Virus record (IMG/VR): IMGVR_UViG_3300046794_000311
Span: 21,748-85,747 of that record
DNA: 64,000 nt
Direction: 5' to 3' (one strand)
Origin: a virus
The position numbers and the translations under genes are program-made. Below the pieces are notes generated by a model that was not told the origin of the DNA, made no database searches, and saw only the letters and a program-made list of their open reading frames with translations. Below, piece after piece: positions 1-64,000 of the stretch (its first letter is position 1; each line of letters opens with the position of its first letter).

Positions 1-770
1 CCTCGTCTGGTCGCTGTTCGCCTATTGATCTGGATCTGGTTGTAAAACACGCCCTTCTCATAGGTGGGCGTGCCGGTAAACACCATGGTCGCATTCGTCG
101 AGGCACCCATCGGGCCGATCGACTTGTTCACCATCTTGGCGTCGGCGCCCTGACACTCATCAATGAGAATGAGGTGGTAGGTGCGGCCTTCAATGGTGGC
201 GCGCGGGTGACAGGTCTGCTTTCGGACGAGGGAGCCGGAGCGCTTGAGGGTAATGGAGCGGCCCTTGCCCTGGACGGTCTCGTCGATTTCCGGGTCCGCC
301 ATGATTTCCAGGGCGTGCTCACTGGTGAGGCGGGCCACGATACGGCCGTACAGGTTGTCGGCCTGCTCCTCCACGGGCGCGAAGGCACCTACCCACAGGC
401 CCTCCTTGAACTTGCCCAGGAGGTCGGGGAAGATCTTCGCCAGCCTCGGCAGCATGATCATGCAGGCGGCGACGCAGTTGGCCACGGTCTCGGACTTGCC
501 GGACTGGCGGGAGAACAGCGCGGTGATGGTGGCGCCGTCGTCGATGATCAGGGACTCGATCAGTCGGGCGGCGAAGGGGCGCTGATAGGGGCGCAGCGGG
601 TGGCCGGAGACTTCATCGACGATCACCAGCAACTTGGAGACCAGCTCGTCCACGAACTGCTGGCTGGTCTGGTCGAGTACTACCTCGGTGTCGAGCCGGG
701 CCTGATGCTCTGCCTCGGTCTCGTCGCTGGTTATGTCGTCGTGCTCGACGTCCTCCGTAACAACAGACAC
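1..770 (-). CDS. Terminase large subunit, N-terminal part (runs off the left edge)
   Basis: This encodes the ATPase end of the DNA-packaging motor. Reading leftward from a GTG at 770, about 256 residues are visible. The Walker A-like segment SRQSGKSE lies near residue 92 and the Walker B segment ILIDECQG near residue 212, followed by a VFTGTP coupling motif, as in TerL proteins. The nuclease domain would lie beyond position 1. An upstream palindromic leader (834-852) probably controls it. The start is chosen because the reading frame opens here; the Shine-Dalgarno is weak. The family call is firm. Confidence 0.88.
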   Translation of the reverse strand, partial: MSVVTEDVEHDDITSDETEAEHQARLDTEVVLDQTSQQFVDELVSKLLVIVDEVSGHPLRPYQRPFAARLIESLIIDDGATITALFSRQSGKSETVANCVAACMIMLPRLAKIFPDLLGKFKEGLWVGAFAPVEEQADNLYGRIVARLTSEHALEIMADPEIDETVQGKGRSITLKRSGSLVRKQTCHPRATIEGRTYHLILIDECQGADAKMVNKSIGPMGASTNATMVFTGTPTYEKGVFYNQIQINRRTATRR

Positions 771-833
771 GCCTAACCCCAATCCGTTTCTATTACGGAT
801 TCGAGATTAGGCGTTTCTGGCTATGTGTTTGTA

Positions 834-852
834 ATTACGGCTTGACAAGCCG
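834..852 (-). promoter_or_regulatory. Palindromic leader site upstream of terminase
   Basis: The left arm is a perfect ATTACGGCTT, then GAC, then AAGCCG. This is a partly degenerate copy of the palindrome family found in many leaders here. On the minus strand the centre reads TTGTCA, which could be the -35 of a promoter whose -10 is CATAGC 17 bases on. An operator role is inferred. Confidence 0.5.
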
Positions 853-853
853 C

Positions 854-1123
854 TCAAGCAGCCTTACGGACATCCCTCTTCGCGACGATCTGCTGTGCGC
901 GCTGGCGGGTGAAACCGAACATCTCCCCCAGCCGGTCATAGGTGTAACGGCCCTTGTAGTAGACGGCCTCCACGAGGGCGTCACGGGCCTCGGTGGACAC
1001 AGCCGGAAAGTCTGCGAAGCACATGGCGTCACAGAAGATCGGGGCTTCCTTCTTGGCCATCTTCTTGCCCACTCCGAGCAGGCGCCAGCAGCCCCGGCAA
1101 CGAACCTCTACCAGGTCGGTCAT
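854..1123 (-). CDS. Small zinc-finger / sigma-region-4-like HTH protein
   Basis: An 89-residue protein. The N-terminal half has paired cysteines (CRGC near residue 9 and FCDAMC near residue 31) that could bind zinc. The C-terminal half, LGEMFGFTRQRAQQI, matches the helix-turn-helix of sigma-70 region 4.2. It sits just upstream of the terminase gene and overlaps the preceding gene by one base (TGATG). It could be a small terminase subunit, a transcription regulator or a repressor for the palindromic leaders; the sequence does not decide. Confidence 0.75.
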   Translation of the reverse strand: MTDLVEVRCRGCWRLLGVGKKMAKKEAPIFCDAMCFADFPAVSTEARDALVEAVYYKGRYTYDRLGEMFGFTRQRAQQIVAKRDVRKAA

Positions 1124-1404
1124 CAGCCTGCCTCTCCCTTCAGGCGGTCCTCGGTCTCGTTCTCCTCGCCGAAGTCACCTCCGCCGTTCTCATGCCAGGC
1201 GCTCTCGAAGCCCTTCAGGACGTCGTTCAGCATGCCGAGAGGGAAGGTGAGGCCCCGGCCGTAGAACTCCTTGCTCGGGATGAACTCTCGGGCATCCACG
1301 AACAGGCCGTCCTGGGGACTCTGGACCGTGGAGACGTGGATCTCCTTGTCGTACACGTAAGGGATACGCGCGTGTACCGTGCGTCCTTCTGCCAGCTCGT
1401 CCAT
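1123..1404 (-). CDS. Possible PC4/p15-like ssDNA-binding protein
   Basis: 93 residues, starting at an ATG with a clear AGGAGG seven bases upstream. The stretch KEIHVSTVQ...VDAREFIPS...GLTFPLGMLNDVL has the spacing of the PC4/p15 transcription-coactivator fold (beta hairpins, then an amphipathic helix). The similarity is weak and judged by eye. It is translationally coupled to the HTH gene downstream. Confidence 0.65.
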   Translation of the reverse strand: MDELAEGRTVHARIPYVYDKEIHVSTVQSPQDGLFVDAREFIPSKEFYGRGLTFPLGMLNDVLKGFESAWHENGGGDFGEENETEDRLKGEAG

Positions 1405-1435
1405 GCCAACCTCCTGAGACGCTTCCTGATCTACG

Positions 1436-1465
1436 AGGCTACACCTACGCAAGCGGTCTCGACAA
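1436..1465 (-). promoter_or_regulatory. Leftward promoter, TTGTCG - 18 bp - TAGCCT
   Basis: Lies about 30 bases upstream of the start at 1404. Its -35 box shares bases with that of the opposing promoter at 1459-1488. Confidence 0.45.
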
Positions 1466-1488
1466 CCCGCTTGACGAGCGCGTAGAGT
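1459..1488 (+). promoter_or_regulatory. Rightward promoter, TCGACA - 18 bp - TAGAGT
   Basis: The -10 box fits the Streptomyces HrdB-type TAGnnT. It is followed by a GAGAAGGAG ribosome site and the ATG at 1516. The -35 overlaps that of the leftward promoter, so one bound regulator could switch both. Confidence 0.5.
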
Positions 1489-1515
1489 GGAGATCCACGA
1501 GAGAAGGAGCCACCC

Positions 1516-1734
1516 ATGGGCATGTACCCGATGCGAGACCCGGAGAAGTGCCCGAAGTGCGGGCGGAGCCTCGACGAAGAGCCGAAGCCTGAGCGCCCCT
1601 CTGTGCCTGGATTTCCCGAAGGAGTAGCCTACGGACAAGATCCGGTCTGTGGGGGGCGCTGGAGCGTATGGGACAAGACCTCTCCGCTGCGGAGCAAAGC
1701 ACAGCCGTATGTGGATGGAGGCCCTGATGCCTGA
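1516..1734 (+). CDS. Small CxxC protein, unknown function
   Basis: 72 residues, one of the few rightward genes. The N-terminus has CPKCG (residues 12-16), and a single cysteine follows later. Proline and charged residues dominate the middle. A good Shine-Dalgarno (GAGAAGGAG) precedes the ATG, and a dedicated promoter lies at 1459-1488. Its last bases overlap the start of the next gene. Function not recognised. Confidence 0.7.
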   Translation: MGMYPMRDPEKCPKCGRSLDEEPKPERPSVPGFPEGVAYGQDPVCGGRWSVWDKTSPLRSKAQPYVDGGPDA

Positions 1735-1993
1735 CGACTTTCTCTTCACCAGCGCGATACACCAGACTGCCAACGCGCTCAACCCGCCCGAGGGTTACGA
1801 CCCTACGGCGGACGCCATGGCTCACCAGTTGGCGCGCGAGCAGCACGACTTCTACACCAGCCAGCAGGCGATGCAGTCCACCCCGCCCGGAGGGCACGAC
1901 TTCTCCCTCCAGGGGATCAAGGAGTTCGCCTACGGCGTCGGCGCCCTGCTCGCGCTCGGACTGTTCCTGAAGTACGTCGTCGGAGTCGGCTGA
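1727..1993 (+). CDS. Small C-tail-anchored membrane protein
   Basis: 88 residues starting at the ATG at 1727, which is preceded by GGAGG and overlaps the stop of the upstream gene. The first 65 residues are hydrophilic. The C-terminus (about 66-88) is one hydrophobic helix rich in Gly, Leu and Val, consistent with a tail anchor. Ends just before a strong two-way terminator. Function unknown. Confidence 0.7.
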   Translation: MPDDFLFTSAIHQTANALNPPEGYDPTADAMAHQLAREQHDFYTSQQAMQSTPPGGHDFSLQGIKEFAYGVGALLALGLFLKYVVGVG

Positions 1994-2004
1994 CCTTCTC
2001 AGCA

Positions 2005-2043
2005 CGAAGCCCCCACCGGATATCTCTGCCGGTGGGGGCTTCG
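2005..2043. terminator. Bidirectional terminator
   Basis: A 15-base perfect inverted repeat (CGAAGCCCCCACCGG and its complement) with a nine-base loop. It separates the rightward pair from the leftward recombinase gene. Confidence 0.85.
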
Positions 2044-2048
2044 TCGTG

Positions 2049-3122
2049 TCATCGTGCCCGGCGGAGCTGCACGACGTTCTGCTGGGAGACCATGCCCGTC
2101 AGGAACGGCTTGCCCTTCATCGTCTCGTCCCGGCGCCGCTTCTCACTCGACAGCCCCAGGTACCGCTCCGTGGTCGTCATGGACGAGTGGTGCAGCAGCG
2201 CGGAGACCGTACGCAGCGCCGCGTCGTAGCCGACGTCCTCGGCGAGCTGGTCGAAGTAGGCACGGGCCACCGCCCGGCGCACCGTGTGCGTGCCCTCGTA
2301 GCGGGTCGGCAGGCCCAGCTTGGCCAGGGCGCCCTTGACGATCTTCTCCGTACGCTCCACCGGCCGGTCGGCGTGGTAGACGAACGGGGTCCGCTCATAC
2401 ACCCGGCGACCCAGCGCCTCGTCGAAGTAGTGCGTCTTGATCTGGTTGCCGGACCGGGCCGGGAAGAGGTAGTCGTCCGGCCGCAGCGGGCGCCCGAGCA
2501 GAGCCGCGTACTCCTCGAACCAGATCCGCAGCTCCCGCTCCAGGTCGGCAGTCAGTGGCATCTCGTCCTCCTCCTTGGTCTTGATCACGGTCACGAAGAC
2601 CTCGGAGGCCGCGAAGTCGACGTCGCCGACGCGCAGGTTCACCAGCTCGCTCGCGCGGCACGCGGTGTTCACGGCCGTCGCGAGGTAGGCGCGGTGCATG
2701 GCGCACTCGGACTGGTCCAGGAGCTGGAGGAGGATGCCCGGCGCGGGCTGCATGCGCTGCTTGCGCACCTCGGGCAGTGGGTCGACCAGGCACAGGTAGT
2801 CGTTGCGCGGAGCGAGCCCCCGGGCGTGGGAGTAGCCGAAGAACAGGCTCAGCCGCTTGCGGTAGTGGTTGTGCGTGCTCGGCCCCACGGCCGCCCGGAG
2901 CTGCTGGCCCTTGATGCGGGTGACGTGGATGTCCATCAGCCCGCCGTCGCCGTAGAAGAAGTCACGGACCTGCTCAGGGGTGAGGGCCGCGAAGTCGGGG
3001 TTGCCGACGTGCTCGGCGAAGCGGGGCAGCAGGTTGTCGTCGGCGCGCATCGTGTTGTCGGCCTTGGCGGCTCGCCGGTTGCCCAGGTACTCGTCGATGG
3101 CGCTGCGCAGTGCGATGGTCAC
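2049..3122 (-). CDS. Tyrosine recombinase / integrase
   Basis: 357 residues from a GTG preceded by AGGAGG; longer upstream extensions have no ribosome site. An N-terminal SAM-like core-binding region (about 1-110) is followed by the catalytic domain. Catalytic residues are visible: Arg156 in CRASEL, Lys181/183, His279-x-x-Arg282, His311/312 and the nucleophile Tyr321. The protein makes site-specific strand exchange, either phage integration or resolution of genome multimers. It lies beside a large serine recombinase on the other strand, so only one of them may be the true integrase. Confidence 0.92.
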   Translation of the reverse strand: MTIALRSAIDEYLGNRRAAKADNTMRADDNLLPRFAEHVGNPDFAALTPEQVRDFFYGDGGLMDIHVTRIKGQQLRAAVGPSTHNHYRKRLSLFFGYSHARGLAPRNDYLCLVDPLPEVRKQRMQPAPGILLQLLDQSECAMHRAYLATAVNTACRASELVNLRVGDVDFAASEVFVTVIKTKEEDEMPLTADLERELRIWFEEYAALLGRPLRPDDYLFPARSGNQIKTHYFDEALGRRVYERTPFVYHADRPVERTEKIVKGALAKLGLPTRYEGTHTVRRAVARAYFDQLAEDVGYDAALRTVSALLHHSSMTTTERYLGLSSEKRRRDETMKGKPFLTGMVSQQNVVQLRRAR

Positions 3123-3242
3123 GCTTCCTCCTGTTGCGGGGTGAGCTGCGACCCTCAGCGTAAAGACGTCAAGCCTTCTCGTCAATGCGCTGGACAACAG
3201 GTTATGTAGACGTAATCCTGAAGGCGTAGTACGGTTCCCGTC

Positions 3243-3401
3243 ATGATGACGAACACGCTCACCGGGCTTAATACCTCGGGCTCCGACGAGCCCCAGGTCA
3301 CCGTGACCCTCACCAACAACCGGATGGAAGACAGCCGCTGGAACCGGCTCCTCACCATCCTGTTCACCCCGCAGGACGAAGACACACCCGCAGCGACCTA
3401 G
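3243..3401 (+). CDS. 52-residue protein carrying the GCTTAATACC word
   Basis: A short rightward frame from an ATG with no evident Shine-Dalgarno; a leaderless transcript is possible. The N-terminus contains GLNTS, encoded by the recurrent sense word CTTAATACC (3267-3275). This is the only copy of that word on the plus strand, and it sits in a plus-strand gene. Rich in Thr and Asn. Function unknown; coding status supported mainly by frame and motif orientation. Confidence 0.5.
   Translation: MMTNTLTGLNTSGSDEPQVTVTLTNNRMEDSRWNRLLTILFTPQDEDTPAAT
3267..3275 (+). repeat. CTTAATACC word, plus-strand copy
   Basis: Exact copy of the recurrent nine-base word, flanked by G and TCGG as in several minus-strand copies. 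It lies in the sense orientation of its plus-strand gene. Confidence 0.8.
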
Positions 3402-3443
3402 CACAACTACCCCACACAGGCGGGCCGTTCCTCATATACTGCG

Positions 3444-3505
3444 CTGATCAACAAGACGGGCCTGCCCATCGCGAGTCTAGGCGCGAGGGACAGGCCCTTG
3501 ATCAG
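3444..3505. repeat. Interrupted inverted repeat upstream of serine recombinase
   Basis: The outer arms are CTGATCAA and TTGATCAG. The inner arms are GGGCCTG (3458-3464) and CAGGCCC (3491-3497). It lies just upstream of the recombinase start, where attP sites and autoregulatory operators of large serine integrases commonly occur. An attenuator hairpin is also possible. Confidence 0.5.
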
Positions 3506-3525
3506 TCTGTAAAGGAGACTGAACC

Positions 3526-5619
3526 ATGGCCAGCATAGCGGCCGAGCGCGCCCGCGAACGCGCCCTGAAGGTAAATGGCACCCGCCCCGGCACCCCCGGC
3601 ACCCCCGGCACCTTCAAGTCCTGTACCGCCCTCGCACGCATCGTCAAGCGCGTCGGCGCGTACCTCCGCGTCTCCACCAAGGACCAGATCGTCGGCTACG
3701 GCCTCGACGTCCAGCTCAAGGGCATCCAGGACAACATCGACGTCAAGAACACGATGGAGGCGCGCAACGGCACCAACATCGTCTGGGAACTCTCCGACGT
3801 CTACGAGGACGCAGGCGAGTCCGGCGCCAAGCAGGACCGCCCCGAGATGATGCGCCTGGAGCGCGACGTACTCGCCAAGAAGATCGACGTCGTCGCCGTC
3901 CACAAGTTCGACCGCATCGGTCGCACCGGCCGCGCCTTCTGGCACTGGGTCTGGGCCCTCGAAGACGCCGGTACCTCGATCATGTCCGTCACCCAGGAGA
4001 TCGACACCACCACGACCCACGGCGTCACCGCACTCCAGCAGCTCGCGTCCTTCTCCGAAATGGAATGGCGCACCATCCTGGAGCGCACCCAGAACGGCCT
4101 CAACATGAAGGCCGCAGCCGGAGGCTGGACCGGCGGTCCCCCGCCCTTCGGCTACTGCATCGAGAACCAGGGCAAGCGCGACTCCAAGCTGGCTCTGCAC
4201 GCCGAGGAGTGCCGCACCCTCGACATCGCCGCCCAGATGATCGTCGAAGGCGGATACACCGTCGACCGCGCCGCGCACATGCTCAACCTCATCGGCCGCC
4301 TCACCCGCAAGGGCGTGGAGTGGACCGGATCCAACCTGCGGCACAAGTTCTTCAACACCGCCCTGGACGGTTTCGTCGTCTACCGAAACACCGACGAGGT
4401 AGTCAACAAGCGCCGCAAGCGCGCCACCAAGATGAACCCCGACGGCACCCCCAAGCACGGCCCGATGATGATCATCGACACCCCGATGGTCTTCGAGATC
4501 GACCGGCTCATGTCCATCCGCCACGCCCTCAAGCGAAACGGCTGGAACCTCACCGGCCCGTACAAGTACCACCCGCTCAGCACCCGCGTGATCGGTGAAT
4601 GCGGCGCCCACTACACCGGGGTCTGGGTAAAGGCAGAAGACCGCCGTACCTACCGATGCACCGGAAACAAATGCGGGGACTCGGTGATCGACGCCGTGGC
4701 GCTCGAAGAGGTCGTATGGGACAGCCTGAAGAACTTCCTCGGCGACAAGGAGAAGCTGCGCGAGATCGCCAAGGACTGGGTCACCACCGCGCCGGATCAC
4801 CGCAAGATGTACGAGGCGCGTATTGAAGAACTCACCCGGGAGATCTCGGGCCTGCGTGAGCTGACCACCACCACGCTGGTGAACCTCGCGAAGGCGGGCG
4901 TCGATGCGCTGGCCATCAATTCAGCAGTGGCGAAGCTGAACGAGGAGATCAACAACAAGCAGGCGATGCTGGACGACGCCGTGTCAATGCTGTCGGAGGC
5001 AGAAGAGGCCGCTACTCGGGCCGAGGATTTCCAGCGTCTGGTGGAGATCGCCAGCTTCAACCTGGAGCACATCACCGACCGGCAGAAGGCCGAAGTGATG
5101 GACCTGCTGGAGATTCAGGTGTCGCTCATGGGGCCGGTTCCGCTGGACGGCCGTTTCGGGCCGGACTCCGACATTGAGCAGTGGTTCGGGAAGCGCGGCG
5201 TTCAGCCGGTCGAGATGACCGATGCGCTGTGGGAGGAGGTCCGTCCTCGGATCAGCTTCCGGGTCACGAAGAAGAGCCACGATCTGCGGTCGCTGGTGGA
5301 GGGTCTGCTCTACAAGGCCCGCACGGGTTGCCCGTGGTCTGAGATGCCGGAGCACTTCCCGCCGAAGGAGGCGCTGAGGGCCCGCTGGAGGGCCTGGAAG
5401 GACGGGGCGTGGGAGAGCATCGTCGAGCCCCTTCTGGAGCCCGCTCCGCCGCGTAAGCCGCCTCTGCCGCCCATGAAGGTGACGGGGAACATCGACCCCC
5501 GTCTGGTCGAGTTCACGAACGGGCAGGCGACGAGCCAGGTTCCGCACTCTGGTGGACGAGCGTCCAGGGGTTCGTTCACGTACGTCATCAACCTGGAAAA
5601 ATGGCGATTGGCCGCCTGA
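3526..5619 (+). CDS. Large serine recombinase with C-terminal DUF4096-like domain
   Basis: 697 residues, ATG preceded by GGAGACTGAACC. The resolvase catalytic domain covers about 42-190, with the nucleophile Ser50 in YLRVST. A recombinase domain (about 210-310), a zinc beta-ribbon (ECGAHY ... CTGNKCG near 365-385) and a coiled coil (about 425-500) follow, as in phage integrases. After about residue 565 comes an unusual segment, with ALWEEVRP, RTGCPWSEMP and WKDGAWE. It resembles the DUF4096 N-terminal region of IS5-type transposases. It probably catalyses integration. The fusion is seen directly; its role is inferred. Confidence 0.9.
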   Translation: MASIAAERARERALKVNGTRPGTPGTPGTFKSCTALARIVKRVGAYLRVSTKDQIVGYGLDVQLKGIQDNIDVKNTMEARNGTNIVWELSDVYEDAGESGAKQDRPEMMRLERDVLAKKIDVVAVHKFDRIGRTGRAFWHWVWALEDAGTSIMSVTQEIDTTTTHGVTALQQLASFSEMEWRTILERTQNGLNMKAAAGGWTGGPPPFGYCIENQGKRDSKLALHAEECRTLDIAAQMIVEGGYTVDRAAHMLNLIGRLTRKGVEWTGSNLRHKFFNTALDGFVVYRNTDEVVNKRRKRATKMNPDGTPKHGPMMIIDTPMVFEIDRLMSIRHALKRNGWNLTGPYKYHPLSTRVIGECGAHYTGVWVKAEDRRTYRCTGNKCGDSVIDAVALEEVVWDSLKNFLGDKEKLREIAKDWVTTAPDHRKMYEARIEELTREISGLRELTTTTLVNLAKAGVDALAINSAVAKLNEEINNKQAMLDDAVSMLSEAEEAATRAEDFQRLVEIASFNLEHITDRQKAEVMDLLEIQVSLMGPVPLDGRFGPDSDIEQWFGKRGVQPVEMTDALWEEVRPRISFRVTKKSHDLRSLVEGLLYKARTGCPWSEMPEHFPPKEALRARWRAWKDGAWESIVEPLLEPAPPRKPPLPPMKVTGNIDPRLVEFTNGQATSQVPHSGGRASRGSFTYVINLEKWRLAA

Positions 5620-5634
5620 CCTGCGAAAACAACG

Positions 5635-5667
5635 AAGGCCCCGACCCGATCAAGGGTTGGGGCCTTT
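5635..5667. terminator. Terminator between convergent genes
   Basis: AAGGCCCC-g-ACCC pairs with GGGTT-GGGGCCTT around GATCAA, with a TTTCTC tail on the plus strand. It closes the serine recombinase gene and the opposing leftward operon. Confidence 0.8.
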
Positions 5668-5668
5668 C

Positions 5669-5929
5669 TCATGCCTCCCGTCGGGAGAGCACATCCAGGA
5701 CTCCGAGCAGGCTCTGGGCTCCTCGGTGGGCCTCCAGCAGACTCTCCGGCGTGGCCTGCTTGCGGTAGTCGTCGAGCGTCTTCGCCAGGCCCGAGCCGAC
5801 ACTGTCCGCCCAGTCGAGTACGTCCCCCGTGGGCAGTCGGTCGAGTCGCTTGGCGACCTTCGCGCGGACCGGGTCCACCTTCTCCTCGCCGCCCCGAAGG
5901 GCGCGCTTCACATCAGCCCAAGTGCGCAC
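5669..5929 (-). CDS. Hypothetical protein, 86 residues
   Basis: Charged, helical small protein (WADVKRALRGGEEKVDP near the N-terminus). It overlaps the 3' end of the 39-residue gene upstream by 22 bases, so it is the distal gene of the operon starting at 6316. No recognised family. Confidence 0.7.
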   Translation of the reverse strand: MRTWADVKRALRGGEEKVDPVRAKVAKRLDRLPTGDVLDWADSVGSGLAKTLDDYRKQATPESLLEAHRGAQSLLGVLDVLSRREA

Positions 5930-6027
5930 AGGACCTCGAACTCCTCTTCCGTGTCGTCAGCCTTCTGGGATACGACCCGGCGGGCCGCTGCCTTCTCGTC
6001 GTCGGTGTTCTCAGGTGAGGAGGGCAT
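5908..6027 (-). CDS. Very small acidic protein, 39 residues
   Basis: ATG at 6027 with GGGAGG nine bases upstream. The product is acidic and hydrophilic (PENTDDEK, DDTEEEFE). It is tightly packed between overlapping neighbours, as expected for a phage operon. Function unknown. Confidence 0.6.
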   Translation of the reverse strand: MPSSPENTDDEKAAARRVVSQKADDTEEEFEVLCALGLM

Positions 6028-6316
6028 CGTCGTCCTCCCTGTCGAATCTGTGGGCGTGGTCGCGGATGTCGTCGGTCGACAGCGCGTTTCCGTATCCCTG
6101 GATTGCGGTGTAGAGGGCGTCGCTTTCCGAGCGCCAGGTGTGGCGCCAGCGGCCGAGGACGATTCCCTTTCCCGGCCATACCTTGATGACGAGGGAATTG
6201 GAACGCCGGTAGGGCGGCTCTATCTCGTCGGTGGGCGCGGTATGAAGAAGCGGCGTATGGGGGCGCAGGTTCACCGCGTGAACGAAGAAGGGCCCCACCC
6301 CATGTGTATTCGGCAT
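6011..6316 (-). CDS. Hypothetical protein, 101 residues
   Basis: Mixed alpha/beta composition with an aromatic N-terminus (GVGPFFVHAVNLRPH) and an acidic end (DREDDDALLT). It overlaps the 39-residue gene downstream. No family recognised. Confidence 0.7.
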   Translation of the reverse strand: MPNTHGVGPFFVHAVNLRPHTPLLHTAPTDEIEPPYRRSNSLVIKVWPGKGIVLGRWRHTWRSESDALYTAIQGYGNALSTDDIRDHAHRFDREDDDALLT

Positions 6317-6355
6317 GGGATGGAGCCTATTCTCCGGGCGGCCGGAAATGGTAAA

Positions 6356-6805
6356 TCAGTAGTCGCCCGTGGGTTCGTCGAGATCGTGCTCCGGCGCGTA
6401 GGAGTAGTTGTTCAGAGTCCGGTTGATTGCGCGGCCGGGGCTCTTCACCCGCTTGAAGTTCCGCCAGACATTCGGCGGGACGTTGTAGTAGCCGTAGACC
6501 TGACCATTCCGGAATCGGACCCGTAGCGTCTGAGAATCCTTGTCGTAACCAGCGGCAAGAGTTCTCGGGCGCGGCGGATTGATAGAGGGGGTCGGCTGGT
6601 ATGGGAGGAGATCTCCGTCGTCGCCGTCCTTGGCCAATTGGATGGCGTCGGCGAGTTCCTGCGACATTACCCGGCGGGATCCTGGCCGGGGTCCTGGGTT
6701 GGGGGTTGTGCGGGGCGGCTCGGGCGTGGTCGGCATCGAGAACAGGCTGAGCTGTTCGAAGTCGTTGCCTCGCTTGTTGGGGCCGCGTGGGCCTCTGCGT
6801 GCCAC
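6356..6805 (-). CDS. KTSC-domain protein
   Basis: 149 residues. A disordered N-terminus rich in Pro and Arg (1-80) leads into a KTSC-type domain (about 85-140), shown by the pattern LAAGYDKDSQTLRVRFRNG followed by YGYYNVPPNVW. KTSC domains are common in phages and bacteria and are thought to bind RNA or RNA-processing partners. It follows the terminator at 6824-6855 and has its own ribosome site. Confidence 0.8.
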   Translation of the reverse strand: MARRGPRGPNKRGNDFEQLSLFSMPTTPEPPRTTPNPGPRPGSRRVMSQELADAIQLAKDGDDGDLLPYQPTPSINPPRPRTLAAGYDKDSQTLRVRFRNGQVYGYYNVPPNVWRNFKRVKSPGRAINRTLNNYSYAPEHDLDEPTGDY

Positions 6806-6823
6806 TGTGTCTCCTTACGCAGC

Positions 6824-6855
6824 AGCCCCTGCCCCGGTGACGGGAAGCAGGGGCT
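6824..6855 (-). terminator. Terminator after the 6871-7278 gene
   Basis: AGCCCCTGC pairs with GCAGGGGCT around a 14-base loop. A second GGGGCTGCT nearby could extend the stem. Confidence 0.7.
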
Positions 6856-6870
6856 TTGGGGCTGCTTGGA

Positions 6871-7278
6871 TCAGGCCGGGACGTTGTCGACCGTGGAGGC
6901 GATGGCCGGGCCGGTGGCGCCGGGAGCGGTCGCCGTGCCTGCGTTGCGGGTGCCTGCGTAGACGCCCGTGCCGGTGAGTCGGTCGTCGGCCTCCGGGCCG
7001 CCGGGGTGCTTCGCGGCCTCCTCGGGGGTGAGGACGACGAGACCGGCGTTGTGGGTGGCCGGGTCGACACCGATGGCGCGCTGGGCGGCCGGGTCGGGCA
7101 ACTGGGCCTGGACGAAGACCTGGCCGGGGATGGCGTCGGTGTTCTCGTACTTGGTGCCGTGCTGGACGGTCCAGCCGAGGTTGGGGTGGTCCCAGTCCGA
7201 GGAGCGCCCGGGGACTACCTCGGGGATCGCGGCCGGGGTCTCGCCGACGGGCTCGGTGTTCTTGGAAGCAGCAGCCAC
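6871..7278 (-). CDS. Hypothetical protein, 135 residues
   Basis: Rich in Ala, Gly, Pro and Thr, with few hydrophobic clusters apart from GQVFVQAQLP and NAGLVVLTPEE. The composition resembles small virion-associated or scaffold-like phage proteins, but no family is recognised. The next gene upstream shares the phrase GWTVQ with it. Confidence 0.65.
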   Translation of the reverse strand: MAAASKNTEPVGETPAAIPEVVPGRSSDWDHPNLGWTVQHGTKYENTDAIPGQVFVQAQLPDPAAQRAIGVDPATHNAGLVVLTPEEAAKHPGGPEADDRLTGTGVYAGTRNAGTATAPGATGPAIASTVDNVPA

Positions 7279-7299
7279 TGTGGATTCCTCTTTCGGTGC

Positions 7300-7431
7300 T
7301 TACCGGGTTTGCTGGACGGTCCAGCCCGGTTCCTGCACCGGACCCTCTTCGTCCTCTTCACGATTATGAGGGCAGTCAGGCCCTGAATAGACATGTTGGC
7401 CGTCTACGAATACGCAGCGGGATGTGTACAT
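7300..7431 (-). CDS. 43-residue cysteine-containing protein
   Basis: ATG at 7431 with a GGAG ribosome site. It has two cysteines (SRC ... PDCPHN), an acidic centre (REEDEEG) and the C-terminal phrase PGWTVQQTR. It ends 22 bases before the next gene. Role unknown. Confidence 0.6.
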   Translation of the reverse strand: MYTSRCVFVDGQHVYSGPDCPHNREEDEEGPVQEPGWTVQQTR

Positions 7432-7440
7432 GTGGGTCTC

Positions 7441-7629
7441 CTACAGGGAACTGCCTGCCTCGGTATTCGAGCCTAGCGGCATTCCGGCCGGAGTTTCCCA
7501 TGGCTGCATTCCGGCGAACTGATCGGCGGATAGGAGTTGCTGCCGAAGGGGTGCCCCGCCGACGGTGAAGGTGTATCCGCCTGCGTAGGCGTCGCCGGTT
7601 GCGGGGATGGGTTCAGGCACCTTGGGCAT
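7441..7629 (-). CDS. Hypothetical protein, 62 residues
   Basis: Small neutral protein rich in Gly and Pro (VPEPIPATGDAYAGGYTF). It overlaps the 3' end of the preceding gene by 17 bases, which supports a single transcript. No family recognised. Confidence 0.65.
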   Translation of the reverse strand: MPKVPEPIPATGDAYAGGYTFTVGGAPLRQQLLSADQFAGMQPWETPAGMPLGSNTEAGSSL

Positions 7630-7816
7630 GGCTCTCCTCCCGGGCCTGGGCGAAGCCGGTGCGCAGCCGTACGAGGCGCACTCTGGTGATGCGCAGTCGG
7701 CTCATGTGCTCGGGGGTTGATCCGACGGCCTTGGACACTTCGTCGATGCAGCGGTCCACGAGGTCTTCGAGGTCGGAGATGTCGTCTCGTCGTGTCTGGC
7801 GCAGCAGGGGCATCAC
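7613..7816 (-). CDS. Hypothetical helical protein, 67 residues
   Basis: Begins MMPLLRQTRRDD. Basic and acidic heptads suggest a helical bundle. It overlaps both neighbours by a few bases (ATGA-type coupling with the membrane protein upstream). Role unknown. Confidence 0.7.
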   Translation of the reverse strand: MMPLLRQTRRDDISDLEDLVDRCIDEVSKAVGSTPEHMSRLRITRVRLVRLRTGFAQAREESHAQGA

Positions 7817-8154
7817 GGCCTCCTCCGGCGGGGCCGGGGGCCTCCGTCGCTCTGGAACAGATCCAATACGTCTTCCAGGACGTCGGTGACGGTGGCCTGG
7901 GTGGCGACACTGTCCCGGGTGGCCTGGACGAGGTCCTTGGCGGCGGAGACCATCTGCTCGGCGAGGGGTACGACCTTCTCGGTCAGGGCGCGGAGGCGCT
8001 TGTTCTCTTCGACCTCGCGCCGGTATGCCTTGCCTGAGACGACGATTTCGGTGACGAACACGGCGAAGATAAAGGCCGCGATCGGGCCGAGGACCAAGGG
8101 GTTGTCGACGGACAGTCCGCCCCCTCCTGATCCCGAAGCGAGAAAAAGAAACAT
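7813..8154 (-). CDS. Membrane protein with N-terminal helix and coiled coil (holin-like)
   Basis: Up to 113 residues. One transmembrane helix (about 22-40) is followed by a long amphipathic helix (about 45-100) and a basic tail. This topology resembles the membrane protein at 56241-56594 and some class III holin or spanin-like proteins. The apparent ATG (8152-8154) lies inside a perfect 16-base hairpin. A GGAGGGGG box about 45 bases further in suggests that the real start may be a later non-ATG codon. Lysis function is speculative. Confidence 0.65.
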   Translation of the reverse strand: MFLFLASGSGGGGLSVDNPLVLGPIAAFIFAVFVTEIVVSGKAYRREVEENKRLRALTEKVVPLAEQMVSAAKDLVQATRDSVATQATVTDVLEDVLDLFQSDGGPRPRRRRP

Positions 8155-8211
8155 CCCGGGTACCGTCCGTCGCTTTGGGGGTTGCGACTTTTAATGGTAC
8201 CCGGGATGTTT
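8149..8211 (-). terminator. Perfect 16-base hairpin with T-rich tail
   Basis: Arms 8149-8164 and 8196-8211 are exact complements. On the minus strand the second arm is followed by CTTTTTCTC, so it looks like the terminator of the HicA-like gene. It also contains the ATG of the next gene. Confidence 0.75.
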
Positions 8212-8226
8212 CTTGGCCTATTAGGT

Positions 8227-8514
8227 CTAGAGATTAAGTCCCTTCTTCTGGAGTCGGTTCTTCAGCTTCGTGTAGGCGACGCTAACTGGCGTGAGTCCGC
8301 AGATCTCGGGAGTTTGCTTCTCTTTGTCTTCATCGGTCCAGTCCTTCTTCGGCTTGTCGAGGGGCGGTGGGGTCCACTTGAGGTGGTTGCCTCCGGTGAC
8401 CTCGATCTCCCAGCCCTGCTTGCGGGCCTTCTTGGCCAGCGCCTCGGTCTCCTTGTTGGTGCCGAGTTTCCCGCGTGTGCCGCTACCGGCAACTGCCTTG
8501 CCCTTGGGGGGCAT
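8227..8514 (-). CDS. HicA-like small protein
   Basis: 95 residues, with AGGAGG upstream of the ATG. The segment ALAKKARKQGWEIEV followed by GGNHLKWTPP (about 26-50) matches the HicA double-stranded RNA-binding-like fold, with its histidine after a glycine. A C-terminal helical part has extra lysines. Phage copies without a HicB partner are common and may bind RNA rather than act as toxins. No HicB-like gene is adjacent. Confidence 0.75.
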   Translation of the reverse strand: MPPKGKAVAGSGTRGKLGTNKETEALAKKARKQGWEIEVTGGNHLKWTPPPLDKPKKDWTDEDKEKQTPEICGLTPVSVAYTKLKNRLQKKGLNL

Positions 8515-8568
8515 TGGGTCCTCCTAGGTCGTGTAGTACTTGCTGACGTAGTAACTGTATTGGCGTCA

Positions 8569-8591
8569 GTTACGGCTTCGCAAGCCGAATC
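8569..8591 (-). promoter_or_regulatory. Palindromic leader site of the HicA-like gene
   Basis: GTTACGGCTT, then CGC, then AAGCCGAATC: a near-complete copy of the leader palindrome. On the minus strand TTGCGA in its centre is followed after about 18 bases by TACAGT, a possible promoter that the site would overlap. Confidence 0.5.
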
Positions 8592-8695
8592 ACCAAACCG
8601 CTTGACGTGGCCTAGGTCACATACCGCCGAGTAAGCCTTGACTCACCGAGCGTCTAAGCCTCTGTCATATGCACGCATCTCTCGGGGCAGCACAA

Positions 8696-8726
8696 AGCCC
8701 CGCCTGCCAGTGTGGCAAACGGGGCT
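8696..8726 (-). terminator. Terminator after the 8740-9243 gene
   Basis: AGCCCCG pairs with CGGGGCT, with an inner TGCCA/TGGCA stem. Confidence 0.7.
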
Positions 8727-8739
8727 CGGTGTGACCAGG

Positions 8740-9243
8740 TCACGCCCCCTGGAGGGAGGCCAGTGTCTTCTGGACCAGGTCGGAGTACTCCTGCTGATGG
8801 GCGGCGATCAGGGCGGCCGTGGCCAGCTCGGTGGCCTTGGCGAAGCGGGCCTCCTCCTTGCGGCGGTCACCGATGGCCTTGAAGTGCTCGTAGCTCTCCG
8901 GGGAGGCGTAGTACTGGGCGCTGGCCATCAGCCCAGCCGAGGGCACACCGATCGCGTACCACTCGGGCCCGTTGTAGGCGTGCACCTGGTCATCTACGAG
9001 CATCCTGGCCAGCAGCCGCTCGGCGGCCGGTACGTCGATGACCTTCCGGGCGAAGGTCATCTGCGGGACACGGTAGTTCCACTCCGGCTGGACGGCCTTG
9101 GCCACGGCGATGATCAGGTCCGGTCGGCTGGACACTTTCGGGGCGTGGTCGTTCAGAGCCTCCAGGATCATCTCCTTGGTGACCTCGACCTTCTCAGGCA
9201 GGGCATCTCCACCGACGGGGTACCGGCGGGCACGGGTTCCCAT
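8740..9243 (-). CDS. Hypothetical protein, 167 residues
   Basis: Mostly alpha-helical. A basic N-terminus leads to a winged-helix-like region (VTKEMILEALNDHAP ... AERLLARMLVDDQVHAYNGPEWYAI). It ends with a helical charged half. Lies 11 bases downstream of the 379-residue gene, in the same operon. A regulatory role is possible but not shown. Confidence 0.75.
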   Translation of the reverse strand: MGTRARRYPVGGDALPEKVEVTKEMILEALNDHAPKVSSRPDLIIAVAKAVQPEWNYRVPQMTFARKVIDVPAAERLLARMLVDDQVHAYNGPEWYAIGVPSAGLMASAQYYASPESYEHFKAIGDRRKEEARFAKATELATAALIAAHQQEYSDLVQKTLASLQGA

Positions 9244-9254
9244 GGTCTACGACC

Positions 9255-10394
9255 TCACTTTCCGATGGTGTCGCGGCGCCGGAACGGGTCCTTGCGCTGC
9301 GGGTCGACGGGGACGATCTGCGTGGGGGCGTCCACGCCCTCCGGCAGGTCCTCCAGCTTGGTCCAGTACGGCTCCACCCAGGTGGTCGTCGACTGCGTGC
9401 GCTGGCCGGACTTCCCCGGCCCGATCCAGACCGTCTTGAAGTGCCCGGCCCGGTGCTGGGGGCCGTACTCGACGCCGGAGGGGATGGACAGGCCGTCGCG
9501 GTTCACCGCTGCGGCCCGCTGCCGGGCGGTGTGCAACTGCGGACCGACGTACCAGCCGACGCGGACCCAGAACGGATCACGGTCCTTTGGCTTGCGGCCC
9601 TTGCCGGTCTTCTTCTTGCGCGTCTGGACCCACTCCGGGGGCTCCTTGACGTCCCTGTTGTCGGTGCACAGGTAGGTCAGCACGGAGAACGCCTTCTGGA
9701 GGATGGGGCGGAACGTCTTGACGGCCTCGGTCCGGTCTTTCCCGTCGGCGCTACCCCCCTGCCACTCCTCGGCGAAGCGGATGGCCTCGTCGGCGGTGAA
9801 GGTCTTCCTGTCCATCGGCAGCGGGATGAGGTCGCGGTGGCCCCCGGCGACGATCTCCCCGGTGTCCTCGTCGACCACGTCGTAGCAGAAGAGGAGCGCC
9901 AGGCCGTCGCGGTCGGGGTCGTTGGAGCTGCACAGTCCCATGCCGGAGAAGCCGACGATGAAGAAGCACCGCACGTAGCCCTCGGCCAGGCCGCCACGGC
10001 CCTTACCTGCGGGCCAGGGGTCGGGGATGACAACCATGGGGTTGATGTGCGGCAGCCGGTCGAAGAGTTGGCCGGGCACCTTGGACATCTTGGAGCGGTA
10101 CAGCGCGTCGGCCAGCTCCTCGTGCAGGTCGTAGACGACCCGGCCGTTGCGCTTCCACAGCTCGCTGACCGCGATCTCCCCCATGAGGTCGCCGACGCGC
10201 TCCAGCGTGGCCTGGTCGAACTGGACGCGGTCCTGCTGGTCCCAGCCCGGAGCGATCCCCCGCATCATCGCGTCGATCCGTCGCGAGATCTTCGGCACGC
10301 TTCGCAGCTCTTGCGATGCCTCCGTGAGCTTGTCCACGTGCGCCATGGCCGCCTTGTGCGCTTCGGCGGCCCTGCGGGTTCTGTCTTGTGCCAT
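9255..10394 (-). CDS. Conserved-looking protein of unknown function, 379 residues
   Basis: ATG at 10394 with GGGAGG nine bases upstream, transcribed from the near-perfect promoter at 10430-10458. The N-terminal 100 residues are helical. The centre is a mixed alpha/beta domain with PMVVIPDPWP, VRCFFIVGFSGMGLCSS and LALLFCYDVVDE. The C-terminus is basic (KKKTGKGRKPKDRD). No catalytic motif or named family was recognised. Confidence 0.75.
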   Translation of the reverse strand: MAQDRTRRAAEAHKAAMAHVDKLTEASQELRSVPKISRRIDAMMRGIAPGWDQQDRVQFDQATLERVGDLMGEIAVSELWKRNGRVVYDLHEELADALYRSKMSKVPGQLFDRLPHINPMVVIPDPWPAGKGRGGLAEGYVRCFFIVGFSGMGLCSSNDPDRDGLALLFCYDVVDEDTGEIVAGGHRDLIPLPMDRKTFTADEAIRFAEEWQGGSADGKDRTEAVKTFRPILQKAFSVLTYLCTDNRDVKEPPEWVQTRKKKTGKGRKPKDRDPFWVRVGWYVGPQLHTARQRAAAVNRDGLSIPSGVEYGPQHRAGHFKTVWIGPGKSGQRTQSTTTWVEPYWTKLEDLPEGVDAPTQIVPVDPQRKDPFRRRDTIGK

Positions 10395-10429
10395 CGGTCC
10401 CTCCCTGACGTGCAAATCCTACGGGCAGG

Positions 10430-10458
10430 AACCTACCCATCACGTTACGTGTTGTCAA
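10430..10458 (-). promoter_or_regulatory. Promoter TTGACA - 17 bp - TAGGTT
   Basis: A consensus sigma-70/HrdB promoter 36 bases upstream of the start at 10394. The spacer holds CGTAAC and flanking bases hold GGTAAC, weak echoes of the leader palindrome. Confidence 0.75.
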
Positions 10459-10500
10459 GCGGTAACTTGAATCACTTTGACGAAACGGTCCGGGCAGCAC

Positions 10501-10547
10501 GAAGCCCCGGCCACTGCCTCGGGGGAGGGGCAAGGTGCCGGGGCTTC
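10501..10547 (-). terminator. Terminator after the 10590-11378 operon
   Basis: GAAGCCCCGGC and its exact complement, with a 25-base loop. Confidence 0.75.
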
Positions 10548-10589
10548 CTTCCGTACCGGTCAGCGCTCACGGGGAGGCCGGTACGGGAC

Positions 10590-10880
10590 TTAGACCTGCT
10601 CTGCTGGCTCGACCTGTCCAGGGTTGGGGACCAGCAGAGCAGGGGCTTCGGGAGGACCGTCCTCGTGCCGGACGACCCTGAAGTAGTTCGTGGTGAGCAG
10701 CCGGAAGCCGAAGTGGGCTGTACGGCCCGCGTGCTTGAGCGCCCACGTCTGGCACTCGTCGTACGGCAGACAGCCGGAGGTCTCAGGGCAGGACGTGCAC
10801 TCCATCTCCTCCATGTCCCGCTCGGCGCTGGGCTCCGGGAATATCGAGTGGTTGACGAATCGGTACTGTGCCGTGGTCAC
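10590..10880 (-). CDS. Cysteine-rich DUF7848-like protein
   Basis: 96 residues from a GTG. It contains CTSCPETSGC near residue 28, then CQTWALKHAGR and FRVV, a layout like small Streptomyces proteins (DUF7848 type) with zinc cysteines followed by W-x-L-x-HAGR. It overlaps the preceding gene by four bases. Such genes often accompany XRE/DUF397 pairs, as here. The name is tentative. Confidence 0.7.
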   Translation of the reverse strand: MTTAQYRFVNHSIFPEPSAERDMEEMECTSCPETSGCLPYDECQTWALKHAGRTAHFGFRLLTTNYFRVVRHEDGPPEAPALLVPNPGQVEPAEQV

Positions 10881-11104
10881 AGCTCGCCCCTACTCCGGGC
10901 GTTGGCCAGCGCGACACCCTGACTCAGCGTCTCAGCCGTGGTCGGCTTGCGCAGGTCAGCCTTCGAGGTCCACCACTCCAGGCCACCGGTCGTCTTGCGC
11001 AGGGCGCAGTTCGTGGGGCCGATCTCCATGACCTCGGCCACGCAGTCCTTGGTCTCGTCGTACGCCAGCGTGTGCAGTTCGGGCTCGTACCACGCTTCAG
11101 CCAC
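10877..11104 (-). CDS. Hypothetical protein, 75 residues
   Basis: Small protein with an SH3-like or beta-rich look (HTLAYDETKDCVAEVMEI, LEWWTSKADLRK). It is sandwiched by short overlaps in the operon divergent from the XRE regulator. The sequence style is that of small Streptomyces chromosomal or plasmid proteins. Confidence 0.7.
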   Translation of the reverse strand: MAEAWYEPELHTLAYDETKDCVAEVMEIGPTNCALRKTTGGLEWWTSKADLRKPTTAETLSQGVALANARSRGEL

Positions 11105-11378
11105 TGACCTTCGCCTCCTCCTTCTCAGCCGCCGCGACCTTTTCGCGCAGCTCGACCAGCTCGACCAGGCAGGCCGCCAGGTCCTGGGCGACGTCCGGCC
11201 GACATCGGCCGAGGTCGACCAACGGGCTGTCCAGGGCGCTGTGCTCCCGGCTGAGCGAGGGGAGCGTGACGCCCACCGCCGTGAGCCCGTCTTTAAGCGC
11301 CTGGACGGCGTCGTTCGTCTCCTTGACAGACCACCTGGTGGGAGGCATCCCCTGCTTCTTCGCTCTCGTTCCCGCCAT
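11097..11378 (-). CDS. Hypothetical protein, 93 residues
   Basis: ATG at 11378 with GGAG eight bases upstream. N-terminal basic part, then a helical domain (TRWSVKETNDAVQALKDGLTAV ... ACLVELVELREKVAAAEKEE). First gene of the operon divergent from the XRE/DUF397 pair, so it probably shares the operator region at 11501-11527. Confidence 0.7.
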   Translation of the reverse strand: MAGTRAKKQGMPPTRWSVKETNDAVQALKDGLTAVGVTLPSLSREHSALDSPLVDLGRCRPDVAQDLAACLVELVELREKVAAAEKEEAKVSG

Positions 11379-11500
11379 CTGCGTCTCCTTCACCCAGGCC
11401 ACAGCCGTGCCCAACGACTGCGATGCGAACAGCAGTTGGAAAAGGCAGTAACGACGTAACCACCCTCCGCTAGTAGCATCCTCTCCATCCGTCTGTCATG

Positions 11501-11527
11501 CAAGTGCATGAGAAGAGCAAGTGCACG
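11501..11527 (+). promoter_or_regulatory. Tandem CAAGTGCA boxes in XRE regulator leader
   Basis: CAAGTGCATG at 11501 and CAAGTGCACG at 11518, 17 bases apart on the same face of the helix. The likely binding site of the XRE protein encoded just downstream. Confidence 0.55.
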
Positions 11528-11601
11528 TGAGAGTGAAGGCTGTCCCGTGATAAGAGGGGGTGGCAGACTGTGAGGCAGTACCCGCAACCTGGGAGGTCAC
11601 G

Positions 11602-12468
11602 TTGGCAGCCAGTCCGACCGTGCTGAAGCGACGGCTCGGTAGAGAGCTGCGCAACTTGCGCCAGTCCAAGAAGTTGACGGCCGCGCAGGTCGCCAAGTCG
11701 CTCAACTGGTCCGAGTCCAAGGTCAGCAGGATCGAAGGCGGAAAATCTCCGCTGTCCGACAAGGATGCCAGAGCACTGCTGGGGCTGTACGGAGTTGAGA
11801 ACTCCGATGAGGTTCAGCAGTTCGTCGGTCTCGTCCGAAAGAGCCGTCAGGAGGGCTGGTGGCACAGTTACGGCGACGCGCTCCCCGACTGGTTCAAGGC
11901 ATTTGTGGGCTTCGAGGCCGACGCGTCGGAGATCCGCACCTACCAGAACGAGCTGATTCCGGGACTTCTTCAGACCAAGGCGTATGCGTTCGAGGTCATC
12001 CGCGCAATGAACCCGGAGGAGTCGACCGAGCAGGTGGAGAACCGTGCGTCTCTCCGCTTCGAGCGTCAGGAGATCCTGGGACGCAAGCAGCCTGCCGCAC
12101 CGAGGATCTGGACGATCCTCAACGAATCGGTTCTACGTCGTTACGTGGGATCTGGGATGGTCATGTCCGAACAGCTCAACCACCTGGCCAACCTTGTGGA
12201 TGAGCACCCGGGCGTCACTGTCCAGATCCTCCCATTCGACGCTGGGGCCCATGCCAGCATGGGGTACAACTTTTCGATCTTGTCCTTCAGTGACGTCCCC
12301 GGCAGCATCGCCTACACCGAGGCGCTGACGTCTGCGACGTACATCGACAAGGAGTTGGACCTCACCCGCCATGACCAGATCTTCCAACGGCTCATGGCGG
12401 CATCCGTACGGCCAGAGAAATCCGTCTCCTGGCTCAGAGAAACTGCAAGGGATTACGAACGTGGGTAA
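11602..12468 (+). CDS. XRE-family regulator with DUF5753
   Basis: 288 residues from a TTG at 11602, chosen because GGGAGG lies at the right distance and the family usually begins (M)AASPTV. A GTG at 11560 in the same frame is the alternative. The helix-turn-helix spans about 8-60 (LRQSKKLTAAQVAKSLN, SKVSRIEGG); the rest is the DUF5753 sensor region. In Streptomyces such proteins pair with a downstream DUF397 gene to control development or antibiotic genes. The next gene is exactly such a partner. Confidence 0.9.
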   Translation: MAASPTVLKRRLGRELRNLRQSKKLTAAQVAKSLNWSESKVSRIEGGKSPLSDKDARALLGLYGVENSDEVQQFVGLVRKSRQEGWWHSYGDALPDWFKAFVGFEADASEIRTYQNELIPGLLQTKAYAFEVIRAMNPEESTEQVENRASLRFERQEILGRKQPAAPRIWTILNESVLRRYVGSGMVMSEQLNHLANLVDEHPGVTVQILPFDAGAHASMGYNFSILSFSDVPGSIAYTEALTSATYIDKELDLTRHDQIFQRLMAASVRPEKSVSWLRETARDYERG

Positions 12469-12661
12469 CGACCAGCCGCTGGTCTTCGTCAAGAGCAGCT
12501 ACAGCAACGGACAGGGCGACTGCGTCGAGGTCGCCAAAAAGACCGAGGGCGGCCGTGCCGTCCGTGACTCCAAGGACCCCGATGGGGCGATCCTCGACTT
12601 CACCCCGGGTGAGTGGACCGCCTTTATCCAGGGTGCGAAGGATGGAGAGTTCGACAACTGA
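12461..12661 (+). CDS. DUF397 protein, partner of the XRE regulator
   Basis: 66 residues from a GTG that overlaps the XRE stop codon by eight bases. The family signature is clear: FVKSSYSNGQGDCVEVA, AVRDSKDP and FTPGEWTAFI. DUF397 proteins act as small antagonists of their XRE partners. The pair is typical of Streptomyces chromosomes and unusual in a phage, which suggests capture from a host. Confidence 0.92.
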   Translation: MGNDQPLVFVKSSYSNGQGDCVEVAKKTEGGRAVRDSKDPDGAILDFTPGEWTAFIQGAKDGEFDN

Positions 12662-12672
12662 TCCAGACAAGC

Positions 12673-12711
12673 CAGAAGCCCCCGGCTCCTCGTGGGAGTC
12701 GGGGGCTTCTG
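12673..12711. terminator. Strong terminator between convergent units
   Basis: CAGAAGCCCCCG-GCTCC pairs with GGAGT-CGGGGGCTTCTG around a four-base loop. Serves the DUF397 gene and the opposing MazG-like gene. Confidence 0.85.
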
Positions 12712-12717
12712 CATGTC

Positions 12718-13227
12718 CTACAGCCACTCTCCGGTGATGGCTCCGTGGACGTCGGCCTCGCGGTAGGTGTCGGGCTTGAGGATCTTGCCGTCCTCGCGCC
12801 GGATCACCTGGCCGTCCGGGCCGACCTTACTCATGTTCGAACGGTGAACCTCGCCGAAGACCGCTTCGATCGGGATCTCCAGGAGGTCGGCGGTGCCGTA
12901 GACGATGTACAGGACGTCGGCCAACTCCTTGGCCAGCGCGTCGTACCAGCGCGGCGCCTCGACGACGTGAGGAGGGCCGAAGAGGGTCGTCTCCGGGTGC
13001 GCCTCAGCGTAGTCGTCGAAGATCTGGGCCTTGCGGTAGTTCAGAAGGGCCTCCAGGGCCTCCTGTACTTCCTCGCTGAGGAGAGTGGACCGCAGGGCGA
13101 TCAGGTCGTCCCGTCCGGCTTCGTCGCGCTCGATGAAGTACTTCTCCCCCACCGCGCGGTGCCACTGTCTCAGGGCAGCCATGGGCCGGTGGGGCCGGGT
13201 ATTAAGCCAGGTCTTCGTGGTGCTCAA
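12718..13227 (-). CDS. MazG-superfamily nucleotide pyrophosphohydrolase
   Basis: 169 residues from a TTG (GGAG upstream), giving STTKTWLNTRP at the N-terminus. The LNT is encoded by the recurrent CTTAATACC word (13198-13206). Metal-binding motifs SEEVQEALEAL (about 53-63) and KELADVLYIVYG (about 106-117) match the EExxE / ExxD pattern of all-alpha NTP pyrophosphatases. The expected role is hydrolysis of dNTPs or aberrant nucleotides, fitting the phage's other nucleotide genes. Confidence 0.85.
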   Translation of the reverse strand: MSTTKTWLNTRPHRPMAALRQWHRAVGEKYFIERDEAGRDDLIALRSTLLSEEVQEALEALLNYRKAQIFDDYAEAHPETTLFGPPHVVEAPRWYDALAKELADVLYIVYGTADLLEIPIEAVFGEVHRSNMSKVGPDGQVIRREDGKILKPDTYREADVHGAITGEWL

Positions 13228-13235
13228 GGGGGCTC

Positions 13236-13730
13236 CTAGAAGGTCTCGGCGATGTCGCCGGGGTCGACGGCCAGCGGAAGGCGTCCGTCGTCGAAGAGGT
13301 GGACGCCGTTGCGGGAGTACGCCAGGTCGCAGAGTTGAGCGCACTGGAGCCGGTCCTGGCGTGCGATCCGGTTCGCGACCCACGTGGACCAGATCCCGAA
13401 GAACCTGAGCCCGAGCGCGATGTCGTCGAGCCAGCCGTAGCCGATGCCCTTGCCGTTGTTGGCCTGGGCGAAGCCGAGGGCGGTCTCCCAGATCTTCTCC
13501 CGGGTCTCGTCCGGGATGAGGGTGCGGCTGTTGTACTTCGCCTTCGGGTACATCGAGATGTGACCGATGCGGGCGCCGCCCGGCTGAGCCTCAACGAGGA
13601 GACCGGCCGGGCCGACGATGAAGGCGTGGTTGTACCGGGAGAAGGTCAGCAGCCGGATGCCCCAGCCGATGATCCCGCCGGTCGCGGTGACGCCGATGGA
13701 GCCGATCGGGGGCGGGGTTCCCTCAGCCAT
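13236..13730 (-). CDS. Permuted papain-like (YiiX / NlpC-P60 superfamily) enzyme
   Basis: 164 residues from the ATG at 13730, nine bases after GAGGGGG; an ATG three codons upstream has worse spacing. SRYNHAFIVG (near 32-41) supplies the histidine followed by LLVEAQPGG, and CAQLCDLAY (near 130) supplies cysteine. This order (His before Cys) marks the circularly permuted papain-like family, which cleaves amide or ester bonds in cell-wall or lipid substrates. The substrate here is unknown. Confidence 0.75.
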   Translation of the reverse strand: MAEGTPPPIGSIGVTATGGIIGWGIRLLTFSRYNHAFIVGPAGLLVEAQPGGARIGHISMYPKAKYNSRTLIPDETREKIWETALGFAQANNGKGIGYGWLDDIALGLRFFGIWSTWVANRIARQDRLQCAQLCDLAYSRNGVHLFDDGRLPLAVDPGDIAETF

Positions 13731-13974
13731 TCTGGACATCCCCCTCGTCGGCCTTCTTGGGCTTGCTGCGCGGCCGGAGGAAGCCGTCGTAGAGGTACGG
13801 CAGGGCGAGGTGCTTGAGACCGGTGTACTGGACGAACGGGTTGATCGGCCCGTAGGGATAGCCGTCGTCGTCCCGCTCGACCACGGTGGTGACGGTCTTG
13901 GAGAACTCGCTCCAGTTGCCGTCCTTGTCCTTCTCGCTGTGGACCACGGTGGTGGTGGTCGTCTTACGCGACAC
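13723..13974 (-). CDS. Hypothetical protein, 83 residues
   Basis: Starts at a GTG. A Thr/Val-rich beta-like N-terminal half (TTTTTVVHSEKDKDGNWSEF) is followed by FVQYTGLKHLALPYLYDGFLRPR. Overlaps the enzymes on both sides by a few bases. Function unknown. Confidence 0.7.
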   Translation of the reverse strand: MSRKTTTTTVVHSEKDKDGNWSEFSKTVTTVVERDDDGYPYGPINPFVQYTGLKHLALPYLYDGFLRPRSKPKKADEGDVQNG

Positions 13975-14161
13975 TGTCTTCCTCCAGGGTGTACTTGCCG
14001 ATGAAGTCGATCTGGAACAGGTTGGGTGCGCGGTCGGCCTTCTCCCGCCAGTCCGTGATGTGGAACTCGCGGGAGTAGAAGTACGTCTTGGGCTTCCAGC
14101 CGTACCGGCCGTTCATCAGGACCCGGACCTTCCAGACCGCGTTGTCGCGGGCTGTCCTCAC
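13964..14161 (-). CDS. Hypothetical protein, 65 residues
   Basis: GTG start overlapping the TGA of the upstream gene. Basic, aromatic-rich (WKVRVLMNGRYGWKPKTYFYSREFHITDWR). Probably a small beta-sheet protein. No family recognised. Confidence 0.7.
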   Translation of the reverse strand: MRTARDNAVWKVRVLMNGRYGWKPKTYFYSREFHITDWREKADRAPNLFQIDFIGKYTLEEDSVA

Positions 14162-14430
14162 TCGGCGCCCCCGGAGGGGGAGGTATTAAGCAGGCTGAGG
14201 ATGGTGGCCTCGGTCGGGATCTGCATGAACGGCTCGGCCAACTGCACGGCGACCTGGGTGAAGGCGTCGCCGATCTGCTCGTACACGCCGCCCAGACCCT
14301 CCAACTTCTCGGAGAACTCCAGGAGGGAGCCGACGACGTCCTTGATGGAGACGTACGTCTCCTCGTCGTCGCCGACGACGTAGCGGTAGGCGGACTCGTG
14401 ATCGGATGCGATCTCGGTGACGATACTCAA
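14158..14430 (-). CDS. Hypothetical helical protein, 90 residues
   Basis: TTG start (GGAG upstream). Acidic, helical, with VSIKDVVGSLLEFSEKLEGLGGVYEQIGDAF. The recurrent word CTTAATACC encodes LNT at residues 82-84, near the C-terminus, showing that the word is not an N-terminal tag. Confidence 0.75.
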   Translation of the reverse strand: MSIVTEIASDHESAYRYVVGDDEETYVSIKDVVGSLLEFSEKLEGLGGVYEQIGDAFTQVAVQLAEPFMQIPTEATILSLLNTSPSGGAE

Positions 14431-14458
14431 GGGGTTCTCCAGGATCGTGGTGGTCGGC

Positions 14459-15697
14459 TCAGAGCCAGATGCGGTGCTCACTGGTGACGCGTCCCTTCTC
14501 GGGGTGGACGAAGTGCAGGCGCTGGCTCGGGTCGCCGGTCGCGGCCACGAACTCATGGGCGTACACGTTGTCCGACTCGGGGCTGCCGGTCATGTAGACC
14601 GAGCCTCCATTGGCCAACTGGAGTTGCATGGACTGGTGGTAGTGGCCGATGTACAGGTCACGGAAGGTCGGCAGGACGCCGGAGGCCCACTGGTTGGCCT
14701 TGCGCAGGATGCCGTACGCCGGGATGTTCCCGCCGAAACTCTTGATCTCGTCGCCGTGGATGGCCATGGCCCGGTAGTTGCCGATGGAGAAGTTCTGGTA
14801 CCAGTCCCCGGAGGTCTGGAACTTCTTCAGGCGCCCCTCGTGGGCCAGCCGCTCGCGGACGATGTTGTAGACCATGCGGTCGACGTTGTCGGACGCCTTG
14901 ATGCCGTCGGACTTCTTGCCGAGGCGGCCGTGGTTGCCGTACTCGGCGACGACCTCGACCTCGTCGTAGATCTGGAGGGCCTGCTTGATCGTCCAGATCA
15001 TCAGGTCGGAGACGTCGAACATCTGCTCATAGAGCGTGCCGTCCAACTCCCAGACCTGGCCGGGGAAGATGCTGACGCCTTCGACCATGTCCCCGGTGAA
15101 GAGCAGGACGCCCTTGCGGACCGGGTGGTCGGCGCGCTGGATCTCGGTGATCTCGTGGGCCTTCTCGACGTACCGCATCACGCGGGTCCGCATGATGGTG
15201 CGGTCGTACGTGATGGTCTTCTTGCCGCCCTGCCAGTCCGTGAGGTGCCACAGGGCGACCTCGCTGGCCTTGGTGCGCTTGTCGGCCTTGGGCGGGGCCA
15301 CCGTGGTCGCTCCGACGAACTGTGCGGCGTCCCTCGCGGCGCGGTAGACGGCCTCGATGTACTCGTCTCCACGCGCCTTGGCCTTGGTGAACTGCTGGAA
15401 GAGTCGGCGGTTGTCGCCCTCCAGGGAGACGATGCGCTCCCTCAACTCCTCGTTCGCGGCCACTGCCTCGGCCTCGCCCTCCACGGGCTGGGTATTAAGC
15501 CGCTTCGGCTCCTTGCCCGGCTCGACGAGGATGGAGCGCTTGTAGCCGTTGGCCTTGCGCCAGCGCCGGACGGCCGTCTCGGACGTCTCGATGCCGTTGA
15601 AGACGAGGTCCGCAGCGGCGGCCTCGTGGCCGACGGTGGGGTCCATCAGGATCTCGCGGACCCACTCGACATCAGTGGACTCGGTAAGGGCGCTCAA
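14459..15697 (-). CDS. Calcineurin-like metallophosphoesterase with N-terminal HTH
   Basis: 412 residues from a TTG preceded by GAGAGG. The N-terminal 60 residues resemble an HTH (AAADLVFNGIETSETAVRRWRKANG). Phosphoesterase motifs follow in order: HLTDWQGG, LLFTGDMVEG, EYGNHGRLG, AIHGDEIK and YIGHYHQS. This places it with the Mre11/SbcD-type or phage DNA phosphoesterases, so a role in processing DNA ends is likely. It heads the operon and is transcribed from 15756-15783. LNT at about residue 68 is the recurrent word. Confidence 0.88.
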   Translation of the reverse strand: MSALTESTDVEWVREILMDPTVGHEAAAADLVFNGIETSETAVRRWRKANGYKRSILVEPGKEPKRLNTQPVEGEAEAVAANEELRERIVSLEGDNRRLFQQFTKAKARGDEYIEAVYRAARDAAQFVGATTVAPPKADKRTKASEVALWHLTDWQGGKKTITYDRTIMRTRVMRYVEKAHEITEIQRADHPVRKGVLLFTGDMVEGVSIFPGQVWELDGTLYEQMFDVSDLMIWTIKQALQIYDEVEVVAEYGNHGRLGKKSDGIKASDNVDRMVYNIVRERLAHEGRLKKFQTSGDWYQNFSIGNYRAMAIHGDEIKSFGGNIPAYGILRKANQWASGVLPTFRDLYIGHYHQSMQLQLANGGSVYMTGSPESDNVYAHEFVAATGDPSQRLHFVHPEKGRVTSEHRIWL

Positions 15698-15755
15698 GGT
15701 GGTTCCTCTCGCAGGGGGTTGGTGGTGCCGGACCTCCCGGCCCGACCTGGATTAC

Positions 15756-15783
15756 GTTATAGGCATTACGGCTTCCATGTCAA
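15756..15783 (-). promoter_or_regulatory. Promoter TTGACA - 16 bp - TATAAC with palindrome half-site in spacer
   Basis: Near-consensus boxes 59 bases upstream of the phosphoesterase start. The spacer contains ATTACGGCTT (15765-15774), so a protein bound there would block polymerase. Confidence 0.75.
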
Positions 15784-15862
15784 CACTCACTCCAGGAGTG
15801 AACTTCCGCCACCCCGGGGTCAGCAGCCCCACTCGGACGCCTGACCTGCGCAGACTATCCTG

Positions 15863-15885
15863 ATTACTGGTTCTGAACCAGTAAT
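15863..15885 (+). promoter_or_regulatory. Perfect 23-base leader palindrome (variant)
   Basis: ATTACTGGTT, then CTG, then AACCAGTAAT: both arms exact. It has the same architecture as the ATTACGGCTT palindromes with two inner bases changed. It abuts the GAGGAG ribosome site of the next gene. Confidence 0.65.
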
Positions 15886-15899
15886 GAGGAGTCGCTTTA

Positions 15900-16319
15900 A
15901 TGAGCGGTATCGGTGGTTTCACCTACATCTTGACCAACAACGACCTGTCCGTGGCCCAGCCGGTCCCGGCCGGTGCGGAACTGGTCTCCATCTACGCGAA
16001 CCTCGGCACGGCGGGCTCTACGCAGTCCACGTTCCAGGTCAACAAGAACGGCTCGGCCGTCTCCGGCGCGGTCGCCACCGTGGCGGCCTCGGCGACCAAG
16101 GGCAACAAGGTCATCTCCAACCCGTACGTCGGCGTGAACGCGGGCAACCAGGCGGGCTGGACCGACCAGTCCGGCACCCAGTTCACCGCGAGCCAGGGCG
16201 GCGTGAACAACGTCGCTGCGCTGGCCACCTTCGCGGCCGGTGACACGGTCTCGCTGACCAACACCCTGGGCACGTCGGCCGCCAACCCGGGCGTCGTGCT
16301 GGTCTTCAAGACGCTCTGA
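15900..16319 (+). CDS. Beta-rich protein, possibly a virion/decoration protein
   Basis: 139 residues, ATG ten bases after GAGGAG. Low in charge and rich in Ala, Gly, Thr, Asn and Val, with regularly spaced beta strands (LVSIYANLGTAG, STFQVNKNG, VVLVFKTL). This resembles jelly-roll decoration or head-fibre domains, but no family is recognised. One of the few rightward genes, with its own palindromic leader and a terminator. Could be a highly expressed late protein. Confidence 0.7.
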   Translation: MSGIGGFTYILTNNDLSVAQPVPAGAELVSIYANLGTAGSTQSTFQVNKNGSAVSGAVATVAASATKGNKVISNPYVGVNAGNQAGWTDQSGTQFTASQGGVNNVAALATFAAGDTVSLTNTLGTSAANPGVVLVFKTL

Positions 16320-16330
16320 TCCCCACGGCG

Positions 16331-16369
16331 AACCCCCGGGCCACTGTTCACGCGGAGGTCCGGGGGTTT
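16331..16369 (+). terminator. Terminator after the 15900-16319 gene
   Basis: AACCCCCGG pairs with CCGGGGGTT, followed by TGTTG. Confidence 0.8.
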
Positions 16370-16392
16370 GTTGTATCCATGGAAGGAAGCCC

Positions 16393-16677
16393 ATGATCTG
16401 GTACTGCGACGAATGCAACGACTGGGGCACGTCCGACACCGAGGTGGACGCGGCCGTCGACAAGCAGAACCACCTGGACGCCCACCGGGGCCGCTACGTT
16501 CCCGAACCGGCCGCCGAGGATGAGCCGGACGAGGTCACTGTCTGGACGACGAAGCACGTGGCGTGGGGTATCACGGTTGTGCTCGGGCTACTGTCCGCAC
16601 GCTTCCCGGCCCTGCTGGGGGTATCAGCGGTTTCTGCGCTGCTCACGTTCGTGGTGACAGGCATCTCAGACGACTGA
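16393..16677 (+). CDS. Small zinc-finger membrane protein
   Basis: 94 residues with GGAAGGAAG upstream. N-terminal CDECNDW with a later HLDAHRG suggests a zinc site. The C-terminal 40 residues form two hydrophobic helices (TVVLGLLSARFPALLGVSAV and the end). Likely membrane-anchored; role unknown. It could read through from the preceding terminator or have its own promoter. Confidence 0.7.
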   Translation: MIWYCDECNDWGTSDTEVDAAVDKQNHLDAHRGRYVPEPAAEDEPDEVTVWTTKHVAWGITVVLGLLSARFPALLGVSAVSALLTFVVTGISDD

Positions 16678-16707
16678 GCCCCGGGTAACCACGTGGGTTC
16701 CGGGGCT
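16677..16707. terminator. Bidirectional terminator
   Basis: AGCCCCGG ... AACC pairs with GGTT ... CCGGGGCT around ACGT, between convergent genes. Confidence 0.8.
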
Positions 16708-16728
16708 GTTCAGTCGTGCAGGGAGGTG

Positions 16729-17049
16729 TTACGCGATCCGACGGACGGACACTCGGAGGGTCGCATTCGCGGAACCGCCGGTGACCTTGACGCGGAAGTA
16801 CCGCGCAGCCGGGTTGAACACCGAGTTGTTCGACAGTGAGGACATCGGGGAGAGCGGAAGATCAGCGAACCCAAGCGGGTTCACGCCGTCGACCGACTCC
16901 TCGATGCCGACAGACCCACTGCCGTAGAGGGCGAAAGCAATGCGGGCCGACAGGATGCTGCTGCTGTCCACCCACTCCCCGGTGTAGGTGCCCGCACCGT
17001 CGAGCGTGGTGTCAGCCTCTACCGGGAGGTCAGGTCGCTTGAAGGACAT
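16729..17049 (-). CDS. Beta-sandwich-like protein, 106 residues
   Basis: Alternating beta-strand pattern (GTYTGEWVDSSSILSARIAFALYGSG ... RYFRVKVTGGSANATLRVSVRRIA), typical of small carbohydrate-binding or tail-associated domains. It stands alone beside the tRNA genes. No family recognised; a virion or cell-surface binding role is plausible. Confidence 0.7.
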   Translation of the reverse strand: MSFKRPDLPVEADTTLDGAGTYTGEWVDSSSILSARIAFALYGSGSVGIEESVDGVNPLGFADLPLSPMSSLSNNSVFNPAARYFRVKVTGGSANATLRVSVRRIA

Positions 17050-17154
17050 GTAGTGCCTTTCTTACGGAAACGAGAACCCGGCGTTTTGAGATGGGGCCGG
17101 GTAACCATCAGCGAGCTATTTGTTCATAGGAGCATGGTCGCTATCCGCTCCTAG

Positions 17155-17227
17155 CTCCCCCACCTGGACTCGAACCAGGAACTCGCGGATTAACAGTCCG
17201 CTGCTCTGCCAATTGAGCTATGGAGGA
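17155..17227 (-). tRNA. tRNA-Asn (GTT)
   Basis: 73 bases. Acceptor stem TCCTCCA/TGGGGGA, anticodon stem GCGGA/TCCGC enclosing CTGTTAA (anticodon GTT), and a T arm with TTCGAGT. Reads AAC and AAT codons. No encoded CCA. Confidence 0.93.
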
Positions 17228-17232
17228 TTGTG

Positions 17233-17312
17233 TAGCCAAGGTGGGACTCGAACCCACACGCCTTTCGGCGCCGCTTTTGAGGCGGCTGACTGTGCCATTC
17301 GTCTACTCGGCC
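17233..17312 (-). tRNA. tRNA-Leu (CAA)
   Basis: 80 bases. Acceptor GGCCGAG/CTTGGCT, anticodon stem GCCGC/GCGGC around CTCAAAA (anticodon CAA, reads TTG), and a short class II variable arm. It lies five bases from tRNA-Asn. Confidence 0.9.
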
Positions 17313-17400
17313 GAACGTGCTCCGCACTGTTGTATCCGGTTTAGCACGGGCACTCCAGTCCAGGGTTCTTACCGGTCCCGGACTTTCCTACTGGTGAATC

Positions 17401-18024
17401 CTACTTCACCGTGTAGCGCCCGTAGTAAACGGACCGCGTCCACGGCTTGTAGTAGTTCACGCCCTTACCGGGACGCTCCGACTCCAGCCACGTCGTGGAA
17501 TTGACGTAGATAGCCACGTGGTAAACGCTGCCGTGGGAGTCGTGAACGAAGACCAGGTCGCCCTTCTGGGGCTTCGAGACCTTCGCGCTGGAGCGGTACT
17601 GCGCGTCCGCGACGCGGGGGATGCTCTTCCCCAGCTTCTTGAACGTGTAGTAGGTCAGGCCGGAGCAGTCGAAGCCCGCCGACGGCGAGGTGCCGCCCCA
17701 GACGTACCGCGTACCGATGTACTTGGCGGCCTGGTTGACGATCTTCGTGCCCGACGAGGTCGAGCTGCTGGTCGTAGGAGGCTTCGGGGTGGACGTGGAG
17801 GCGGTCAGGTAGATCTTCTCGCCGACGTAGATCCTGTTCGGGTTGGATATGTGGTTGATGGACGCGAGGTGCTGATACGTCGTCTTGTGGGCTGATGCGA
17901 TCCCGCTCAGGGTTTGTCCGCTCTTCACGGTCACGTAACTGGCCGACGCGTCCGCGACCGAAGCCGCGATCGGGGTTATGGCCAGTGCGCCCGCAAGAGC
18001 GAGTCCAGCGATCCTCTTATTCAT
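17401..18024 (-). CDS. Secreted LysM - NlpC/P60 cell-wall hydrolase
   Basis: 207 residues. Signal peptide with hydrophobic core at about 6-25 ending near ASVADA. LysM domain at about 30-75 ([16 protein letters not shown]), a Ser/Thr/Pro linker, then NlpC/P60 with catalytic Cys120 in FDCSGLT and His169 in VYHVAIYV. It would cut stem peptides of peptidoglycan outside the membrane. A signal-peptide exported hydrolase placed between two tRNA pairs is odd for an endolysin and looks host-derived; a second, GH25 lysin is at 50496. Confidence 0.92.
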
Positions 18025-18192
18025 GATGCACTCCGCACGCCTGCGAAATTAGGTGACGGGCTCGGGATAAGTGCTGTTCCCTACCACAAATGGTTCTGCG
18101 GATTCGCCCCAGTACTGCGTTTCGGTCTCCCGCCCCTGTTCAGGGTTGATTGCAGTTTTTGTCCAGGAACAGGGCTCGGCGTCTGGACAAAG

Positions 18193-18265
18193 TGGCCCCC
18201 CTTGGAATCGCACCAAGATCTCCCGCTTTTCAGGCGGGCGCATTAACTGCCTCTGCCAAAGGGCC
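18193..18265 (-). tRNA. tRNA-Phe (GAA)
   Basis: 73 bases. Acceptor GGCCCTT with GGGGGCC (two G-U pairs), anticodon stem CCCGC/GCGGG around CTGAAAA (anticodon GAA). The D arm is irregular, but the overall cloverleaf forms. Confidence 0.85.
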
Positions 18266-18270
18266 TTGAG

Positions 18271-18344
18271 TCTGGACGGCAGGATTCGAACCTGCGACCC
18301 CCTGAATCCAAATCAGGCGCGCTACCGGGCTGCGCTACGTCCAG
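18271..18344 (-). tRNA. tRNA-Pro (TGG)
   Basis: 74 bases. Acceptor CTGGACG/CGTCCAG is perfect; anticodon stem CCTGA/TCAGG around TTTGGAT (anticodon TGG); T arm GCAGG/CCTGC with TTCGAAT. Confidence 0.93.
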
Positions 18345-18476
18345 AAGTTGATGGCTTCACATTACGGTATCAGGGATAGGGCTTGTCAACCCCATTGAGC
18401 AACTAGCTTGCGTTGGGAGAGAGTGTTCCCCGCCGGGTCTTACGCCTCGCTTGGGGTAGCGGGCCAAGGGGCTGCC

Positions 18477-18599
18477 CTAGCGGGCGGGGAACAGGAAGCG
18501 GCCGAGGCAGAACGCCTGCAAGGCCGGGATGAGCGCGGGCATGCTGCCGGAGGGGAGGTGGTTCCCCTGGCCCGGCCGTCGCTCGCTCATCGTGTTCAT
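18477..18599 (-). CDS. 40-residue protein, uncertain
   Basis: ATG at 18599 after AAGGATGC. The product starts NTMSERRPGQGNH and ends with a hydrophobic stretch ALQAFCLGRFLFPAR. Another frame starting four bases earlier gives an Arg/Pro-rich product that looks like a shadow. The leader at 18622 carries a palindrome half-site. The 3' end lies in a GTTCCCCGCC hairpin. Confidence 0.45.
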   Translation of the reverse strand: MNTMSERRPGQGNHLPSGSMPALIPALQAFCLGRFLFPAR

Positions 18600-18621
18600 G
18601 CATCCTTTTTACAGGATCACG

Positions 18622-18631
18622 GTTACGGCTT
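18622..18631 (-). promoter_or_regulatory. Leader palindrome half-site
   Basis: GTTACGGCTT directly followed by TGTAATCC. Minus-strand boxes TTACAA and TGTAAA, 17 bases apart, overlap it. Confidence 0.4.
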
Positions 18632-18698
18632 TGTAATCCGAGGCCACTGCCCCGACGCCTCGCGCGAGGCGGGGGGTAGGGCACTGTCCTGGACAGCG

Positions 18699-18735
18699 AA
18701 AAGGGCCGGGGGACGCCGTTGTCCCTCCGACCCTT
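18699..18735 (-). terminator. Terminator of the Lsr2-like gene
   Basis: AAGGGTCGG-GGGAC pairs with GTCCC-CCGGCCCTT, with TTTTC after it on the minus strand. Confidence 0.8.
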
Positions 18736-18752
18736 GCTGTGTCAGATGAAAG

Positions 18753-19127
18753 CTACTTGTGCGCGGCCTCGAACTCCTGGATGTACGACTTGGGGATCCG
18801 CCCCGTGGAGGAGATCTCCCGGCCCTGCTCCTTCAGCCACTGGCGCACGTCGGCAGCGGTGAAGGTCTGACCACCCTTGCCCCGGATGGCCTTGAGCACC
18901 TGCGTACCCACGCGCTTCTCGGTGTTGTGCGCGATCGAGGTGAACGGGTTCAGGGACTCCACGAGAAGCTGCTGATGCTCATCGCATAGGTCCATGAAAT
19001 ACCTCGTTGTCCCGTACGTGATGGCCGTGGCCTCGTTGTCCGGCACGTCCTGGCCACAGGTCTCCATCTTGCGACCGCGCTTCACCTTGAAGTCGCAGAA
19101 CTTGTCGACGCTGACTCGCTCACCCAT
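18753..19127 (-). CDS. Lsr2-like nucleoid-associated protein
   Basis: 124 residues from the ATG at 19127 (GGAG eight bases upstream). The C-terminal domain (about 88-124: AADVRQWLKEQGREISSTGR then IPKSYIQEFEAAHK) is the Lsr2 DNA-binding fold with a TGRIP loop in place of RGRIP. The N-terminal half differs from Lsr2: it has C11, C24 and C48 and no dimerisation beta strands, so it may bind zinc. Lsr2 proteins bind AT-rich minor grooves and silence genes. The phage copy could protect or silence phage DNA or compete with host Lsr2. Confidence 0.85.
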   Translation of the reverse strand: MGERVSVDKFCDFKVKRGRKMETCGQDVPDNEATAITYGTTRYFMDLCDEHQQLLVESLNPFTSIAHNTEKRVGTQVLKAIRGKGGQTFTAADVRQWLKEQGREISSTGRIPKSYIQEFEAAHK

Positions 19128-19252
19128 GTGATCCACTCCTTAAACGGCCTCGCCGTCGGCGCAGCGATCGGCACGATGACTATGTTGGTCATCGACCAGG
19201 CTGTTGTCAAGCGACTGCCGTCACACGCTCGACAAGGCCGTTCCAGGAACAC

Positions 19253-20116
19253 CTATTTAAGAAGGGTTTCAACCGGCGCCAGGACGTTGTGAACGACCTC
19301 CTGAACAGCGCCCCTGCCCTCATCGGGTACGGAAGGGGCCGTGCGCAGCGGGGTGGTCTTCGCCACTGTCCCGGACGGAGTAGGCGAGGCTGGCGCCGTG
19401 TTCTTGGGCTTCGACGTGTCCTTCTTGGGCTTCCCCGAAGGGTTCGAAAGGTGGTTTCCGATCACCTTCCGGTGCTTGCCGACGTAGGAGCCGGGCTTCT
19501 CTACCGTCGGCGAGGTGGTCACCTTCGCGTGCCTGACCGCGTCCTGATACGCGGATCTTGTCGGCCGAAAGGTGTTGTGGGTGGGGGTGGGGGTTGCCGT
19601 CGGCACGGGCAGGTCGTCGCTGGCTATGTCCGGCTGGTCCATCGTGGGCTTGTGGCGGTGGTCCCACTGGTCCAAGGCAGCTTCAGTGGTCATACCAACG
19701 ACAAAGGGGGCTAGGGACGCGACCAGCGTGAGCATGGTGCGCCGGTACAGGGGCTTGGGCCTACGGGGCCTCTTCGCCCGGCGCGAACGCGGCTTCGGGG
19801 CGGGGTCAGGCTGCTTCACCAGCGCGGGATCATCCTCGCGCAACCAGTAGACGAACTCCTGCTGCTCCGGATCCCATCCGAAGTTCAGCACGCCCTCATC
19901 GACCAGGGCCATCAGTTCGGTGTCGACCTCGTCGGGCTCCTGGAGGCCGTAGAAGTCGGGGATGGCGTGCTCATGCGGCACGTCTTCCTTGTGACGTACG
20001 TGCGGCTCGCTCGCCGCTTCTGGGGGCATGGGAGGCTCCCCCGCAAATCTGTGACGCAGCTCTCGGACGTCCTGCTCCCCGGTGTCGTCACGTCCGTCGC
20101 GCCTGATTGTGTTCAT
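19253..20116 (-). CDS. Membrane-anchored protein with disordered outer domain
   Basis: 287 residues from the ATG at 20116. An acidic N-terminal region (about 1-125) contains EFVYWLREDDPAL. It is followed by a basic patch (KPRSRRAKRPRRPKPLYRR), one transmembrane helix (about 135-155) and a long Thr/Pro/Lys-rich tail probably outside the cell. The layout recalls anti-sigma or surface proteins of Streptomyces, but no domain is recognised. Confidence 0.7.
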   Translation of the reverse strand: MNTIRRDGRDDTGEQDVRELRHRFAGEPPMPPEAASEPHVRHKEDVPHEHAIPDFYGLQEPDEVDTELMALVDEGVLNFGWDPEQQEFVYWLREDDPALVKQPDPAPKPRSRRAKRPRRPKPLYRRTMLTLVASLAPFVVGMTTEAALDQWDHRHKPTMDQPDIASDDLPVPTATPTPTHNTFRPTRSAYQDAVRHAKVTTSPTVEKPGSYVGKHRKVIGNHLSNPSGKPKKDTSKPKNTAPASPTPSGTVAKTTPLRTAPSVPDEGRGAVQEVVHNVLAPVETLLK

Positions 20117-20605
20117 GTCCCTTGTAAACCCCTCCAGCAACGCGCCCCCCGCGATGGCTGTGGGGCGCGTGAAGACACATGGCCCTGGCCAAATCCCAAC
20201 CCTGGGCGCTGAGTTTCGTGCTTCGCGGTAGGCAAAGACCTCGGGGATCAGCATGTGGAGAAACGGTGGATGGCCAGTGCATGGAACCTAACATCCAGTG
20301 ATCGGAGAGCACACCCCCCGGGCAAGTTACGCAACTCAGTTTCTTTACCCTCCCATGACCGTACGGGCAGGTTGCGTTTACTTAAACCCTCAACAGATGC
20401 CGGACCACTGCGCAGCAATCCGCGCAAAGTAGACACCTAAACAATCTGTTGCTGTGAGGCACGTCACACAGTCAATTCTGGGCATTCGGCCAGGTTGTAG
20501 ATCATTATCGTCAAGCATCGGCCGGACACAACTTGACCCCATCACGGATTTACCGTAATGGGGTCAGGCGCCAGGCTATGTCAAGTCATTTGCCTCAGAG
20601 GCAAC
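20117..20605. other. 489-base intergenic region
   Basis: No convincing reading frame on either strand. It is less GC-rich than its surroundings. It holds an interrupted repeat (AGTTACGCAAC near 20333 and GTTGCGTTTACT near 20382), a CGTCAA box near 20510 and the hairpin at 20533-20567. It may contain control sites for the genes at 19253 and beyond, or an origin-like element; nothing decisive is seen. Confidence 0.5.
20533..20567 (-). terminator. Hairpin downstream of polynucleotide kinase gene
   Basis: TGACCCCAT-c-ACGG pairs with CCGT-a-ATGGGGTCA around ATTTA. It has no clear T-run, so it may stabilise the transcript end rather than terminate efficiently. Confidence 0.55.
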
Positions 20606-21529
20606 TCAGAAGTTTCCGGGCGCCACCTGAAGGACTCGCAAGCCGAGATTGCGCCACATGTCGACCACCTGGTTGCGGTCGTCGAGGACCAGCCAGACGT
20701 TGTACCGGCCCAGGATCTCCTGCCGGTAGATCTCCTCCTTCACGATCGAGTCCTTGCGCATGTCGTACTCGGATCGCATCAGCAGCGGCGACAGGGAGGT
20801 CCAGTCCCCCACGTGCTGCACCAGCCAGGCCCGGGTCTTCTTGTAGGCCCTCGCGTCGCGGCCGGAGACGAAGATGATCTCGGCGCCAGCGTCCCGCAGC
20901 GTGTTCACCAGGTCGACGACGTCCTGGTGTGCCTCGTCCTCGTCCACGCGGTCCCAGTCGAAGGGACTGCGGTCGGCCATCTTGGCCAGCGTTCCGTCCA
21001 GGTCCACCAGAACGGCGTGAGGGCGGCCCTGGATGTACTCCGGCGGGTCGGCGGGCTTCGGGGCCAGGTACTTCTCGTACATGTCCCTGATGACCTTCTC
21101 GCCGACGCTCTTCTCCCGCTTCAGGTCGCGGCGGACGCAGGTATTAAGCGGGACGTCGGTGAAGTCCTTGACGAAGAACCGGGCACCTTCCTCCTCCGCG
21201 ATCTTCGCCAGCCGCTCCTCGTGGAACGGGTTGAGGTTGGTGTCGGCGACGATCACGGAGACGCCCTGGAGCAGGAACGTCTTCACCAGCGCGTCGCGGG
21301 CCTTGACGACCTGGCGCTCGTGCTTGCCGTGGAAGCGGTCGGCGTGCAGCATCGCCCGCAGGTCGTCCTTGCACACGACGACGGCGCCGCCCGGGACAGC
21401 CTTGAGCACCTGCTCCCGGGCCCACGTCGTCTTGCCCGAGCCCGGCAGGCCCTTGGTCATGGTCAGCGTCGTCACGGGCTTCTCCTTGGTCTTCTTCGGT
21501 CCGCAGCACTGGCACTTCAGCAGGCTCAT
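20606..21529 (-). CDS. pseT: Polynucleotide 5'-kinase / 3'-phosphatase (T4 Pnkp-like)
   Basis: 307 residues. The ATG at 21529 overlaps the stop of the gene upstream. The kinase domain has GLPGSGKT (27-34) and a T4-like layout to about 150. The phosphatase domain of the HAD type has VDLDGT (175-180), then FVSGRD and LVLDDR. It repairs RNA (or DNA) ends by removing 3' phosphates and adding 5' phosphates, the step before RNA ligase, which is encoded two genes upstream. LNT at 128-130 is the recurrent word (21140). Confidence 0.93.
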   Translation of the reverse strand: MSLLKCQCCGPKKTKEKPVTTLTMTKGLPGSGKTTWAREQVLKAVPGGAVVVCKDDLRAMLHADRFHGKHERQVVKARDALVKTFLLQGVSVIVADTNLNPFHEERLAKIAEEEGARFFVKDFTDVPLNTCVRRDLKREKSVGEKVIRDMYEKYLAPKPADPPEYIQGRPHAVLVDLDGTLAKMADRSPFDWDRVDEDEAHQDVVDLVNTLRDAGAEIIFVSGRDARAYKKTRAWLVQHVGDWTSLSPLLMRSEYDMRKDSIVKEEIYRQEILGRYNVWLVLDDRNQVVDMWRNLGLRVLQVAPGNF

Positions 21530-21825
21530 CGACAGCACCCGTCGCAGCCGTGCAGGCCCTCGTAGGGGTGGTAGTCCACGCCCTGCATCAGCCGCTTGTA
21601 GTCGAGGTCGTCCGGGTCGGGGTGACCGACACCGTGGGGGCACATCCGCTCCATCAGCGCGCGGTCCATACGGAAGTGCTGGGGCCAGTCGGCCATGTGG
21701 TGATCGGAGGGGTTGTGTACGCAGCAGTGGCGGCCGATGCAGTCCTTGCGGGGGTGGGCGAGGAGTCGTTCCCCGCCCACCAGTTCCGCCGCCTCGAACC
21801 AGCCGCCGAGGTCGTCGGGCTCCAT
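21526..21825 (-). CDS. Cys/His-rich conserved phage protein
   Basis: 99 residues. Many Cys and His (DCIGRHCCVHNPSDHHMADWP ... MCPHGVGHPDPDD ... GCDGCC) suggest metal binding. It overlaps both RNA-repair neighbours, so it is expressed with them. The HHMxxWPxxxRxDR and CPHGVGHPDPDD phrases look conserved in actinophage proteins, but no function is known to me. Confidence 0.75.
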   Translation of the reverse strand: MEPDDLGGWFEAAELVGGERLLAHPRKDCIGRHCCVHNPSDHHMADWPQHFRMDRALMERMCPHGVGHPDPDDLDYKRLMQGVDYHPYEGLHGCDGCCR

Positions 21826-22928
21826 CAGGCCGCGTCCTCCGAGAGCGTCTGGAACGGCTTCTCGTACGTCGGCCGGACCCGCTTCCAGACGTCGGCCGTG
21901 ATGTCCTTGCCGTCGTAGAGACGGAACAGGACGCCCGGGTACGGAGTCTCCTGGGCCAGCAGCGCGAACTCCTTGCGCCGCTTCTTCACGTCCACCTCGG
22001 GCCGACGCAGACGGCGCGTGATCCAGTCGAAGTCGTCCTGGATGCCGTCGTAGGCCCGCTTGTAGTCGCCCTCCAGCCGGTGCACCTGCTGATGAACCCA
22101 CGTGTAGAACTCGTCCGGCACGCGGTCGATCCAGGAGTCGATGCCCTGCCCGTTGGCCAGCGCGTCCCACACGGAGAGGGTGGAGACGTTCGTCAGGATC
22201 CGGTGCAGGCGGATGTACTCGTCGTACTTGAACTTCACCCGGCGGTCGCTCCAGGGGAAGCGGACGACGAAGCCCTCGTGGTTCTTCTCCTGAATCCGCA
22301 TCGCTTCGAGGACGTCGACCATCGTCTGGAAGGAGAGCGGGCGGGTCACCGGGCCCTGCCAGTCGTAGGAAGCGGACGGCAGCGTCTTGCCGGTCGTGGT
22401 GTCGATGACCGCGAGCAGGACCAGGTCGTCCCGCCCCTTGTAGTCGACGACGATCCGGTTCTCCGGGTAGATGATCTCGAAGAGATAGGTCAGGCCCAGA
22501 ATCGGCTCGAAGGTCGGGTACCGCTCGTGCAGGACCTTCGTGGCGTGCTGGGCCTGGGGGCTGGTGAAGGAGCCACGCGACGCTATCGCGTGCTCCCCGG
22601 TATTAAGCCCGTACAGGATGCCCAGGGAGCCGTCCCACTTGATGTACCCCTCGACCGGCTGCTGGAGCAGCGTCGAGTGCAGGTGCGGGACCTGCTCCCA
22701 GTTGAAGAACTTCCTGAACGGCCGGGAGACGACCTCCCCGGTGTGGCTGTTGACGATCAGTCCTCGCGTCTGCTCGGTGACGTCGTTCCACAGACCGTCG
22801 AACTGGGTCTTGTTCGTGTAGTTGTAGATGGTCAGCGGCTCGGTGGGGTGGTTCTGCTTGCGGACGTAGCCCTGGTCGAGCATGTCCTGGAGCAGGCTCG
22901 CCGACATGATGCTGAGCAGGTTCGTCAA
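21825..22928 (-). CDS. RNA ligase (T4 Rnl1-like)
   Basis: 367 residues from a TTG with GGAGG six bases upstream. Nucleotidyltransferase motifs: Lys97 in YIKWDGSLG (motif I, KxDG), LFEIIYPENRIVVDY (motif III/IIIa), EGFVVRF (motif IV) and VKFKYDEYIRLHR (motif V). The C-terminal 120 residues are helical. It seals 3'-OH and 5'-phosphate RNA ends, completing repair started by the kinase/phosphatase. The nearby tRNA genes suggest defence against tRNA-cutting host nucleases. Confidence 0.9.
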   Translation of the reverse strand: MTNLLSIMSASLLQDMLDQGYVRKQNHPTEPLTIYNYTNKTQFDGLWNDVTEQTRGLIVNSHTGEVVSRPFRKFFNWEQVPHLHSTLLQQPVEGYIKWDGSLGILYGLNTGEHAIASRGSFTSPQAQHATKVLHERYPTFEPILGLTYLFEIIYPENRIVVDYKGRDDLVLLAVIDTTTGKTLPSASYDWQGPVTRPLSFQTMVDVLEAMRIQEKNHEGFVVRFPWSDRRVKFKYDEYIRLHRILTNVSTLSVWDALANGQGIDSWIDRVPDEFYTWVHQQVHRLEGDYKRAYDGIQDDFDWITRRLRRPEVDVKKRRKEFALLAQETPYPGVLFRLYDGKDITADVWKRVRPTYEKPFQTLSEDAA

Positions 22929-22951
22929 GGTGTCCTCCGGGGTGTGGTGGG

Positions 22952-23179
22952 TCAGAGACGCTGGTCGAGGGCCGCGACGACGCGCTTGGCGAAGGTCTCG
23001 TAGAACTCCTCGGGCAGGTGGTCGATGGCGAACCACTTCTTGGCCTCAAGGACGACGATGTCGACGGCCTCCTGGCGCTTCTCTCCCTGGCGCCGCAGCC
23101 AGTCCTGGGCGGCACTCTCGTGGGGGATGGCCAGGTGGCCGAGGTTCATGAGGGGGCGGTCATCCTGCTTCGCGGTCAT
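22952..23179 (-). CDS. Hypothetical protein, 75 residues
   Basis: Helical, charged (QDWLRRQGEKRQEAVDIVVLEAKKWFAI then EEFYETFAKRVVAAL). Between the RNA ligase and a Lys-rich coiled-coil protein in the same operon. Function unknown. Confidence 0.7.
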   Translation of the reverse strand: MTAKQDDRPLMNLGHLAIPHESAAQDWLRRQGEKRQEAVDIVVLEAKKWFAIDHLPEEFYETFAKRVVAALDQRL

Positions 23180-23181
23180 GT

Positions 23182-23586
23182 TCAGCCCTTCTTCGCGGCC
23201 TTCTTGGCCTTCTTCGCCTTCTTGGCGGCCTTCTTGTCACGCTTGTCGAGGTCGGTCTCGACGTCGCTCAGCGCCTCGTCGAGCTTCTGGACGAAGAGGA
23301 GGACGGCACCCTTGAGGCGGTCCGCCTTCGCGCGAGCGTTCTCCAGGTCCTTGCGGAGCTGTTCGCGGTCCTGCTCGGTGGTCGTCCCGCCGTAGACACC
23401 GAAGTCGAGCGTCACGCTGCGGGTGCAGTCCTGGATCTGGAGGGTGGCCCCGAAGTCCAGGTAGCTGTCGCTGTCGTCTCCGTCGGTGATCTCCGCGAGC
23501 ACCGCGCCGAGGCCGTGGTGGCCCTGGTTGTTCAGGAACTCGCGGATGTAGAGGCGGCGCTGCTCGTCGGTGATGGCGGTGCTCAT
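23182..23586 (-). CDS. Coiled-coil protein with polylysine/alanine tail
   Basis: 134 residues. The N-terminal 70 are mixed alpha/beta (DSYLDFGATLQIQD, VTLDFGVYGG). The centre is a coiled coil (about 72-115). The last 18 residues are alternating Lys and Ala, like histone H1 tails, probably nucleic-acid binding. First gene of the RNA-repair operon, preceded by two palindrome half-sites. Confidence 0.75.
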   Translation of the reverse strand: MSTAITDEQRRLYIREFLNNQGHHGLGAVLAEITDGDDSDSYLDFGATLQIQDCTRSVTLDFGVYGGTTTEQDREQLRKDLENARAKADRLKGAVLLFVQKLDEALSDVETDLDKRDKKAAKKAKKAKKAAKKG

Positions 23587-23651
23587 GCGGTGCTCCTCGG
23601 CTCTGCGGCGGTTCTTCGGGTTACCCCGACAGAGAGAAACCTATAACGAAG

Positions 23652-23675
23652 AAGCCGTAATCTCAAGCCCGTAAT
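23652..23675 (-). promoter_or_regulatory. Tandem palindrome half-sites over a promoter
   Basis: AAGCCGTAAT at 23652-23661 and AAGCCCGTAAT at 23665-23675. On the minus strand TTGAGA overlaps the first and TATAGG follows 15 bases later, upstream of the start at 23586. Confidence 0.55.
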
Positions 23676-23744
23676 CGTGAATCTGTTCAAGGGAACCCGT
23701 ATGGCGTGGGTCACACTTTCGAGTGGTTGCGCGGACATGCAAAA

Positions 23745-23766
23745 GACCCCCGCCGTAGCAGGGGCC
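23745..23766 (-). terminator. Terminator of the nucleotidyltransferase operon
   Basis: GGCCCCTGC pairs with GCGGGGGTC around TACG, followed by TTTTG on the minus strand. Confidence 0.75.
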
Positions 23767-23779
23767 TTCGCAGGTCAGG

Positions 23780-23890
23780 TCAGTGTCCGGACGCCACCAG
23801 GAGGGCGTGTCCGACGTAGATGGCCGCAGCCGCGTCCAGCGTCAGAGCCGCGATCCAGACGGCGTCAGGAACGTCTCGAAGCCACTTCAC
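23780..23890 (-). CDS. 36-residue single-helix membrane protein
   Basis: GTG directly after the stop codon of the nucleotidyltransferase gene. Product VKWLRDVPDAVWIAALTLDA then AAAIYVGHALLVASGH, one hydrophobic helix. Tightly placed between the coupled gene and a terminator, which supports it being real. Confidence 0.6.
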   Translation of the reverse strand: MKWLRDVPDAVWIAALTLDAAAAIYVGHALLVASGH

Positions 23891-24544
23891 TCAGATCTTC
23901 CTTACGTAGTTGATGAAGTCCTGGAGCCGGTCCGTACGCGGCTGCGCCGGGAGGATGCCGACCCGGTCGTTGAAGACGTCGAACGCCTTCCAGAACTCCT
24001 TCTCGATCTGGTCGGCCGACATGTCGTCGAACGCCCAGTAGAACTCCGGGTCTGGCACGCGGACGGTGAGCGTGCCGTACTCCAGCAGTTGCTGGCCCTG
24101 CCGCAGCAGCCGGAAGCAGTGCCGGGCGTGCTTGGCCACCCGCTTCTGCCTGCCGTCGTTGGCCAGCTCCTGCTTGATCCGCTTGATCTGCCCCATGGCG
24201 TAGCCGCCGTACGCGGAGCGCACATAGGGCTCAGAGAGGAAGTCCTCGCGGATGTCGACCAGCCACTCCCCCTCCCAGGACTGCTCCTCGTACTCCTCCA
24301 GGTACATCAGGTCCATGATCGTCGGGTTGCACTTCAGCGCGAGGCCCACGTACTTGCCGACCTCGTGCAGGGAGACGTCCGGGTCCTTCGTGACCAGCGA
24401 GTCCTGATGCCTGGCCCCAATGCGGAAGAACTCCGGAGTCGGACGGATGAAGATGCCCAGCCGGTCGATGTCCGAGCCGGGCCGAGCAAGGCCGAAGGCA
24501 GTGCTGCCCACGACCCCGCTCAGCAGAATGTTCGGCGTCCCCAT
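23891..24544 (-). CDS. Nucleotidyltransferase (polymerase-beta superfamily)
   Basis: 217 residues. GVVGSTAFGLARPGSDIDRLGIF (10-32) is the GS...DxD signature of minimal nucleotidyltransferases of the YcgL-like type. The remainder is helical with KHARHCFRLLRQG. T4-like phages encode comparable proteins. In this block it could modify RNA ends or tRNA. The start overlaps the stop of the upstream gene. Confidence 0.8.
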   Translation of the reverse strand: MGTPNILLSGVVGSTAFGLARPGSDIDRLGIFIRPTPEFFRIGARHQDSLVTKDPDVSLHEVGKYVGLALKCNPTIMDLMYLEEYEEQSWEGEWLVDIREDFLSEPYVRSAYGGYAMGQIKRIKQELANDGRQKRVAKHARHCFRLLRQGQQLLEYGTLTVRVPDPEFYWAFDDMSADQIEKEFWKAFDVFNDRVGILPAQPRTDRLQDFINYVRKI

Positions 24545-24999
24545 CAGAACCAGTACGCCTCGGACGGGTCGTCAGCGCGGCCGTCCTCCTCGTAGCGCTC
24601 GGCGGCCTCCTCGTACGTCTCCAGGGCCTCCTCCACGGCCCGGCCCCACGACATACCCGCGTCCTGCTCGGACTGCACGATCTCCAGCAGCGCCCGCGTC
24701 TCGTTGTCCGCCTTGATGAACTTGGTGTCCACCAGCGTCCCCGCCGACGCGTAGACGTTCTTGTCCTGGGCGGACATGGCGTCGAAGGTGATGCCCTTGT
24801 ACGACAGCACCTGGCCGACGATGCACGACGGCGCCTTCGTCTCGGGGTCGAAGTACGCACACAGCGCCGACCCGCCGATGGTGAGCATCGTGTACGTGTA
24901 GTCGGCGCCCCGCTCCTCGACCGCACGGGCCAGGAGGGTCTTCGCCTCGTCCAGGGTGATCTCTACGGCCGCCGGGGCGACCGAGGTATTAAGCGTCAT
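24544..24999 (-). CDS. Protein with LNTSVAPAA leader, unknown
   Basis: 151 residues. Residues 3-11 (LNTSVAPAA) and their DNA are nearly identical to the start of the ThyX gene at 57483. The rest (LDEAKTLLARAVEERGADYTYT, GSALCAYFD, SCIVGQVLSYKGI) is a small mixed domain of unknown role, with an acidic helical end. The shared 5' segment is more likely a nucleic-acid signal than a protein motif. Confidence 0.78.
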   Translation of the reverse strand: MTLNTSVAPAAVEITLDEAKTLLARAVEERGADYTYTMLTIGGSALCAYFDPETKAPSCIVGQVLSYKGITFDAMSAQDKNVYASAGTLVDTKFIKADNETRALLEIVQSEQDAGMSWGRAVEEALETYEEAAERYEEDGRADDPSEAYWF

Positions 25000-25010
25000 G
25001 GTGGTGCCTT

Positions 25011-25130
25011 TCAGGAGCAGTCGAACTCGGGGTCGGTGTCGGCGGTCTCGGTGGTGAAGTCGTTGATCTCGTCGATGATGATCAGGTCCGTGTCGATTCC
25101 CATGTACTCCAGCAGGGACTGAAGGCTCAC
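25011..25130 (-). CDS. 39-residue acidic protein
   Basis: GTG overlapping the TGA of the gene upstream (GTGA). The product is very acidic (DTDLIIIDEINDFTTETADT then DPEFDCS). It could be a DNA mimic or a small regulator; no evidence beyond composition. Confidence 0.6.
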   Translation of the reverse strand: MSLQSLLEYMGIDTDLIIIDEINDFTTETADTDPEFDCS

Positions 25131-25363
25131 AGGCCCAGCACCTCCTTCAGGCGCTTGCCGAACTCGTTGACGGTCTCTTCGCGCAGCCGGTCTTCGTGCA
25201 TGTTGTAGTCCTCCTCGTCGTCTCCCTTGCGCTCCAGGAGGACGACGTCGCCGATGGAGATGGTGCAGGTGAACTCGCGGTAGCCGGACCATCCGGCGCT
25301 CTTCCAGGACTCCGTCGTGACGACCTGGATCAGCGGTAGGGGTATCTCGATGGAGTCGGACAC
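25127..25363 (-). CDS. Hypothetical protein, 78 residues
   Basis: GTG start with GGAGG six bases upstream. A beta-rich first half (IPLPLIQVVTTESW, FTCTISIGDVVLLERK) is followed by an acidic helix. Function unknown. Confidence 0.7.
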   Translation of the reverse strand: MSDSIEIPLPLIQVVTTESWKSAGWSGYREFTCTISIGDVVLLERKGDDEEDYNMHEDRLREETVNEFGKRLKEVLGL

Positions 25364-25413
25364 AGGTCCTCCAGGGTGGGGGCGGGGCCCGGCGAACCGA
25401 GCCCCGCGAGCTG

Positions 25414-26100
25414 TCACAGAGACGAAGGGTCGAACAGGTTGCGGCCGTCGGGGTCCTTCGAGACAGGGGTGAGCTTGCCCCGGTCGACCCACGTGCTGAT
25501 CGTGCTCGGCTTCACCTCAAGCAGCTCGGCCAACTGCTTGGCGGTGACCAGGGTGACCTCACCGCTGTCTCGCCGCTGTCTCAGCACCCCGGCGAGCCGG
25601 TGGAAGGTGAGTGCGGCCAGGTGCGTACCCAGCGCGATACAGATGGTCGGAGCGGCCGAGGCCAGGATCACGTGCCCCCACGTCGTCTTCGCGGACTGCC
25701 CCGTCACATGCGCGTACGCAGATCCGTGGGCGACGTTGAGAACGAGTGAGACAGCGGTGAGACCGACCACCGTGCCGATTGCCCACCGGTATCCCGGGGA
25801 GCCGACCAACGCCAGCGAGGCGACCACGCCCAGACCGTCCAGCCCGTCGATGACCAGGGGGTAGAACTCCCGGACCTCGTGCAGGCCGATGCCGTCTGCG
25901 GTGTCTCGAAGGGGCACCCAGCTCACCCGCATACCGACCAGCGCCACGAACGCCAGCGCCACCAGGATCATGGTGAACCCGATGACCAGACCGGTCGCGT
26001 GCAGGCCGTTAAGCGGCTGAGACGGGGGTGAGACAGGGTCTGTCTCAGTCTTGCTCGCGCGGTTCTCGCGCCAGCTCTGGATAGGCTTGGGGAGTCCCAT
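25414..26100 (-). CDS. DUF2637-like membrane protein fused to a HTH
   Basis: 228 residues. Four predicted transmembrane helices (about 36-60, 85-105, 108-128, 142-166) resemble DUF2637/SpdB-type proteins of Streptomyces plasmids, which act in mycelial plasmid spread. The C-terminal 45 residues are a MerR/excisionase-like HTH (VTAKQLAELLEVKPSTISTW, then DRGKLTPV). The combination suggests a membrane-tethered DNA-binding protein. The plasmid-transfer connection is by family only. Confidence 0.75.
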   Translation of the reverse strand: MGLPKPIQSWRENRASKTETDPVSPPSQPLNGLHATGLVIGFTMILVALAFVALVGMRVSWVPLRDTADGIGLHEVREFYPLVIDGLDGLGVVASLALVGSPGYRWAIGTVVGLTAVSLVLNVAHGSAYAHVTGQSAKTTWGHVILASAAPTICIALGTHLAALTFHRLAGVLRQRRDSGEVTLVTAKQLAELLEVKPSTISTWVDRGKLTPVSKDPDGRNLFDPSSL

Positions 26101-26248
26101 GGAGAGACGACACCTCTCGTGGTGGGACAGGTGCCCGGTAGGTTCGCCGCCTGCCGGGCACCCGAATACCCGGGTTAGGTATTAAGCCGAACCACTTCCG
26201 TCTCCTCTCTGTCTCAGGCCGGGACAGCTCCCGGTATCGGTTGATCAC
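26045..26248 (-). CDS. Basic small protein, uncertain
   Basis: 67 residues from a GTG with GAGAGAAGA upstream. Strongly basic (PETERRRKWFGLIPNPG, RVPGRRRTYRAP). It overlaps the DUF2637 gene by 56 bases. It uses a TTA codon inside the recurrent word at 26179, unlike all other copies, which makes the coding status less sure. If it is not a gene, that copy is intergenic. Confidence 0.4.
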   Translation of the reverse strand: MINRYRELSRPETERRRKWFGLIPNPGIRVPGRRRTYRAPVPPREVSSLHGTPQAYPELAREPREQD

Positions 26249-26271
26249 TCTTCTCTCGAAGTCGTTCAGGC

Positions 26272-26634
26272 TCAGCGGCCGACCACCTCCGCTCGTACTG
26301 CGTTGCCCGAGGACGGGTGGATCACGAGACTGCTGCTCGCGTGGATCTCCAGCCGCCTGTCCTCCTCCAGCCGCACCAGGAAGTACGACCAGAACCTCTC
26401 GCCGTCCCGCTTCCACCGGAACTCGATCGTCGGGTTGCCGTGCAGGTGCCGACGGTTCGCGCTGTACGGGTCGATGACCACAGCGGCGTCCTCCGGGCCC
26501 TCGTTCAGCAACTCGCGGGCCGTGGCCAGCTCCTGCTCCAGGCGCGCGATCTTCTCGTCCTTCGCGCGGACGCGGTCCTTGACCCACTTCGGCAGGCGCT
26601 CGAACCTCGGGTCCTCCGTCATCGGTGTGTTCAC
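26272..26634 (-). CDS. Hypothetical protein, 120 residues
   Basis: GTG overlapping the lipoprotein stop (GTGA); an ATG four codons later is the alternative. A coiled coil at about 12-45 (KDRVRAKDEKIARLEQELAT) is followed by a beta-rich domain (NPTIEFRWKRDGERFWSYFL, RRLEIHASSSLVIHP). Function unknown. Confidence 0.7.
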   Translation of the reverse strand: MNTPMTEDPRFERLPKWVKDRVRAKDEKIARLEQELATARELLNEGPEDAAVVIDPYSANRRHLHGNPTIEFRWKRDGERFWSYFLVRLEEDRRLEIHASSSLVIHPSSGNAVRAEVVGR

Positions 26635-26960
26635 CAGGTACCGCCCTTCTTGGCCTTCTCCCAGGCCGCCTTGGACACGCACACGTGCCCGGTCTTCTTG
26701 CCGTCCCGAAGGTCGAGGCGCCAGCACTCCGGGTCCGTCTGCGAGACGGGGATGTACATCGAGATCGTCGAGTAGCAGACCCGCGACGAACCCGATCCCG
26801 AGCACTGCGTGGTGTAGACCGGCTGCATGTACGTGTAGGTGTCCTCGGGCACGTACCGCTTGGCGGTGATCGTGCCGTGGTCGAGGTCCGACCCACAGCC
26901 GGTGAGGACGAGCGCCCCCGCGAGCGCGGCAGAAGCCGCGTAGGTATTAAGACGCTTCAC
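26631..26960 (-). CDS. Small lipoprotein
   Basis: 109 residues. Signal peptide with lipobox LTGC (Cys22). The mature part has paired cysteines (TTQCSGSGSSRVCYS, DPECWRLDL, GHVCVSK). Start MKRLNTY carries the recurrent word in codons 4-6. Controlled by the perfect leader palindrome at 26976-26998. It might be a superinfection-exclusion or envelope protein. Confidence 0.82.
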   Translation of the reverse strand: MKRLNTYAASAALAGALVLTGCGSDLDHGTITAKRYVPEDTYTYMQPVYTTQCSGSGSSRVCYSTISMYIPVSQTDPECWRLDLRDGKKTGHVCVSKAAWEKAKKGGTW

Positions 26961-26975
26961 GATTTCCCCTTCTTC

Positions 26976-26998
26976 ATTACGGCTTCAGAAGCCGTAAT
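26976..26998 (-). promoter_or_regulatory. Perfect 23-base leader palindrome (type copy)
   Basis: ATTACGGCTT, CAG, AAGCCGTAAT: both arms exact. It lies immediately upstream of the GAAGAAGGGG ribosome site of the lipoprotein gene. As RNA it would form a 10-bp hairpin with a three-base loop just before the start. Confidence 0.75.
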
Positions 26999-27003
26999 CT
27001 ACC

Positions 27004-27052
27004 GGATCCGGCCCGGCCCGTCGACCCCCTATTTGGACGACGGACCGGACCG
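27004..27052 (-). terminator. Long GC-rich hairpin
   Basis: CCGG-CCCG-CCCGTCG pairs with CGACGG-CCGG-CCGG after small mismatches. It ends the operon whose last gene is 27062-27217. Confidence 0.65.
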
Positions 27053-27061
27053 GGGCTTGAG

Positions 27062-27217
27062 CTAGCCCCTGTCGGCGCACTTCTCGCCGTTCGGGCACTC
27101 CTCGCGCGGGAAGCCGTCCCCGCACAGGCTCGGGTCGATACCGACCCCGGCCCCCAGCTCACCGAGTTCCAGCGGGCCCTCGTCGTGGACCCACTCGTCG
27201 ACCGGGTTCTCGTACAT
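27062..27217 (-). CDS. 51-residue acidic cysteine protein
   Basis: ATG overlaps the stop of the upstream gene (TGATG). The product has LCGDGFPREECPNGEKCADRG at its end, a possible zinc or disulfide motif, after an acidic N-terminus. Function unknown. Confidence 0.65.
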   Translation of the reverse strand: MYENPVDEWVHDEGPLELGELGAGVGIDPSLCGDGFPREECPNGEKCADRG

Positions 27218-27579
27218 CAGGCAGGCTCCTCGGAGAGATGGATTGCGTTGCTCTCAGCGAGGCCGCAGTACATGCAGCCCGCGTCCATGTCCCACGTCAG
27301 GTACTCGTCGTACCCGTGCGGGATCTGCTGCCAGAGCGTCAGCGGGTCGCCGTAGTTGGGGAAGTGGTTCTCGTTCGGCATCCCCAGGAACTCGGCCGAG
27401 AGACGTTCGATCTCGTTCGGCGGCCCCCACTTCTTGATGCCACCCTCGAACAGCACGAGGTGCCAGCCCTTACGCTCCCCGGTGGGGTCGTACTCCGACC
27501 ACTCGCGATCGACGATGCCGACCATTCCCCGCCAGCGGACGAGGTCGCCCCAGTAGGCGGTCGGGCAGTGCTTGCTCAT
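27217..27579 (-). CDS. Hypothetical protein, 120 residues
   Basis: ATG at 27579 overlapping the upstream stop. An SH3-like start (YWGDLVRWRGMVGIVDREWSEY) is followed by WHLVLFEGGIKKWGPPNEIERL and CMYCGLAES. Possibly zinc-binding. No family recognised. Confidence 0.72.
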   Translation of the reverse strand: MSKHCPTAYWGDLVRWRGMVGIVDREWSEYDPTGERKGWHLVLFEGGIKKWGPPNEIERLSAEFLGMPNENHFPNYGDPLTLWQQIPHGYDEYLTWDMDAGCMYCGLAESNAIHLSEEPA

Positions 27580-28109
27580 CGCTCCCCCCGGACCGGCCAG
27601 CGGTACGCCGACAGGATGTTGCGCGAGGAGACGCCCCAGTGCTCGTCCTCCTCGTAACCGGGCAGCTTGCCGATCGCCTTCCGGCGCAGGGCGTCGCAGA
27701 AGTTGTGCGCCTCGGACTTCTCCCACTCCGGGTGCTCGCACGCCTGGTACTCGAAGCCGTCGATCGCCTTGAGCACCGCGACCGGGTTCGGGACGCCAGG
27801 CAGCATCTTGAAGAGGTAGGGCTGCTCCCACTCCTCCTCGGCGTACCGGTGGTCGACCGAGCGCCGGTTCTCCGCCAGGAGCATCGCGCCCACGTAACCG
27901 GCGTTCTCCCGGGTCAGATGCCGTACCACCCGGCCGTACATCATCTGCGCCTCCGGCCCCCACGGCTGGCCCTTGGAGTACACCCGGTTCTGCTCCTCGA
28001 CGGTCAGCTCGCGCACCTGCCACCGCAGCCGACTGCCGCCGGTCGAGTAGGACAGACCCGCGTTGACCAGCAGGTGGATGTGCTCGTCGTCGACCATGTA
28101 GGCGCTCAC
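27576..28109 (-). CDS. Actinobacterial/phage conserved protein, 177 residues
   Basis: Start taken at the GTG giving (M)SAYMVDDEHIHLLVNAGLS, since related Streptomyces proteins begin MSAYVV-x-x-x-HI. A GTG four codons upstream is the alternative. The central VGAMLLAENRRSVDHRYAEE and the following FEYQACEHPEWEKSEA match that same family. The role is not known. Confidence 0.78.
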   Translation of the reverse strand: MSAYMVDDEHIHLLVNAGLSYSTGGSRLRWQVRELTVEEQNRVYSKGQPWGPEAQMMYGRVVRHLTRENAGYVGAMLLAENRRSVDHRYAEEEWEQPYLFKMLPGVPNPVAVLKAIDGFEYQACEHPEWEKSEAHNFCDALRRKAIGKLPGYEEDEHWGVSSRNILSAYRWPVRGER

Positions 28110-28141
28110 ATGACCCCTCACGCTTCCTTTACGGCTTCGTA

Positions 28142-28196
28142 CTTACGGCTTCCGAAGCAGTAATCAGAATCTATAGGAGTTGCTAGGTCTCGTCAA
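28142..28196 (-). promoter_or_regulatory. Promoter TTGACG - 17 bp - TAGATT with palindrome at the start site
   Basis: Boxes at 28191-28196 and 28168-28173. The palindrome CTTACGGCTT, CCG, AAGCAGTAAT (28142-28164) follows the -10, over the likely +1. This is the clearest promoter-operator arrangement in the window. Confidence 0.75.
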
Positions 28197-28229
28197 GCCC
28201 TATCCGCCAACAGCTTTCCAAGCATGAAG

Positions 28230-28262
28230 AAGGCCCCCACCCGGTCTCCCAGGCAGGGGCCT
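28230..28262 (-). terminator. Terminator of the 28277-30390 operon
   Basis: AGGCCCCTGC-type arm pairs with the GGGGGCCTT arm across the ACCGGG loop region. Confidence 0.65.
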
Positions 28263-28276
28263 CCTACGGCTGTACA

Positions 28277-28666
28277 TCAGCCGTACTGCTGCGTGCACTC
28301 CAGCTTCACCGAGGGCGCGTACGCCGCCAGCGCATCGGTGGGTGTCGCATGCGTACCGTCGGCCAGGTCCTTCAGACCCATGTCCCGGTACTCCTTGTAG
28401 ATGTCCCCCACCGGCTTACCCCGAGCGCTCTCCTCGAAGTCCGCGAAGTCCGCGTCGGTCATGACGTCGGTCGGTGTGCCCTGCGAATCCTCCAGGGCCT
28501 TGTCCACCGCCTTGATGACCCCGGAGAAGCACGTCGCCGCCTCCTTGCTGTACCCCTTGGACGAACTCGGCTTCGGGCTGTCCGACGCCTTCGAGTCGTC
28601 CCCCCCACTGCATCCCGTGACCGCGAGCGCCAGCACCGCAACCGTCAACAACGCCTTCTTGTTCAT
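28277..28666 (-). CDS. Lipoprotein, 129 residues
   Basis: Start at the ATG at 28666 (GGGGGG upstream). Signal peptide MNKKALLTVAVLALA with lipobox VTGC (Cys19), then a Ser/Lys/Pro linker. A small helical domain follows with two cysteines (TCFSGVIKAVDKALED ... LECTQQYG). Host-like in style. Role unknown. Confidence 0.8.
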   Translation of the reverse strand: MNKKALLTVAVLALAVTGCSGGDDSKASDSPKPSSSKGYSKEAATCFSGVIKAVDKALEDSQGTPTDVMTDADFADFEESARGKPVGDIYKEYRDMGLKDLADGTHATPTDALAAYAPSVKLECTQQYG

Positions 28667-28679
28667 TTCGCCCCCCACG

Positions 28680-29108
28680 TCAGTTCTCCCCCACGAGCGC
28701 CTGCACGACCTTGTTCACCGCTCGCTGCGCCGCACGTTTCCCCGACTCGATGTTCAGCACGTCCACGTACTCCGGCCCGAGCGCTCCGAGGTGCACGCTG
28801 TACCACGCGGCGCGAGTACGGCCACCATGCGGCGCGAAGACCTCGGCGACCTTCTTGCCACCGATCCGACCGACCCACAGTTCACCCTTCGGGTGCTTCT
28901 CCTGGGTCCACTCGATCTTCTGCGCCAGTACCGGCGCACGGTCGGGCTCGTAGTCCTCCGAGACGATGTCCACGCGCGAGATTGAAGGGTTCAGCAAACA
29001 GTTCTCCACCGCGCGGGCGGCCTCCTGCGCCGATCCGAGGTCCGTGGCGTAGTTCTCGGACTTCTTCTGCCCCGGGTCCTTCTTCAGGTAGTAGCGCATC
29101 CGCCACAT
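28680..29108 (-). CDS. Hypothetical protein, 142 residues
   Basis: ATG at 29108, just after the stop of the upstream gene. Mixed alpha/beta (MRYYLKKD, RVDIVSEDYEPDRAPVLAQK, GELWVGRIGGKKVAEVFAP, GRTRAAWYSVHL), with a C-terminal helix (ESGKRAAQRAVNKVVQALVG). Function unknown. Confidence 0.72.
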   Translation of the reverse strand: MWRMRYYLKKDPGQKKSENYATDLGSAQEAARAVENCLLNPSISRVDIVSEDYEPDRAPVLAQKIEWTQEKHPKGELWVGRIGGKKVAEVFAPHGGRTRAAWYSVHLGALGPEYVDVLNIESGKRAAQRAVNKVVQALVGEN

Positions 29109-29110
29109 GT

Positions 29111-29941
29111 TCAGTTCTCCACTCCAGCCAGCTTCTCCAGTCGCGCTACCCGCTCCTCCAGGGTCATCGCCGACTTCTTCGGCGGCCCCGACAGCAAGGC
29201 CCATCCGTTGGCGCGGTCGGCCCAGTCCTGGCAGATGTCCATCAGCCACTCCGGCGCCCCGGTGAACTCGTTCAGCAGGTCCGAGAACAGGGTGGAGTAA
29301 TCGCGGGACGTCGCGACCTTCCCGTCCTTGACCTTGGGGCCCCAGACGGCGACGCTCGACACGCACCAGACCCCCGCCCGGTTGGGCGTGAGGGAGATCG
29401 TCACGGATTTCGGCCGCACCAGGGGGAATCCACGGGCCTGAGTGTCCGGAGCGGGGTCAACCAGCTCCACGGGAATCTCCCACCGGGCGGCGTCCGCGAC
29501 GCGGTACTTGATGCCCTTGGGCGACACGGGATCCGGCACCGTGCCCAGCTCCCACCCCTTGTCCGTCAGTTGGTGGGCCTCCTCGTCGACCTCCTGGTAG
29601 GCGATCCCCATGTCGACGAGCCGCGCCAGCACCGCCTTCGGGACACCGTAGAAGTGACCCGACGTCGTGTGCACCGCACGCTCGAACGCCTCGCGCATCT
29701 CCGCGTCCATACCCACCGCCGTCTGCTCCGGCTCGACGGGCTCCTCGATCACAGGCTCCTCCACCGGTCCCGGCCCCTTCCCCTCCATGTACCACTTACC
29801 GTCTCTCCGGTACGCGGCATCGGCCCTCTCCATCGCGCGCAGCGTCGCACCGTGGACGTTGACCAACTCGCCGTCCGGGTGCTGCTCTGCCGCCTTGAAG
29901 GCCGTCCCCCAATGCGTCTCCTTGGGCACCTTGCCAGCCAT
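29111..29941 (-). CDS. Hypothetical protein, 276 residues
   Basis: Multi-part: an N-terminal helical region, a Pro/Glu linker (about 58-75), a central domain with FYGVPKAVLARLVDMGIAYQ, a beta-rich domain (SVTISLTPNRAGVWCVSSVA) and a C-terminal coiled coil (LEERVARLEKLAG). No known family. Could be an adaptor between other phage proteins. Confidence 0.75.
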   Translation of the reverse strand: MAGKVPKETHWGTAFKAAEQHPDGELVNVHGATLRAMERADAAYRRDGKWYMEGKGPGPVEEPVIEEPVEPEQTAVGMDAEMREAFERAVHTTSGHFYGVPKAVLARLVDMGIAYQEVDEEAHQLTDKGWELGTVPDPVSPKGIKYRVADAARWEIPVELVDPAPDTQARGFPLVRPKSVTISLTPNRAGVWCVSSVAVWGPKVKDGKVATSRDYSTLFSDLLNEFTGAPEWLMDICQDWADRANGWALLSGPPKKSAMTLEERVARLEKLAGVEN

Positions 29942-29989
29942 CTTCCAAACCCTCCCCGCCGTAGTTAAATCTAGGAAATTGGCCGGGCC

Positions 29990-30202
29990 CTAATCGCCCA
30001 GCTCCCGCATACGCACCGGGTGATACGGCGGCGGTGTCACGGTCATTCTGCCGGTGATCGACTGCACCGGTACGCGCTTCGCGCTCCCCCCGCCGTACAG
30101 CTCGCGGAAGTGCTCGAACTTGGCCGCCCGCCGCAGCAGTTTGTCCTCGATGGTCCGCCAGTCGACGTCCACGGCGCTCCGCGCCTGCCCCGAGTCACTC
30201 AC
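29990..30202 (-). CDS. Hypothetical protein, 70 residues
   Basis: GTG start overlapping the stop of the upstream gene by four bases. Helical N-terminal half (VDWRTIEDKLLRRAAKFEHFRELY) and a basic end. Function unknown. Confidence 0.65.
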   Translation of the reverse strand: MSDSGQARSAVDVDWRTIEDKLLRRAAKFEHFRELYGGGSAKRVPVQSITGRMTVTPPPYHPVRMRELGD

Positions 30203-30390
30203 TGCTCGGACACTCGCTCCCAGCCGAGGCCCAGGTCCGCGAGCACACCACGCTTGGCGTCCTCGTCCGTGAGCACCAGGCGCTGCCCGTCCTGGACCGC
30301 AGAGTCCAGCAGCCGGATCATCTCGGCCGCCGTGTCCTGCGGGTGCCCGACCTTGATCCGCTGCACCAACTGCTCGTACGCCGTAGCCAC
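30199..30390 (-). CDS. Hypothetical protein, 63 residues
   Basis: GTG at 30390 with AGAAGGGG seven bases upstream. An all-helical charged protein (YEQLVQRIKVGHPQDTAAEMIRLL). First gene of the operon transcribed from 30428-30456. Confidence 0.7.
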   Translation of the reverse strand: MATAYEQLVQRIKVGHPQDTAAEMIRLLDSAVQDGQRLVLTDEDAKRGVLADLGLGWERVSEQ

Positions 30391-30427
30391 CTCAACGCCC
30401 CTTCTCGCGGTCCTCAATTACGGGTTA

Positions 30428-30456
30428 ACCCTATGGGCCGCACTCCCCCATGTCAA
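30428..30456 (-). promoter_or_regulatory. Promoter TTGACA - 17 bp - TAGGGT
   Basis: Near-consensus, 38 bases upstream of the start at 30390. AATTACGGGTT just downstream is a degenerate palindrome half. Confidence 0.75.
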
Positions 30457-30479
30457 CCTGTTTCCCCAACCCACTTGCG

Positions 30480-30508
30480 TTGCCGGAATCGCCTCGTCCG
30501 TTTAGGTT
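30480..30508 (+). promoter_or_regulatory. Promoter TTGCCG - 17 bp - TAGGTT for a leaderless mRNA
   Basis: The -10 ends seven bases before the ATG at 30515, so the predicted start of transcription falls on or next to the start codon. No ribosome site is present. Confidence 0.6.
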
Positions 30509-30514
30509 CAATCC

Positions 30515-30727
30515 ATGCGAAACCTGCGCGATGCCCTGTTGTGGCGTGGTACCCGAGCCGCCGCGCTCACCGAAGCCAAGAAGCTGAAGGCGGCTGCACG
30601 CCGCAAGGGTTACGACGTCGTGGTGCGTGGCACCGTCCGCAGGCCCACTCCGACGTACTCCTTCAACGGACCCCCTTACGGCGTCTTCCTCGAACCCCAC
30701 AACAGCGCCGACTCCCCCGATTCGTGA
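30515..30727 (+). CDS. Basic small protein from a leaderless transcript
   Basis: 70 residues. N-terminal basic helix (TRAAALTEAKKLKAAARRKGYDV) followed by VVVRGTVRRPTPTYSFNGPP, reminiscent of a small RNA- or DNA-binding protein. Lies divergently between leftward genes. Lack of a Shine-Dalgarno fits the promoter at 30480-30508. Confidence 0.65.
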   Translation: MRNLRDALLWRGTRAAALTEAKKLKAAARRKGYDVVVRGTVRRPTPTYSFNGPPYGVFLEPHNSADSPDS

Positions 30728-31310
30728 GTCCCCCATCCCCCCAATTCCCCGAATCCCCCTGGCACTGTGACACTGTCCGGTTCCCACAATCGTTGCGCTG
30801 CGCGGCTGTCTAGGCCCTTTGCTTCTGCGAATTTGCATTTAAGGGTAGGGGGGTCGAATATTTATTCATTGGCCCTACACTATTGACACGCCGCCCGTCA
30901 ACCCCCTGAGCCAGGCAATATCAAGCCTCGCGCTTCCTTTCGGTATCTGCACCCTTGCCCAGGGCGTGACCTACACCACACGGAGCAGCCAGGCACACCA
31001 GCCGGGCAGTGTCAACACCTGCGCGCGACGCATATTATGCATGCCAATTCGCCGTTATTCATGAGGCCACTACCCCAAATCGTCGATTTGCGTTGCTGCA
31101 AATATGCCCCGAGATATGGAGGGGTGGCGTTCGCTGTAGCAACTCGACAACATGGCGGCCAGGGAGTTACGGCGTATTGGGTGTGAGCCTGGCGACCGCA
31201 TGGCATGGGGTGGCGTGGTGCTGTGTCTCTCTGTGGTGTCAGCAGTGGGGAGCCTTCCCCTGGCCCCGGATTCCCTGGCCCCTTTGTCGGCACAGTGGCA
31301 GGCTGGAGGT
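30728..31310. other. Gene-poor 583-base region with AT-rich core
   Basis: No convincing gene. The stretch 30820-31090 is much more AT-rich than the rest (ATATTTATTCATT). It holds a minus-strand promoter-like pair TTGACG and TAGGGC 18 bases apart (30872-30901) that reads toward no minus-strand start. Candidates are an origin, a centromere-like site, a small RNA gene or an insertion scar. Confidence 0.5.
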
Positions 31311-31625
31311 ATGGGCGTAGGCATGTCGTGGGGCGCGTTGGGGGTCGGCCAGGCATGGGGCGAGTATCCCAGCGTGGACGAGTGCGCACGGGCCCTGTGT
31401 CGCTCTGTACGGCGCTCCCTGGCCCGCATGGGCCCAGACTTCCGGGGCTGCATTTTGAAGCATTCAGCGCACGTGCTGCGGGTGGACATGTGCACGGAGG
31501 GGCTGCACGCGGTGAGCCATGGGAAGCGGTGGCACGCGGAGCACGGGACGGCGTGGGTTGCCCTGTATCCCCGTGGTGGGGGTGAACACGAAGAAACCCC
31601 CCACCGGCCCGAGTTAGGGCGGTGA
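31311..31625 (+). CDS. Possible rightward gene, 104 residues
   Basis: Frame opening at an ATG directly after GGAGGT, with codon use less GC-biased at third positions than neighbours. The product has three spaced cysteines (DECARALCRSV, FRGCILKHS) and ends in the convergent terminator. It has no minus-strand competitor. Weakly supported. Confidence 0.4.
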   Translation: MGVGMSWGALGVGQAWGEYPSVDECARALCRSVRRSLARMGPDFRGCILKHSAHVLRVDMCTEGLHAVSHGKRWHAEHGTAWVALYPRGGGEHEETPHRPELGR

Positions 31626-31630
31626 GGGGT
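31594..31630 (-). terminator. Terminator of the 31651-33436 operon
   Basis: AACCCCTCACCG pairs with GGTGGGGGGTT, followed by TCTTCG on the minus strand. Confidence 0.75.
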
Positions 31631-31650
31631 TGCTCAGGGGGCGTGCTGGC

Positions 31651-31998
31651 CTACGCGGTGCGGACAGACGCGCTCAGCCACGCGGCCAGGTGCTCCCACT
31701 GGGCCGCTTCCGCGCGAAGCGTGCTGATGTCCTCGGCGCTGAACTCCCGCAGAACGGGGCTGGTGATGGACGGGCGGACGCTGGCCATGTAGTCGGCCTC
31801 TTCGCGGCGCTCCCACGCCTGCCGCTGCGCGTCGCGCATGGTGGCGAATCGCTCGGAGCGCTGCCAGGGGGTGAGCGGCGCGGCGGGCGCGGGGGGCGTG
31901 TCGAGACCGTCACAGGAGACGCGGCCGAAGCGGGCAGACGTCCAGTCGTGGCGGGCGTGCGGGGCGGTGGCCGGGCAACCGTAGACGGTGCGGATCAT
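31651..31998 (-). CDS. Hypothetical protein, 115 residues
   Basis: AGGAGG seven bases before the ATG. An N-terminal phrase CPATAPHARHDW is followed by helices (RFATMRDAQRQAWERREEAD, EDISTLRAEAAQWEHLAAWL). Last of four genes that share the same spaced, ribosome-site-rich layout. Function unknown. Confidence 0.72.
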   Translation of the reverse strand: MIRTVYGCPATAPHARHDWTSARFGRVSCDGLDTPPAPAAPLTPWQRSERFATMRDAQRQAWERREEADYMASVRPSITSPVLREFSAEDISTLRAEAAQWEHLAAWLSASVRTA

Positions 31999-32037
31999 GG
32001 GGTGACCTCCTGGTGTGGGGTGGTTGGTTGGGGTGAG

Positions 32038-32379
32038 CTAGGCGCGGGCGGCGGTGCCGTCCTCATGGCCCATGGCCAGGGCGCCGGACAGTTCGGGGCG
32101 CCATGCCAGGGCGCGGCGCAGGTCGGACAGGAACGCGTGTCGGTCGAACGCGGCCCCGTCGGTGTAGGCGTCCACGGCGCCGAGCATGTACGCGACCGCC
32201 TGCCGTCCCTCGTTCCGCGCGGAATCCCACGTGAGCTGTCGCGCGAGCGGGGAGCGGGCGACCGTGACGCGGTACCCCTTCCCGTCGCGGCCAGTGCCGA
32301 CCTGGACGGACACGCGCTCATGGGTGAGGGCGCCGAGGTGAGCGGCGACCATGGCGGCGGTGGTGTGGGTTACGCGCAT
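32038..32379 (-). CDS. Hypothetical protein, 113 residues
   Basis: ATG after AGGAGGACACCCCAA. Alpha/beta domain (VTHTTAAMVAAHLGALTHER, VSVQVGTGRDGKGYRVTVAR) ending in helices. Role unknown. Confidence 0.7.
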   Translation of the reverse strand: MRVTHTTAAMVAAHLGALTHERVSVQVGTGRDGKGYRVTVARSPLARQLTWDSARNEGRQAVAYMLGAVDAYTDGAAFDRHAFLSDLRRALAWRPELSGALAMGHEDGTAARA

Positions 32380-32414
32380 TTGGGGTGTCCTCCTGGTGTG
32401 GGGTGGGTTGGTTG

Positions 32415-32624
32415 TCAGACGGTGCGGAGCGATGCGACCAGCGCGTAAACGGCGTTCACGTCGTCCAGCGCGGGCACGGGCGTACCGGGCACGTCGGCGC
32501 AGTACTGGACTACGGCGAGTTGCACCGTCACGGACGGGCGGCGGGTGGTGCTGCCGCAGCGCTCCCAGACGTCCAGCAGACGGGCGGCGGGGGTGCGGGC
32601 GGGGGCGGGGGCGGTGCTGGCCAT
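32415..32624 (-). CDS. Hypothetical protein, 69 residues
   Basis: A Pro/Ala-rich start, then a helical core (ARLLDVWERCGSTTRRPSVT, VQLAVVQYCADVPG, VNAVYALVASLRTV). Preceded by a CAGGAGGACAC ribosome site. Function unknown. Confidence 0.7.
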   Translation of the reverse strand: MASTAPAPARTPAARLLDVWERCGSTTRRPSVTVQLAVVQYCADVPGTPVPALDDVNAVYALVASLRTV

Positions 32625-32692
32625 GGTCTGTGTCCTCCTGTGGTGGGAGGGGGCCGGAGCGTTTCCCCGGCCCCCGTGGTGTGGGGCGGGTG

Positions 32693-33436
32693 CTACTCGG
32701 CCAGACCCTGGCCCGCGTGCATCTTCTGGGCCTGCTTGAACGTGGCGCGGTACTCCGCGAGGGAGGACGGGCGGACGGCTTCGAACTGCCGCGCCCAGTG
32801 CGGCATAACGGCGACCTTCTGCGTCTGGAAGACGCCACCGTTAGCGATCATCGCGTGATTCTGCGCGCGGGTCTCCGTGGCCAGGGCCTTACGGGCGAGC
32901 GGGGAGAACATCAGGGAGTGCTTACGGAACGCGGCCTCTTCCCCGTGGCGGTCGACACCGCGACCGGTGCCGCAGTGGCCGAACACGTCGTGCACGGCGC
33001 GGAACTGGTCGTTCACGTCGTCAGAGAAGAAGAAGTGACCACCCGTGGCGGCCGTCGACAGGATGCGCATACGGCCCGCCTTGACGTCCTCGAAAAACGC
33101 GCGGGTGCCCTGCTTGTTCATGTCGTACGGGTCGGCGTCCTCGACGCTCACGACGATGCCCAGGCCGCCGCGCGAGGCGGGGGCGGTCATGAACTCAAAC
33201 TGCCGCTTGACCTCTTCGGCCATGGCACGCCACGCGGCCGGGGCGGCGTTGTCGATGAACGGCAGTTCGGCGTACGCGTCGGCGATCTTCTGGACGGCCG
33301 AGGGGGCGACGATCACGCGGGAGTAGTCCCAGTGGTCGCGGGTGGACAGACCGGCCTTGGCGCAGAACGCGCGGGCGCCCTCGACGATGGAGCGGACGGG
33401 CGAGACGGACAGGGCGGGGATGTTGGCGGTACGCAT
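32693..33436 (-). CDS. HDVFGH-motif protein, possible metalloenzyme
   Basis: 247 residues, AGGAGG before the ATG at 33436. The centre has FRAVHDVFGHCGTGRGVDRH then EEAAFRKHS and ATETRAQNHAM. These conserved-looking His, Asp and Glu residues are spaced as in a metal centre and recall the HExxGH region of aromatic amino-acid hydroxylases, though the fold is unproven. It also has MRILSTAATGGHFFFSDDVN. Function unknown; enzyme likely. Confidence 0.72.
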   Translation of the reverse strand: MRTANIPALSVSPVRSIVEGARAFCAKAGLSTRDHWDYSRVIVAPSAVQKIADAYAELPFIDNAAPAAWRAMAEEVKRQFEFMTAPASRGGLGIVVSVEDADPYDMNKQGTRAFFEDVKAGRMRILSTAATGGHFFFSDDVNDQFRAVHDVFGHCGTGRGVDRHGEEAAFRKHSLMFSPLARKALATETRAQNHAMIANGGVFQTQKVAVMPHWARQFEAVRPSSLAEYRATFKQAQKMHAGQGLAE

Positions 33437-33494
33437 TGCGGGGCCTCCTGGTGTGGGGCGGTTGGTGTGTTGTTGTGTGACCAACGTACCCCCG

Positions 33495-33512
33495 ATTACG
33501 GCTTGTAAAGCC
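33495..33512 (-). promoter_or_regulatory. Palindromic leader site
   Basis: ATTACGGCTT, GTA, AAGCC; the right arm is incomplete. Lies 59 bases upstream of the HDVFGH gene start. On the minus strand TTTACA is embedded in it. Confidence 0.5.
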
Positions 33513-33559
33513 AGTTTCGGGGATCGCTGGACAAGTCTTTATAAAGCTGTGACCTACGG

Positions 33560-34510
33560 CTAGCGGGCGGTGGAGACGTCCCGGAAGTGGGGCACGGCGC
33601 GGGCGGCGTCCATGAACGCGGCGACGCGGGCGGGGTCACCGTTGGGCACGTGCGCATAGTTGATGCGCTCCCCGCTCCCCGTGGTCACCCAGACAGTCAC
33701 GGGCGCCGTGGCGGGCTCCAGGAGGGCGCGCAGCTCCTCCGTGGTCACGATCTCCAGGCCGTGCGCGGGGGCGTCCTCCTCGGCCTCTTCCGGGGCGCCT
33801 GCCACGTGCACGACGGTGCGCACGTCGGTCCAGTTGCGGCCGGTCGTCTCGAAGTGCTCCGGGGTGCGGTCCGTGCGGATCACCTCACCGGCGCCGACCG
33901 TGTCGACGATGCCCCGGCAGTACCGTTCGGCCGAACTGTCGGTGTGGCGGAACTCCGCATCGGCGTACGGGCCCCACACGCGCCCGGCGTGGTCGCGGTA
34001 GCTCCAAAGGGTGCGGTACTCAGCGGCCCACACGTACCCGGTGGCGTACTGACGCACCCAGGGGGCAACGTCGCCGTTACCCGTGATGCCCGTGGGCATG
34101 TCGCCCTCAAAGATGATCTTTCCGCCAAGGAAGACGTAAAGGCGGGTGCCGTTGCCCTCGACGACGGCCGAGACACGCTCACCGGCCAGCCACAGCGGGC
34201 GGGCCTGCGCCTCGCGCCAGGTACGGCAACCCGCCTCCGAGGGGTAGTAAGTGGCGTCCTCCGGGCGGGCCGGGCGCGGGTTCGTGATGGACAGCCAGCG
34301 GCGGCCGTTCTCCGCGTCGTAACCCTGGTAGTCGCCGTGGGTGTCGGAGTAGCGAACGCAGCGGGTGCAGAAGTCACGTTCGGCCGCGTCCCCGTAGCTG
34401 AGGTAACGGGCGACGGGGCGACCGCAGACGCTTTCGTCGTTGCCGGTGCTGTAGTGCACCGCCTTGCCCTTGCCGACCTGTGCGAGCTGGTATCCGTGCT
34501 GCGTGTCCAT
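33560..34510 (-). CDS. Hypothetical protein, 316 residues
   Basis: ATG at 34510 (GGAG upstream). Contains CGRPVARYLSYG, FCTRCVRYSD (possible zinc site), a beta-rich centre (TRLYVFLGGKIIFEGDMP, ATGYVWAAEYRTLWSYRD) and an acidic C-terminal third. Such layouts occur in large actinophage proteins of unknown role. Confidence 0.72.
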   Translation of the reverse strand: MDTQHGYQLAQVGKGKAVHYSTGNDESVCGRPVARYLSYGDAAERDFCTRCVRYSDTHGDYQGYDAENGRRWLSITNPRPARPEDATYYPSEAGCRTWREAQARPLWLAGERVSAVVEGNGTRLYVFLGGKIIFEGDMPTGITGNGDVAPWVRQYATGYVWAAEYRTLWSYRDHAGRVWGPYADAEFRHTDSSAERYCRGIVDTVGAGEVIRTDRTPEHFETTGRNWTDVRTVVHVAGAPEEAEEDAPAHGLEIVTTEELRALLEPATAPVTVWVTTGSGERINYAHVPNGDPARVAAFMDAARAVPHFRDVSTAR

Positions 34511-34635
34511 GTCGTGCGCTCCTTCGTGTGTGGTGGGAGGGCCGATCTTTCCGATGGGGGCACCCCTTGTCAAGCCCTTTGAGCCCTCAGCTTTACAAGG
34601 CGTTATGAAGCTGTGACCAGCCCCGCCGGGGCGGT

Positions 34636-34672
34636 GTGTTCTCATGGACGCCGAAGGCCCCCACCGGCCAGC
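34636..34672. repeat. 37-base direct repeat, copy A
   Basis: Identical to 36499-36535. It starts GTGTTCTCATGGACGCC and runs into the first arm of a terminator, so two neighbouring operons end in copies of the same element. Confidence 0.8.
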
Positions 34673-34693
34673 GGGACGCGGTGGGGGCCTTTT
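34654..34693 (-). terminator. Terminator of the 566-residue protein gene
   Basis: AAGGCCCCCACCG pairs with CGGTGGGGGCCTT (TTTT follows on the plus strand); part of the duplicated element. Confidence 0.8.
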
Positions 34694-34705
34694 GCATGCC
34701 CGGGG

Positions 34706-36406
34706 TCAGACGGAGGGCGCGACGCTGTCGCAGCCGACGGCCAGCAGCAGGCCGCCCCAGTCGGCAGCGGCCCAGCCCTTGCCACCGACCCAGTCGGCAC
34801 CCTCGGTGTACGCCTGGCCCAACAGGTCGTAGCCATCGGCGATGTTCATCCGCTCGACGTCGTCACCGAGGCGGACCCATACGTGCAGCTCCCGCAGTCG
34901 CGCGAGGGAGTCGGATTCCGACTGCCCTTCCGGGGCGTATCGCTTGGCCATTCCGGCCGCGCCGCCCTCGAACATCCGCAGCGGATTCCGAACCGGTTCC
35001 GGCGCGGTGTCCACCACAGAATCCGACTGGGAAACCGGCGCGGGCTCCTCGACGATTTCCGGCTGCGCCTCCTCGACGACAACCGGCTCGGCCGGGGCGC
35101 TGGGCGCCTCCTCGACGACCTCGGGAGCCTCGACGGGCGCGGGGGCCGGGGTGGCCTTCTTGCGGGGCGTACGCGGCTTCTTGACCGGGTCGATCTCGTA
35201 CGCCTTGGGCTCCGGCACGGCGGTCTCGACGAGGGTGCAGCGGGTGAGGACGGTCGACTTGATGCCCTTGTACTCGTCGTGCTCCTTGACCGTGCCACGG
35301 AAGGTGACGCGCACGCCCGTGTTCTCGCCGAGGGCGTTGTTGGACGCGAACCACTTCACGATCACGCCGGACAGTTCGTCGCGGACCTGGTAGAGGGTGG
35401 TGGCGCCGTACAGGCCGTCGATGTACCGGATGGACTCGATCATGCCGGTGAAGGTGATGCGGGAGCCCTTGATGCCCTTGGCCTTGTCGGGCGCGGTGCC
35501 GATCCACTCGGACGGCTTCTCGCTGCGCGCCTTACGGATGAGGGTCTGCTCGTTGAAGCGGGCCCACGCCTGCGGGGCGGAGACGAGGATGCCGAAGTTG
35601 CGGGAGGACGCGCGCTTACCGGCCGCGATGGCCTTGAGGTTGAGGACGTACTCCGAGGTGCCGGAGAAGTCGTCGGAGAGGATGAACGCGCGGATCTCGG
35701 CGGCCTTCTCCTTGGCCTCGGCCGCGAGCGGGCGCATGGCCTCGGCGAACTCCTTGTCGCGGCGGCCCTTGCCGGGGTTGATGGCGTTGCGCACGAGCTG
35801 CACGGTGGGGGTGGCGTGGTAGTCCTGGGAGCGGACGAACCCGAACGCCTTGACGCAGGCCCAGGCGTAGGCGAGGACGGTGTCAGTGGAGACGTCGCGG
35901 TCTCCCCCGCCGAAGCCGTAGAACTCCTTCTCCTCGTCGTCGTCGGCCGGGGTCGACGGCCAGGAGATGCCGGTCTCCCAGCCGAGGAAGTCCTTGATGC
36001 AGGAGCGGCCGATCTGCTTCTCCTCGCCGGTCTCCTCGTTCTTGACGAGGAAGGTCTCCCGGCGCATGCGGTTCTTCTGGCAGTGGTCGCACCAGCCCTC
36101 GCGCAGGCCGTCGCGGTCGACGGAGTGCACGCCCGGAGCGGTGCGCACGATCAGGCCCGCGTTCTCGTCCCAGTCCAGGGTCGCGAGGAAGGTCCAGCCG
36201 TTGTGCTTGGGGGCCTCGCCGGAGAACTCGACGTCGTACATGATCTCGACGACCTCGAAGCCCATGTCGTCCTTGCTCTTGACCTCGACCTCGGTGACCT
36301 TGAGGTCCAGGCGGCCGGTCAGGCCCTTCTTCGACGCGCGGGCGTTGATCTTCTCGATCTTCTCCAGCGTGTTGGTGAGCTGGAAGTGGTCGATGCGAGC
36401 GGGCAT
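34706..36406 (-). CDS. Large conserved-looking protein with possible OB fold, 566 residues
   Basis: N-terminal domain (1-150) with a zinc-like CDHCQKNRMRRE ... RSCIKDFLGW. Helical middle (about 150-300). Then a beta-barrel-like stretch (RITFTGMIESIRYIDGLYGA ... VKWFASNNALGENTGVRVTF) resembling an OB fold, so single-stranded nucleic-acid binding is possible. A Pro/Glu/Val-rich linker follows (about 415-480), then a small C-terminal domain. Transcribed alone from 36446-36474. Confidence 0.78.
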   Translation of the reverse strand: MPARIDHFQLTNTLEKIEKINARASKKGLTGRLDLKVTEVEVKSKDDMGFEVVEIMYDVEFSGEAPKHNGWTFLATLDWDENAGLIVRTAPGVHSVDRDGLREGWCDHCQKNRMRRETFLVKNEETGEEKQIGRSCIKDFLGWETGISWPSTPADDDEEKEFYGFGGGDRDVSTDTVLAYAWACVKAFGFVRSQDYHATPTVQLVRNAINPGKGRRDKEFAEAMRPLAAEAKEKAAEIRAFILSDDFSGTSEYVLNLKAIAAGKRASSRNFGILVSAPQAWARFNEQTLIRKARSEKPSEWIGTAPDKAKGIKGSRITFTGMIESIRYIDGLYGATTLYQVRDELSGVIVKWFASNNALGENTGVRVTFRGTVKEHDEYKGIKSTVLTRCTLVETAVPEPKAYEIDPVKKPRTPRKKATPAPAPVEAPEVVEEAPSAPAEPVVVEEAQPEIVEEPAPVSQSDSVVDTAPEPVRNPLRMFEGGAAGMAKRYAPEGQSESDSLARLRELHVWVRLGDDVERMNIADGYDLLGQAYTEGADWVGGKGWAAADWGGLLLAVGCDSVAPSV

Positions 36407-36445
36407 GTCGTGCCTCCTGGTGCGGAGCGGTTGTTGATGGGCACG

Positions 36446-36474
36446 ACATTACGGGTTCTGGAAGCCGTTGTCTA
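36446..36474 (-). promoter_or_regulatory. Promoter TAGACA - 17 bp - TAATGT
   Basis: 40 bases upstream of the start at 36406. The spacer is a degenerate palindrome (ATTACGGGTT ... AAGCCGTTGT). Confidence 0.7.
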
Positions 36475-36498
36475 GCTGTTTGCGGATCCGTCTTTCGC

Positions 36499-36535
36499 GT
36501 GTTCTCATGGACGCCGAAGGCCCCCACCGGCCAGC
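36499..36535. repeat. 37-base direct repeat, copy B
   Basis: Exact second copy of 34636-34672, again leading into a terminator stem. Confidence 0.8.
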
Positions 36536-36554
36536 TCGATTCGGTGGGGGCCTT
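36517..36554 (-). terminator. Terminator of the 36573-37633 operon
   Basis: AAGGCCCCCACCG pairs with CGGTGGGGGCCTT. Confidence 0.8.
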
Positions 36555-36572
36555 CGTCATGTCCCGGGCCTG

Positions 36573-37031
36573 CTAGGCCGGGCGGAGCGCTCCGGTGATG
36601 TTGCGCCGGAGCAGGCGGTACAGGACGCGCCAGCCGGTCTTCTTGTCCTCCGGGGCGTCCATGCCGTGGTCCTTCTCCCAGGCTTCCTGGACGCGGCGCA
36701 GAAGGGCGTTCCACTGGTTGGCGTCGATGAGCGGTGCGCAGGTGGCGCAGGCCATCCAGTCGCCCTCGTAGCCCTGCATCTTGCCGGTCACCGGGTTCCG
36801 TCCGGCCAGGAAATCCGCCACCGGCAGGACGAACATTTCCGACCCGAGATCCTGGTTGCAGAAGTCGCAGCGTCCCTTGACTTTTCCGGTCTCGGGATCC
36901 ACGGGAATTGCCTTGTGGCCGGAGAGGGAATCCTGCTCGTGGTGCTCCCAGGTGACCTCGCCCGTCCCCTTGGCGACGTTCCGCTCAAGGGGGCGCTTGC
37001 AGACCTGACAGACCATGGGCGGTGTGCTCAC
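36573..37031 (-). CDS. Multi-zinc-finger protein, 152 residues
   Basis: GTG overlapping the upstream stop (GTGA). CQVCKRPL (near 8), CDFCNQDL (near 50) and CATCAPL (near 91) suggest two zinc ribbons, with WEHHEQD between them. The C-terminus is helical and basic. Could be an HNH-like or zinc-ribbon DNA-binding protein; no catalytic motif is certain. Confidence 0.72.
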   Translation of the reverse strand: MSTPPMVCQVCKRPLERNVAKGTGEVTWEHHEQDSLSGHKAIPVDPETGKVKGRCDFCNQDLGSEMFVLPVADFLAGRNPVTGKMQGYEGDWMACATCAPLIDANQWNALLRRVQEAWEKDHGMDAPEDKKTGWRVLYRLLRRNITGALRPA

Positions 37032-37633
37032 TGGGCGATCTCCTGGCCCGGCTTGAGGACGCGGTACTCGGTGCCGTCCTCGGCGGTGAGGACGTCGCCG
37101 TTCTCCATGTCGGCGATGTGCGCGGCCAGCTCGCCGTAGCGAAGGCCCCGGCGCTGCATGTCGTCGGTCAGGGTTCCCCACGCGGCGTCGTGGCCGCTCT
37201 TCTCGGAGGTGCCGACCGTGCGCCATCCCGCGCCCTCGTGGCGGTCCTTGATCTGCGCCCAGTGGGCCGGGGCGGTGGTCGCGGGGTTGTCCAGGTACCA
37301 GCGCTTCGCGTCCTCGAACAGAGTGACCGTGGAGTCGGCGCTGTCCAGGGTCGGGAACTTCTCGCGGTTGCCGTCGATCAGCAGGGCGGAGACCTGCGCG
37401 CGGGTGAGCCGAAGGTTGAACGTCGGCTCGTCCGCCTTCTCCTCCACGGTGACGCGGTAGGTGCGGGTGGCGTCGGTGCCGGAGCCGTCGTTGACGAGCA
37501 CGTCCAGGGCCCACGGGCCGGTCGTCTCGGGGTTGACGAAGTCGACGTTCAGCACGTCCTCCGTGCGCAGGCTCGGGCGGGCCGGGCTGGAGAGCATGTC
37601 GCCGATCAGCTTTCGAAGACCGAGGAGATTCAT
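37028..37633 (-). CDS. Hypothetical protein, 201 residues
   Basis: Helical start (NLLGLRKLIGDMLSSPARPS), a beta-rich domain (ALDVLVNDGSGTDATRTYRV) and a helical end with YGELAAHIADMENGDVL. First gene of a two-gene operon with its own promoter (37675-37704). Confidence 0.72.
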   Translation of the reverse strand: MNLLGLRKLIGDMLSSPARPSLRTEDVLNVDFVNPETTGPWALDVLVNDGSGTDATRTYRVTVEEKADEPTFNLRLTRAQVSALLIDGNREKFPTLDSADSTVTLFEDAKRWYLDNPATTAPAHWAQIKDRHEGAGWRTVGTSEKSGHDAAWGTLTDDMQRRGLRYGELAAHIADMENGDVLTAEDGTEYRVLKPGQEIAQ

Positions 37634-37674
37634 CCGTCGCTCCTTATTCGGGCGGGGTGGTTGGTGACAGGACG

Positions 37675-37704
37675 AAGCTAGTCGTCGTTGTTACGTGTTG
37701 TCAA
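37675..37704 (-). promoter_or_regulatory. Promoter TTGACA - 18 bp - TAGCTT
   Basis: 42 bases upstream of the start at 37633. The spacer starts ACACGTAAC as in the 10430 promoter. Confidence 0.72.
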
Positions 37705-37718
37705 GTGCTCTCAGGAAC

Positions 37719-37928
37719 TTACTTGACTGCGGTGTGCCTGCGCTGGACGATGCGACCGGTGCGGGGCTGCTCGATGTCCTCCGGCTCGACCGCCTGGCCG
37801 GGCTTGAAGGGGCCGACGACCGTGCCACCCATCTGCTTGGCGGCCGTCTCCGCAGCGCTCCGGCTGTAGCTGACGCCGGTCACCCGACGTACGCCGTCGG
37901 CGGTGTACAGGACCTTGAAGTTCTCCAC
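37719..37928 (-). CDS. Hypothetical protein, 69 residues
   Basis: GTG after GGGAGCATCACC. Compact beta-alpha protein (FKVLYTADGVRRVTGVSYSR, AAKQMGGTVVGPFKPG), basic end. Distal gene of the 38864-37719 operon. Confidence 0.7.
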   Translation of the reverse strand: MENFKVLYTADGVRRVTGVSYSRSAAETAAKQMGGTVVGPFKPGQAVEPEDIEQPRTGRIVQRRHTAVK

Positions 37929-37942
37929 GGTGATGCTCCCGA

Positions 37943-38611
37943 TCAGGCGAGGATGTCGGCGAGGCGCTGGGCCTGGGGCAGGGCGTGCTCGATATCCCAG
38001 TCGTCGAAGTAGCGCTTGCCCAGGTAGAAGTCGGCGGCCTGCGCGGCGTCCTCCTCGCTCTTGAGGTTGGCGCGCACGTAGCCGACCATCATGCCGTGCT
38101 CGCCCTCGATCACGCGGGCGCCGTAGGACGCGGTCTCGGGGTACCCCGGGGTGCTGTAGTCCTTGCGCATCCAGCGGACGATCTCGACCTTGTCGCCCTC
38201 GGGGAACTCGGTGCTGGTGATGGTTCGCACCAGCTCGCCGTCGTCGCCGTAGCCGGAGGGGCCCTCGCCCTCGGCGTAGCCGAACAAGGTCTCGAACCGG
38301 GGCAGGTCGTAGTAGAGACCGTGGCGGAACTTCGCGCGGTTGTAGTCGCCCATGGAGACGTAGTTCTTCAGTCCGTCGATCTCCTGCCGGGTCAGGTCGC
38401 GGTGACCGATCCGGACCACGGTGACGTCCTTGGGCTCGCCCTTGACCTTGCGGGTGAGCTGCACCCGACCGCTCGTGCCGATGGACGAGATGGTGACGGC
38501 GGACGTCTTGGTGACGTTGATGACGATCCGCCGGTCCTTCCATGTCCTGTAGTCCTGCTCGATGATGTCGCCGATGCCCAGCTCGCGGGCGGGGATCTCC
38601 TGGGCGGACAT
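37943..38611 (-). CDS. Hypothetical protein, 222 residues
   Basis: ATG at 38611 after GAAGGAG. N-terminal SH3/Hfq-like beta domain (ELGIGDIIEQDYRTWKDRRI, VTISSIGTSGRVQLTRKV), middle with GHRDLTRQEIDGLKNYVSM, acidic Tyr-rich C-terminal half. Function unknown. Confidence 0.72.
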   Translation of the reverse strand: MSAQEIPARELGIGDIIEQDYRTWKDRRIVINVTKTSAVTISSIGTSGRVQLTRKVKGEPKDVTVVRIGHRDLTRQEIDGLKNYVSMGDYNRAKFRHGLYYDLPRFETLFGYAEGEGPSGYGDDGELVRTITSTEFPEGDKVEIVRWMRKDYSTPGYPETASYGARVIEGEHGMMVGYVRANLKSEEDAAQAADFYLGKRYFDDWDIEHALPQAQRLADILA

Positions 38612-38624
38612 GGTGCGCTCCTTC

Positions 38625-38864
38625 TCAGACTCGGGTGGTGGCGTTGGGGACGCGGGGGCAGCCCTCGGCAATGTAGTCCTGCCAACTGACAATGCTGTTC
38701 CGCGTCGCCTGCATGCGTGTGAGGAGGAAGCGCTGGCGGGCGGCCTTGCTCTCCGTGCGCCACTGGGCCTCCAGGACCTTCAGGCCCTGCTCGCGCTGCT
38801 CGATCAGCGTCTCAGCAGCGCTCTGGCGCTCGGCAAGCAGGAAGGACCGGAACGGGCTCGACAC
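38625..38864 (-). CDS. Hypothetical coiled-coil protein, 79 residues
   Basis: GTG after AGGAGGCATCC. Nearly all helical (ERQSAAETLIEQREQGLKVL, EAQWRTESKAARQRFLLTRM). Preceded by the promoter at 38900-38929. Confidence 0.7.
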   Translation of the reverse strand: MSSPFRSFLLAERQSAAETLIEQREQGLKVLEAQWRTESKAARQRFLLTRMQATRNSIVSWQDYIAEGCPRVPNATTRV

Positions 38865-38899
38865 GGGATGCCTCCTGTTGTGGGGCGGGTGATGGGAAA

Positions 38900-38929
38900 A
38901 GACTAAGGGGACCGCTCGACAGTTGTCAA
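38900..38929 (-). promoter_or_regulatory. Promoter TTGACA - 18 bp - TAGTCT
   Basis: 36 bases upstream of the start at 38864. It overlaps a GGGGATCGCTTGACA / TGTCGAGCGGTCCCC inverted repeat that could be an operator or the terminator of the operon upstream. Confidence 0.72.
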
Positions 38930-38956
38930 GCGATCCCCTCAAACTGCTTGTCAGAC

Positions 38957-39310
38957 TCAGACCTCGATCACCAGCGAGTCAGGCGAGGTCGGCGCGGGCT
39001 CCTTCGGCCGGAAGTGCTCGACGACGTCCCTCACCCACTGCGGGATGCCGTCGTTCTCCAGGGAGAAGGAGGTCAGGTGCTCAACCTGTCCCGGGGTACC
39101 GTCCTGCTTCAGCAGGACCCCGATGACCGGCAGGGACGCGGTCGTCCACTCGCCGTTGGTGCTCGGCCAGTAGGTCAGGTGGAACCGGACGACCTTCATC
39201 TCCTTGTCCTTGGCCCGGCCCGAGTAGGCCCCGGTGGGGACGATCGGGCCGTCCTCGACGGGGACGAAGACCTCGCGGCGGGTGCTCCAGTTGGTGGGGG
39301 CGATCTTCAT
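38957..39310 (-). CDS. Hypothetical protein, 117 residues
   Basis: Beta-rich protein (REVFVPVEDGPIVPTGAYSG, KVVRFHLTYWPSTNGEWTTA, SLPVIGVLLKQDG) with a short helix VRDVVEHFRP. Last gene of a six-gene operon running from 40461. Function unknown. Confidence 0.72.
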   Translation of the reverse strand: MKIAPTNWSTRREVFVPVEDGPIVPTGAYSGRAKDKEMKVVRFHLTYWPSTNGEWTTASLPVIGVLLKQDGTPGQVEHLTSFSLENDGIPQWVRDVVEHFRPKEPAPTSPDSLVIEV

Positions 39311-39341
39311 GGTGGTGCTCCTCCTGATGCGGGGTGGGTGG

Positions 39342-39473
39342 TCAGTGCTGGGGGGTTGCTGCGTCGTCCTTGGGCGCCCAGTAGTGGCCCTTGTAGACGT
39401 GGGCCGGGTAACCGTCCTGCTCGACCTTCTTCAGGTGTCCGTCGAAGCTGCGGGCACCGCACTTACAGGTCAT
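39342..39473 (-). CDS. 43-residue protein with CxC motif
   Basis: ATG one base beyond the stop of the upstream gene. Product TCKCGARSFDGHLKKVEQDG then YPAHVYKGHYWAPKDD; likely a small metal-binding peptide. Confidence 0.6.
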   Translation of the reverse strand: MTCKCGARSFDGHLKKVEQDGYPAHVYKGHYWAPKDDAATPQH

Positions 39474-39474
39474 G

Positions 39475-39708
39475 TCAGTAGTCCTCGTCCCATCGCTCGC
39501 CCGCGTACGTGGGGTCGAAGCCGCTCGGCGGGACGTCGGAGAAGGGCGCGTACTTGCGTACGATCTCCTCCTGCTTCTTCAGCCGCGCCGACCAGTGGAC
39601 AGCGCAGCGCGGGAAGGACTGGCCCGTGCCAGACAGCGGGTCGCGGTACTCGACGGGACCGCTGCACTGGCCCGTGTGCTCCTCCAGGCACTTCAGCTCG
39701 TCGGTCAT
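39475..39708 (-). CDS. Hypothetical protein, 77 residues
   Basis: Cysteines at C7, C15 and C35 (LKCLEEHTGQCSGPVEYRD ... FPRCAVHWSARLKKQEEI). The same RCAxHW phrase occurs in the endonuclease VII-like protein at 55238, suggesting a shared small zinc motif. Confidence 0.7.
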   Translation of the reverse strand: MTDELKCLEEHTGQCSGPVEYRDPLSGTGQSFPRCAVHWSARLKKQEEIVRKYAPFSDVPPSGFDPTYAGERWDEDY

Positions 39709-39896
39709 TACTTCTTCTCCTCGCTCCGGGCCAGGATCTCCTCGGCCGGGGCGTAGCCGGTCTGCTCGTCCAGCTCGCGGAAGACGCCCGCGTTGTCCAG
39801 CGTCTCCAGCGCGGTGATGGCGCGCTCGCTGTTGTCGCCGTCCCAGCCCTTGCGCAACCAGGCCAGGGCCTCGATGACGTCGTTGCTGTATGCCAT
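39708..39896 (-). CDS. Hypothetical protein, 62 residues
   Basis: ATG at 39896. Short helical protein (NDVIEALAWLRKGWDGDNSE, RAITALETLDNAGVFRELDE). Overlaps the next gene by one base. Function unknown. Confidence 0.7.
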   Translation of the reverse strand: MAYSNDVIEALAWLRKGWDGDNSERAITALETLDNAGVFRELDEQTGYAPAEEILARSEEKK

Positions 39897-39898
39897 GG

Positions 39899-40309
39899 TC
39901 AGTTCTCCTCGTTCTCGTCGATCAGCTCGATTACGTCGGTGCCGGACAGCACCTTGGTGGCCGCGTTGTGCTGGGCCAGTGCCTGGACCACGTAGGTTCC
40001 GGTCTGGTCGTGCCGGGAGGTGCGCAGGTAGTGGATGATCTCGCCGCGAACCTTGCGGACGGCATCCAGGAAGACCTCGTGGCCGACCTGGCTCGCCTTC
40101 CCTCCGGCGATGTCTCGGATCTCCAGCCACGCGACGGCTTCGGCCTCATTCTCGATGAGCCGGTCCAGGTTGTGGGCCGACGTCGCGCGGCTGCCCGCCG
40201 TCAGGATCGGCTGCAAGGACTTGCCGACCTGGTCCCGCCAGCTCTGCGCGCCCTGCACGGCCTCGTCGATCTTCTTGTCGATGTACCGGGCGGTGGTCTT
40301 GGCGTCCAT
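39899..40309 (-). CDS. Hypothetical helical protein, 136 residues
   Basis: All-helical (TTARYIDKKIDEAVQGAQSW, NLDRLIENEAEAVAWLEIRD, RKVRGEIIHYLRTSRHDQTG). No family recognised. Operon member. Confidence 0.72.
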   Translation of the reverse strand: MDAKTTARYIDKKIDEAVQGAQSWRDQVGKSLQPILTAGSRATSAHNLDRLIENEAEAVAWLEIRDIAGGKASQVGHEVFLDAVRKVRGEIIHYLRTSRHDQTGTYVVQALAQHNAATKVLSGTDVIELIDENEEN

Positions 40310-40314
40310 TCTGG

Positions 40315-40461
40315 CTACTCCTGGTCTCGTATCGCTGCGTGCTTGGCAGTCTTGCGGGTTCGCTGCTTGCGGGGGCGGGAATCGTGCCCTCCGGCCGCTC
40401 CGCTGCGCCGACGCTCCTGGACGGCGCGGACATGCTCGGGGGTCTGCTGCTGGGCGTTCAT
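40315..40461 (-). CDS. 48-residue basic protein
   Basis: ATG after GGAGGCACCC. Very basic (QERRRSGAAGGHDSRPRKQR then TRKTAKHAA), probably binding nucleic acid. First gene of the 40461-38957 operon; the leader has GTTACGGCTT at 40524. Confidence 0.6.
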   Translation of the reverse strand: MNAQQQTPEHVRAVQERRRSGAAGGHDSRPRKQRTRKTAKHAAIRDQE

Positions 40462-40524
40462 GGGTGCCTCCGGGGGCCGTAGGGGAACACTCCAGGTTAT
40501 GGGTTGTCCCCTACGGCTTCCGAG

Positions 40525-41475
40525 TTACGGCTTCACCGGGTCCTTCGCCCACTCGCGCTGGATCTTGCGCAGCTTGGCCTGGGCCTTCTTCTCGTGGGTC
40601 TCGAAGACCTCCTGGAAGGTCAGGCCCTTCTTGTGGGCGACGGCCCGGATGAGGTACCAGGCGTGGCGGGTGTTCTCGAACTGGTGCTGGGCGTAGGACT
40701 TGCGCTCGAAGTAGTGGGCCCACTCCGGGTCGTTCTCGCGCGTCTGGTCCAGCAGGACGTCCAGCAGGGCGTCGGTCGCGGCGATCTCGGCGGTGCGGAG
40801 CGTCTTGCACACGTCGTAGGAGACGTGGTCCTTGCCCGCGTACAGCTTCTCGCCCTCGGGGGTGGTGATGCTCTTGTCGGCCGACTCCTTGGCCTTGCGG
40901 GTGCGCTCTGCCTCGCGCTCCTCGCGGGCCTTGGCGGCCTCCTCCTCGTCCGGGGTGAACATCTTGGTGCCCTTGGCGTCGACCGGGGCGGTCGGATAGC
41001 AGGTGGTGCAGGCGCGCTCCCCGGCGTCGGCGACGATGTCCGCCTCCGACTGGCCGGAGTACTGGATCAGCCAGGCGAACGCGGTCCGGTACTGGCCGTT
41101 GTGGCAGGTGGAGCACTCGGTGCCGTTGTGCGCGTGACCGTTGACACTCTTGGCCAGGAAGACCCGGTTCCAGCCGCCCCGTCGGGCGTACTCGGCCTCG
41201 TAGGGGGCGGCGTCCGCCTCGGCGGCGGCCAGCTTGTTCCCCTCGGCGACGATGAAGCGGCCGAGCCGGGCCAGGTCCTCCATCAGCTCGATGCCATCCA
41301 GTGCGGTGGTGATCCGGAGGACCCTCTCGCCCCTCTTGACCTTCTCGATCGTCGTGAAGATCTCGGCCTCGCGGCGCTTGTAGTTCACGATCCGGCTCTG
41401 GGCGCTGGCCTGGCGCTCCCAGATCGGGGCGAGAAGGGTGTCGATCTCGACCGGGGTGGCGGTGGTGAGGTCCAT
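40525..41475 (-). CDS. Zinc-binding helical protein, 316 residues
   Basis: Two CxxC pairs (ECSTCHNGQ near 119, ACTTCYP near 154) frame a helical segment, suggesting one zinc site. A Glu/Lys/Arg coiled coil follows (about 175-205), then a helical C-terminal domain (HFERKSYAQ-type aromatic region). Driven by a consensus promoter. Function unknown; the single-gene operon with a strong promoter suggests abundance. Confidence 0.75.
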   Translation of the reverse strand: MDLTTATPVEIDTLLAPIWERQASAQSRIVNYKRREAEIFTTIEKVKRGERVLRITTALDGIELMEDLARLGRFIVAEGNKLAAAEADAAPYEAEYARRGGWNRVFLAKSVNGHAHNGTECSTCHNGQYRTAFAWLIQYSGQSEADIVADAGERACTTCYPTAPVDAKGTKMFTPDEEEAAKAREEREAERTRKAKESADKSITTPEGEKLYAGKDHVSYDVCKTLRTAEIAATDALLDVLLDQTRENDPEWAHYFERKSYAQHQFENTRHAWYLIRAVAHKKGLTFQEVFETHEKKAQAKLRKIQREWAKDPVKP

Positions 41476-41517
41476 CGTGTGCCTCCTGTTTCGGGGCGGT
41501 TGTTGCTGACAGGTAGA

Positions 41518-41546
41518 ACGCTACGCGGGCCCTTACTTGTTGTCAA
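41518..41546 (-). promoter_or_regulatory. Promoter TTGACA - 17 bp - TAGCGT
   Basis: Consensus -35 and a HrdB-like -10, 42 bases upstream of the start at 41475. It lies partly inside the end of the upstream gene. Confidence 0.78.
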
Positions 41547-41871
41547 GCGTAATCGGGTTACCACTTGCGTCGATGTACTGCTCGATCTCGTAGCCCAGGT
41601 TCTTCGAGTTCAGCCGCTTCTTGCCGATGGACTTCACGCGCAGGTCAAGGCGCTTGGTCCAGTCGGCGACGTCCTTGGCGGAGATCTGCCCGACCTCGCA
41701 CTGGCGCAGCCAGAGGATGGGGTCGAAGCGGTCGGACGTGCCGGTGAGGGCGTCGGCGATGTCGAAGGCGACGTGACGGCGGGCGTTGATGTCGACGTCT
41801 TCCACGGACTCCGAGAGGGCGGCGGAAAGGGTCTCGTAGTCGCTGCGGCTCATCTGGCGGGGCGCGGGCAT
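41533..41871 (-). CDS. Hypothetical protein, 112 residues
   Basis: Helical (SRSDYETLSAALSESVEDVD, ARRHVAFDIADALTG, AKDVADWTKRLDLRVKSIGK) with LNSKNLGYEIEQYIDASG at the end. It is followed by a promoter for the next gene inside its 3' end. Confidence 0.72.
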   Translation of the reverse strand: MPAPRQMSRSDYETLSAALSESVEDVDINARRHVAFDIADALTGTSDRFDPILWLRQCEVGQISAKDVADWTKRLDLRVKSIGKKRLNSKNLGYEIEQYIDASGNPITLDNK

Positions 41872-41912
41872 GTTGTGCTCCTCCTGGTATGGGGCGGGTA
41901 TTCGGTGGAACA

Positions 41913-41955
41913 GTACGGGCCGCCCAACTCAGGTGTCGAGTCGGACGGCCCGTAC
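41913..41955 (-). terminator. Terminator of the DUF2786 gene
   Basis: GTACGGGCCG and its exact complement flank a 23-base loop that itself contains CGAGTCGG-type pairing. Confidence 0.7.
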
Positions 41956-41973
41956 GCAGGGGGTGCGTATGGA

Positions 41974-42828
41974 TCACGCGGCGAGGCTGGTGCGCTGGCC
42001 TCCGATGGCCTTGGCGCTGCTCAGCCTCGCGGAGCGTCCGGCGTTGTCCCCGGCCGTGCGAGCGGCGCTGCTGTAGTTGGAGGTGCTGCTGGCACCCTTC
42101 CAGGATCCCTTGGCGGTGGACGCCTTCTCGTAGTACGCGCCGACCTCCTTCTTCTTGTCGAAGAGGACCAGTTCGGCAGTCACCTCGATCTCGTACTCGA
42201 CGCCGTTCTCACCCGTGGTGGGCAGGGTGTAGATGTTCTCCTTGGCCGCCTCCAGGGCCTCCTGGCGGGCCGACCACAGACGGGAGGAGATGCGCCGGGT
42301 GAAGGCGTCGTAGAAGTTGGCGCGGGCGGTGCGGCCGTCCATCGGGCGCTCCTCCAGGTCCTTGTACTTGCCCCAGGCGTCGCGCTTGGTGACCTGGCGC
42401 AGGACCTTCTCCTGCTTGTACTCGCCGGTCTTCAGCCAGGCGTTGGCGGACTCGGTCATCTGGAAGAGCAGGGAGGCGTACAGGACCTCGACGACCTCGA
42501 TGTCCGAGGGCATGCCGAACGCGATGACGAAGGTGGAGTTCATCGCGATGTTGCACTTGACGTCGTTGTTGTCGGCGATGGCGAGGAAGAGGTTGACCAG
42601 GCGGGCGTTGTTGTTCTTGCGCGGCTGGCCGATGGTGATGTGCTTGTGGGTCGGCTGCTCGCGCTGCTCCTTCTTCGCGGTGTGCTGCCGTGCCACGGCG
42701 AGGTCGATGCTGCCGAGGGTGGCCAGGGACTGCGCCTTCTTCATGTAGGTCGCGGCCTCCTCGGGGGTGGAGGCGTTCTCGGCCTGGGCGAGGATCTTGG
42801 CCAGCTTGTCGAGCATGCGGTCAGCCAT
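41974..42828 (-). CDS. DUF2786 protein
   Basis: 284 residues. The N-terminal 45 (LDKLAKILAQAENASTPEEA, AAYM-type KKAQSLAT) match DUF2786, found in many phage and bacterial proteins. The middle (about 75-215) is a mixed domain with VVEVLYASLLFQMTESANAW. The C-terminus is Ser/Ala-rich with SSAARTAGDNAGRSARLSSA. The function of the family is not established. Own promoter at 42870-42899. Confidence 0.82.
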   Translation of the reverse strand: MADRMLDKLAKILAQAENASTPEEAATYMKKAQSLATLGSIDLAVARQHTAKKEQREQPTHKHITIGQPRKNNNARLVNLFLAIADNNDVKCNIAMNSTFVIAFGMPSDIEVVEVLYASLLFQMTESANAWLKTGEYKQEKVLRQVTKRDAWGKYKDLEERPMDGRTARANFYDAFTRRISSRLWSARQEALEAAKENIYTLPTTGENGVEYEIEVTAELVLFDKKKEVGAYYEKASTAKGSWKGASSTSNYSSAARTAGDNAGRSARLSSAKAIGGQRTSLAA

Positions 42829-42869
42829 CGTGGGCTCCTCCTGTTACGGGGGCGGTTGGTGTGAGGTAG

Positions 42870-42899
42870 ACGTTACGGGTTCCCGGAAGTGGTTGTCAA
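42870..42899 (-). promoter_or_regulatory. Promoter TTGACA - 18 bp - TAACGT
   Basis: 42 bases upstream of the start at 42828. It is surrounded by a GGAAGTGCTTGACAACCACTTCC inverted repeat, a likely operator. Confidence 0.72.
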
Positions 42900-42920
42900 G
42901 CACTTCCGGGAAACTATTTG

Positions 42921-43430
42921 TCAGGCTGCGACGAGGGCACCGAAGGCGACACCGTGCTGGGCGAAGGCGTCGGTGAGGATCAGGCCGACCTCGTCGCCGA
43001 CCAGTTCCTTGACCAGGTGCAGGTAGGTGGAGACGAACTGCACACCGTGGGACTCTCCGCCCCGGGCGAGGTGGTGGGCCAGCTCGTGCAGGACGACCAT
43101 CTCCCGCATGGCCCAGGAGATCCCCTGCCGGTGGTCCGGTACGGCGATGACGCCGAGGCCGTAGGTGGCCTGGGCGACTCCTCTGCGGGCGCGGACCTTG
43201 ACCGGCTGGGCGGCATACGTGGGCCAGGTGGAGCGCACCCAGTTCAGGTCCAGGACCTGGTCGACGTAGCGCTGGACGCCGTCGATGTCGCCGAACTTGC
43301 GCTCGTCGGGCAGGACCAGGTGGGAGCCGTAGAAGTCGAAGGTGCGGGCGTCGGTCTGGGCGACCCGGTTGAGTACGTCCATGACGAGGTCTTCGGCCCG
43401 GTAGACCTTGGTCATCTGGTTGTCGCGCAT
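42921..43430 (-). CDS. Zinc metallohydrolase, TIGR04338-like
   Basis: 169 residues. ATG at 43430 eight bases after AGGAGG. HELAHH (115-120) is the HExxH zinc motif, with further H129. Family features are present: QMTKVYRAEDLV, VLPDERKFGDIDGVQRYVDQ and VRARRGVAQATYGLGVIAVP. These match the actinobacterial TIGR04338 family. Substrate unknown; it may be a peptidase acting on host or phage protein. It overlaps its upstream partner gene. Confidence 0.85.
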   Translation of the reverse strand: MRDNQMTKVYRAEDLVMDVLNRVAQTDARTFDFYGSHLVLPDERKFGDIDGVQRYVDQVLDLNWVRSTWPTYAAQPVKVRARRGVAQATYGLGVIAVPDHRQGISWAMREMVVLHELAHHLARGGESHGVQFVSTYLHLVKELVGDEVGLILTDAFAQHGVAFGALVAA

Positions 43431-43432
43431 GC

Positions 43433-43789
43433 TCACGCCTCCTTGCCGGTGAGGGCGGCGAGGACCTTGCGCTTGGCCTCGGCGAGTCCGTGCATGAAGC
43501 CCTCGGAGCGGATGACGGCGCCAATGCGCTCGGCCTCGCGGCGGGCGCTGTTCGGGGACATGCCTCCGTCCTCCAGGCGCACGGCGAGGTCGTTGATCTC
43601 CAACTGGGCCGTGCGACCGTTGACGCCGACGACGGGGCGGCCCTTGTCGCGGCCCGCGTTGTAGATGTCGTCGAGGGCCCGGCGCAGGTCGTCGATGTTC
43701 AGGTCCTCGCCCTGGCCGACGAGGTTGAACACCTCGGCGTACTTCTGCTCCAGGGCGAGGTACTCGCGGACGCTGGTGTCCTTGGCCAT
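43433..43789 (-). CDS. Hypothetical helical protein, 118 residues
   Basis: Helical (YLALEQKYAEVFNLVGQGED, LRRALDDIYNAG) with a short beta part (VVGVNGRTAQLEINDLAVRL). First gene of the metallohydrolase operon. Partner or inhibitor of the hydrolase is possible. Confidence 0.72.
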   Translation of the reverse strand: MAKDTSVREYLALEQKYAEVFNLVGQGEDLNIDDLRRALDDIYNAGRDKGRPVVGVNGRTAQLEINDLAVRLEDGGMSPNSARREAERIGAVIRSEGFMHGLAEAKRKVLAALTGKEA

Positions 43790-43831
43790 GGGGTCCTCCT
43801 GTTTCGGGGCCGGTTGTTGCTGGCATGGAGA

Positions 43832-43867
43832 ACACTACTCCGAAAGCCGTAATCGTCAAGCCGTAAT
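43832..43867 (-). promoter_or_regulatory. Promoter TTGACG - 16 bp - TAGTGT inside two palindrome half-sites
   Basis: AAGCCGTAAT occurs at 43844-43853 (in the spacer) and at 43858-43867 (over the -35). Start of gene at 43789. Confidence 0.72.
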
Positions 43868-43884
43868 CTGCGAGACGTAACGCA

Positions 43885-43923
43885 GAAAGCCGTGAGCCAC
43901 ATCACATGCGGCTCACGGCTTTC
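43885..43923 (-). terminator. Strong terminator
   Basis: GAAAGCCGTGAGCC and its exact complement around an 11-base loop, after the gene ending at 43945. Confidence 0.82.
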
Positions 43924-43944
43924 AGGTGTTGACCAGGAGGAGGA

Positions 43945-44328
43945 TTACTTGGTAGTCGTTGGGGTTCCCGTGACGGTCTTCACCGGGCACGGAATCTTGA
44001 CCTGCACGGAATGCGTATGTGCGAGCCCATATACGGGTGCGTACGGCGTAGCCGTGGACGTGGGCGTAACTGCGGGCGAAGGCCCGACCACGATCGACAC
44101 CTTGCATGTACCCGTGGTCTTCGCCGGGGTGGGTGCCTCCGCGTAACGGGTAACCGTGGGAACGGGCCACGGATTGGAATCCCCCTCGGTTCTGGAAGAA
44201 TCCGACTGTGAAACCCCGGTATTAAGTCCGGTGGAATTCTGCTCGGGGATCACGGAAATTCCGATCGCGGGAATCGCGAGAAATCCGATTGCGATGAGGG
44301 CGGCCTTGATTCGGCGGAATCTGTTCAT
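43945..44328 (-). CDS. Secreted or membrane-anchored Thr/Pro-rich protein
   Basis: 127 residues from the ATG at 44328. N-terminal hydrophobic signal anchor (about 8-27), then a low-complexity region rich in Thr, Pro and Ser with two cysteines (TGTCKVSIVV ... VKIPCPVKTV). STGLNTGVSQ carries the recurrent word (44218). The form is similar to small actinobacterial surface proteins. Confidence 0.72.
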   Translation of the reverse strand: MNRFRRIKAALIAIGFLAIPAIGISVIPEQNSTGLNTGVSQSDSSRTEGDSNPWPVPTVTRYAEAPTPAKTTGTCKVSIVVGPSPAVTPTSTATPYAPVYGLAHTHSVQVKIPCPVKTVTGTPTTTK

Positions 44329-44474
44329 ACCAGCACCGTACCGTAGCCCTCGCAGGGGACACAGTCCGCTCCGTCGCGGTCCTCCCCCGTGCCGTAGCAC
44401 CGCTTGCACTCGACCTCTTGTGCCGCGTCGTCGCCGCTTTCGGCGAAAGACACTGCATGCACGTGCGCGCTCAT
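44325..44474 (-). CDS. 49-residue DnaJ-type zinc-finger protein
   Basis: The stop overlaps the next ATG. Contains CKRCYGTGEDRDGADCVPCEG then YGT: two CxxCxG(x)G repeats as in DnaJ zinc fingers. Perhaps a small chaperone-like or nucleic-acid-binding peptide. Confidence 0.65.
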   Translation of the reverse strand: MSAHVHAVSFAESGDDAAQEVECKRCYGTGEDRDGADCVPCEGYGTVLV

Positions 44475-44486
44475 GAGAAGTACTAA

Positions 44487-46025
44487 CTAACCTTCCTGGT
44501 TGTAGAAAGTTGGTACATCGACGATTTCCGCGTCGATGAATCCGCTGCCGGACTCGATCATCCGGTCAGCCGGGATGGGGTGGTCGAGGGCAGTCATCTG
44601 CTCCCCGGCGTCCTTTCCGAACAGGCGACTGATCATACCGGCCTGGGCGCCATTCCCCTTAGCCTCCAGTTTCACGGAGAAGGAATCCTGCTCCAGTTCG
44701 GTCTTCACCTTCACCAGTTTCTGGAGCCGGTCGATCTCGCCGGAGAGGTTCGGATCCGCGTAACCGCCGGTCATGTCCTCCACCATCTTCATGAAGAGGA
44801 CCCGCTGGGCCTGCATCTCGATGAGGGAATTCTGGAGCGAAGCCATCTGCTGCTTGCTCTTCACTTCGACCGGGATGTCGTATGCGCAGTTGGCATCCTT
44901 GTCGAAGGCCGGGCACTTCTGGGCCAGGAAGCACGTCGAGCACACCCGCATGGACTGCGAGCGGACGGTCACCAGCGGAACGTCTCGCTCCTTGTTAACG
45001 CCGTCGTCGGGGTCGGTGTAGACCTCCTTCTCCTGCACCACACCGATGACCGGCAAGTTGGTACGCGGGCGGTCCCTGCGAGGGGCGGGAGTTGTTACGC
45101 CGTTGAGCATTTCTCCGGTGGTCGTATCAACTGTGCCCCCCTGCATTTGAGAGAAAGTCGAAAGTACCCCTGAAGGGGAAGTAGTAACTGGATCGGCCTC
45201 GGGCGCGCGGTGCTGCTCGATGGAGGCTGCGAGTTGCTGCCACGACCAGATGGTGAACCGCAGCACCTCGTTGTTGTCGCCGTCCTCGATCTTGTCCGGA
45301 TCGAAGCCCGCCTCCTGGAAAAGGGTGCGGTGCCGCTTTCGCGCCTGGTCCTTGTATTTCTTCGGGTACCGCTTCAATTCCCGGCCGGTCCAGACGATGG
45401 TGTCACCGTACTGGGAGGGGGAAATCCAGGAGGTGGACGCGACGGAATCCCAGTTCACGGCCGCCATTTCAGCAGGCTTCGTCATTGCGACGCCGTGCAG
45501 CAGGGTTCCGTATTTCCGGGTGATCTCGTTGAGGATCGGAGCGAGATTCCGTCCGTCCAAATCCGTTTGCGGAACTCCGACGCGCTTATAGCGCTGGGCG
45601 AGGCGGTCGAGTTCTTCGACGCCCCATTCCGAATGCCAGATGGGAAGGAACTTGTCCTCCGGCAGGTCCTCCCAGAAATCCTCGCGCCGGGCCTCTATCC
45701 ATTCCCGTCCGAGAACGACAGCGTCGAACTCGGACACCATATTAAGCGAGTCGATGTTCTGCTGGACGAAGGCTTCGTAGTGCGCGGCGATTTCCTTGAG
45801 TTCGCCGATCGAGTACTTGTCGTCCTCGGCCTTGTTCACGGTGTAGGCGCCGGAGTCCAGGAAGACCTTCTGGCCCTCCAGGTAGTGGTCAGCGATGAGC
45901 CACGGACGGGAGAACTTGGTCCTCCTCCTGAGCCCCATGTAGGACAGGGAGACGTTCTCGACGCCTTCCTCGGCCAGCATCTTGCGCCAGCCGGGAATCT
46001 CTGAACCGCCGAAGTACAGTTCCAC
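44487..46025 (-). CDS. TGT/DpdA-like TIM-barrel protein
   Basis: 512 residues. The N-terminal 260 have YFGGSEIPGW, SLSYMGLRRR, VFLDSGAYTVNK, HYEAFVQQNIDSLNMVSEFD, LHGVAMTKP, and WDSVASTSWISPSQYG. The order and phrases resemble tRNA-guanine transglycosylase-like proteins such as DpdA, which insert 7-deazaguanines into DNA. A Pro/Thr-rich linker follows. Then comes a cysteine cluster (CSTCFLAQKCPAFDKDANC, about 355-375) and a helical C-terminal part. Fold call moderate; DNA modification is inferred. No queuosine-pathway genes are visible in this window. Confidence 0.7.
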   Translation of the reverse strand: MELYFGGSEIPGWRKMLAEEGVENVSLSYMGLRRRTKFSRPWLIADHYLEGQKVFLDSGAYTVNKAEDDKYSIGELKEIAAHYEAFVQQNIDSLNMVSEFDAVVLGREWIEARREDFWEDLPEDKFLPIWHSEWGVEELDRLAQRYKRVGVPQTDLDGRNLAPILNEITRKYGTLLHGVAMTKPAEMAAVNWDSVASTSWISPSQYGDTIVWTGRELKRYPKKYKDQARKRHRTLFQEAGFDPDKIEDGDNNEVLRFTIWSWQQLAASIEQHRAPEADPVTTSPSGVLSTFSQMQGGTVDTTTGEMLNGVTTPAPRRDRPRTNLPVIGVVQEKEVYTDPDDGVNKERDVPLVTVRSQSMRVCSTCFLAQKCPAFDKDANCAYDIPVEVKSKQQMASLQNSLIEMQAQRVLFMKMVEDMTGGYADPNLSGEIDRLQKLVKVKTELEQDSFSVKLEAKGNGAQAGMISRLFGKDAGEQMTALDHPIPADRMIESGSGFIDAEIVDVPTFYNQEG

Positions 46026-46052
46026 GGGTTGTTTCTCCGAATCTGGGTTGGG

Positions 46053-46784
46053 TTACTGCGGGGGCTTGACGGCGCTCTTGGGGAAGAGGCCGGGCTGGGT
46101 GACGCGAGGCTTCCGGGTCTGGGTCGGACCGGACTTCGCCGGAGCAGCCTTCGCAGCCAGGCCGAACTGCTGCGGGGAGCGGACCGGGGCGACCTGGCTC
46201 GGCCCAAAGAGGCCGGGCTGTACGGTGCGCTGCGGCTTCGGGGCGGCCGGAGCCGAGGTATTAAGCGGGCGGTCGGGCTCGATGGAGCCGAGCTTGGCCT
46301 GGGACTGCCGGATGCTGTCGAGCAGGGCGCCGGAGCGGGACATGTTCTGCTCGTGGCGCTCCTCCGGCAGCGGGCTCCAGTCACGGTGCTCAGCGGCCGT
46401 GTTGCGGATGTTCTGGAGGATGTCGCCGGAGCGCTTCATGCGGGCGGCGTGGGAGGCTTCCTCGACGTTGCCCGCAGCGTAGGAGGTACGGTCCAGCGCG
46501 GCGGCCGACCGGGCCATGACGTGGTCGAAGTGTTCGTCGGTGCCCGGCTTCGGCTGGACGACGGGGTGCTGGCCGACCGGGTTGGCCTCGTTGTGCGGGG
46601 CCTGGCTCTTCTGGCCGCGCACACGGATCTTCATGCGGGAGTTGCCGGACCGCTGACCGCTCCGGCCGCTCTCCAGGTCGTCCAGCCGCTCGTCGACCGA
46701 GCGGTTGGAGCCGGGGAACTGGAGCGGGCTGAGCCAGCGCTCCTTGAACTTGCTGGTTATCGCGTGGATGCCTTCGACGCTCAT
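46053..46784 (-). CDS. Basic, low-complexity protein, 243 residues
   Basis: ATG at 46784. Helical, Arg/Gln/Ser-rich, with repeated phrases QPGLFGPSQ and QPGLFPKSA near the end. Many charged short motifs resemble interaction peptides. Neighbouring proteins share this disordered basic style. Possibly an internal virion or scaffold-type protein; not recognised. Confidence 0.68.
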   Translation of the reverse strand: MSVEGIHAITSKFKERWLSPLQFPGSNRSVDERLDDLESGRSGQRSGNSRMKIRVRGQKSQAPHNEANPVGQHPVVQPKPGTDEHFDHVMARSAAALDRTSYAAGNVEEASHAARMKRSGDILQNIRNTAAEHRDWSPLPEERHEQNMSRSGALLDSIRQSQAKLGSIEPDRPLNTSAPAAPKPQRTVQPGLFGPSQVAPVRSPQQFGLAAKAAPAKSGPTQTRKPRVTQPGLFPKSAVKPPQ

Positions 46785-47071
46785 GGTCGTGTGTCCCTTC
46801 GGACGAAGTAGAGGTAGCGGTGCGCGGCGAGGAGGGAGAGGAGGAAGCCGACGTTGATCCAGGACCGGCCGGAGGAGGGCGAGGTCCAGAAGACGGCGCA
46901 GAAGACAGCGACGTTGGCGCTGTAGAGGAACAGAGCGGCCGACAGCCACTTCTCTGCGGCGCCGAGCTGGCGCCAGACAGGGAGGGTGGCCCGCAGCAGC
47001 AGGGCCGAGAAGGCGGCGCCGACGAGGGCGTTGAGCATGCGGGCGATCTCGATTACCAGGGTGAGGGTCAC
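46781..47071 (-). CDS. Three-helix membrane protein (holin candidate)
   Basis: 96 residues from a GTG overlapping the upstream stop. Hydrophobic segments at about 2-28, 42-60 and 66-86, with a basic C-terminus (YFVRRDTRP). Size and topology fit class I holins, and the endolysin gene is 3.5 kb away in the same direction. The assignment is only topological. Confidence 0.65.
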   Translation of the reverse strand: MTLTLVIEIARMLNALVGAAFSALLLRATLPVWRQLGAAEKWLSAALFLYSANVAVFCAVFWTSPSSGRSWINVGFLLSLLAAHRYLYFVRRDTRP

Positions 47072-47562
47072 AGGATCTCCATGTGTGGTCTCGGGTCTTC
47101 TTCGCGTAGTGCTCGTTGCCGCTCCACCTCGCCGACCAGTGCGGACCAGGGCGTGACGGTGTCGCGGTAGTCCGGCCGGAAGCGCGGGGAGGAGTAGTTG
47201 GGGTGCAGGTAGTTCAGGACCCCAATCCCGGACGCCATGACGTGCGCAGCGATCTGGGGATTGGGCTCGATCAGCAGCTCGACGTTGCATCCGGCCTGCC
47301 GGAGCCGGGCGATCTGCCGCATCCTGCGTTCGGCTGGATCCTCGGGGTCCAGGGCCTGGGCGAGGGTGAGGTAGGGGTGCTTGTTGAAGCCGTTGACGCG
47401 CAGCCAGTGCTGGATGTACTCGGCGTCCTCGCTGTCGCTGATCAGGGCGACCTTGTAGGACTCCATCAGGCCCCAGTACAGGCGCTGGCCCTGGTGGATG
47501 ACGGCGTCTCCTACCTCGCGGGAGAGCACTCCTTCGATGACGATGGCGACGGTTGCAGTCAT
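47068..47562 (-). CDS. HAD-like protein with degenerate motif, 164 residues
   Basis: Starts TATVAIVIEGVLSREVGDAV, where HAD enzymes have DxDGVL. The first Asp is replaced, so catalysis is doubtful. Then KVALISDSED and ELLIEPNPQIAAHVMASGIG resemble later HAD motifs. Possibly a nucleotide-binding but inactive phosphatase fold. Confidence 0.68.
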   Translation of the reverse strand: MTATVAIVIEGVLSREVGDAVIHQGQRLYWGLMESYKVALISDSEDAEYIQHWLRVNGFNKHPYLTLAQALDPEDPAERRMRQIARLRQAGCNVELLIEPNPQIAAHVMASGIGVLNYLHPNYSSPRFRPDYRDTVTPWSALVGEVERQRALREEDPRPHMEIL

Positions 47563-47569
47563 GGCGCCG

Positions 47570-48418
47570 TCACCCGTGCTCGTGCTCGTGGAGGCCGAGG
47601 CGGTGCTCGGTCTCGTGCGTCTGGAAGGCGTTCTTGGCGTTCATGTTCGGGCTGTAGCCGTGGTGCTTGACCAGGTGCTCGACGACGTCCTCGGGGGCCG
47701 CCTTCTTCTTGATCTTCGGCAGTTGCTCGGGCTTGAACTGGTCCAGGTTGAGCACGTGGGCACCGACGTGGGTGTCTCCCCGGCCGCGCGCTTCTGCCAG
47801 CCGGTGGTGCGCGTCGGCGACGTACGGCGTGCCGCCTTGGACGACCACCTTGACGTGCGGGTGATCGGCGTCGAGCGGGCCGGTGATGTACGAGTGGGAG
47901 CCAGTCTCGAACGCGGTCTGGCCGGTGTGCAGCACCGAGCTGGTGCTGATGCGCTGCACCGTGGCGTGCTTGTTCCAGAACGCCTCGTTGCCGTGGCTCA
48001 TCTGTGGGCCGTGCTTCTCGTACCAACGGTCGGTGACCTTGGGGTCGACGACGTTGCCGTGGCCGTCCAGGTGACCGAACTGCTGCGGGTTGTGCGGCGG
48101 GCCCATGACCATCTGCCCCTCGGACTGGGGGTAGTTGGTGCGCTCCTCGTCGTGGATCAGGTCGTGGTCGCGCGGGGAGCCGATGGTGGTGACCTTGGTG
48201 TGCATCCCGCCCGGGTGGGGAGCGGGATGCGGGATATTAAGCGCGCCGGGCTTGTAGTGCGTTTGAAGGTGCAGCGGCGTATCGCGCGTCAGGTGGTACT
48301 GGGCGCGCAGTGCGGTCTGCTTCTTCGCCTGCGGGGACGTCCTGCCGTCGAGCGGGACAGGCAGGGCGGTCTGTTCGAACTGCGGCCCGGCGACAGGCTT
48401 TCGCTGGGAGAGGGCCAT
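47570..48418 (-). CDS. ParB-like fold protein, 282 residues
   Basis: N-terminal half basic and Pro/His-rich (PQAKKQTALRAQYHLTRDTP). The C-terminal part has VVVQGGTPYVADAHHRLAEA, which matches the ParB/sulfiredoxin-like core (V-x-DGHHR-x-xA). It ends with a His/Glu tail (LGLHEHEHG). Could bind DNA or act as a nuclease or NTPase. GALNIP carries the recurrent word variant. Confidence 0.7.
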   Translation of the reverse strand: MALSQRKPVAGPQFEQTALPVPLDGRTSPQAKKQTALRAQYHLTRDTPLHLQTHYKPGALNIPHPAPHPGGMHTKVTTIGSPRDHDLIHDEERTNYPQSEGQMVMGPPHNPQQFGHLDGHGNVVDPKVTDRWYEKHGPQMSHGNEAFWNKHATVQRISTSSVLHTGQTAFETGSHSYITGPLDADHPHVKVVVQGGTPYVADAHHRLAEARGRGDTHVGAHVLNLDQFKPEQLPKIKKKAAPEDVVEHLVKHHGYSPNMNAKNAFQTHETEHRLGLHEHEHG

Positions 48419-49411
48419 TTACGACCTCCGGTAAGGGGTGTTCCAAAGAGCCGCCTTCGCGAGCGCGGTGGCGGCGTCATCGAGCGGAGCCCCGTACAGG
48501 TCGGTCTCCTGCGCCTTGTGGGCCTCGACGTCCGCTGTGGCGAGAGCGTTCAGGGCCTGTACGGTGCCCTGCTGCTTGTGTGCCTGCCAGCGGAAGTTGT
48601 AGTAGTCGCCGTAGCCGGATCCCCCAGGGCCGAAAGCCTGTCGGCGGCCGAGGTGGATGTCGTCGAAGAGGGCCTTGGCCTGCTGGACGACGATCTTCTG
48701 GGAGGCGAGGGAGTTCTGCCACGTGGCGGAGTTCGGGGAGGCGCTGGAGGCCGTCTTGCGCAGGTGGTTGTAGCGCTCGACCAGCGTGCGGGCGTGGGCC
48801 TCCTCCGTCTGCACGGCGTCCCACCAGTGCTTCGGGTACAGGCTGTGCGGGTCGGCGGGCAGGGACGGCGGCCGGATGTCCCAGCGGTCGTGGGTGAGGT
48901 TGTAGGCGGCGTACGGGTTGATGGCCGCGATGGAATTCGCCGTGGTGCCCGGGTTCAGGTAGTAGGTGACCTCGTAGACCTGTCCGTGGAAATCGGTGGT
49001 CGCGGTGCGCGGCCACAGGTTCTTCTTCAGGTCCGAGTTCATCAGGTCGGAGAATTCGGCTTCGGAGACGCCCTGGTAGGTGGGGTTCATCTCGTAGAAC
49101 TTCGGGAAGTCAATTCCGAACAGCACGTCGAGGTCGCCGTTACCCCGGTCCCCAGCCCACTGGAAGGAGATGCCGGACCCGGCCAGCCAGGCGGCCAGCC
49201 AGGTACGAACGCCCTGGTAGCGACCGTCGAGGTAGGTATTAAGGACGCCGAGGATGTGGTCCCGGACGTCTGGCTTGATGTGGTCCCCGTCGAAGATGTG
49301 CGGGTCGAGCCCTGCCTGGGGCGTGCTGAAATACCCAGAGGCTCCCGAGTGAATGTCGGGCTGCTCTCCCTGGGTGATTGCTCGATTGAGATAGAACTCG
49401 TATCCGGCCAT
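48419..49411 (-). CDS. Nucleotidyltransferase-like protein, 330 residues
   Basis: GISFQWAGDRGNGDLDVLFGID (about 79-100) has the G(S/D)...D-x-D pattern of a nucleotidyltransferase active site. A long helical region follows (EEAHARTLVERYNHLRKTAS). LNT near residue 59 is the recurrent word. The target might be RNA or protein; unresolved. Confidence 0.72.
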   Translation of the reverse strand: MAGYEFYLNRAITQGEQPDIHSGASGYFSTPQAGLDPHIFDGDHIKPDVRDHILGVLNTYLDGRYQGVRTWLAAWLAGSGISFQWAGDRGNGDLDVLFGIDFPKFYEMNPTYQGVSEAEFSDLMNSDLKKNLWPRTATTDFHGQVYEVTYYLNPGTTANSIAAINPYAAYNLTHDRWDIRPPSLPADPHSLYPKHWWDAVQTEEAHARTLVERYNHLRKTASSASPNSATWQNSLASQKIVVQQAKALFDDIHLGRRQAFGPGGSGYGDYYNFRWQAHKQQGTVQALNALATADVEAHKAQETDLYGAPLDDAATALAKAALWNTPYRRS

Positions 49412-49436
49412 GGTTTCGATTCTAGCTGGAATAGGG

Positions 49437-49482
49437 AAAGCCCCCAGAATCCAATCCGATATGGAGGGAGACTGGGGGCTTT
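49437..49482 (-). terminator. Terminator after the 49499-49888 gene
   Basis: AAAGCCCCCAG and its exact complement, followed on the plus strand by ATAG. Confidence 0.78.
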
Positions 49483-49498
49483 ATAGTTGCTATTTCCG

Positions 49499-49888
49499 TC
49501 AGAGTTTCAGGCGCGAGCGGAGGGCGGCCTCCTGGGCCTGCTGCTGCATGGCCTGGCCCATCATCATCATCGCCTGCTGGGTCCTCTGGGCCGTCTCCAT
49601 GACCTGGAGGTCCTTCAGCACGACGGAGGCCGCGCCGTAGATGTCGTCGGGGGTGGCGCCGCGCCGGGGGGCGTACTGCTGGGTGAGGTCGGAGGTGGCC
49701 ACGACCGCGCCGTCCAGCCCGATGGCGACGATGAACGCGGTGGTGACGGGGGTGCTGATCTCGTCCTCGGCGGGCGGGTTCTCCTCGGCCATCTTGGCCA
49801 GTGCCTCGCGCTGCTCGGGCGTGAGGTCGTCGGTATTAAGCGGCTTGTCGGCGCTGCTGGTCTGTCCGAGGATCGGGACGTTGGGCAT
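49499..49888 (-). CDS. Hypothetical protein, 129 residues
   Basis: ATG at 49888 (GGAG upstream). An acidic N-terminus with PLNTDDLTPEQREALAKMAE, a central beta part (VTTAFIVAIGLDGAVVATSD) and a Met/Gln-rich helical end (QQAMMMMGQAMQQQAQEAAL). The helical end suggests oligomerisation. Confidence 0.7.
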   Translation of the reverse strand: MPNVPILGQTSSADKPLNTDDLTPEQREALAKMAEENPPAEDEISTPVTTAFIVAIGLDGAVVATSDLTQQYAPRRGATPDDIYGAASVVLKDLQVMETAQRTQQAMMMMGQAMQQQAQEAALRSRLKL

Positions 49889-49917
49889 GTAGTGCTCCAA
49901 GTTTGGTTCGGGTGGGG

Positions 49918-50403
49918 TTACTTGTAGAGTCCGGCCTTCTCGCGGGCCGCCTGGACCACGAGGGTGTGCACCGGGCAGAACTCGCACAGGTAGCGGTCCT
50001 GGGCGCTGCGGTACTTAGGCAGGCCCGCCGCCTTGCGCTCGGCGGCCGTGTCCGGCGTGAGCCGCTTGGACGCGGTCTTGTAGTCGTTGCAGCCCGGGTT
50101 GCGCAGGTGCTTGGTCCAGCAGGCGTGGGCGTCTTCCTGGAAGGTGTTCTTCGCGTTGTAGAACGCCGGGTCGAAGCCGGTGTGGCCCGTGTTCTCCCGG
50201 ATCTTCGCGATGACAGCGTCTCGGGTGGAGGGGCTGTCCCAGTGCTTCTTCTCCACGCGCATCAGCGGGTGGGCGATGTGGTCGGGGTGCTTCTGGACCA
50301 GGGCTTCGAGGAGGAAGTCCCGGCTCGGGTCACCCTCGTAGTCGGGCAGTTCTTCAAGGCTGCCGCAGGTCTTACAGAGCAGGAGCCGTACGTGCTCGGC
50401 CAT
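49918..50403 (-). CDS. Cys-rich conserved actinophage protein, 161 residues
   Basis: ATG after AGGAAGGACACC. CKTCGSLEELPDYEGD at the N-terminus and CNDYKTASKRLTPDTAAERK plus YLCEFCPVHTLV at the C-terminus suggest a zinc or iron-sulfur site built from both ends. The phrases look conserved in actinophage genomes; the function is not known to me. Confidence 0.75.
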   Translation of the reverse strand: MAEHVRLLLCKTCGSLEELPDYEGDPSRDFLLEALVQKHPDHIAHPLMRVEKKHWDSPSTRDAVIAKIRENTGHTGFDPAFYNAKNTFQEDAHACWTKHLRNPGCNDYKTASKRLTPDTAAERKAAGLPKYRSAQDRYLCEFCPVHTLVVQAAREKAGLYK

Positions 50404-50442
50404 GGTGTCCTTCCTCAAGGGGCTGTTCAGGGACCAAACATA

Positions 50443-50481
50443 GCATCCCCATTACGCCATTGGAAGACGTAATGGGGATGC
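50443..50481 (-). promoter_or_regulatory. 14-base perfect inverted repeat in leader
   Basis: GCATCCCCATTACG and its exact complement, 11-base loop, between the endolysin stop and the start at 50403. It has ATTACG/CGTAAT like the leader palindromes, but a longer loop. A terminator role is equally possible. Confidence 0.55.
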
Positions 50482-50495
50482 CGTAACGAAGTGGG

Positions 50496-51476
50496 TTACT
50501 TGCCGGTGGCCAGGTAGCGGCCGAGCAGCACGTAGGAGTCACCGGCCGTGGCGCCCTGGACGGCGACCTTCTTGCCGGAGATGGCGACCGTGCCGGACTT
50601 CGCGTGCGTGTAGCCCAGGGCCACGTTGGCCGGGCCGCCGACCGCGACGACGACGTCACCAGCAGCCAGAGCAGCCTTCGCGACGTCCACGCGACCGGTA
50701 GCGACGGCACCCTTGGGCTGGAACGCGTCAGTGGCCGCCGCAGCGGTCATGGAGTCGATGTTCTCGCCGAAGATCACCATCGTGTACGCCTTCGCAGGGG
50801 TTGGAGCAGGAGCAGGAGCGGGGGTCGGCTTGGGCGCCGGAGCGGGAGCCGGGGTCGGCTTGGGGGCCGCCTTCACCGGGATGGCCAGGGCCTTCCAGGT
50901 ATTAAGGTCCCCGTTCAGCAGGTTCTGGTCGACGTTGCCGACGATGCCGTACTGGTGCACGGTCCAGGTCGACCAGCCCTCGGTCAGCGGGTGCCCGGCC
51001 GGGTTGTTCGGGTCGGCCACCCACAGCGGGTAGGACCGCAGTTCCTTCTTCTGCGCGTCCGAAGCCACACCGAGCAGGCCGGTGAGGTAGGAGGTGTAGG
51101 TGTAGATGAACGGCGCCGCCTTGGTCTGCGCCTTGACGTACGCGAGCCACGTCAGTGCGTAGTGCAGACGCTGGCTCCAGGAGCCTTCGGAAGCCTCCAG
51201 GTCGAGCGCCAGGACCTCACCGGGCAGGGCGCCCGCAGCGGACAGGAAGTGCTTGGCCTCCGTCGCCGCGTCCTGGGTGGGGTGGGCGAAGTGGTAGTGG
51301 CCCAGGGCCTTCTTCGCCGCCCGGGTCGCCTTGACGATGCCTGCGTGCTTCGTGTCGCCCGTGTGCTCGCCCTCGGACGCCTTGGCGATGATGAACGCGT
51401 TGTTCTTGCTGGCGATGGCCGCAGCGATGTGCGCGGCGTCGTTGTTGTTGGAGAGGTCGACTCCGTGGAGGGACAT
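50496..51476 (-). CDS. Endolysin: GH25 muramidase with C-terminal binding domain
   Basis: 326 residues. GH25 lysozyme domain (1-205) with GVDLSNNN, FIIAKASEGE, GHYHFAHP, LALDLEAS and YTYTSYL; the acidic catalytic residues lie in these strands. A Pro/Ala linker (about 208-228) leads to a C-terminal domain with TMVIFGENIDSMTAAA and VVAVGGPANVALGY, similar to cell-wall-binding repeat 2. Cuts glycan bonds of peptidoglycan at the end of infection. DLNTW is the recurrent word. Confidence 0.92.
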   Translation of the reverse strand: MSLHGVDLSNNNDAAHIAAAIASKNNAFIIAKASEGEHTGDTKHAGIVKATRAAKKALGHYHFAHPTQDAATEAKHFLSAAGALPGEVLALDLEASEGSWSQRLHYALTWLAYVKAQTKAAPFIYTYTSYLTGLLGVASDAQKKELRSYPLWVADPNNPAGHPLTEGWSTWTVHQYGIVGNVDQNLLNGDLNTWKALAIPVKAAPKPTPAPAPAPKPTPAPAPAPTPAKAYTMVIFGENIDSMTAAAATDAFQPKGAVATGRVDVAKAALAAGDVVVAVGGPANVALGYTHAKSGTVAISGKKVAVQGATAGDSYVLLGRYLATGK

Positions 51477-51481
51477 CAGAC

Positions 51482-51730
51482 TCAGAATCCTGCCTGGCTC
51501 GGAGGGGTGGAGACGTAGTTGGGTGTGTGGACGGCCTTGCCGTCGGGGCGGACCTTGACCTCGTCCTCGTGACGGCCGTACCAGACGTCGTTGAGGTCGA
51601 CGCGGTGGCGGACAGTGTCCGACTGCGCCACACCCAGGCCGCCACGGTCGACGACGATCTTCTTGTACTTGCCGTCGGTGGCGCCCTCATTCAGTTCCGC
51701 GTTCATCGAACGCGAGGGTGCGTACGCCAT
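51482..51730 (-). CDS. Hypothetical protein, 82 residues
   Basis: Just upstream of the lysin. Basic/acidic mix with YKKIVVDRGGLGVAQSDTVR, then HRVDLNDVWYGRHEDEVKVR. Probably a small beta protein. The upstream gene overlaps it by one base. Confidence 0.7.
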   Translation of the reverse strand: MAYAPSRSMNAELNEGATDGKYKKIVVDRGGLGVAQSDTVRHRVDLNDVWYGRHEDEVKVRPDGKAVHTPNYVSTPPSQAGF

Positions 51731-51894
51731 TACTTCGCTCGCTTTCCGTTGCCGTTCTTGCCGTCGCGCCGGTCGTTGAAAATCGCCAGCGGCCTGGCCG
51801 AGCCGGTGGACCCTGCCTGTGCCTTCCAGCGCACGTTGTCCGACATTCCGGCGCGGCGCTTGTCATCGGCACGGTGTGTCTTGTGCTTGGACAT
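51730..51894 (-). CDS. 54-residue basic protein
   Basis: ATG at 51894, overlapping the stop of the upstream gene. Strongly basic (KHKTHRADDKRRAGMSDNVR ... DRRDGKNGNGKRAK). Probably binds nucleic acid or virion parts. Confidence 0.65.
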   Translation of the reverse strand: MSKHKTHRADDKRRAGMSDNVRWKAQAGSTGSARPLAIFNDRRDGKNGNGKRAK

Positions 51895-52193
51895 TAAAAG
51901 CCCCCGATGGTTGGCCTTGAACTACCAGAGTATCCGCCCTGAGTTCCCGTATAGGAGTTCGTCGAGGGCGATGGATACACCTTGTCTACCTGGAGCACGT
52001 CCTCAATTCCGAGGGCTGTGTCTCTGTATCCGAACCTCGGAGGGAAAAGAGGCCGGACGACCGGGGGCGGTGCACTCTGGAGCGCTAGCACATCGCCCGG
52101 AATGTTGGCGACGGAAAGCGCATCCGTGAGAATCCGCTCAGGGAGGGAGTCCCACGGATGCGTCCTGTCGTAGACGGAATCCGCGTTCTGCAT
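51894..52193 (-). CDS. Hypothetical protein, 99 residues
   Basis: Begins QNADSVYDRTHPWDSLPERI, with Pro-rich middle and a Gly/Ser end. Coupled to the large gene upstream by a one-base overlap. Function unknown. Confidence 0.68.
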   Translation of the reverse strand: MQNADSVYDRTHPWDSLPERILTDALSVANIPGDVLALQSAPPPVVRPLFPPRFGYRDTALGIEDVLQVDKVYPSPSTNSYTGTQGGYSGSSRPTIGGF

Positions 52194-53443
52194 CAGAACA
52201 ACTTCTGCTGGCCCGGGTGGACCTCGGTATTAAGGTGCTTGCCGTAGGTATTAAGCGACGCGTCGTGGTTGTCGCCTCGGCGCCGCTTCTCCTCGCTCCA
52301 CTGCGCGGACTGCATGTTGGTCAGCGAATTCAGGCCCCGCTCGGACATCACGTTCCGGGCGACGTGGTCGTGGAAGGCGTGAATGCCCTTGATGCCCATG
52401 TACGCCTGCTGGCTGCCGGAGCCCTTCTTGTCCTCCAGGTGCGGAGCGAAGGCGCCACCACCGGAGTGCGTGTCGGACACCCAGAACTGCGAAGAGCCGT
52501 GGGGGTCGACCCAGGAGTTGTGATAGGCCGAGACCTTCTCACCGGCCGTGGGCTTCCACGCGTTCGACAACTGCTTGCCGTTGAGGACCTGGTGGGTCAC
52601 GTCGATCGCGAGGGCGTGGTTACGGGGGTAGCCGTTGACCGGGTACGCCCGGGTGTCGCCGTCCTTCTTGACCAGTTCGGTCGCCTTGGAGCCGTTCTTG
52701 CGGGTGACGGTCTTCTCGACCTTGTCCTCACGCGGGACGTAGTAGTCCGGGTGGTGCTGGTACTCGGCGCCGGTCTTCCCGGACTTCGCCCACTGGATGG
52801 CGTGGCTGGCCGCCTCGTCGTTGGGGTAGACGGCCCTGCCGGTCTCCTTGTCCGGCCGCACGAAGACGTTCTGCGGGGACGTGATCGCGTTCGCAGCGGC
52901 CTGGACGCCGAAGGGGACGCCGTTCTCCTTGGCCGACACCTTCAGGCGCGCACGCGGCGACAGGGAGCCGTCACGGGTGTGGTCCTGGGCCGGGCTGTAG
53001 AACGAGTCGTGATGCCCGCCCTCATGGGCGTAGGCGCGGTCGACCTGGGAGGCCAGCGAGCGGTGAGCCGAGTCGGGGGTGACGCCGAACTTGGCGGCCG
53101 AGCGAAGCACGCGGGCCTGCTCGTGCGGGGCGAAGTCCTCCCACCGCTTGTTGACCGGCATCATGTCCTTGACCGGGGCCATGGTGTGCTGGCCGTGCCA
53201 GACGTCGGAGCCCTCCGGACCCGCCAGTTCCATCTGGCCGTGCAGGTTCGGCGCCTTGTCGGTGTTGCCCATCAGGGAGTACGACTGCCGTGGCGAGCTA
53301 CCGGCACCGGGCTGGTCCTGGATGGTCTTGAACCGCTCGGGGTTGGCCGCCTCGAAGGTCTCCCGCTTGGCGGTGGCCTCCTTGACGGTCTTGTTGTAGG
53401 CACGGGTGTCCGCACTCTTCTGTGCGGGGGTCTTGCCAGCCAT
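52193..53443 (-). CDS. DUF7178-like phage protein, 416 residues
   Basis: ATG at 53443. Contains PVNKRWEDFAPHEQARVLRS, AYAHEGGHHDSFYSP, ENGVPFGVQAAANAITSPQN, YPNDEAASHAIQWAKSGKTG, ALAIDVTHQVLNGKQLSNAW, SQFWVSDTHSGGGAFAPHLE and GIHAFHDHVARNVMSERGLN. I recognise this order from a family of large Streptomyces-phage proteins (DUF7178 type) of unknown role. Two copies of the recurrent word encode SLNTYGKHLNTEV near the C-terminus. Confidence 0.78.
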   Translation of the reverse strand: MAGKTPAQKSADTRAYNKTVKEATAKRETFEAANPERFKTIQDQPGAGSSPRQSYSLMGNTDKAPNLHGQMELAGPEGSDVWHGQHTMAPVKDMMPVNKRWEDFAPHEQARVLRSAAKFGVTPDSAHRSLASQVDRAYAHEGGHHDSFYSPAQDHTRDGSLSPRARLKVSAKENGVPFGVQAAANAITSPQNVFVRPDKETGRAVYPNDEAASHAIQWAKSGKTGAEYQHHPDYYVPREDKVEKTVTRKNGSKATELVKKDGDTRAYPVNGYPRNHALAIDVTHQVLNGKQLSNAWKPTAGEKVSAYHNSWVDPHGSSQFWVSDTHSGGGAFAPHLEDKKGSGSQQAYMGIKGIHAFHDHVARNVMSERGLNSLTNMQSAQWSEEKRRRGDNHDASLNTYGKHLNTEVHPGQQKLF

Positions 53444-53559
53444 CAGCCGCCACATCCCTGGGTCTTCTGTGCGTCACGTATGGACTGCATCGGGTTCTTC
53501 GGAGTGGCCTTCTTGATCGCCTGGATCTGGCCCCGGAATTCCTGGCTGCGCACGGTCAC
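53443..53559 (-). CDS. 38-residue basic protein
   Basis: GTG overlapping the upstream stop, TGATG overlap with the next gene. Product (M)TVRSQEFRGQIQAIKKATPK then NPMQSIRDAQKTQGCGG. Tight coupling on both sides supports translation. Confidence 0.62.
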   Translation of the reverse strand: MTVRSQEFRGQIQAIKKATPKNPMQSIRDAQKTQGCGG

Positions 53560-54113
53560 CTCCACTGGTCCGGCGAGTTGTACGGCGACGCGGACGGCAG
53601 CAGCTTCTTCATGCGCTCGCTGCGTACCGGGTCGATGTCGGCCATGACCTCGGAGATGCCGTACTTCTGCTGAAGGGCACCCATCTCGGCCGGAGAGAGC
53701 GCCTGGTTCTTGCCCATGTGGGCCAGCCGCTCGGTGACGTCGCCCTTCTGCGTCCACTTCAGGCCCTGGGCCTCGTAGACCAGACCGGCCTGCGGGTTGA
53801 CCCCGCCGACGTCCGGCCAGAAGTAGTCACTGCGGTCGATCACGTCGCCCTTGTGGACACCGCGCTGGTAGCTGCGGTCGGTCAGGCGCTTCTGAACGCC
53901 CTCCATGACGCGGTCGCGTCGTCTGTCGTTGATCGTGCCGAGGTAGCCGTCGGGGTACTCCGCTGAAGGCGTTCGAGCGCCCATAGCAGCGCGCCGGGCG
54001 TCCAGACCATCGCGGAAGGAGAGCGCATCTGTTCCGGCTCCTCCGTTCGCGCGCACTGGAGCGCCCGGCTGTCCGATGGCGTACGGCGTTGCGTACTGCC
54101 AGTTACTGGACAT
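53556..54113 (-). CDS. Hypothetical protein, 185 residues
   Basis: Arg/Asp-rich with YLGTINDRRRDRVMEGVQKR and ALSPAEMGALQQKYGISEVM. Low-complexity basic style like the neighbours between 46 and 55 kb. Function unknown. Confidence 0.7.
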   Translation of the reverse strand: MSSNWQYATPYAIGQPGAPVRANGGAGTDALSFRDGLDARRAAMGARTPSAEYPDGYLGTINDRRRDRVMEGVQKRLTDRSYQRGVHKGDVIDRSDYFWPDVGGVNPQAGLVYEAQGLKWTQKGDVTERLAHMGKNQALSPAEMGALQQKYGISEVMADIDPVRSERMKKLLPSASPYNSPDQWR

Positions 54114-54123
54114 GGCTGCCTAC

Positions 54124-54462
54124 TCAGAGGCCCTGTCGGTACTGGCGACGCAGGTAGAAGTCCCGGTTGCCGACGGCAGAGGGGACGGTGACGACGTTGC
54201 GCTGGACGACCCCGGCCTCGGCCGCGTTGGCCTGGTAGAGGATCGCGGTCGGCCGCAGGGTCGCGCCCATCCGCTCCTGAACGCTGGCCCGGTGCGTGGC
54301 CGTCGCGGACTCCAGGAAGCCACCCTTGGCCTGGTTCTTCTTCGGGACGGAACGGCCCTTGATCGGCTTGGCCACGTTGCCCAGCCGGGAGGCGTCGGTG
54401 CCCATGGTCGGACGCAGCGACGGGTTGTCCGTCGTTACGATGTTGTCCTTCTTCTTCGCCAC
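54124..54462 (-). CDS. Hypothetical protein, 112 residues
   Basis: GTG at 54462 (GGAG upstream). Basic N-terminus (AKKKDNIVTTDN, PIKGRSVPKKNQAKGG), then ATHRASVQERMGATLRPTAI and a beta-rich end. Function unknown. Confidence 0.68.
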   Translation of the reverse strand: MAKKKDNIVTTDNPSLRPTMGTDASRLGNVAKPIKGRSVPKKNQAKGGFLESATATHRASVQERMGATLRPTAILYQANAAEAGVVQRNVVTVPSAVGNRDFYLRRQYRQGL

Positions 54463-54476
54463 TGCTGGCTCCTTGG

Positions 54477-54755
54477 TTAGCCGCCGAGGGTGCGGTACGG
54501 GTTCTTGTCGATCCACAACCGGCTGTCATAGGTCTGCGACGAGGCGCCGTTCAGCGAGGGTGCGAAACCTCCGCCGATGCGCTTTCGTTCGTAGTCCTCG
54601 GAACCCAGACCGTTCGCGGAGCCGCGTACCTGGGTTTCGTCAAAGACGGACGTCGGGGTAAAGCGCTGAGTACGGACCGGCTGCGCTGACGGGTACTTTG
54701 TCTCCATTGCTCCCGTCGAAAACGAGCCTGTCCGCCCGTCCGAAACACCATTCAT
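54477..54755 (-). CDS. Hypothetical protein, 92 residues
   Basis: Ser/Thr/Gly/Arg-rich, likely disordered (YPSAQPVRTQRFTPTSVFDE, GLGSEDYERKRIGGG). Possibly internal virion cargo like neighbours; no evidence of enzyme motifs. Confidence 0.65.
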   Translation of the reverse strand: MNGVSDGRTGSFSTGAMETKYPSAQPVRTQRFTPTSVFDETQVRGSANGLGSEDYERKRIGGGFAPSLNGASSQTYDSRLWIDKNPYRTLGG

Positions 54756-54811
54756 TTCGCCTCCACTGGATCAAACCCAGTGTAAAGACGGAAAGGCAGC
54801 GGATTAGAACC

Positions 54812-55114
54812 TCAGTGAACGAAGATCCGCAGCAGCAGGGCCGAGATATCCCCGGCGTCCTGCGTGGTGACGGTCGTGAATCCGGGTCGGCAGTCGAGCA
54901 CGATTCCCCGGGGGGCCACGAAACTGTTCGCGATGGCGATAGCCTTCATGGCCTGGTTTACCGCACCGGCCCCGATGGCCCGCAGTGTGACCCGCTTACC
55001 GTCGTAGACGGCGTGGGAAATGGCGCTGGCCAGGCTGGCGGCGGACGAAGAACTCTTGACGCGGAGGATGGCCTCGTTACTCGGTGGCCCCTCGTCGTCG
55101 TACTGAACTCCCAT
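54812..55114 (-). CDS. SpoVS-like (Alba superfamily) protein
   Basis: 100 residues. LRVKSSSSAASLASAISHAV, VTLRAIGAGAVNQAMKAIAI and FVAPRGIVLDCRPGF match stage V sporulation protein S almost end to end, including the AIGAGAxNQAxKAIAIA helix. SpoVS has an Alba-like nucleic-acid-binding fold and controls late development in sporulating bacteria. Its presence in a phage of a spore-forming host suggests interference with host development or RNA/DNA binding. Confidence 0.9.
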   Translation of the reverse strand: MGVQYDDEGPPSNEAILRVKSSSSAASLASAISHAVYDGKRVTLRAIGAGAVNQAMKAIAIANSFVAPRGIVLDCRPGFTTVTTQDAGDISALLLRIFVH

Positions 55115-55188
55115 TGGTGACTCCTGTGTGTCCGATTCTGATCACAATTCGAGAATACGGAGACGCAGGAATCTTGTGTTAATGACAA

Positions 55189-55222
55189 CAGGCCCCGGGG
55201 CGTCGTCTTCACCCGGGGCCTG
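55189..55222 (-). terminator. Strong terminator
   Basis: CAGGCCCCGGG and its exact complement, 12-base loop, after the endonuclease VII gene. Confidence 0.82.
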
Positions 55223-55237
55223 CTGCGTGTCGAGTTG

Positions 55238-55645
55238 TTACTCAGGGGCGTACCAGCGACCTAGTTCCTGTGCTGGTGGCTTTTCGAGGTACCCCTTGGC
55301 TCGGGAGAAAAACTCCGGGTCGTCCCGGGCGTGGCCCAGGATGTCGTTGCACGGTCGGCAGAGAAGCCCTCTCACGAGCAGCGTCTTGTGATCATGGTCG
55401 ACGGACAGGCGCCGGGTTGCTCCTGTGGCCCGTCGGCATATCGCGCACTTCCCGCCCTGGGCCTCGTACAGGGTGGCGTAGTCGCCTTCGCCGAGTCCGT
55501 AGGTGGTCTGGACGCGCTTCTCGTGGGCGGCCTTGCTGCGCCGCTTCTTCTCCTCGCGCCAGTGGGTGGCGCACCGTGGCCCGGGGTTGGGCGCTGGGCG
55601 TTTGCTCCCGGGCTCACAGTCCTTGCAGGTTTTCGGGGCGGTCAC
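55238..55645 (-). CDS. Endonuclease VII-like HNH nuclease
   Basis: 135 residues. The N-terminal zinc motif (CKDCEPGSKRP, RCATHW) is followed by YGLGEGDYATLYEAQGGKCA, ICRR, LSVDHDHKT and GLLCRPCNDILG: the endonuclease VII layout with a DHDH catalytic core and paired cysteines. Such enzymes resolve branched DNA before packaging (as T4 gp49) or act as nicking enzymes. It overlaps the upstream kinase gene. Confidence 0.9.
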   Translation of the reverse strand: MTAPKTCKDCEPGSKRPAPNPGPRCATHWREEKKRRSKAAHEKRVQTTYGLGEGDYATLYEAQGGKCAICRRATGATRRLSVDHDHKTLLVRGLLCRPCNDILGHARDDPEFFSRAKGYLEKPPAQELGRWYAPE

Positions 55646-56244
55646 GCGAGTCGCAGGATCTCGCGGACCTTCGTATTAAGGTCCTCCAGCGTGCCGTCGT
55701 TGTTGATCCGGACGTCGAACCACTCGTCGGGCAGGCCCTTGTCGCTCTTGTGGGCGTTGACCGGGCCGTAGCCGGGACGGTCGATCTTGACCAGCAGGCC
55801 GATGCGGGAGTCGATCGCCTGGTGCTCGTTGACGAAGCGGACGTCGGTGAAGACGTACTTCTTGCCCTCCTCCAACTTCTTGAACACCGAGTCGACCCAC
55901 ACGTTCTGGTCGATCATCTCCCGGCCGACCTCGGTGCCCAGGACCTGGAGCATCCGTCGGATCTCCTCGTATTGGCGCTTGGCCTCGTCCCATCCGTGGC
56001 GGTCCACCAGGTCCTGGACTCGCTGGTCCTCGCCGTACGGGTGGAAGAGGATGACCGGGTTCAGTACGTACAGGGCCTCGCGCAGGACGTCGGCGAAGGC
56101 GACGCGGGTGTATCCGTAGTTGGCGAGGATCTTGGCGACGGCGTCCTTACCGGCCCCGGCGAATCCGTGGAGGCCGATGTACTGCGGAAGCCACGACTCG
56201 ACGATCTCGGTGTCGTTGTCGACAGGTGCGGTGGTGGTGTTCAC
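55642..56244 (-). CDS. Deoxynucleoside monophosphate kinase
   Basis: 200 residues. P-loop GFAGAGKD at 27-34, YTRVAFADVLRE (substrate and base-binding region), RRMLQVLGTEVGREMI (lid region) and KYVFTDVRFVNE. Matches T4 gene 1-type dNMP kinases, which phosphorylate dNMPs to supply dNTPs. It groups with ThyX upstream. DLNTKV near the end is the recurrent word. Confidence 0.88.
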   Translation of the reverse strand: MNTTTAPVDNDTEIVESWLPQYIGLHGFAGAGKDAVAKILANYGYTRVAFADVLREALYVLNPVILFHPYGEDQRVQDLVDRHGWDEAKRQYEEIRRMLQVLGTEVGREMIDQNVWVDSVFKKLEEGKKYVFTDVRFVNEHQAIDSRIGLLVKIDRPGYGPVNAHKSDKGLPDEWFDVRINNDGTLEDLNTKVREILRLA

Positions 56245-56594
56245 TTGCTCGCTCCGATGCTCTTCTTCAGGTGGTCAGCGACCAGGGGGATGTCCCACAG
56301 GGCCCGGCGGGCGGAGACGACGGCCGCGTTGCGGTCGGACTCCTTCTTCTGGAGGAGGTGGAACTGGCCGTGCCAGCGGCCGGTCATCCAGTCGGTCTGC
56401 TCGATGAGCGGGGTGACCTTCTCGACCAGCCGCAGGGACTGCTCCTCGACCTTCTGGCGCCGCCTGTGCGCCATGGCGAGTTCGTCGGTGCGCTGGTCGA
56501 GTTGGGTGCGGAGGTTGATCAGGGCCCAGGCCATGAACATCATGCAGCCGACCCAGACCGTGACGATGGTGATGACGACAGCGGTGTTGGTCAT
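56241..56594 (-). CDS. Membrane protein with coiled coil (holin-like), 117 residues
   Basis: ATG at 56594 overlapping the upstream stop. One transmembrane helix (about 6-28), then a coiled coil (about 30-70) and a helical basic end. Same topology as the protein at 7813-8154. Function unclear. Confidence 0.7.
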   Translation of the reverse strand: MTNTAVVITIVTVWVGCMMFMAWALINLRTQLDQRTDELAMAHRRRQKVEEQSLRLVEKVTPLIEQTDWMTGRWHGQFHLLQKKESDRNAAVVSARRALWDIPLVADHLKKSIGASK

Positions 56595-56752
56595 CGGTGC
56601 ATCAGGCACCGCGCGGGCGTATCTCCGGCCGAGGCGAACTTCCACAGGCCGCACGGGGCGGACGTCCAGCACCAGGCGGACAGAGAGATGATCAGGGCGA
56701 GGAGCGTCAGCACCACGATGGTGGTGGGACGGTCGTCGTTGCGGCGACTCAC
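56591..56752 (-). CDS. 53-residue single-helix membrane protein
   Basis: GTG overlaps the ThyX stop and TGA overlaps the next ATG. Product VSRRNDDRPTTIVVLTLLAL then IISLSAWCWTS with a cysteine-containing end: one transmembrane helix with a short cytoplasmic N-terminus. Confidence 0.68.
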   Translation of the reverse strand: MSRRNDDRPTTIVVLTLLALIISLSAWCWTSAPCGLWKFASAGDTPARCLMHR

Positions 56753-57483
56753 GGGCAGACCCTTCCGTTGTCGAGGAACGCTTCCCAGGTGAGCGGGAAG
56801 TGCTCGGCGAACGCGGCTTCCATGTCCATGGCCACGCGCTCGATCTCCTCCTGCGGGAAGGAGGGGAAGGTGGCGAACTCGCTCTTCGTCCGCAGGCCCA
56901 GGAAGTGCATCAGCGAGCGCGGGTTGCAGGTGGCGTAGAAGGAGGTGTACGTGCCGACCGGCAGGACGCTGCGGGCGACCTCGCGGGCGACTCCGTCCTT
57001 CAGCATCTGCTGGTAGTGGCTGTAGGCGGCGCGGTAGATGACGCCGAAGGAGTGCTCGACGGACAGGTACTGCTCCTCGGTGCCGTGCTCGAAGCGGTAC
57101 TCCCCCGCCTTGCCGACCTGGACCAGCGGGCGGTGCGCCGGAGGCATGTAGAAGGTCGGCTCCAACTCCCGGTATCTGCCGCTGGTTTCGTTATAACTCC
57201 AGCCAACCCTGTGCCTCATGAACTCGCGGGCGACGAAGATCGGGGCCTCGACGAGGAAGGACAACTGCGCGTGCTCGAACGGGGAGCCGTGCTTGTTCTT
57301 CATCAGGTAGTTGATCAGGCCCCGGGCTTCCTTGGTCTCCGCCGCAGCGGTGCCGACCGTGGAGACGCGAGCGGCCTTGCAGATCTTCGCGTCGGACCCG
57401 GCGACAGTCTCCGCGTCGAGCGTCGCGGTGATCGAGGACCGGAAGGTGACGGCCGCCGGAGCGACCGAGGTATTAAGCGACAT
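56749..57483 (-). CDS. thyX: Flavin-dependent thymidylate synthase
   Basis: 244 residues. The ThyX signature RHRVGWS lies at 90-96, with SPFEHAQLSF before it and YSHYQQMLKDGVAREVARSV plus LPVGTYTSFY after it. It makes dTMP from dUMP using FAD and methylenetetrahydrofolate. The first 11 codons (MSLNTSVAPAA) match those of the 24999 gene at DNA level and carry the recurrent word. Confidence 0.95.
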   Translation of the reverse strand: MSLNTSVAPAAVTFRSSITATLDAETVAGSDAKICKAARVSTVGTAAAETKEARGLINYLMKNKHGSPFEHAQLSFLVEAPIFVAREFMRHRVGWSYNETSGRYRELEPTFYMPPAHRPLVQVGKAGEYRFEHGTEEQYLSVEHSFGVIYRAAYSHYQQMLKDGVAREVARSVLPVGTYTSFYATCNPRSLMHFLGLRTKSEFATFPSFPQEEIERVAMDMEAAFAEHFPLTWEAFLDNGRVCP

Positions 57484-57491
57484 GTGGTGGG

Positions 57492-57917
57492 TTACTCCCC
57501 TTCGTGGGATGAGTAGGCACTGAGTGGGACTCCGAAGCGGGGGCCGTCGGGGGTGTCGATCTCTCCTCCGGCCGCCAGCGCTTCCTTCTTGGAGATACGA
57601 AACACCATCTCCCGACGGTTGTCAACGTACTCGATCCAATCCGTTGACAACCTGATTACGGGTATCTCGTAATCGAGGTCGTACAGGACGTACTCGCCCC
57701 ACCGGACGGACTGCTCCGAGACGCCGACGTGCTGGTACAGCCGCAGCATCCAGTCGAACTGGCCGACCTTGAAGACGTGCTCGCCACGGCGGATGTAGAC
57801 CGGGTCGCGGTAGGAGGACAGGCACGTGCGGGGAGCCCCGGCCCGGAAGTGGTTGCGCCACTCCCACGGCGGCCGGGGCTGCTCCATGCGCGTCGCCTTG
57901 CGGCGTACGTACCTCAT
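57492..57917 (-). CDS. Hypothetical protein, 141 residues
   Basis: Basic aromatic start (PRPPWEWRNHFRAGAPRTCL), a central beta part (GQFDWMLRLYQHVGVSEQSV) and LYDLDYEIPVIRLSTDWIEY. Overlaps the next gene upstream by four bases. Function unknown. Confidence 0.7.
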   Translation of the reverse strand: MRYVRRKATRMEQPRPPWEWRNHFRAGAPRTCLSSYRDPVYIRRGEHVFKVGQFDWMLRLYQHVGVSEQSVRWGEYVLYDLDYEIPVIRLSTDWIEYVDNRREMVFRISKKEALAAGGEIDTPDGPRFGVPLSAYSSHEGE

Positions 57918-58423
57918 GCCTGCATCCGACCGGCGCGGGCCTCGCGGTCACCACGGCCGACCCGGCGGGTCAGTTCGCGGCTCAGCAGGGTGTTGCGCAG
58001 TTCGGCGGAGGAGTGCAGGGCCTGGACCATCTTGCGGTAGGCGTAGGCGGCCGTCTTGGCCTCCTGGGCCTCGATGTACTCCGGGTCCTCGTACGCCTTC
58101 GCCTTGGCCTGCGTCACTGTCTTCTGGCCAGCATTGCGGACGGCGGATAGGGCCTTATGTTGTTCGAGTGTGTCGACGCACGACTTTTCGTCCACCTCCG
58201 CCGCTGCCAGTCGGCTGCCCGTGTACTCCACCCACGCTGTCGTCCTGGCGAACAGGCTCATCAATTCGCCGTCTCCGAGTTCGGTGGGATCCGCTGGCAG
58301 TTCTGGCGCGTCGCCCTCCGGCTTCGGGGGCAGGAACAGGTCCTCCCGCTCCAGGCGCTTCGTCGCCCGCTGGCTCGGGCTCAGGACTGCTTCCCAGCCC
58401 CTGCGTGCTACCGCTTTCGTCAT
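57914..58423 (-). CDS. Hypothetical helical protein, 169 residues
   Basis: Helical and charged (SQRATKRLEREDLFLPPKPE, GELMSLFARTTAWVEYTGSR, ALSAVRNAGQKTVTQAKAKA) with a regular heptad pattern. Its first 269 bases overlap the tail of the exonuclease frame. Composition and reading quality favour this frame as genuine. Confidence 0.72.
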   Translation of the reverse strand: MTKAVARRGWEAVLSPSQRATKRLEREDLFLPPKPEGDAPELPADPTELGDGELMSLFARTTAWVEYTGSRLAAAEVDEKSCVDTLEQHKALSAVRNAGQKTVTQAKAKAYEDPEYIEAQEAKTAAYAYRKMVQALHSSAELRNTLLSRELTRRVGRGDREARAGRMQA

Positions 58424-59423
58424 CGGTGGTGGTCTCCCAACAGGTCGACATGAACGGACAGTCCTTGCAGACCTTCTTGTCCGGGCCGGTGAACTCCGGC
58501 CGTGGTGGCGGCTTGCCCTTCTTCAGGGCGTATTTGATGTCGAGCGCGGTCTCGAACAGCGGCTCGACGATCTCGGGGTTGTACTGGACGACGAACTCCT
58601 TGTGGGCCTGCGTCGCCTTGTACTCGTAGAGGAAGATCACCTTGTCGAACGGCAGGCCCATCTCCTTGCACAGCCGGAGGTAGATCTGCGTCTGCCGTAT
58701 GTGGCTGCCGAAGGGGCGCCGCAGCGCCTTCCACAGTCCGTCCAGGTCGATGACCGTCTTGCCGTCCTCGGTCTTCACCGTGTACTCGCGCAGCAGCTCG
58801 GGCTGGTCGAAGCGGACGGTGCCGATGCCGATGGACTTGATCTCCACCAGGGCGTTCAGGTCCTCGATGGCGCCGTCCTCGTGCCCGGCGATCAGGAACT
58901 CGGACTCTGCATGCACAGGAACCTCGGCGTACTCCAGGTAGACCGGGTATCCCGAGAGGTCGGTGCGGTTCTTGCAGGACGGGCAGGCGATGCGTCCGGC
59001 CGTCCCCATCTCCCAGTAATCACAGACGGGGCACTTCCACTTGCCCCACAGCCGGTTCATCTGCTGGAGCCACTTCTGCCACTTCGCGTGGATGCCGTGG
59101 CCCTCCTCGAAGACGGCCTCCAGTTGTGCGGAGAAACTGCGGCCCTTCTCGGGGGAAACCCCCGCCAGCCTGTAGTAGGTCTGACGGGGGCACCAGTCGC
59201 TCTTGGCCATCTCGCTGGGGTGGATGATGTCCTGTCGCCGGTCGGTGGGCTTGTCGTGCTGATCGAGCAGGTGCTTGTGTACGTCACCCAGCAGCAGCGA
59301 GGTGTTCTTCCTCGTCTCCGCGAGGTTCGCCATCTTCCCCGTCGGCTTCGTCTTCGTCGTCGAGGTCTTCCGGCGCGACCCGGTCCGGCCAGACGCGGAG
59401 GAGGTCTTCGCGGGTCGGGGCAT
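58155..59423 (-). CDS. Cas4/RecB-like PD-(D/E)XK exonuclease
   Basis: Up to 422 residues. Nuclease core (about 60-330): HPSEMAKSDWCPRQTYYRLA, zinc-like CPVCDYWEM ... CPSCKNR, ESEFLIAGHEDGAIEDLNAL, VEIKSIGIGT (motif E-x-K) and an FeS-type C-terminus (CKDCPFMSTCW, near 325-335). Acts on DNA ends for recombination, beside RecA. After about residue 340 the frame continues as Arg/Pro/Gly-rich sequence through the next gene in another register. Start 59423 has GGAG upstream; an inner Met at 59333 is the alternative. Confidence 0.85.
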   Translation of the reverse strand: MPRPAKTSSASGRTGSRRKTSTTKTKPTGKMANLAETRKNTSLLLGDVHKHLLDQHDKPTDRRQDIIHPSEMAKSDWCPRQTYYRLAGVSPEKGRSFSAQLEAVFEEGHGIHAKWQKWLQQMNRLWGKWKCPVCDYWEMGTAGRIACPSCKNRTDLSGYPVYLEYAEVPVHAESEFLIAGHEDGAIEDLNALVEIKSIGIGTVRFDQPELLREYTVKTEDGKTVIDLDGLWKALRRPFGSHIRQTQIYLRLCKEMGLPFDKVIFLYEYKATQAHKEFVVQYNPEIVEPLFETALDIKYALKKGKPPPRPEFTGPDKKVCKDCPFMSTCWETTTDDESGSTQGLGSSPEPEPAGDEAPGAGGPVPAPEAGGRRARTASGSHRTRRRRIDEPVRQDDSVGGVHGQPTGSGGGGRKVVRRHTRTT

Positions 59424-59733
59424 TCTCGAAACTCCAGTCTTCCTTGGGGACGAACCTCCTGATGTAGGCCCGCTCCAGGACGGTGAGTCCGCCCCAGACG
59501 CCGTAGTGCTCGTTGTTGACCAGAGCGAATTGGAGACACTGTTCTCGCAGCGGACACACCCGGTCGGTATAGGTGCCGTTGCAGATGTGCTTTGCCTCGG
59601 ATTCCTCTCCCGTGCCGTCGCCGAAGAAGTCGTCGTGCTCTCTGGTCGGCCGGAACTTCCGGCAGGTCGCTTCCTTGGCCGGGTTTCCCCCGCCGTCCCA
59701 TTCGGGTGCGTTGAGACGCAGGTGCATTACCAC
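59284..59733 (-). CDS. WhiB-like iron-sulfur regulator
   Basis: 149 residues. Cysteines C24, C51, C60 and C66 with the GVWGG turn at 78-82 followed by ERAYIRR mark a WhiB-like (Wbl) protein that binds a [4Fe-4S] cluster and contacts the main sigma factor. The central spacing is C-x8-C-x5-C instead of the usual C-x2-C-x5-C. Acidic C-terminal tail (about 115-149). Phage Wbl proteins can reprogram host transcription and block superinfection. Confidence 0.85.
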   Translation of the reverse strand: MVMHLRLNAPEWDGGGNPAKEATCRKFRPTREHDDFFGDGTGEESEAKHICNGTYTDRVCPLREQCLQFALVNNEHYGVWGGLTVLERAYIRRFVPKEDWSFENAPTREDLLRVWPDRVAPEDLDDEDEADGEDGEPRGDEEEHLAAAG

Positions 59734-60071
59734 GACAGCACCTCGTCCGGGTCGGCGTCCGGGAACGCCTTGGTATTAAGCGTGAGGAAGGTCTCCTCGG
59801 ACATCACGATCCAGTTCCTTCCGCTTTCCATCTGGATCCCGAAGAGCATTTCCCTGCCGTCGAGGAGGGCCTGTTTCTCTGCGGTCTGGAGTTCTGCGTC
59901 TTTGATGGCGTACTGCTTCTTGCCGGTGACCTTGTACTCGACGGAGTACTCGGGGGTCCTGACGTCGTTCTTACGGACCCAGCCGTTTCCGCTACCCGCG
60001 TTCACCGTCCCGCCCAGAAGTGCCGCTCCCCGCCTCTCCTGCCGCTGGGATTTCTTCAGCATGTCCGCCAT
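59727..60071 (-). CDS. Possible PD-(D/E)XK (Holliday-junction resolvase-like) nuclease
   Basis: 114 residues. GTVNAGSGNGWVRKNDVRTP followed by EYSVEYKVTGKKQYAIKDAE: E...E-x-K with preceding basic loop suggests a resolvase-like fold. LTLNTK near the end is the recurrent word. Function tentative. Overlaps the WhiB-like gene by seven bases. Confidence 0.65.
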   Translation of the reverse strand: MADMLKKSQRQERRGAALLGGTVNAGSGNGWVRKNDVRTPEYSVEYKVTGKKQYAIKDAELQTAEKQALLDGREMLFGIQMESGRNWIVMSEETFLTLNTKAFPDADPDEVLSW

Positions 60072-60204
60072 AGGACTTCTCCAGGAGGTTCGCGAGGATC
60101 AGGAACTTGCGGTGGGCGCGGCCCTGGCGCCGGGAGTACCGGGCGCCGAGGACCACGATGTAGACGGCCGCGAAGGCCAGCAGGAGGGAGAGCAGGGCCA
60201 CCAT
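59992..60204 (-). CDS. 70-residue membrane protein
   Basis: ATG overlapping the RecA stop (TGATG). One transmembrane helix (2-22), then a basic helix (SRRQGRAHRKFLILANLLEK) and a Gly/Glu-rich tail. It overlaps the start of the downstream nuclease gene by 80 bases, which is long for this window. Confidence 0.62.
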   Translation of the reverse strand: MVALLSLLLAFAAVYIVVLGARYSRRQGRAHRKFLILANLLEKSYGGHAEEIPAAGEAGSGTSGRDGERG

Positions 60205-61403
60205 CAGGCGGCCTCGGTATTAAGCGCCTCGTCCTCGGCCTTGGGCCGTCGGCTGACCTTCTTCGTTCCGGCCGACTCGGCGGCGTCCAGGTCCTCTTCG
60301 GAGATGGACCGCTCGTCGACCTTCTTGGAGGCGATGAGGATCTTCTCGTACAGGGACTCCTGGAGGTCCAGGTCCTGTCGGACGTGGTCGAGCATGGGGT
60401 CCTTGCCCTGCCAGCGCAGGACCGGCTTGCCCTTGTCGTCGTACTCCCCGTTGTCGATCTGGAAGTAGGCGCCCTTGCGCTGGATGACGTCGAAGAGGAT
60501 CCCCATGATCATGATCTCCTTCACGGTGTCGAAGTCACCGCGAGCGAAGTTCAGGAACGGGGCGGAGCGGAAGTAGAAGTCGATGGTGGCGGTCTGCTGC
60601 GGGGCGGCCGACTTGTTCTTGATGGTCTTGACCTTGATGACCTGGCCGACGTTGACCTTGCCCTTGCCGGGCCGGGCCTCCTGGATCCACTCGTCGCGCC
60701 GGACCTCGACGCGGGTGTAGAACGCGTAGTTCTTGGCGTTGCCGCCCGGGGTCGTGGTCGGGGTGCCGTGCGGGGAGAACTTGCCGATGGCGTCGCGGTA
60801 CTGGTTGATCACGATGCCGAGCAGCGGCCGGTCGTCGGTGTCCGTCATGGATCGCTTGGTGGCCGCCCCGCTCTTGCGGAAGAACTTGCCGGTGAGGCGG
60901 GCACCGAGTGCCATGACGGCCTCGTCCATGTCCTTCTCCGACTCCTCGTCGGCGATGAGCGCCGGGTAGGAGTCGAGGACGATCATGTCGACGGACCGGC
61001 TGGCGGCGAAGTCGAGCATGGTCTGGTAGGCGAACTCCATGGCCTGGGTGGGGACGACCAGGACGCGCTCGTTGTCGACGCCGAGGGCTTCTGCCTGGTC
61101 GACGTCGTAGTGCTCTGCGGCGATCCACAGGCAGGTGAAGTTCGGGTCCTTCTTCTGGTTGGCCGCGAGGGTCTTGTAGACGATGGCGGTCTTGCCGTGG
61201 GACTCGCGGCCGATGACCTCGACCCACTGGTTGCCCGGCCAGCCGCCGCCGAGGGCGATGTCCAGGGACAGGGAGCCGGAGGTGAACCGCTTGGGGATGC
61301 GCATCTCGGAGGCGAAACAGACCGCGCCCGGGTGCTCCTTGTTGATCTTTGCGATGAGCGCGAGGGCTTCCTTGTCGGGGCCGCCCGCGCTGGTATTAAG
61401 TGA
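60204..61403 (-). CDS. recA: RecA-like recombinase
   Basis: 399 residues. Walker A GRESHGKTA (66-74), LWIAAEHYDV, MIVLDSYPALIAD (Walker B), GIVINQYRDAIG and TPGGNAKNYAFYTRVEV are RecA core motifs in order. Promotes strand exchange for repair and replication restart. Two copies of the recurrent word: codons 3-5 (MSLNTSAGG) and the last codons (EALNTEAA). A serine-containing GRESHGKT with the RecA spacing separates it from T4 UvsX. Confidence 0.95.
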   Translation of the reverse strand, partial: SLNTSAGGPDKEALALIAKINKEHPGAVCFASEMRIPKRFTSGSLSLDIALGGGWPGNQWVEVIGRESHGKTAIVYKTLAANQKKDPNFTCLWIAAEHYDVDQAEALGVDNERVLVVPTQAMEFAYQTMLDFAASRSVDMIVLDSYPALIADEESEKDMDEAVMALGARLTGKFFRKSGAATKRSMTDTDDRPLLGIVINQYRDAIGKFSPHGTPTTTPGGNAKNYAFYTRVEVRRDEWIQEARPGKGKVNVGQVIKVKTIKNKSAAPQQTATIDFYFRSAPFLNFARGDFDTVKEIMIMGILFDVIQRKGAYFQIDNGEYDDKGKPVLRWQGKDPMLDHVRQDLDLQESLYEKILIASKKVDERSISEEDLDAAESAGTKKVSRRPKAEDEALNTEAA

Positions 61404-61452
61404 CATGTGTGTGGTGTCTTCCAATCCCGTAATGCCGAAGCCGTAACGCAGA

Positions 61453-61493
61453 ACCGGTAGTCCCCATACCGTAATCGGTGAGGGACTACCGGT
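61453..61493 (-). terminator. Terminator of the ribonucleotide reductase gene
   Basis: ACCGGTAGTCCC and its exact complement around a 17-base loop. The leader of recA between here and 61403 has GTTACGGCTTCGGCATTACGG. Confidence 0.82.
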
Positions 61494-61537
61494 CCAGCGA
61501 TGTATCAACTAGTCAGAGCAAGATCTTTTGATGAATT

Positions 61538-63502
61538 TCAGGTGGTCACGAGGTCGACGTCCTCGCAGCCGCCGTCCGCCGAGCAAGCCAGCGTGCTGGA
61601 GCCCACGGTCTGGTCGAAGGTCTCGTAGAACGCCAGGTCCGACCACTCCACGCGGTGCTTCGTGGCCGCCAGCGCCTCGTACTCCTCCCGCGTGATCTCC
61701 TCGTACGGCGCCTGGACGTACGTGTGCTCGCTGAAGGGCAGGAAGGAGACGCCGGAGATCTCGGCCAGGTGCTCCCACACCCACTCGCCGACCTGCTCCC
61801 ACTCGTGCTCGCGGACGCTGATGGTCACCGACGGCTTGTGCTCGCACCAGTGCCTCTGGAAGGCCAGCCACAGTTCCAGGTGCTCGATGGCGCTCACGTC
61901 GTCCCGTACCAGGGCCTCCTCGCCAGCCTTCTGCGGGAAGGTGAACACCCACGCGGCGGAGTTGTAGGAGTCCTCCTCGTAGGGCAGGCCCGAGTCGATG
62001 AGCACGAACGCGATCGGGTCCTTCTTGTCCACCCGCACCCGACGCTTGTAGAACTTCGCGTGCTTCTGGTGCAGGCCGGACTCACAGTCGACCAACTGGG
62101 AGACCGTGCCGGACGGCTTGACGCAGGTGGTCGCAGCCGACGCCGGGATACCGATGCGGGCAGCCTCGGCCGCGTTGGCCTCCACCACACTCCCGCGCAG
62201 GTCCGCCAGCAGCACCTCGGTCGTCTTCAGATTGACCGTGCCGTTGGTCCAGCGGTTGCCGTAGACCCCGGTGAGGGAGACACCCAGCAGGCGCTCCTCC
62301 TCCGCGTTCTTACGCCACTCCTCGCGCAGGTAGGGGTAGTCGGTCAGCGTCGACTGCCAGGTGCCCAGGACGGACGCCAGGCGCACCTTGCGGTACAGGT
62401 CCTCGGGGGTGTCCTCCGGCCTTACGACGACCTCGGAGAGATTGCAGAACGAGAACGGCCGGAGAATGATCTCCGAGCACGGGTTGGTCCCGTAGTCGGT
62501 GTCCTCCTCCCGGCGCCCGAACTTCGCCGCCTGACGCTGCGCTGCGCCACGGTGGAAGATGCCACGCTCACCCGAGCCGCTGGCTACGAGGGAGTCCCAC
62601 TCGGTGTGGAATTCCTCGTAGCGCATGCCGTCGGTGTAGACGGCCGAGTTGTTCGCCAGGGCGCGGTAGGGGTGCTCGACCCACCACTCCCCGCTCTTGG
62701 CCTCGGCCATCTCGCGGTCGTCCAGGTCGGACAGGGAGATCATCGCCGACCGGCGGACACCGCCGACGACCACGACGGACGCGATCTTGCATGCGATGTC
62801 GTGGACCTCGATCGGACGGAACTTCCGCCCGGCGGCCTGCTGGAACTTCTCGACGGTGAAGGTGAACAGGTCGTCCAGCGGACCCGGGCCGGAGGCTCGC
62901 CCTCCGAAGGTATTAAGACGTGCGCCAGCCGGTCGCACCTTGGACAGGTCCCAGTCGACGCGCTTGCCGTTCCACAGGGAGGTCAGCAGCGCGCGGTAGG
63001 CCAGGCCCCAGCCCTCCTTGGAGTCCTCGACGGGGATGTACACGCGGTCGTCGTACTCGATGACCTCGGGGACGGCAGGCAACTGGTCGGTGTACTTCCT
63101 CTCGACCGAGTAGCCGACCCCGGTGCCGTTCATCAGGACGTACAGCAGCTCGTCCAGAGCGCGGGCGTCCTTCAGCGGGAGGTACGAGCAGTTGAAGCCC
63201 GCGATGTTCGATCGGTCCAGGGCGGGACCGGCCGTCATGACCGCGCGCATCGACGGCATGACCTCGTGGTTGAGGATGGCCGCATGGACCTCGTCGACCA
63301 CGGTGGGGTCGGGGGTGTAGTCGTGCTTGTCCTTCAACTGGGCCAGCATGAACGTCACGTAGCGGGCGACGGTCTCGGACCAGGTCTCGCGCCGGTTCTC
63401 GTCCTCGATCCACCTGCTGTATCGCGACTTGGCGATGAAGGAGCGGTAGGGGTCGGCGATGTCACCGGCAGGGGTGAGCAGGGAAGTCACCAGGGTTTCC
63501 AT
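61538..63502 (-). CDS. nrdJ: Class II (B12-dependent) ribonucleotide reductase
   Basis: 654 residues, monomeric RTPR-like. GFNCSYLPL (first active cysteine), TNPCSEIILRPFSFCNLSEV (finger loop), TCVKPSGTVSQLVDC and the C-terminal CSADGGC pair fit adenosylcobalamin-dependent enzymes that reduce ribonucleoside triphosphates. With ThyX, MazG-like and dNMP kinase it supplies dNTPs. LNT near residue 196 (RLNTFGGRASGPG) is the recurrent word. Confidence 0.93.
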   Translation of the reverse strand: METLVTSLLTPAGDIADPYRSFIAKSRYSRWIEDENRRETWSETVARYVTFMLAQLKDKHDYTPDPTVVDEVHAAILNHEVMPSMRAVMTAGPALDRSNIAGFNCSYLPLKDARALDELLYVLMNGTGVGYSVERKYTDQLPAVPEVIEYDDRVYIPVEDSKEGWGLAYRALLTSLWNGKRVDWDLSKVRPAGARLNTFGGRASGPGPLDDLFTFTVEKFQQAAGRKFRPIEVHDIACKIASVVVVGGVRRSAMISLSDLDDREMAEAKSGEWWVEHPYRALANNSAVYTDGMRYEEFHTEWDSLVASGSGERGIFHRGAAQRQAAKFGRREEDTDYGTNPCSEIILRPFSFCNLSEVVVRPEDTPEDLYRKVRLASVLGTWQSTLTDYPYLREEWRKNAEEERLLGVSLTGVYGNRWTNGTVNLKTTEVLLADLRGSVVEANAAEAARIGIPASAATTCVKPSGTVSQLVDCESGLHQKHAKFYKRRVRVDKKDPIAFVLIDSGLPYEEDSYNSAAWVFTFPQKAGEEALVRDDVSAIEHLELWLAFQRHWCEHKPSVTISVREHEWEQVGEWVWEHLAEISGVSFLPFSEHTYVQAPYEEITREEYEALAATKHRVEWSDLAFYETFDQTVGSSTLACSADGGCEDVDLVTT

Positions 63503-63534
63503 TCAGTAGAGATGCGTCAGGGAGGAGAGGGCGC

Positions 63535-63936
63535 TCAGACCGAGCCGTCGGCCTTGATGATGGCGCCCGGGTTGTAGTTGCTCCGGCCTCCCAGACCGCC
63601 CGAGGCGACCTGCTTGGCTGGGGTGGCGGGACCGTCTCCTCCGCTGCCCGACGGAAGGCCAGCCGTGCTCTGCTGGAAGCGCGGGTTGTAGCCGCACTCG
63701 TAGCACTGAGCCATGGCGTTGGGCTGGCCTACCGGTCGGAAGTAGTTCGAGCCTCCGCAGTCCGGGCAGTGCGTGTCCTGCTTGGCCACCATCGCGCGGG
63801 CCGGGGCCTGCTGCTGGGGCTGTGGCACTGTCTGCTGGACCGGCTGCTGCGGGGGGTAGGGCTGCTGTTGCGGGGTGGCCCACCATGGGCCCCCGGCCTG
63901 CTGCTGCGAGGCCGGGGGCTGGGCGGGGGCGGGGGC
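63535..63936 (-). CDS. Pro/Gln-rich zinc-ribbon protein, 5' end missing
   Basis: About 133 residues are readable before the poly-C tract. First a Pro/Gln/Ala-rich part (GPWWATPQQQPYPPQQPVQQ), then a zinc ribbon (CPDCGGSNYFRP ... CYECGYNPRF). It ends GGRSNYNPGAIIKADGSV. The upstream part crosses a homopolymer run that is likely a sequencing artefact, so the true start is unseen. Confidence 0.72.
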   Translation of the reverse strand, partial: APAPAQPPASQQQAGGPWWATPQQQPYPPQQPVQQTVPQPQQQAPARAMVAKQDTHCPDCGGSNYFRPVGQPNAMAQCYECGYNPRFQQSTAGLPSGSGGDGPATPAKQVASGGLGGRSNYNPGAIIKADGSV

Positions 63937-64000
63937 CGGGGGGGGGGGGGGGGGCGCCCCCCACCTGGTTTGCCCGCACTTTGGGCACGCAAAACACCCC

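Follow-up and report, generated by a model that had tools for sequence, protein, structure and literature searches.

In tRNA-guanine transglycosylases (TGT), Asp280 attacks and Asp102 assists (PMC6165067), and a precedent for a non-catalytic TGT homolog exists in the eukaryotic QTRT2 subunit (PMC6165067). In phage CAjan, DpdA is required for dPreQ0, as proven by deletion (PMC6884629). A source of preQ0 is not a strict requirement for DpdA phages, since singleton DpdA phages exist: Salmonella phage 7-11, which is without preQ0 genes, carries traces of dADG, and the DNA of actinophage Orion is unmodified (PMC6884629). The database names queuine tRNA-ribosyltransferase and DpdA imply that a group of large actinobacterial phages has modified DNA. 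For the protein described here, the sequence speaks for a lost chemistry and a fold still under selection.

The protein is encoded in a 64,000-nucleotide stretch of viral DNA (the window), which spans 21748-85747 in a virus record of 85.7 kb (G000) that may be incomplete. The ORF pointed out at this locus by an earlier, sequence-only reading is real: it is a single frame of 512 codons starting with GTG, and we add its strand (minus), absent from that reading. Five isolated Streptomyces phages, all of them large (BRock, GiJojo, LuckySocke, Alone3 and pSt2308), encode full-length homologs with about 48% identity, annotated as queuine tRNA-ribosyltransferase, dpdA-like tRNA-guanine transglycosylase or hypothetical protein. 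With the full-length protein as a query, 36 matching loci were found in IMG/VR, and phrog_887 ('queuine tRNA-ribosyltransferase') matches nearly the entire protein (E=7e-79); Pfam and NCBIfam contain no model matching it. Given these homologs and loci, the phrog_887 match and the low dN/dS of the N-terminal barrel (see below), the ORF did not arise by chance. The gene probably belongs to an actinobacterial phage. Five family members (L032, L034, L082, L086 and L087) lack ATG, GTG and TTG where the start codon is expected; the codon there is ATA or ATT in L032 and L034.

The N-terminal half had been described as a transglycosylase-like TIM barrel, and this is borne out, the family being DpdA. 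The AlphaFold2 model, based on 48 aligned sequences, is confident for the barrel (pLDDT mostly >90) and less certain for the C-terminal part, a β hairpin and two long helices (Table 1). Using hhalign, the barrel could be aligned over 256 columns with a profile of six Asp-keeping DpdA sequences (9g, CAjan, 7-11 and three more) with P=99.9 and E=3e-34, compared to E of 0.03 or worse for unrelated controls. The barrel is homologous to proven DpdA, and the transglycosylase fold, the absence of which the sequence-only reading had named as counterevidence, is there. A five-sequence DpdA HMM produced exactly one match per genome in 17 genomes (E=3.8e-25 for G000), and a second DpdA was not found in any genome searched with it. 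Foldseek, run against a viral library, retrieved phage proteins named queuine tRNA-ribosyltransferase. Other resources were less informative. In the PDB, the fold search yielded only generic TIM barrels and no TGT, PDB sequence searches gave nothing useful and no TGT among their matches, neither PF01702 (the TGT family) nor any NCBIfam model matched, and hhalign to E. coli Tgt aligned the DSG segment alone. In Microbacterium phage Megan, two different TGT-like proteins are apparent (BFVD A0A649VLV5 and A0A649VKF2), which could represent a catalytic/non-catalytic pair.

The three motifs singled out previously, LDSGAYT, LHGVAMT and WDSVASTSW, are located at about residues 56-62, 176-182 and 192-200, respectively. 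DpdA features a general-base Asp in the DSG motif and the conserved His196, and both are present, as Asp57 and His177. The equivalence of 9g Asp72 and Tgt Asp102 comes from the alignment to E. coli Tgt TDSGGFQ. Lys125 and Trp200 do not vary across the 77 distinct full-length fused sequences compared; in these, the Asp57 column has Asp in 54 and is replaced in 23, the window protein being among those that keep it. What is missing is the nucleophile. From the His-Gly motif through SSSW/STSW, the alignment to 9g and CAjan DpdA is ungapped, with 24 residues in both. HGFGITSRPLMERYPWYSCDSSSW of 9g and HGVAMTKPAEMAAVNWDSVASTSW of the window protein are equally long and place Asp215, which is invariant across the intact DpdA set and equated with TGT Asp280 by motif order, opposite Ala196. 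In the 77 sequences this column is occupied by Ser (45), Ala (28), Leu (2) or Thr (2) and never by an acidic residue, nor did the fused loci listed from later scans show an Asp at this position. Asp193 of WDSVASTSW was considered as the nucleophile and rejected: its column varies within the family (D/T/E/V/S/Y/A/H) and lies three residues off the DpdA Asp column. Inteins tend to occupy active sites, and in MT835482 (L050:5794-7992) an apparent intein interrupts the DpdA frame exactly at the active-site motif HYPFFSSDSS / TTW.

The barrel, although nucleophile-less, is under strong purifying selection. Relative to close relatives, dN/dS is 0.06-0.13 in the barrel, 0.8-1.0 in the linker and 0.05-0.35 in the Cys4-helix part, which indicates that the dead-looking barrel is still needed. 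In an unrooted tree with long branches the fused proteins cluster together (support 97), and a single loss of the nucleophile is compatible with this.

The long C-terminal part with its cysteine cluster had been called unusual, and it is indeed both real and unusual. The four cysteines (C362-X2-C365-X5-C371-X8-C380) are followed by a helical region in which Q405, R408, E416, D424 and E430 are invariant in all 77 sequences. At least 499 relatives of this C-domain are present in IMG/VR, and those in bacterial genomes all belong to Actinobacteria (Streptomyces, Saccharothrix, Nonomuraea, Actinomadura and Terracoccus). Some copies in Streptomyces genomes from later scans have no Cys motif; at L235:4996-6348, L236:4888-6363, L234, L237 and L238 the Cys4 is lost, the helices are kept and TSTSW stands at the nucleophile motif. 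In four loci, Bacteroides phage BS162P1, MT835482 (L050), L049 and L151, the C-domain is encoded by a separate gene. Its neighbors are an Asp-keeping DpdA and QueE in all four and QueC in three of the four, the Que assignments other than those in BS162P1 and that of QueE in L049 being by sequence resemblance and motif. In the compact operon L151:2409-6127, the genes run in the order DpdA, QueD-like, Cys4/C-domain gene, unknown 202-aa protein and QueE. BS162P1 and L049 likewise have an uncharacterized gene that separates the Cys4 gene from QueE. The ISRLFG-type motif is common to fused and solo C-domain proteins; the AlphaFold2 model of the solo C-domain has a pLDDT of 58. A C-terminal DAE[VILFY] motif occurs in 39 of the 77 family members and 2 of 317 control ORFs, and we give it no weight, as the control set includes non-coding ORFs. 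We found no description of the Cys4 partner domain in preQ0/DpdA operons of Bacteroidota-type phages, and it makes a testable candidate for a missing part of deazaguanine DNA modification. It also hints at a way in which DNA packaging may have evolved out of DNA modification.

Table 1. Features of the gene and its conserved neighbors (window coordinates)
Feature	Position	Strand	Basis or conservation
Whole gene, 512 aa, GTG start; DpdA-like barrel fused to Cys4/helical C-domain	44487..46025	-	
TGT/DpdA-type TIM barrel, residues 1-272	45210..46025	-	AlphaFold2, hhalign, DpdA HMM
Asp57 of LDSGAYT (9g DpdA Asp72; E. coli Tgt Asp89/Z. mobilis Asp102)	45855..45857	-	
Asp101 (EFD), aligned with 9g DpdA Asp114	45723..45725	-	Asp in 75/77
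His177 (9g DpdA His196; PMC6884629)	45495..45497	-	invariant, 77/77
Ala196, in the column of the DpdA/TGT nucleophile Asp (9g Asp215; TGT Asp280 by motif order)	45438..45440	-	
Disordered linker, residues 277-329	45039..45197	-	AlphaFold2 and dN/dS of about 0.8-1.0
Cys362, Cys365, Cys371, Cys380 (CX2CX5CX8C)	44886..44942	-	invariant, 77/77
Two helices, residues 391-447, GGYADPNLSxEIDRL	44685..44855	-	AlphaFold2 and alignment
ISRLFG, residues 465-470, short conserved motif in flexible tail	44616..44633	-	
HAD-like protein, 164 aa, conserved neighbor	47068..47562	-	motif only; homolog called hydrolase or phosphatase
Protein of 330 aa with nucleotidyltransferase-like GS...GDLDVL motif, conserved neighbor	48419..49411	-	motif only

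Taken together, these observations make it probable that the protein is a pseudo-transglycosylase that evolved from DpdA and gained a DpdA partner domain by fusion, and that it serves as a DNA-binding adaptor without catalytic activity, possibly in packaging. The protein most likely grips DNA without modifying it, because the nucleophile is missing in every relative examined and because the barrel is fused to a four-cysteine domain that elsewhere is separate and stands beside a working enzyme. The barrel comes from the same stock as phage DpdA; it has kept the shell of the pocket (Asp57, Asp101, His177 and Trp200) and lost the nucleophilic Asp, so that the covalent DNA intermediate for base exchange should be impossible. 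It may instead bind phage DNA, possibly enclosing a flipped base that is then not exchanged. The disordered linker joins it to the Cys4/helical domain, otherwise a separate protein beside an Asp-keeping DpdA, and this domain together with the LFG tail might recruit, or oligomerize with, another phage machine, with packaging as the leading candidate.

A narrower form of this explanation, overlapping with it, is that the protein is a packaging factor of the small-terminase type: the degenerate TGT barrel would recognize the packaging site and the Cys4 C-domain would engage the large terminase. We regard this as possible, though short of probable. The lead comes from a Foldseek match over 579 columns (E=7e-6) to gp6 of Gordonia phage Jumbo, a 'terminase small subunit', which together with its relatives is encoded immediately upstream of the large terminase. 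Such relatives occur in 113 phage records from Gordonia, Tsukamurella and Rhodococcus, and in six of seven further records inspected the gene directly precedes an annotated large terminase. The Cys spacing of the Gordonia proteins is identical (CX2CX5CX8C), phrog_6902 (terminase small subunit) matches BRock residues 340-433 (E=0.006), and no small terminase was recognized among ten genes tested around the GiJojo large terminase. An hhalign comparison of the C-domain with that of the Gordonia-type proteins gave E=5e-6 and a score of 41, against a maximum of 19 for shuffled profiles. However, this signal disappeared when the cysteines were masked, and with the Cys columns fixed the null reached up to 29.6 compared to 37.7, so that the resemblance is largely that of the Cys motif. 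The barrel matches the Gordonia N-terminus only weakly, with a score of 29 against a null maximum of 19.5. Moreover, in the loci scanned no large terminase turned up at a distance of up to about 6 kb from the gene, the fused gene and the large terminase of GiJojo are about 73 kb apart, and the Gordonia 'terminase small subunit' itself has seemingly been annotated by position. Firm homology to the Gordonia small terminases was therefore downgraded after the two cysteine controls; we treat it as suggestive, and the packaging role as a branch hypothesis.

It is also conceivable, if unlikely, that a DNA base-exchange enzyme, deprived of its nucleophile and fused to a DpdA partner domain, became a genome-recognition module, with the dead pocket recognizing a flipped base in the packaging site. 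In that case the small terminases of the Gordonia type would form a more degenerate branch of the same lineage.

The opposite view, that of an active DpdA using an alternative nucleophile residue and preQ0 scavenged from the host or the environment, can draw on the retained Asp57, Asp101 and His177 and on the dADG traces of phage 7-11, a singleton-DpdA phage without preQ0 genes (PMC6884629). The loss of one residue is no proof of inactivity, and Asp57 or Asp101 could conceivably serve another chemistry. Yet the nucleophile is lost in 77 of 77 sequences, Asp57 itself is replaced in 23, and the pathway around the enzyme is missing. Searches of G000, an 85.7 kb record that may be incomplete, and of five complete related phages revealed no FolE, QueC or QueD. 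QueE did not turn up in these genomes or in eight further relatives, although it was detected in two positive-control phages. On the host side, none of the 101 Streptomyces genomes surveyed had a TGT hit and only 10 had a QueC above the cut-off; Streptomyces were chosen as hosts of the isolated relatives and may not be the host of the window phage. QueC is thus missing from most Streptomyces, and Orion, likewise with a singleton DpdA, has unmodified DNA (PMC6884629). The sequence-only reading had suggested a swap of guanine for 7-deazaguanine and had pointed to FolE, QueC, QueD and QueE as genes to look for. None of them turned up in G000 or the five complete relatives, and the swap is left unsupported, given Ala196, the lack of acidic residues in its column and the counts for Streptomyces. 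For these reasons (nucleophile loss, missing pathway and hosts) active DpdA was rejected as the leading view, and we consider it quite improbable.

The surroundings of the gene raise a further option, in which the fold would serve another kind of chemistry, such as that of a DNA glycosylase or another base exchange, performed with the two conserved neighbors. The gene lies inside a syntenic block common to the window, BRock and GiJojo, and in most fused loci it is preceded by a gene for the 330-aa nucleotidyltransferase-like protein, the HAD-like protein of about 165 aa, or both. This conservation, along with the partly conserved pocket residues, speaks for such a chemistry. Against it, the functions of the neighbors are motif-based only, with no convincing Pfam match for either, and the pocket residues are more variable than the Cys4 domain, so that we hold it to be distinctly unlikely. 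In the HAD-like protein (47068-47562) and its homologs, the usual first catalytic Asp is not evident (IEGVL, LDGVL), so that it and the fused protein, as neighbors, may both be pseudo-enzymes. A small downstream ORF (44328-44486, minus strand) is related to the BRock CxxC protein (gp35) and weakly resembles anti-termination Q-like and DnaJ zinc motifs. Elsewhere in the window, four tRNA genes (Asn, Leu, Phe and Pro) lie at 17154-18344 on the minus strand. That the protein is a tRNA-guanine transglycosylase with phage or host tRNA as its substrate, in line with the older BRock annotation 'queuine tRNA-ribosyltransferase' and the presence of tRNA genes in the window, is very hard to maintain in the face of the lost nucleophile, the absence of a PF01702 match and of TGT in the Streptomyces genomes (0/101).

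With DpdA of Enterobacteria phage 9g and Escherichia phage CAjan (PMC6884629), the window protein shares a homologous TIM barrel, the DSGA motif, the conserved His196 and an equally spaced SSSW-type motif; it differs in having Ala in place of the nucleophile Asp and an extra 240 residues of linker and Cys4 domain, and preQ0 genes were not found alongside. QTRT2 (PMC6165067) is likewise a TGT-fold homolog that has lost its catalytic residues and serves as a non-catalytic partner, but it is a subunit of a tRNA enzyme and has no such C-domain, so the comparison is an analogy only. The 'terminase small subunit' of Gordonia phages Jumbo, GMA3 and Woes and of Tsukamurella phage TIN2 (phrog_16015, phrog_6902) is of similar size, with a large N-terminal domain followed by Cys4 and helices; in contrast to the window protein, it adjoins the large terminase and has no recognizable TGT motifs, and the sequence link between the two is weak outside the Cys motif. 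The solo Cys4 proteins of BS162P1, MT835482, L049 and L151 have the same C-domain, with CX2CX5CX8C, QxxR, GGxxDxNLSxExDRL and the LFG tail; there it is a separate gene beside an intact DpdA and carries an extra Cys-containing N-terminus, whereas in the window protein it is fused. Finally, the 'dpdA-like tRNA-guanine transglycosylase' of BRock and GiJojo (phrog_887) is the same protein over its full length, and the window protein belongs to this group, whose annotation implies activity and whose residues argue against it.
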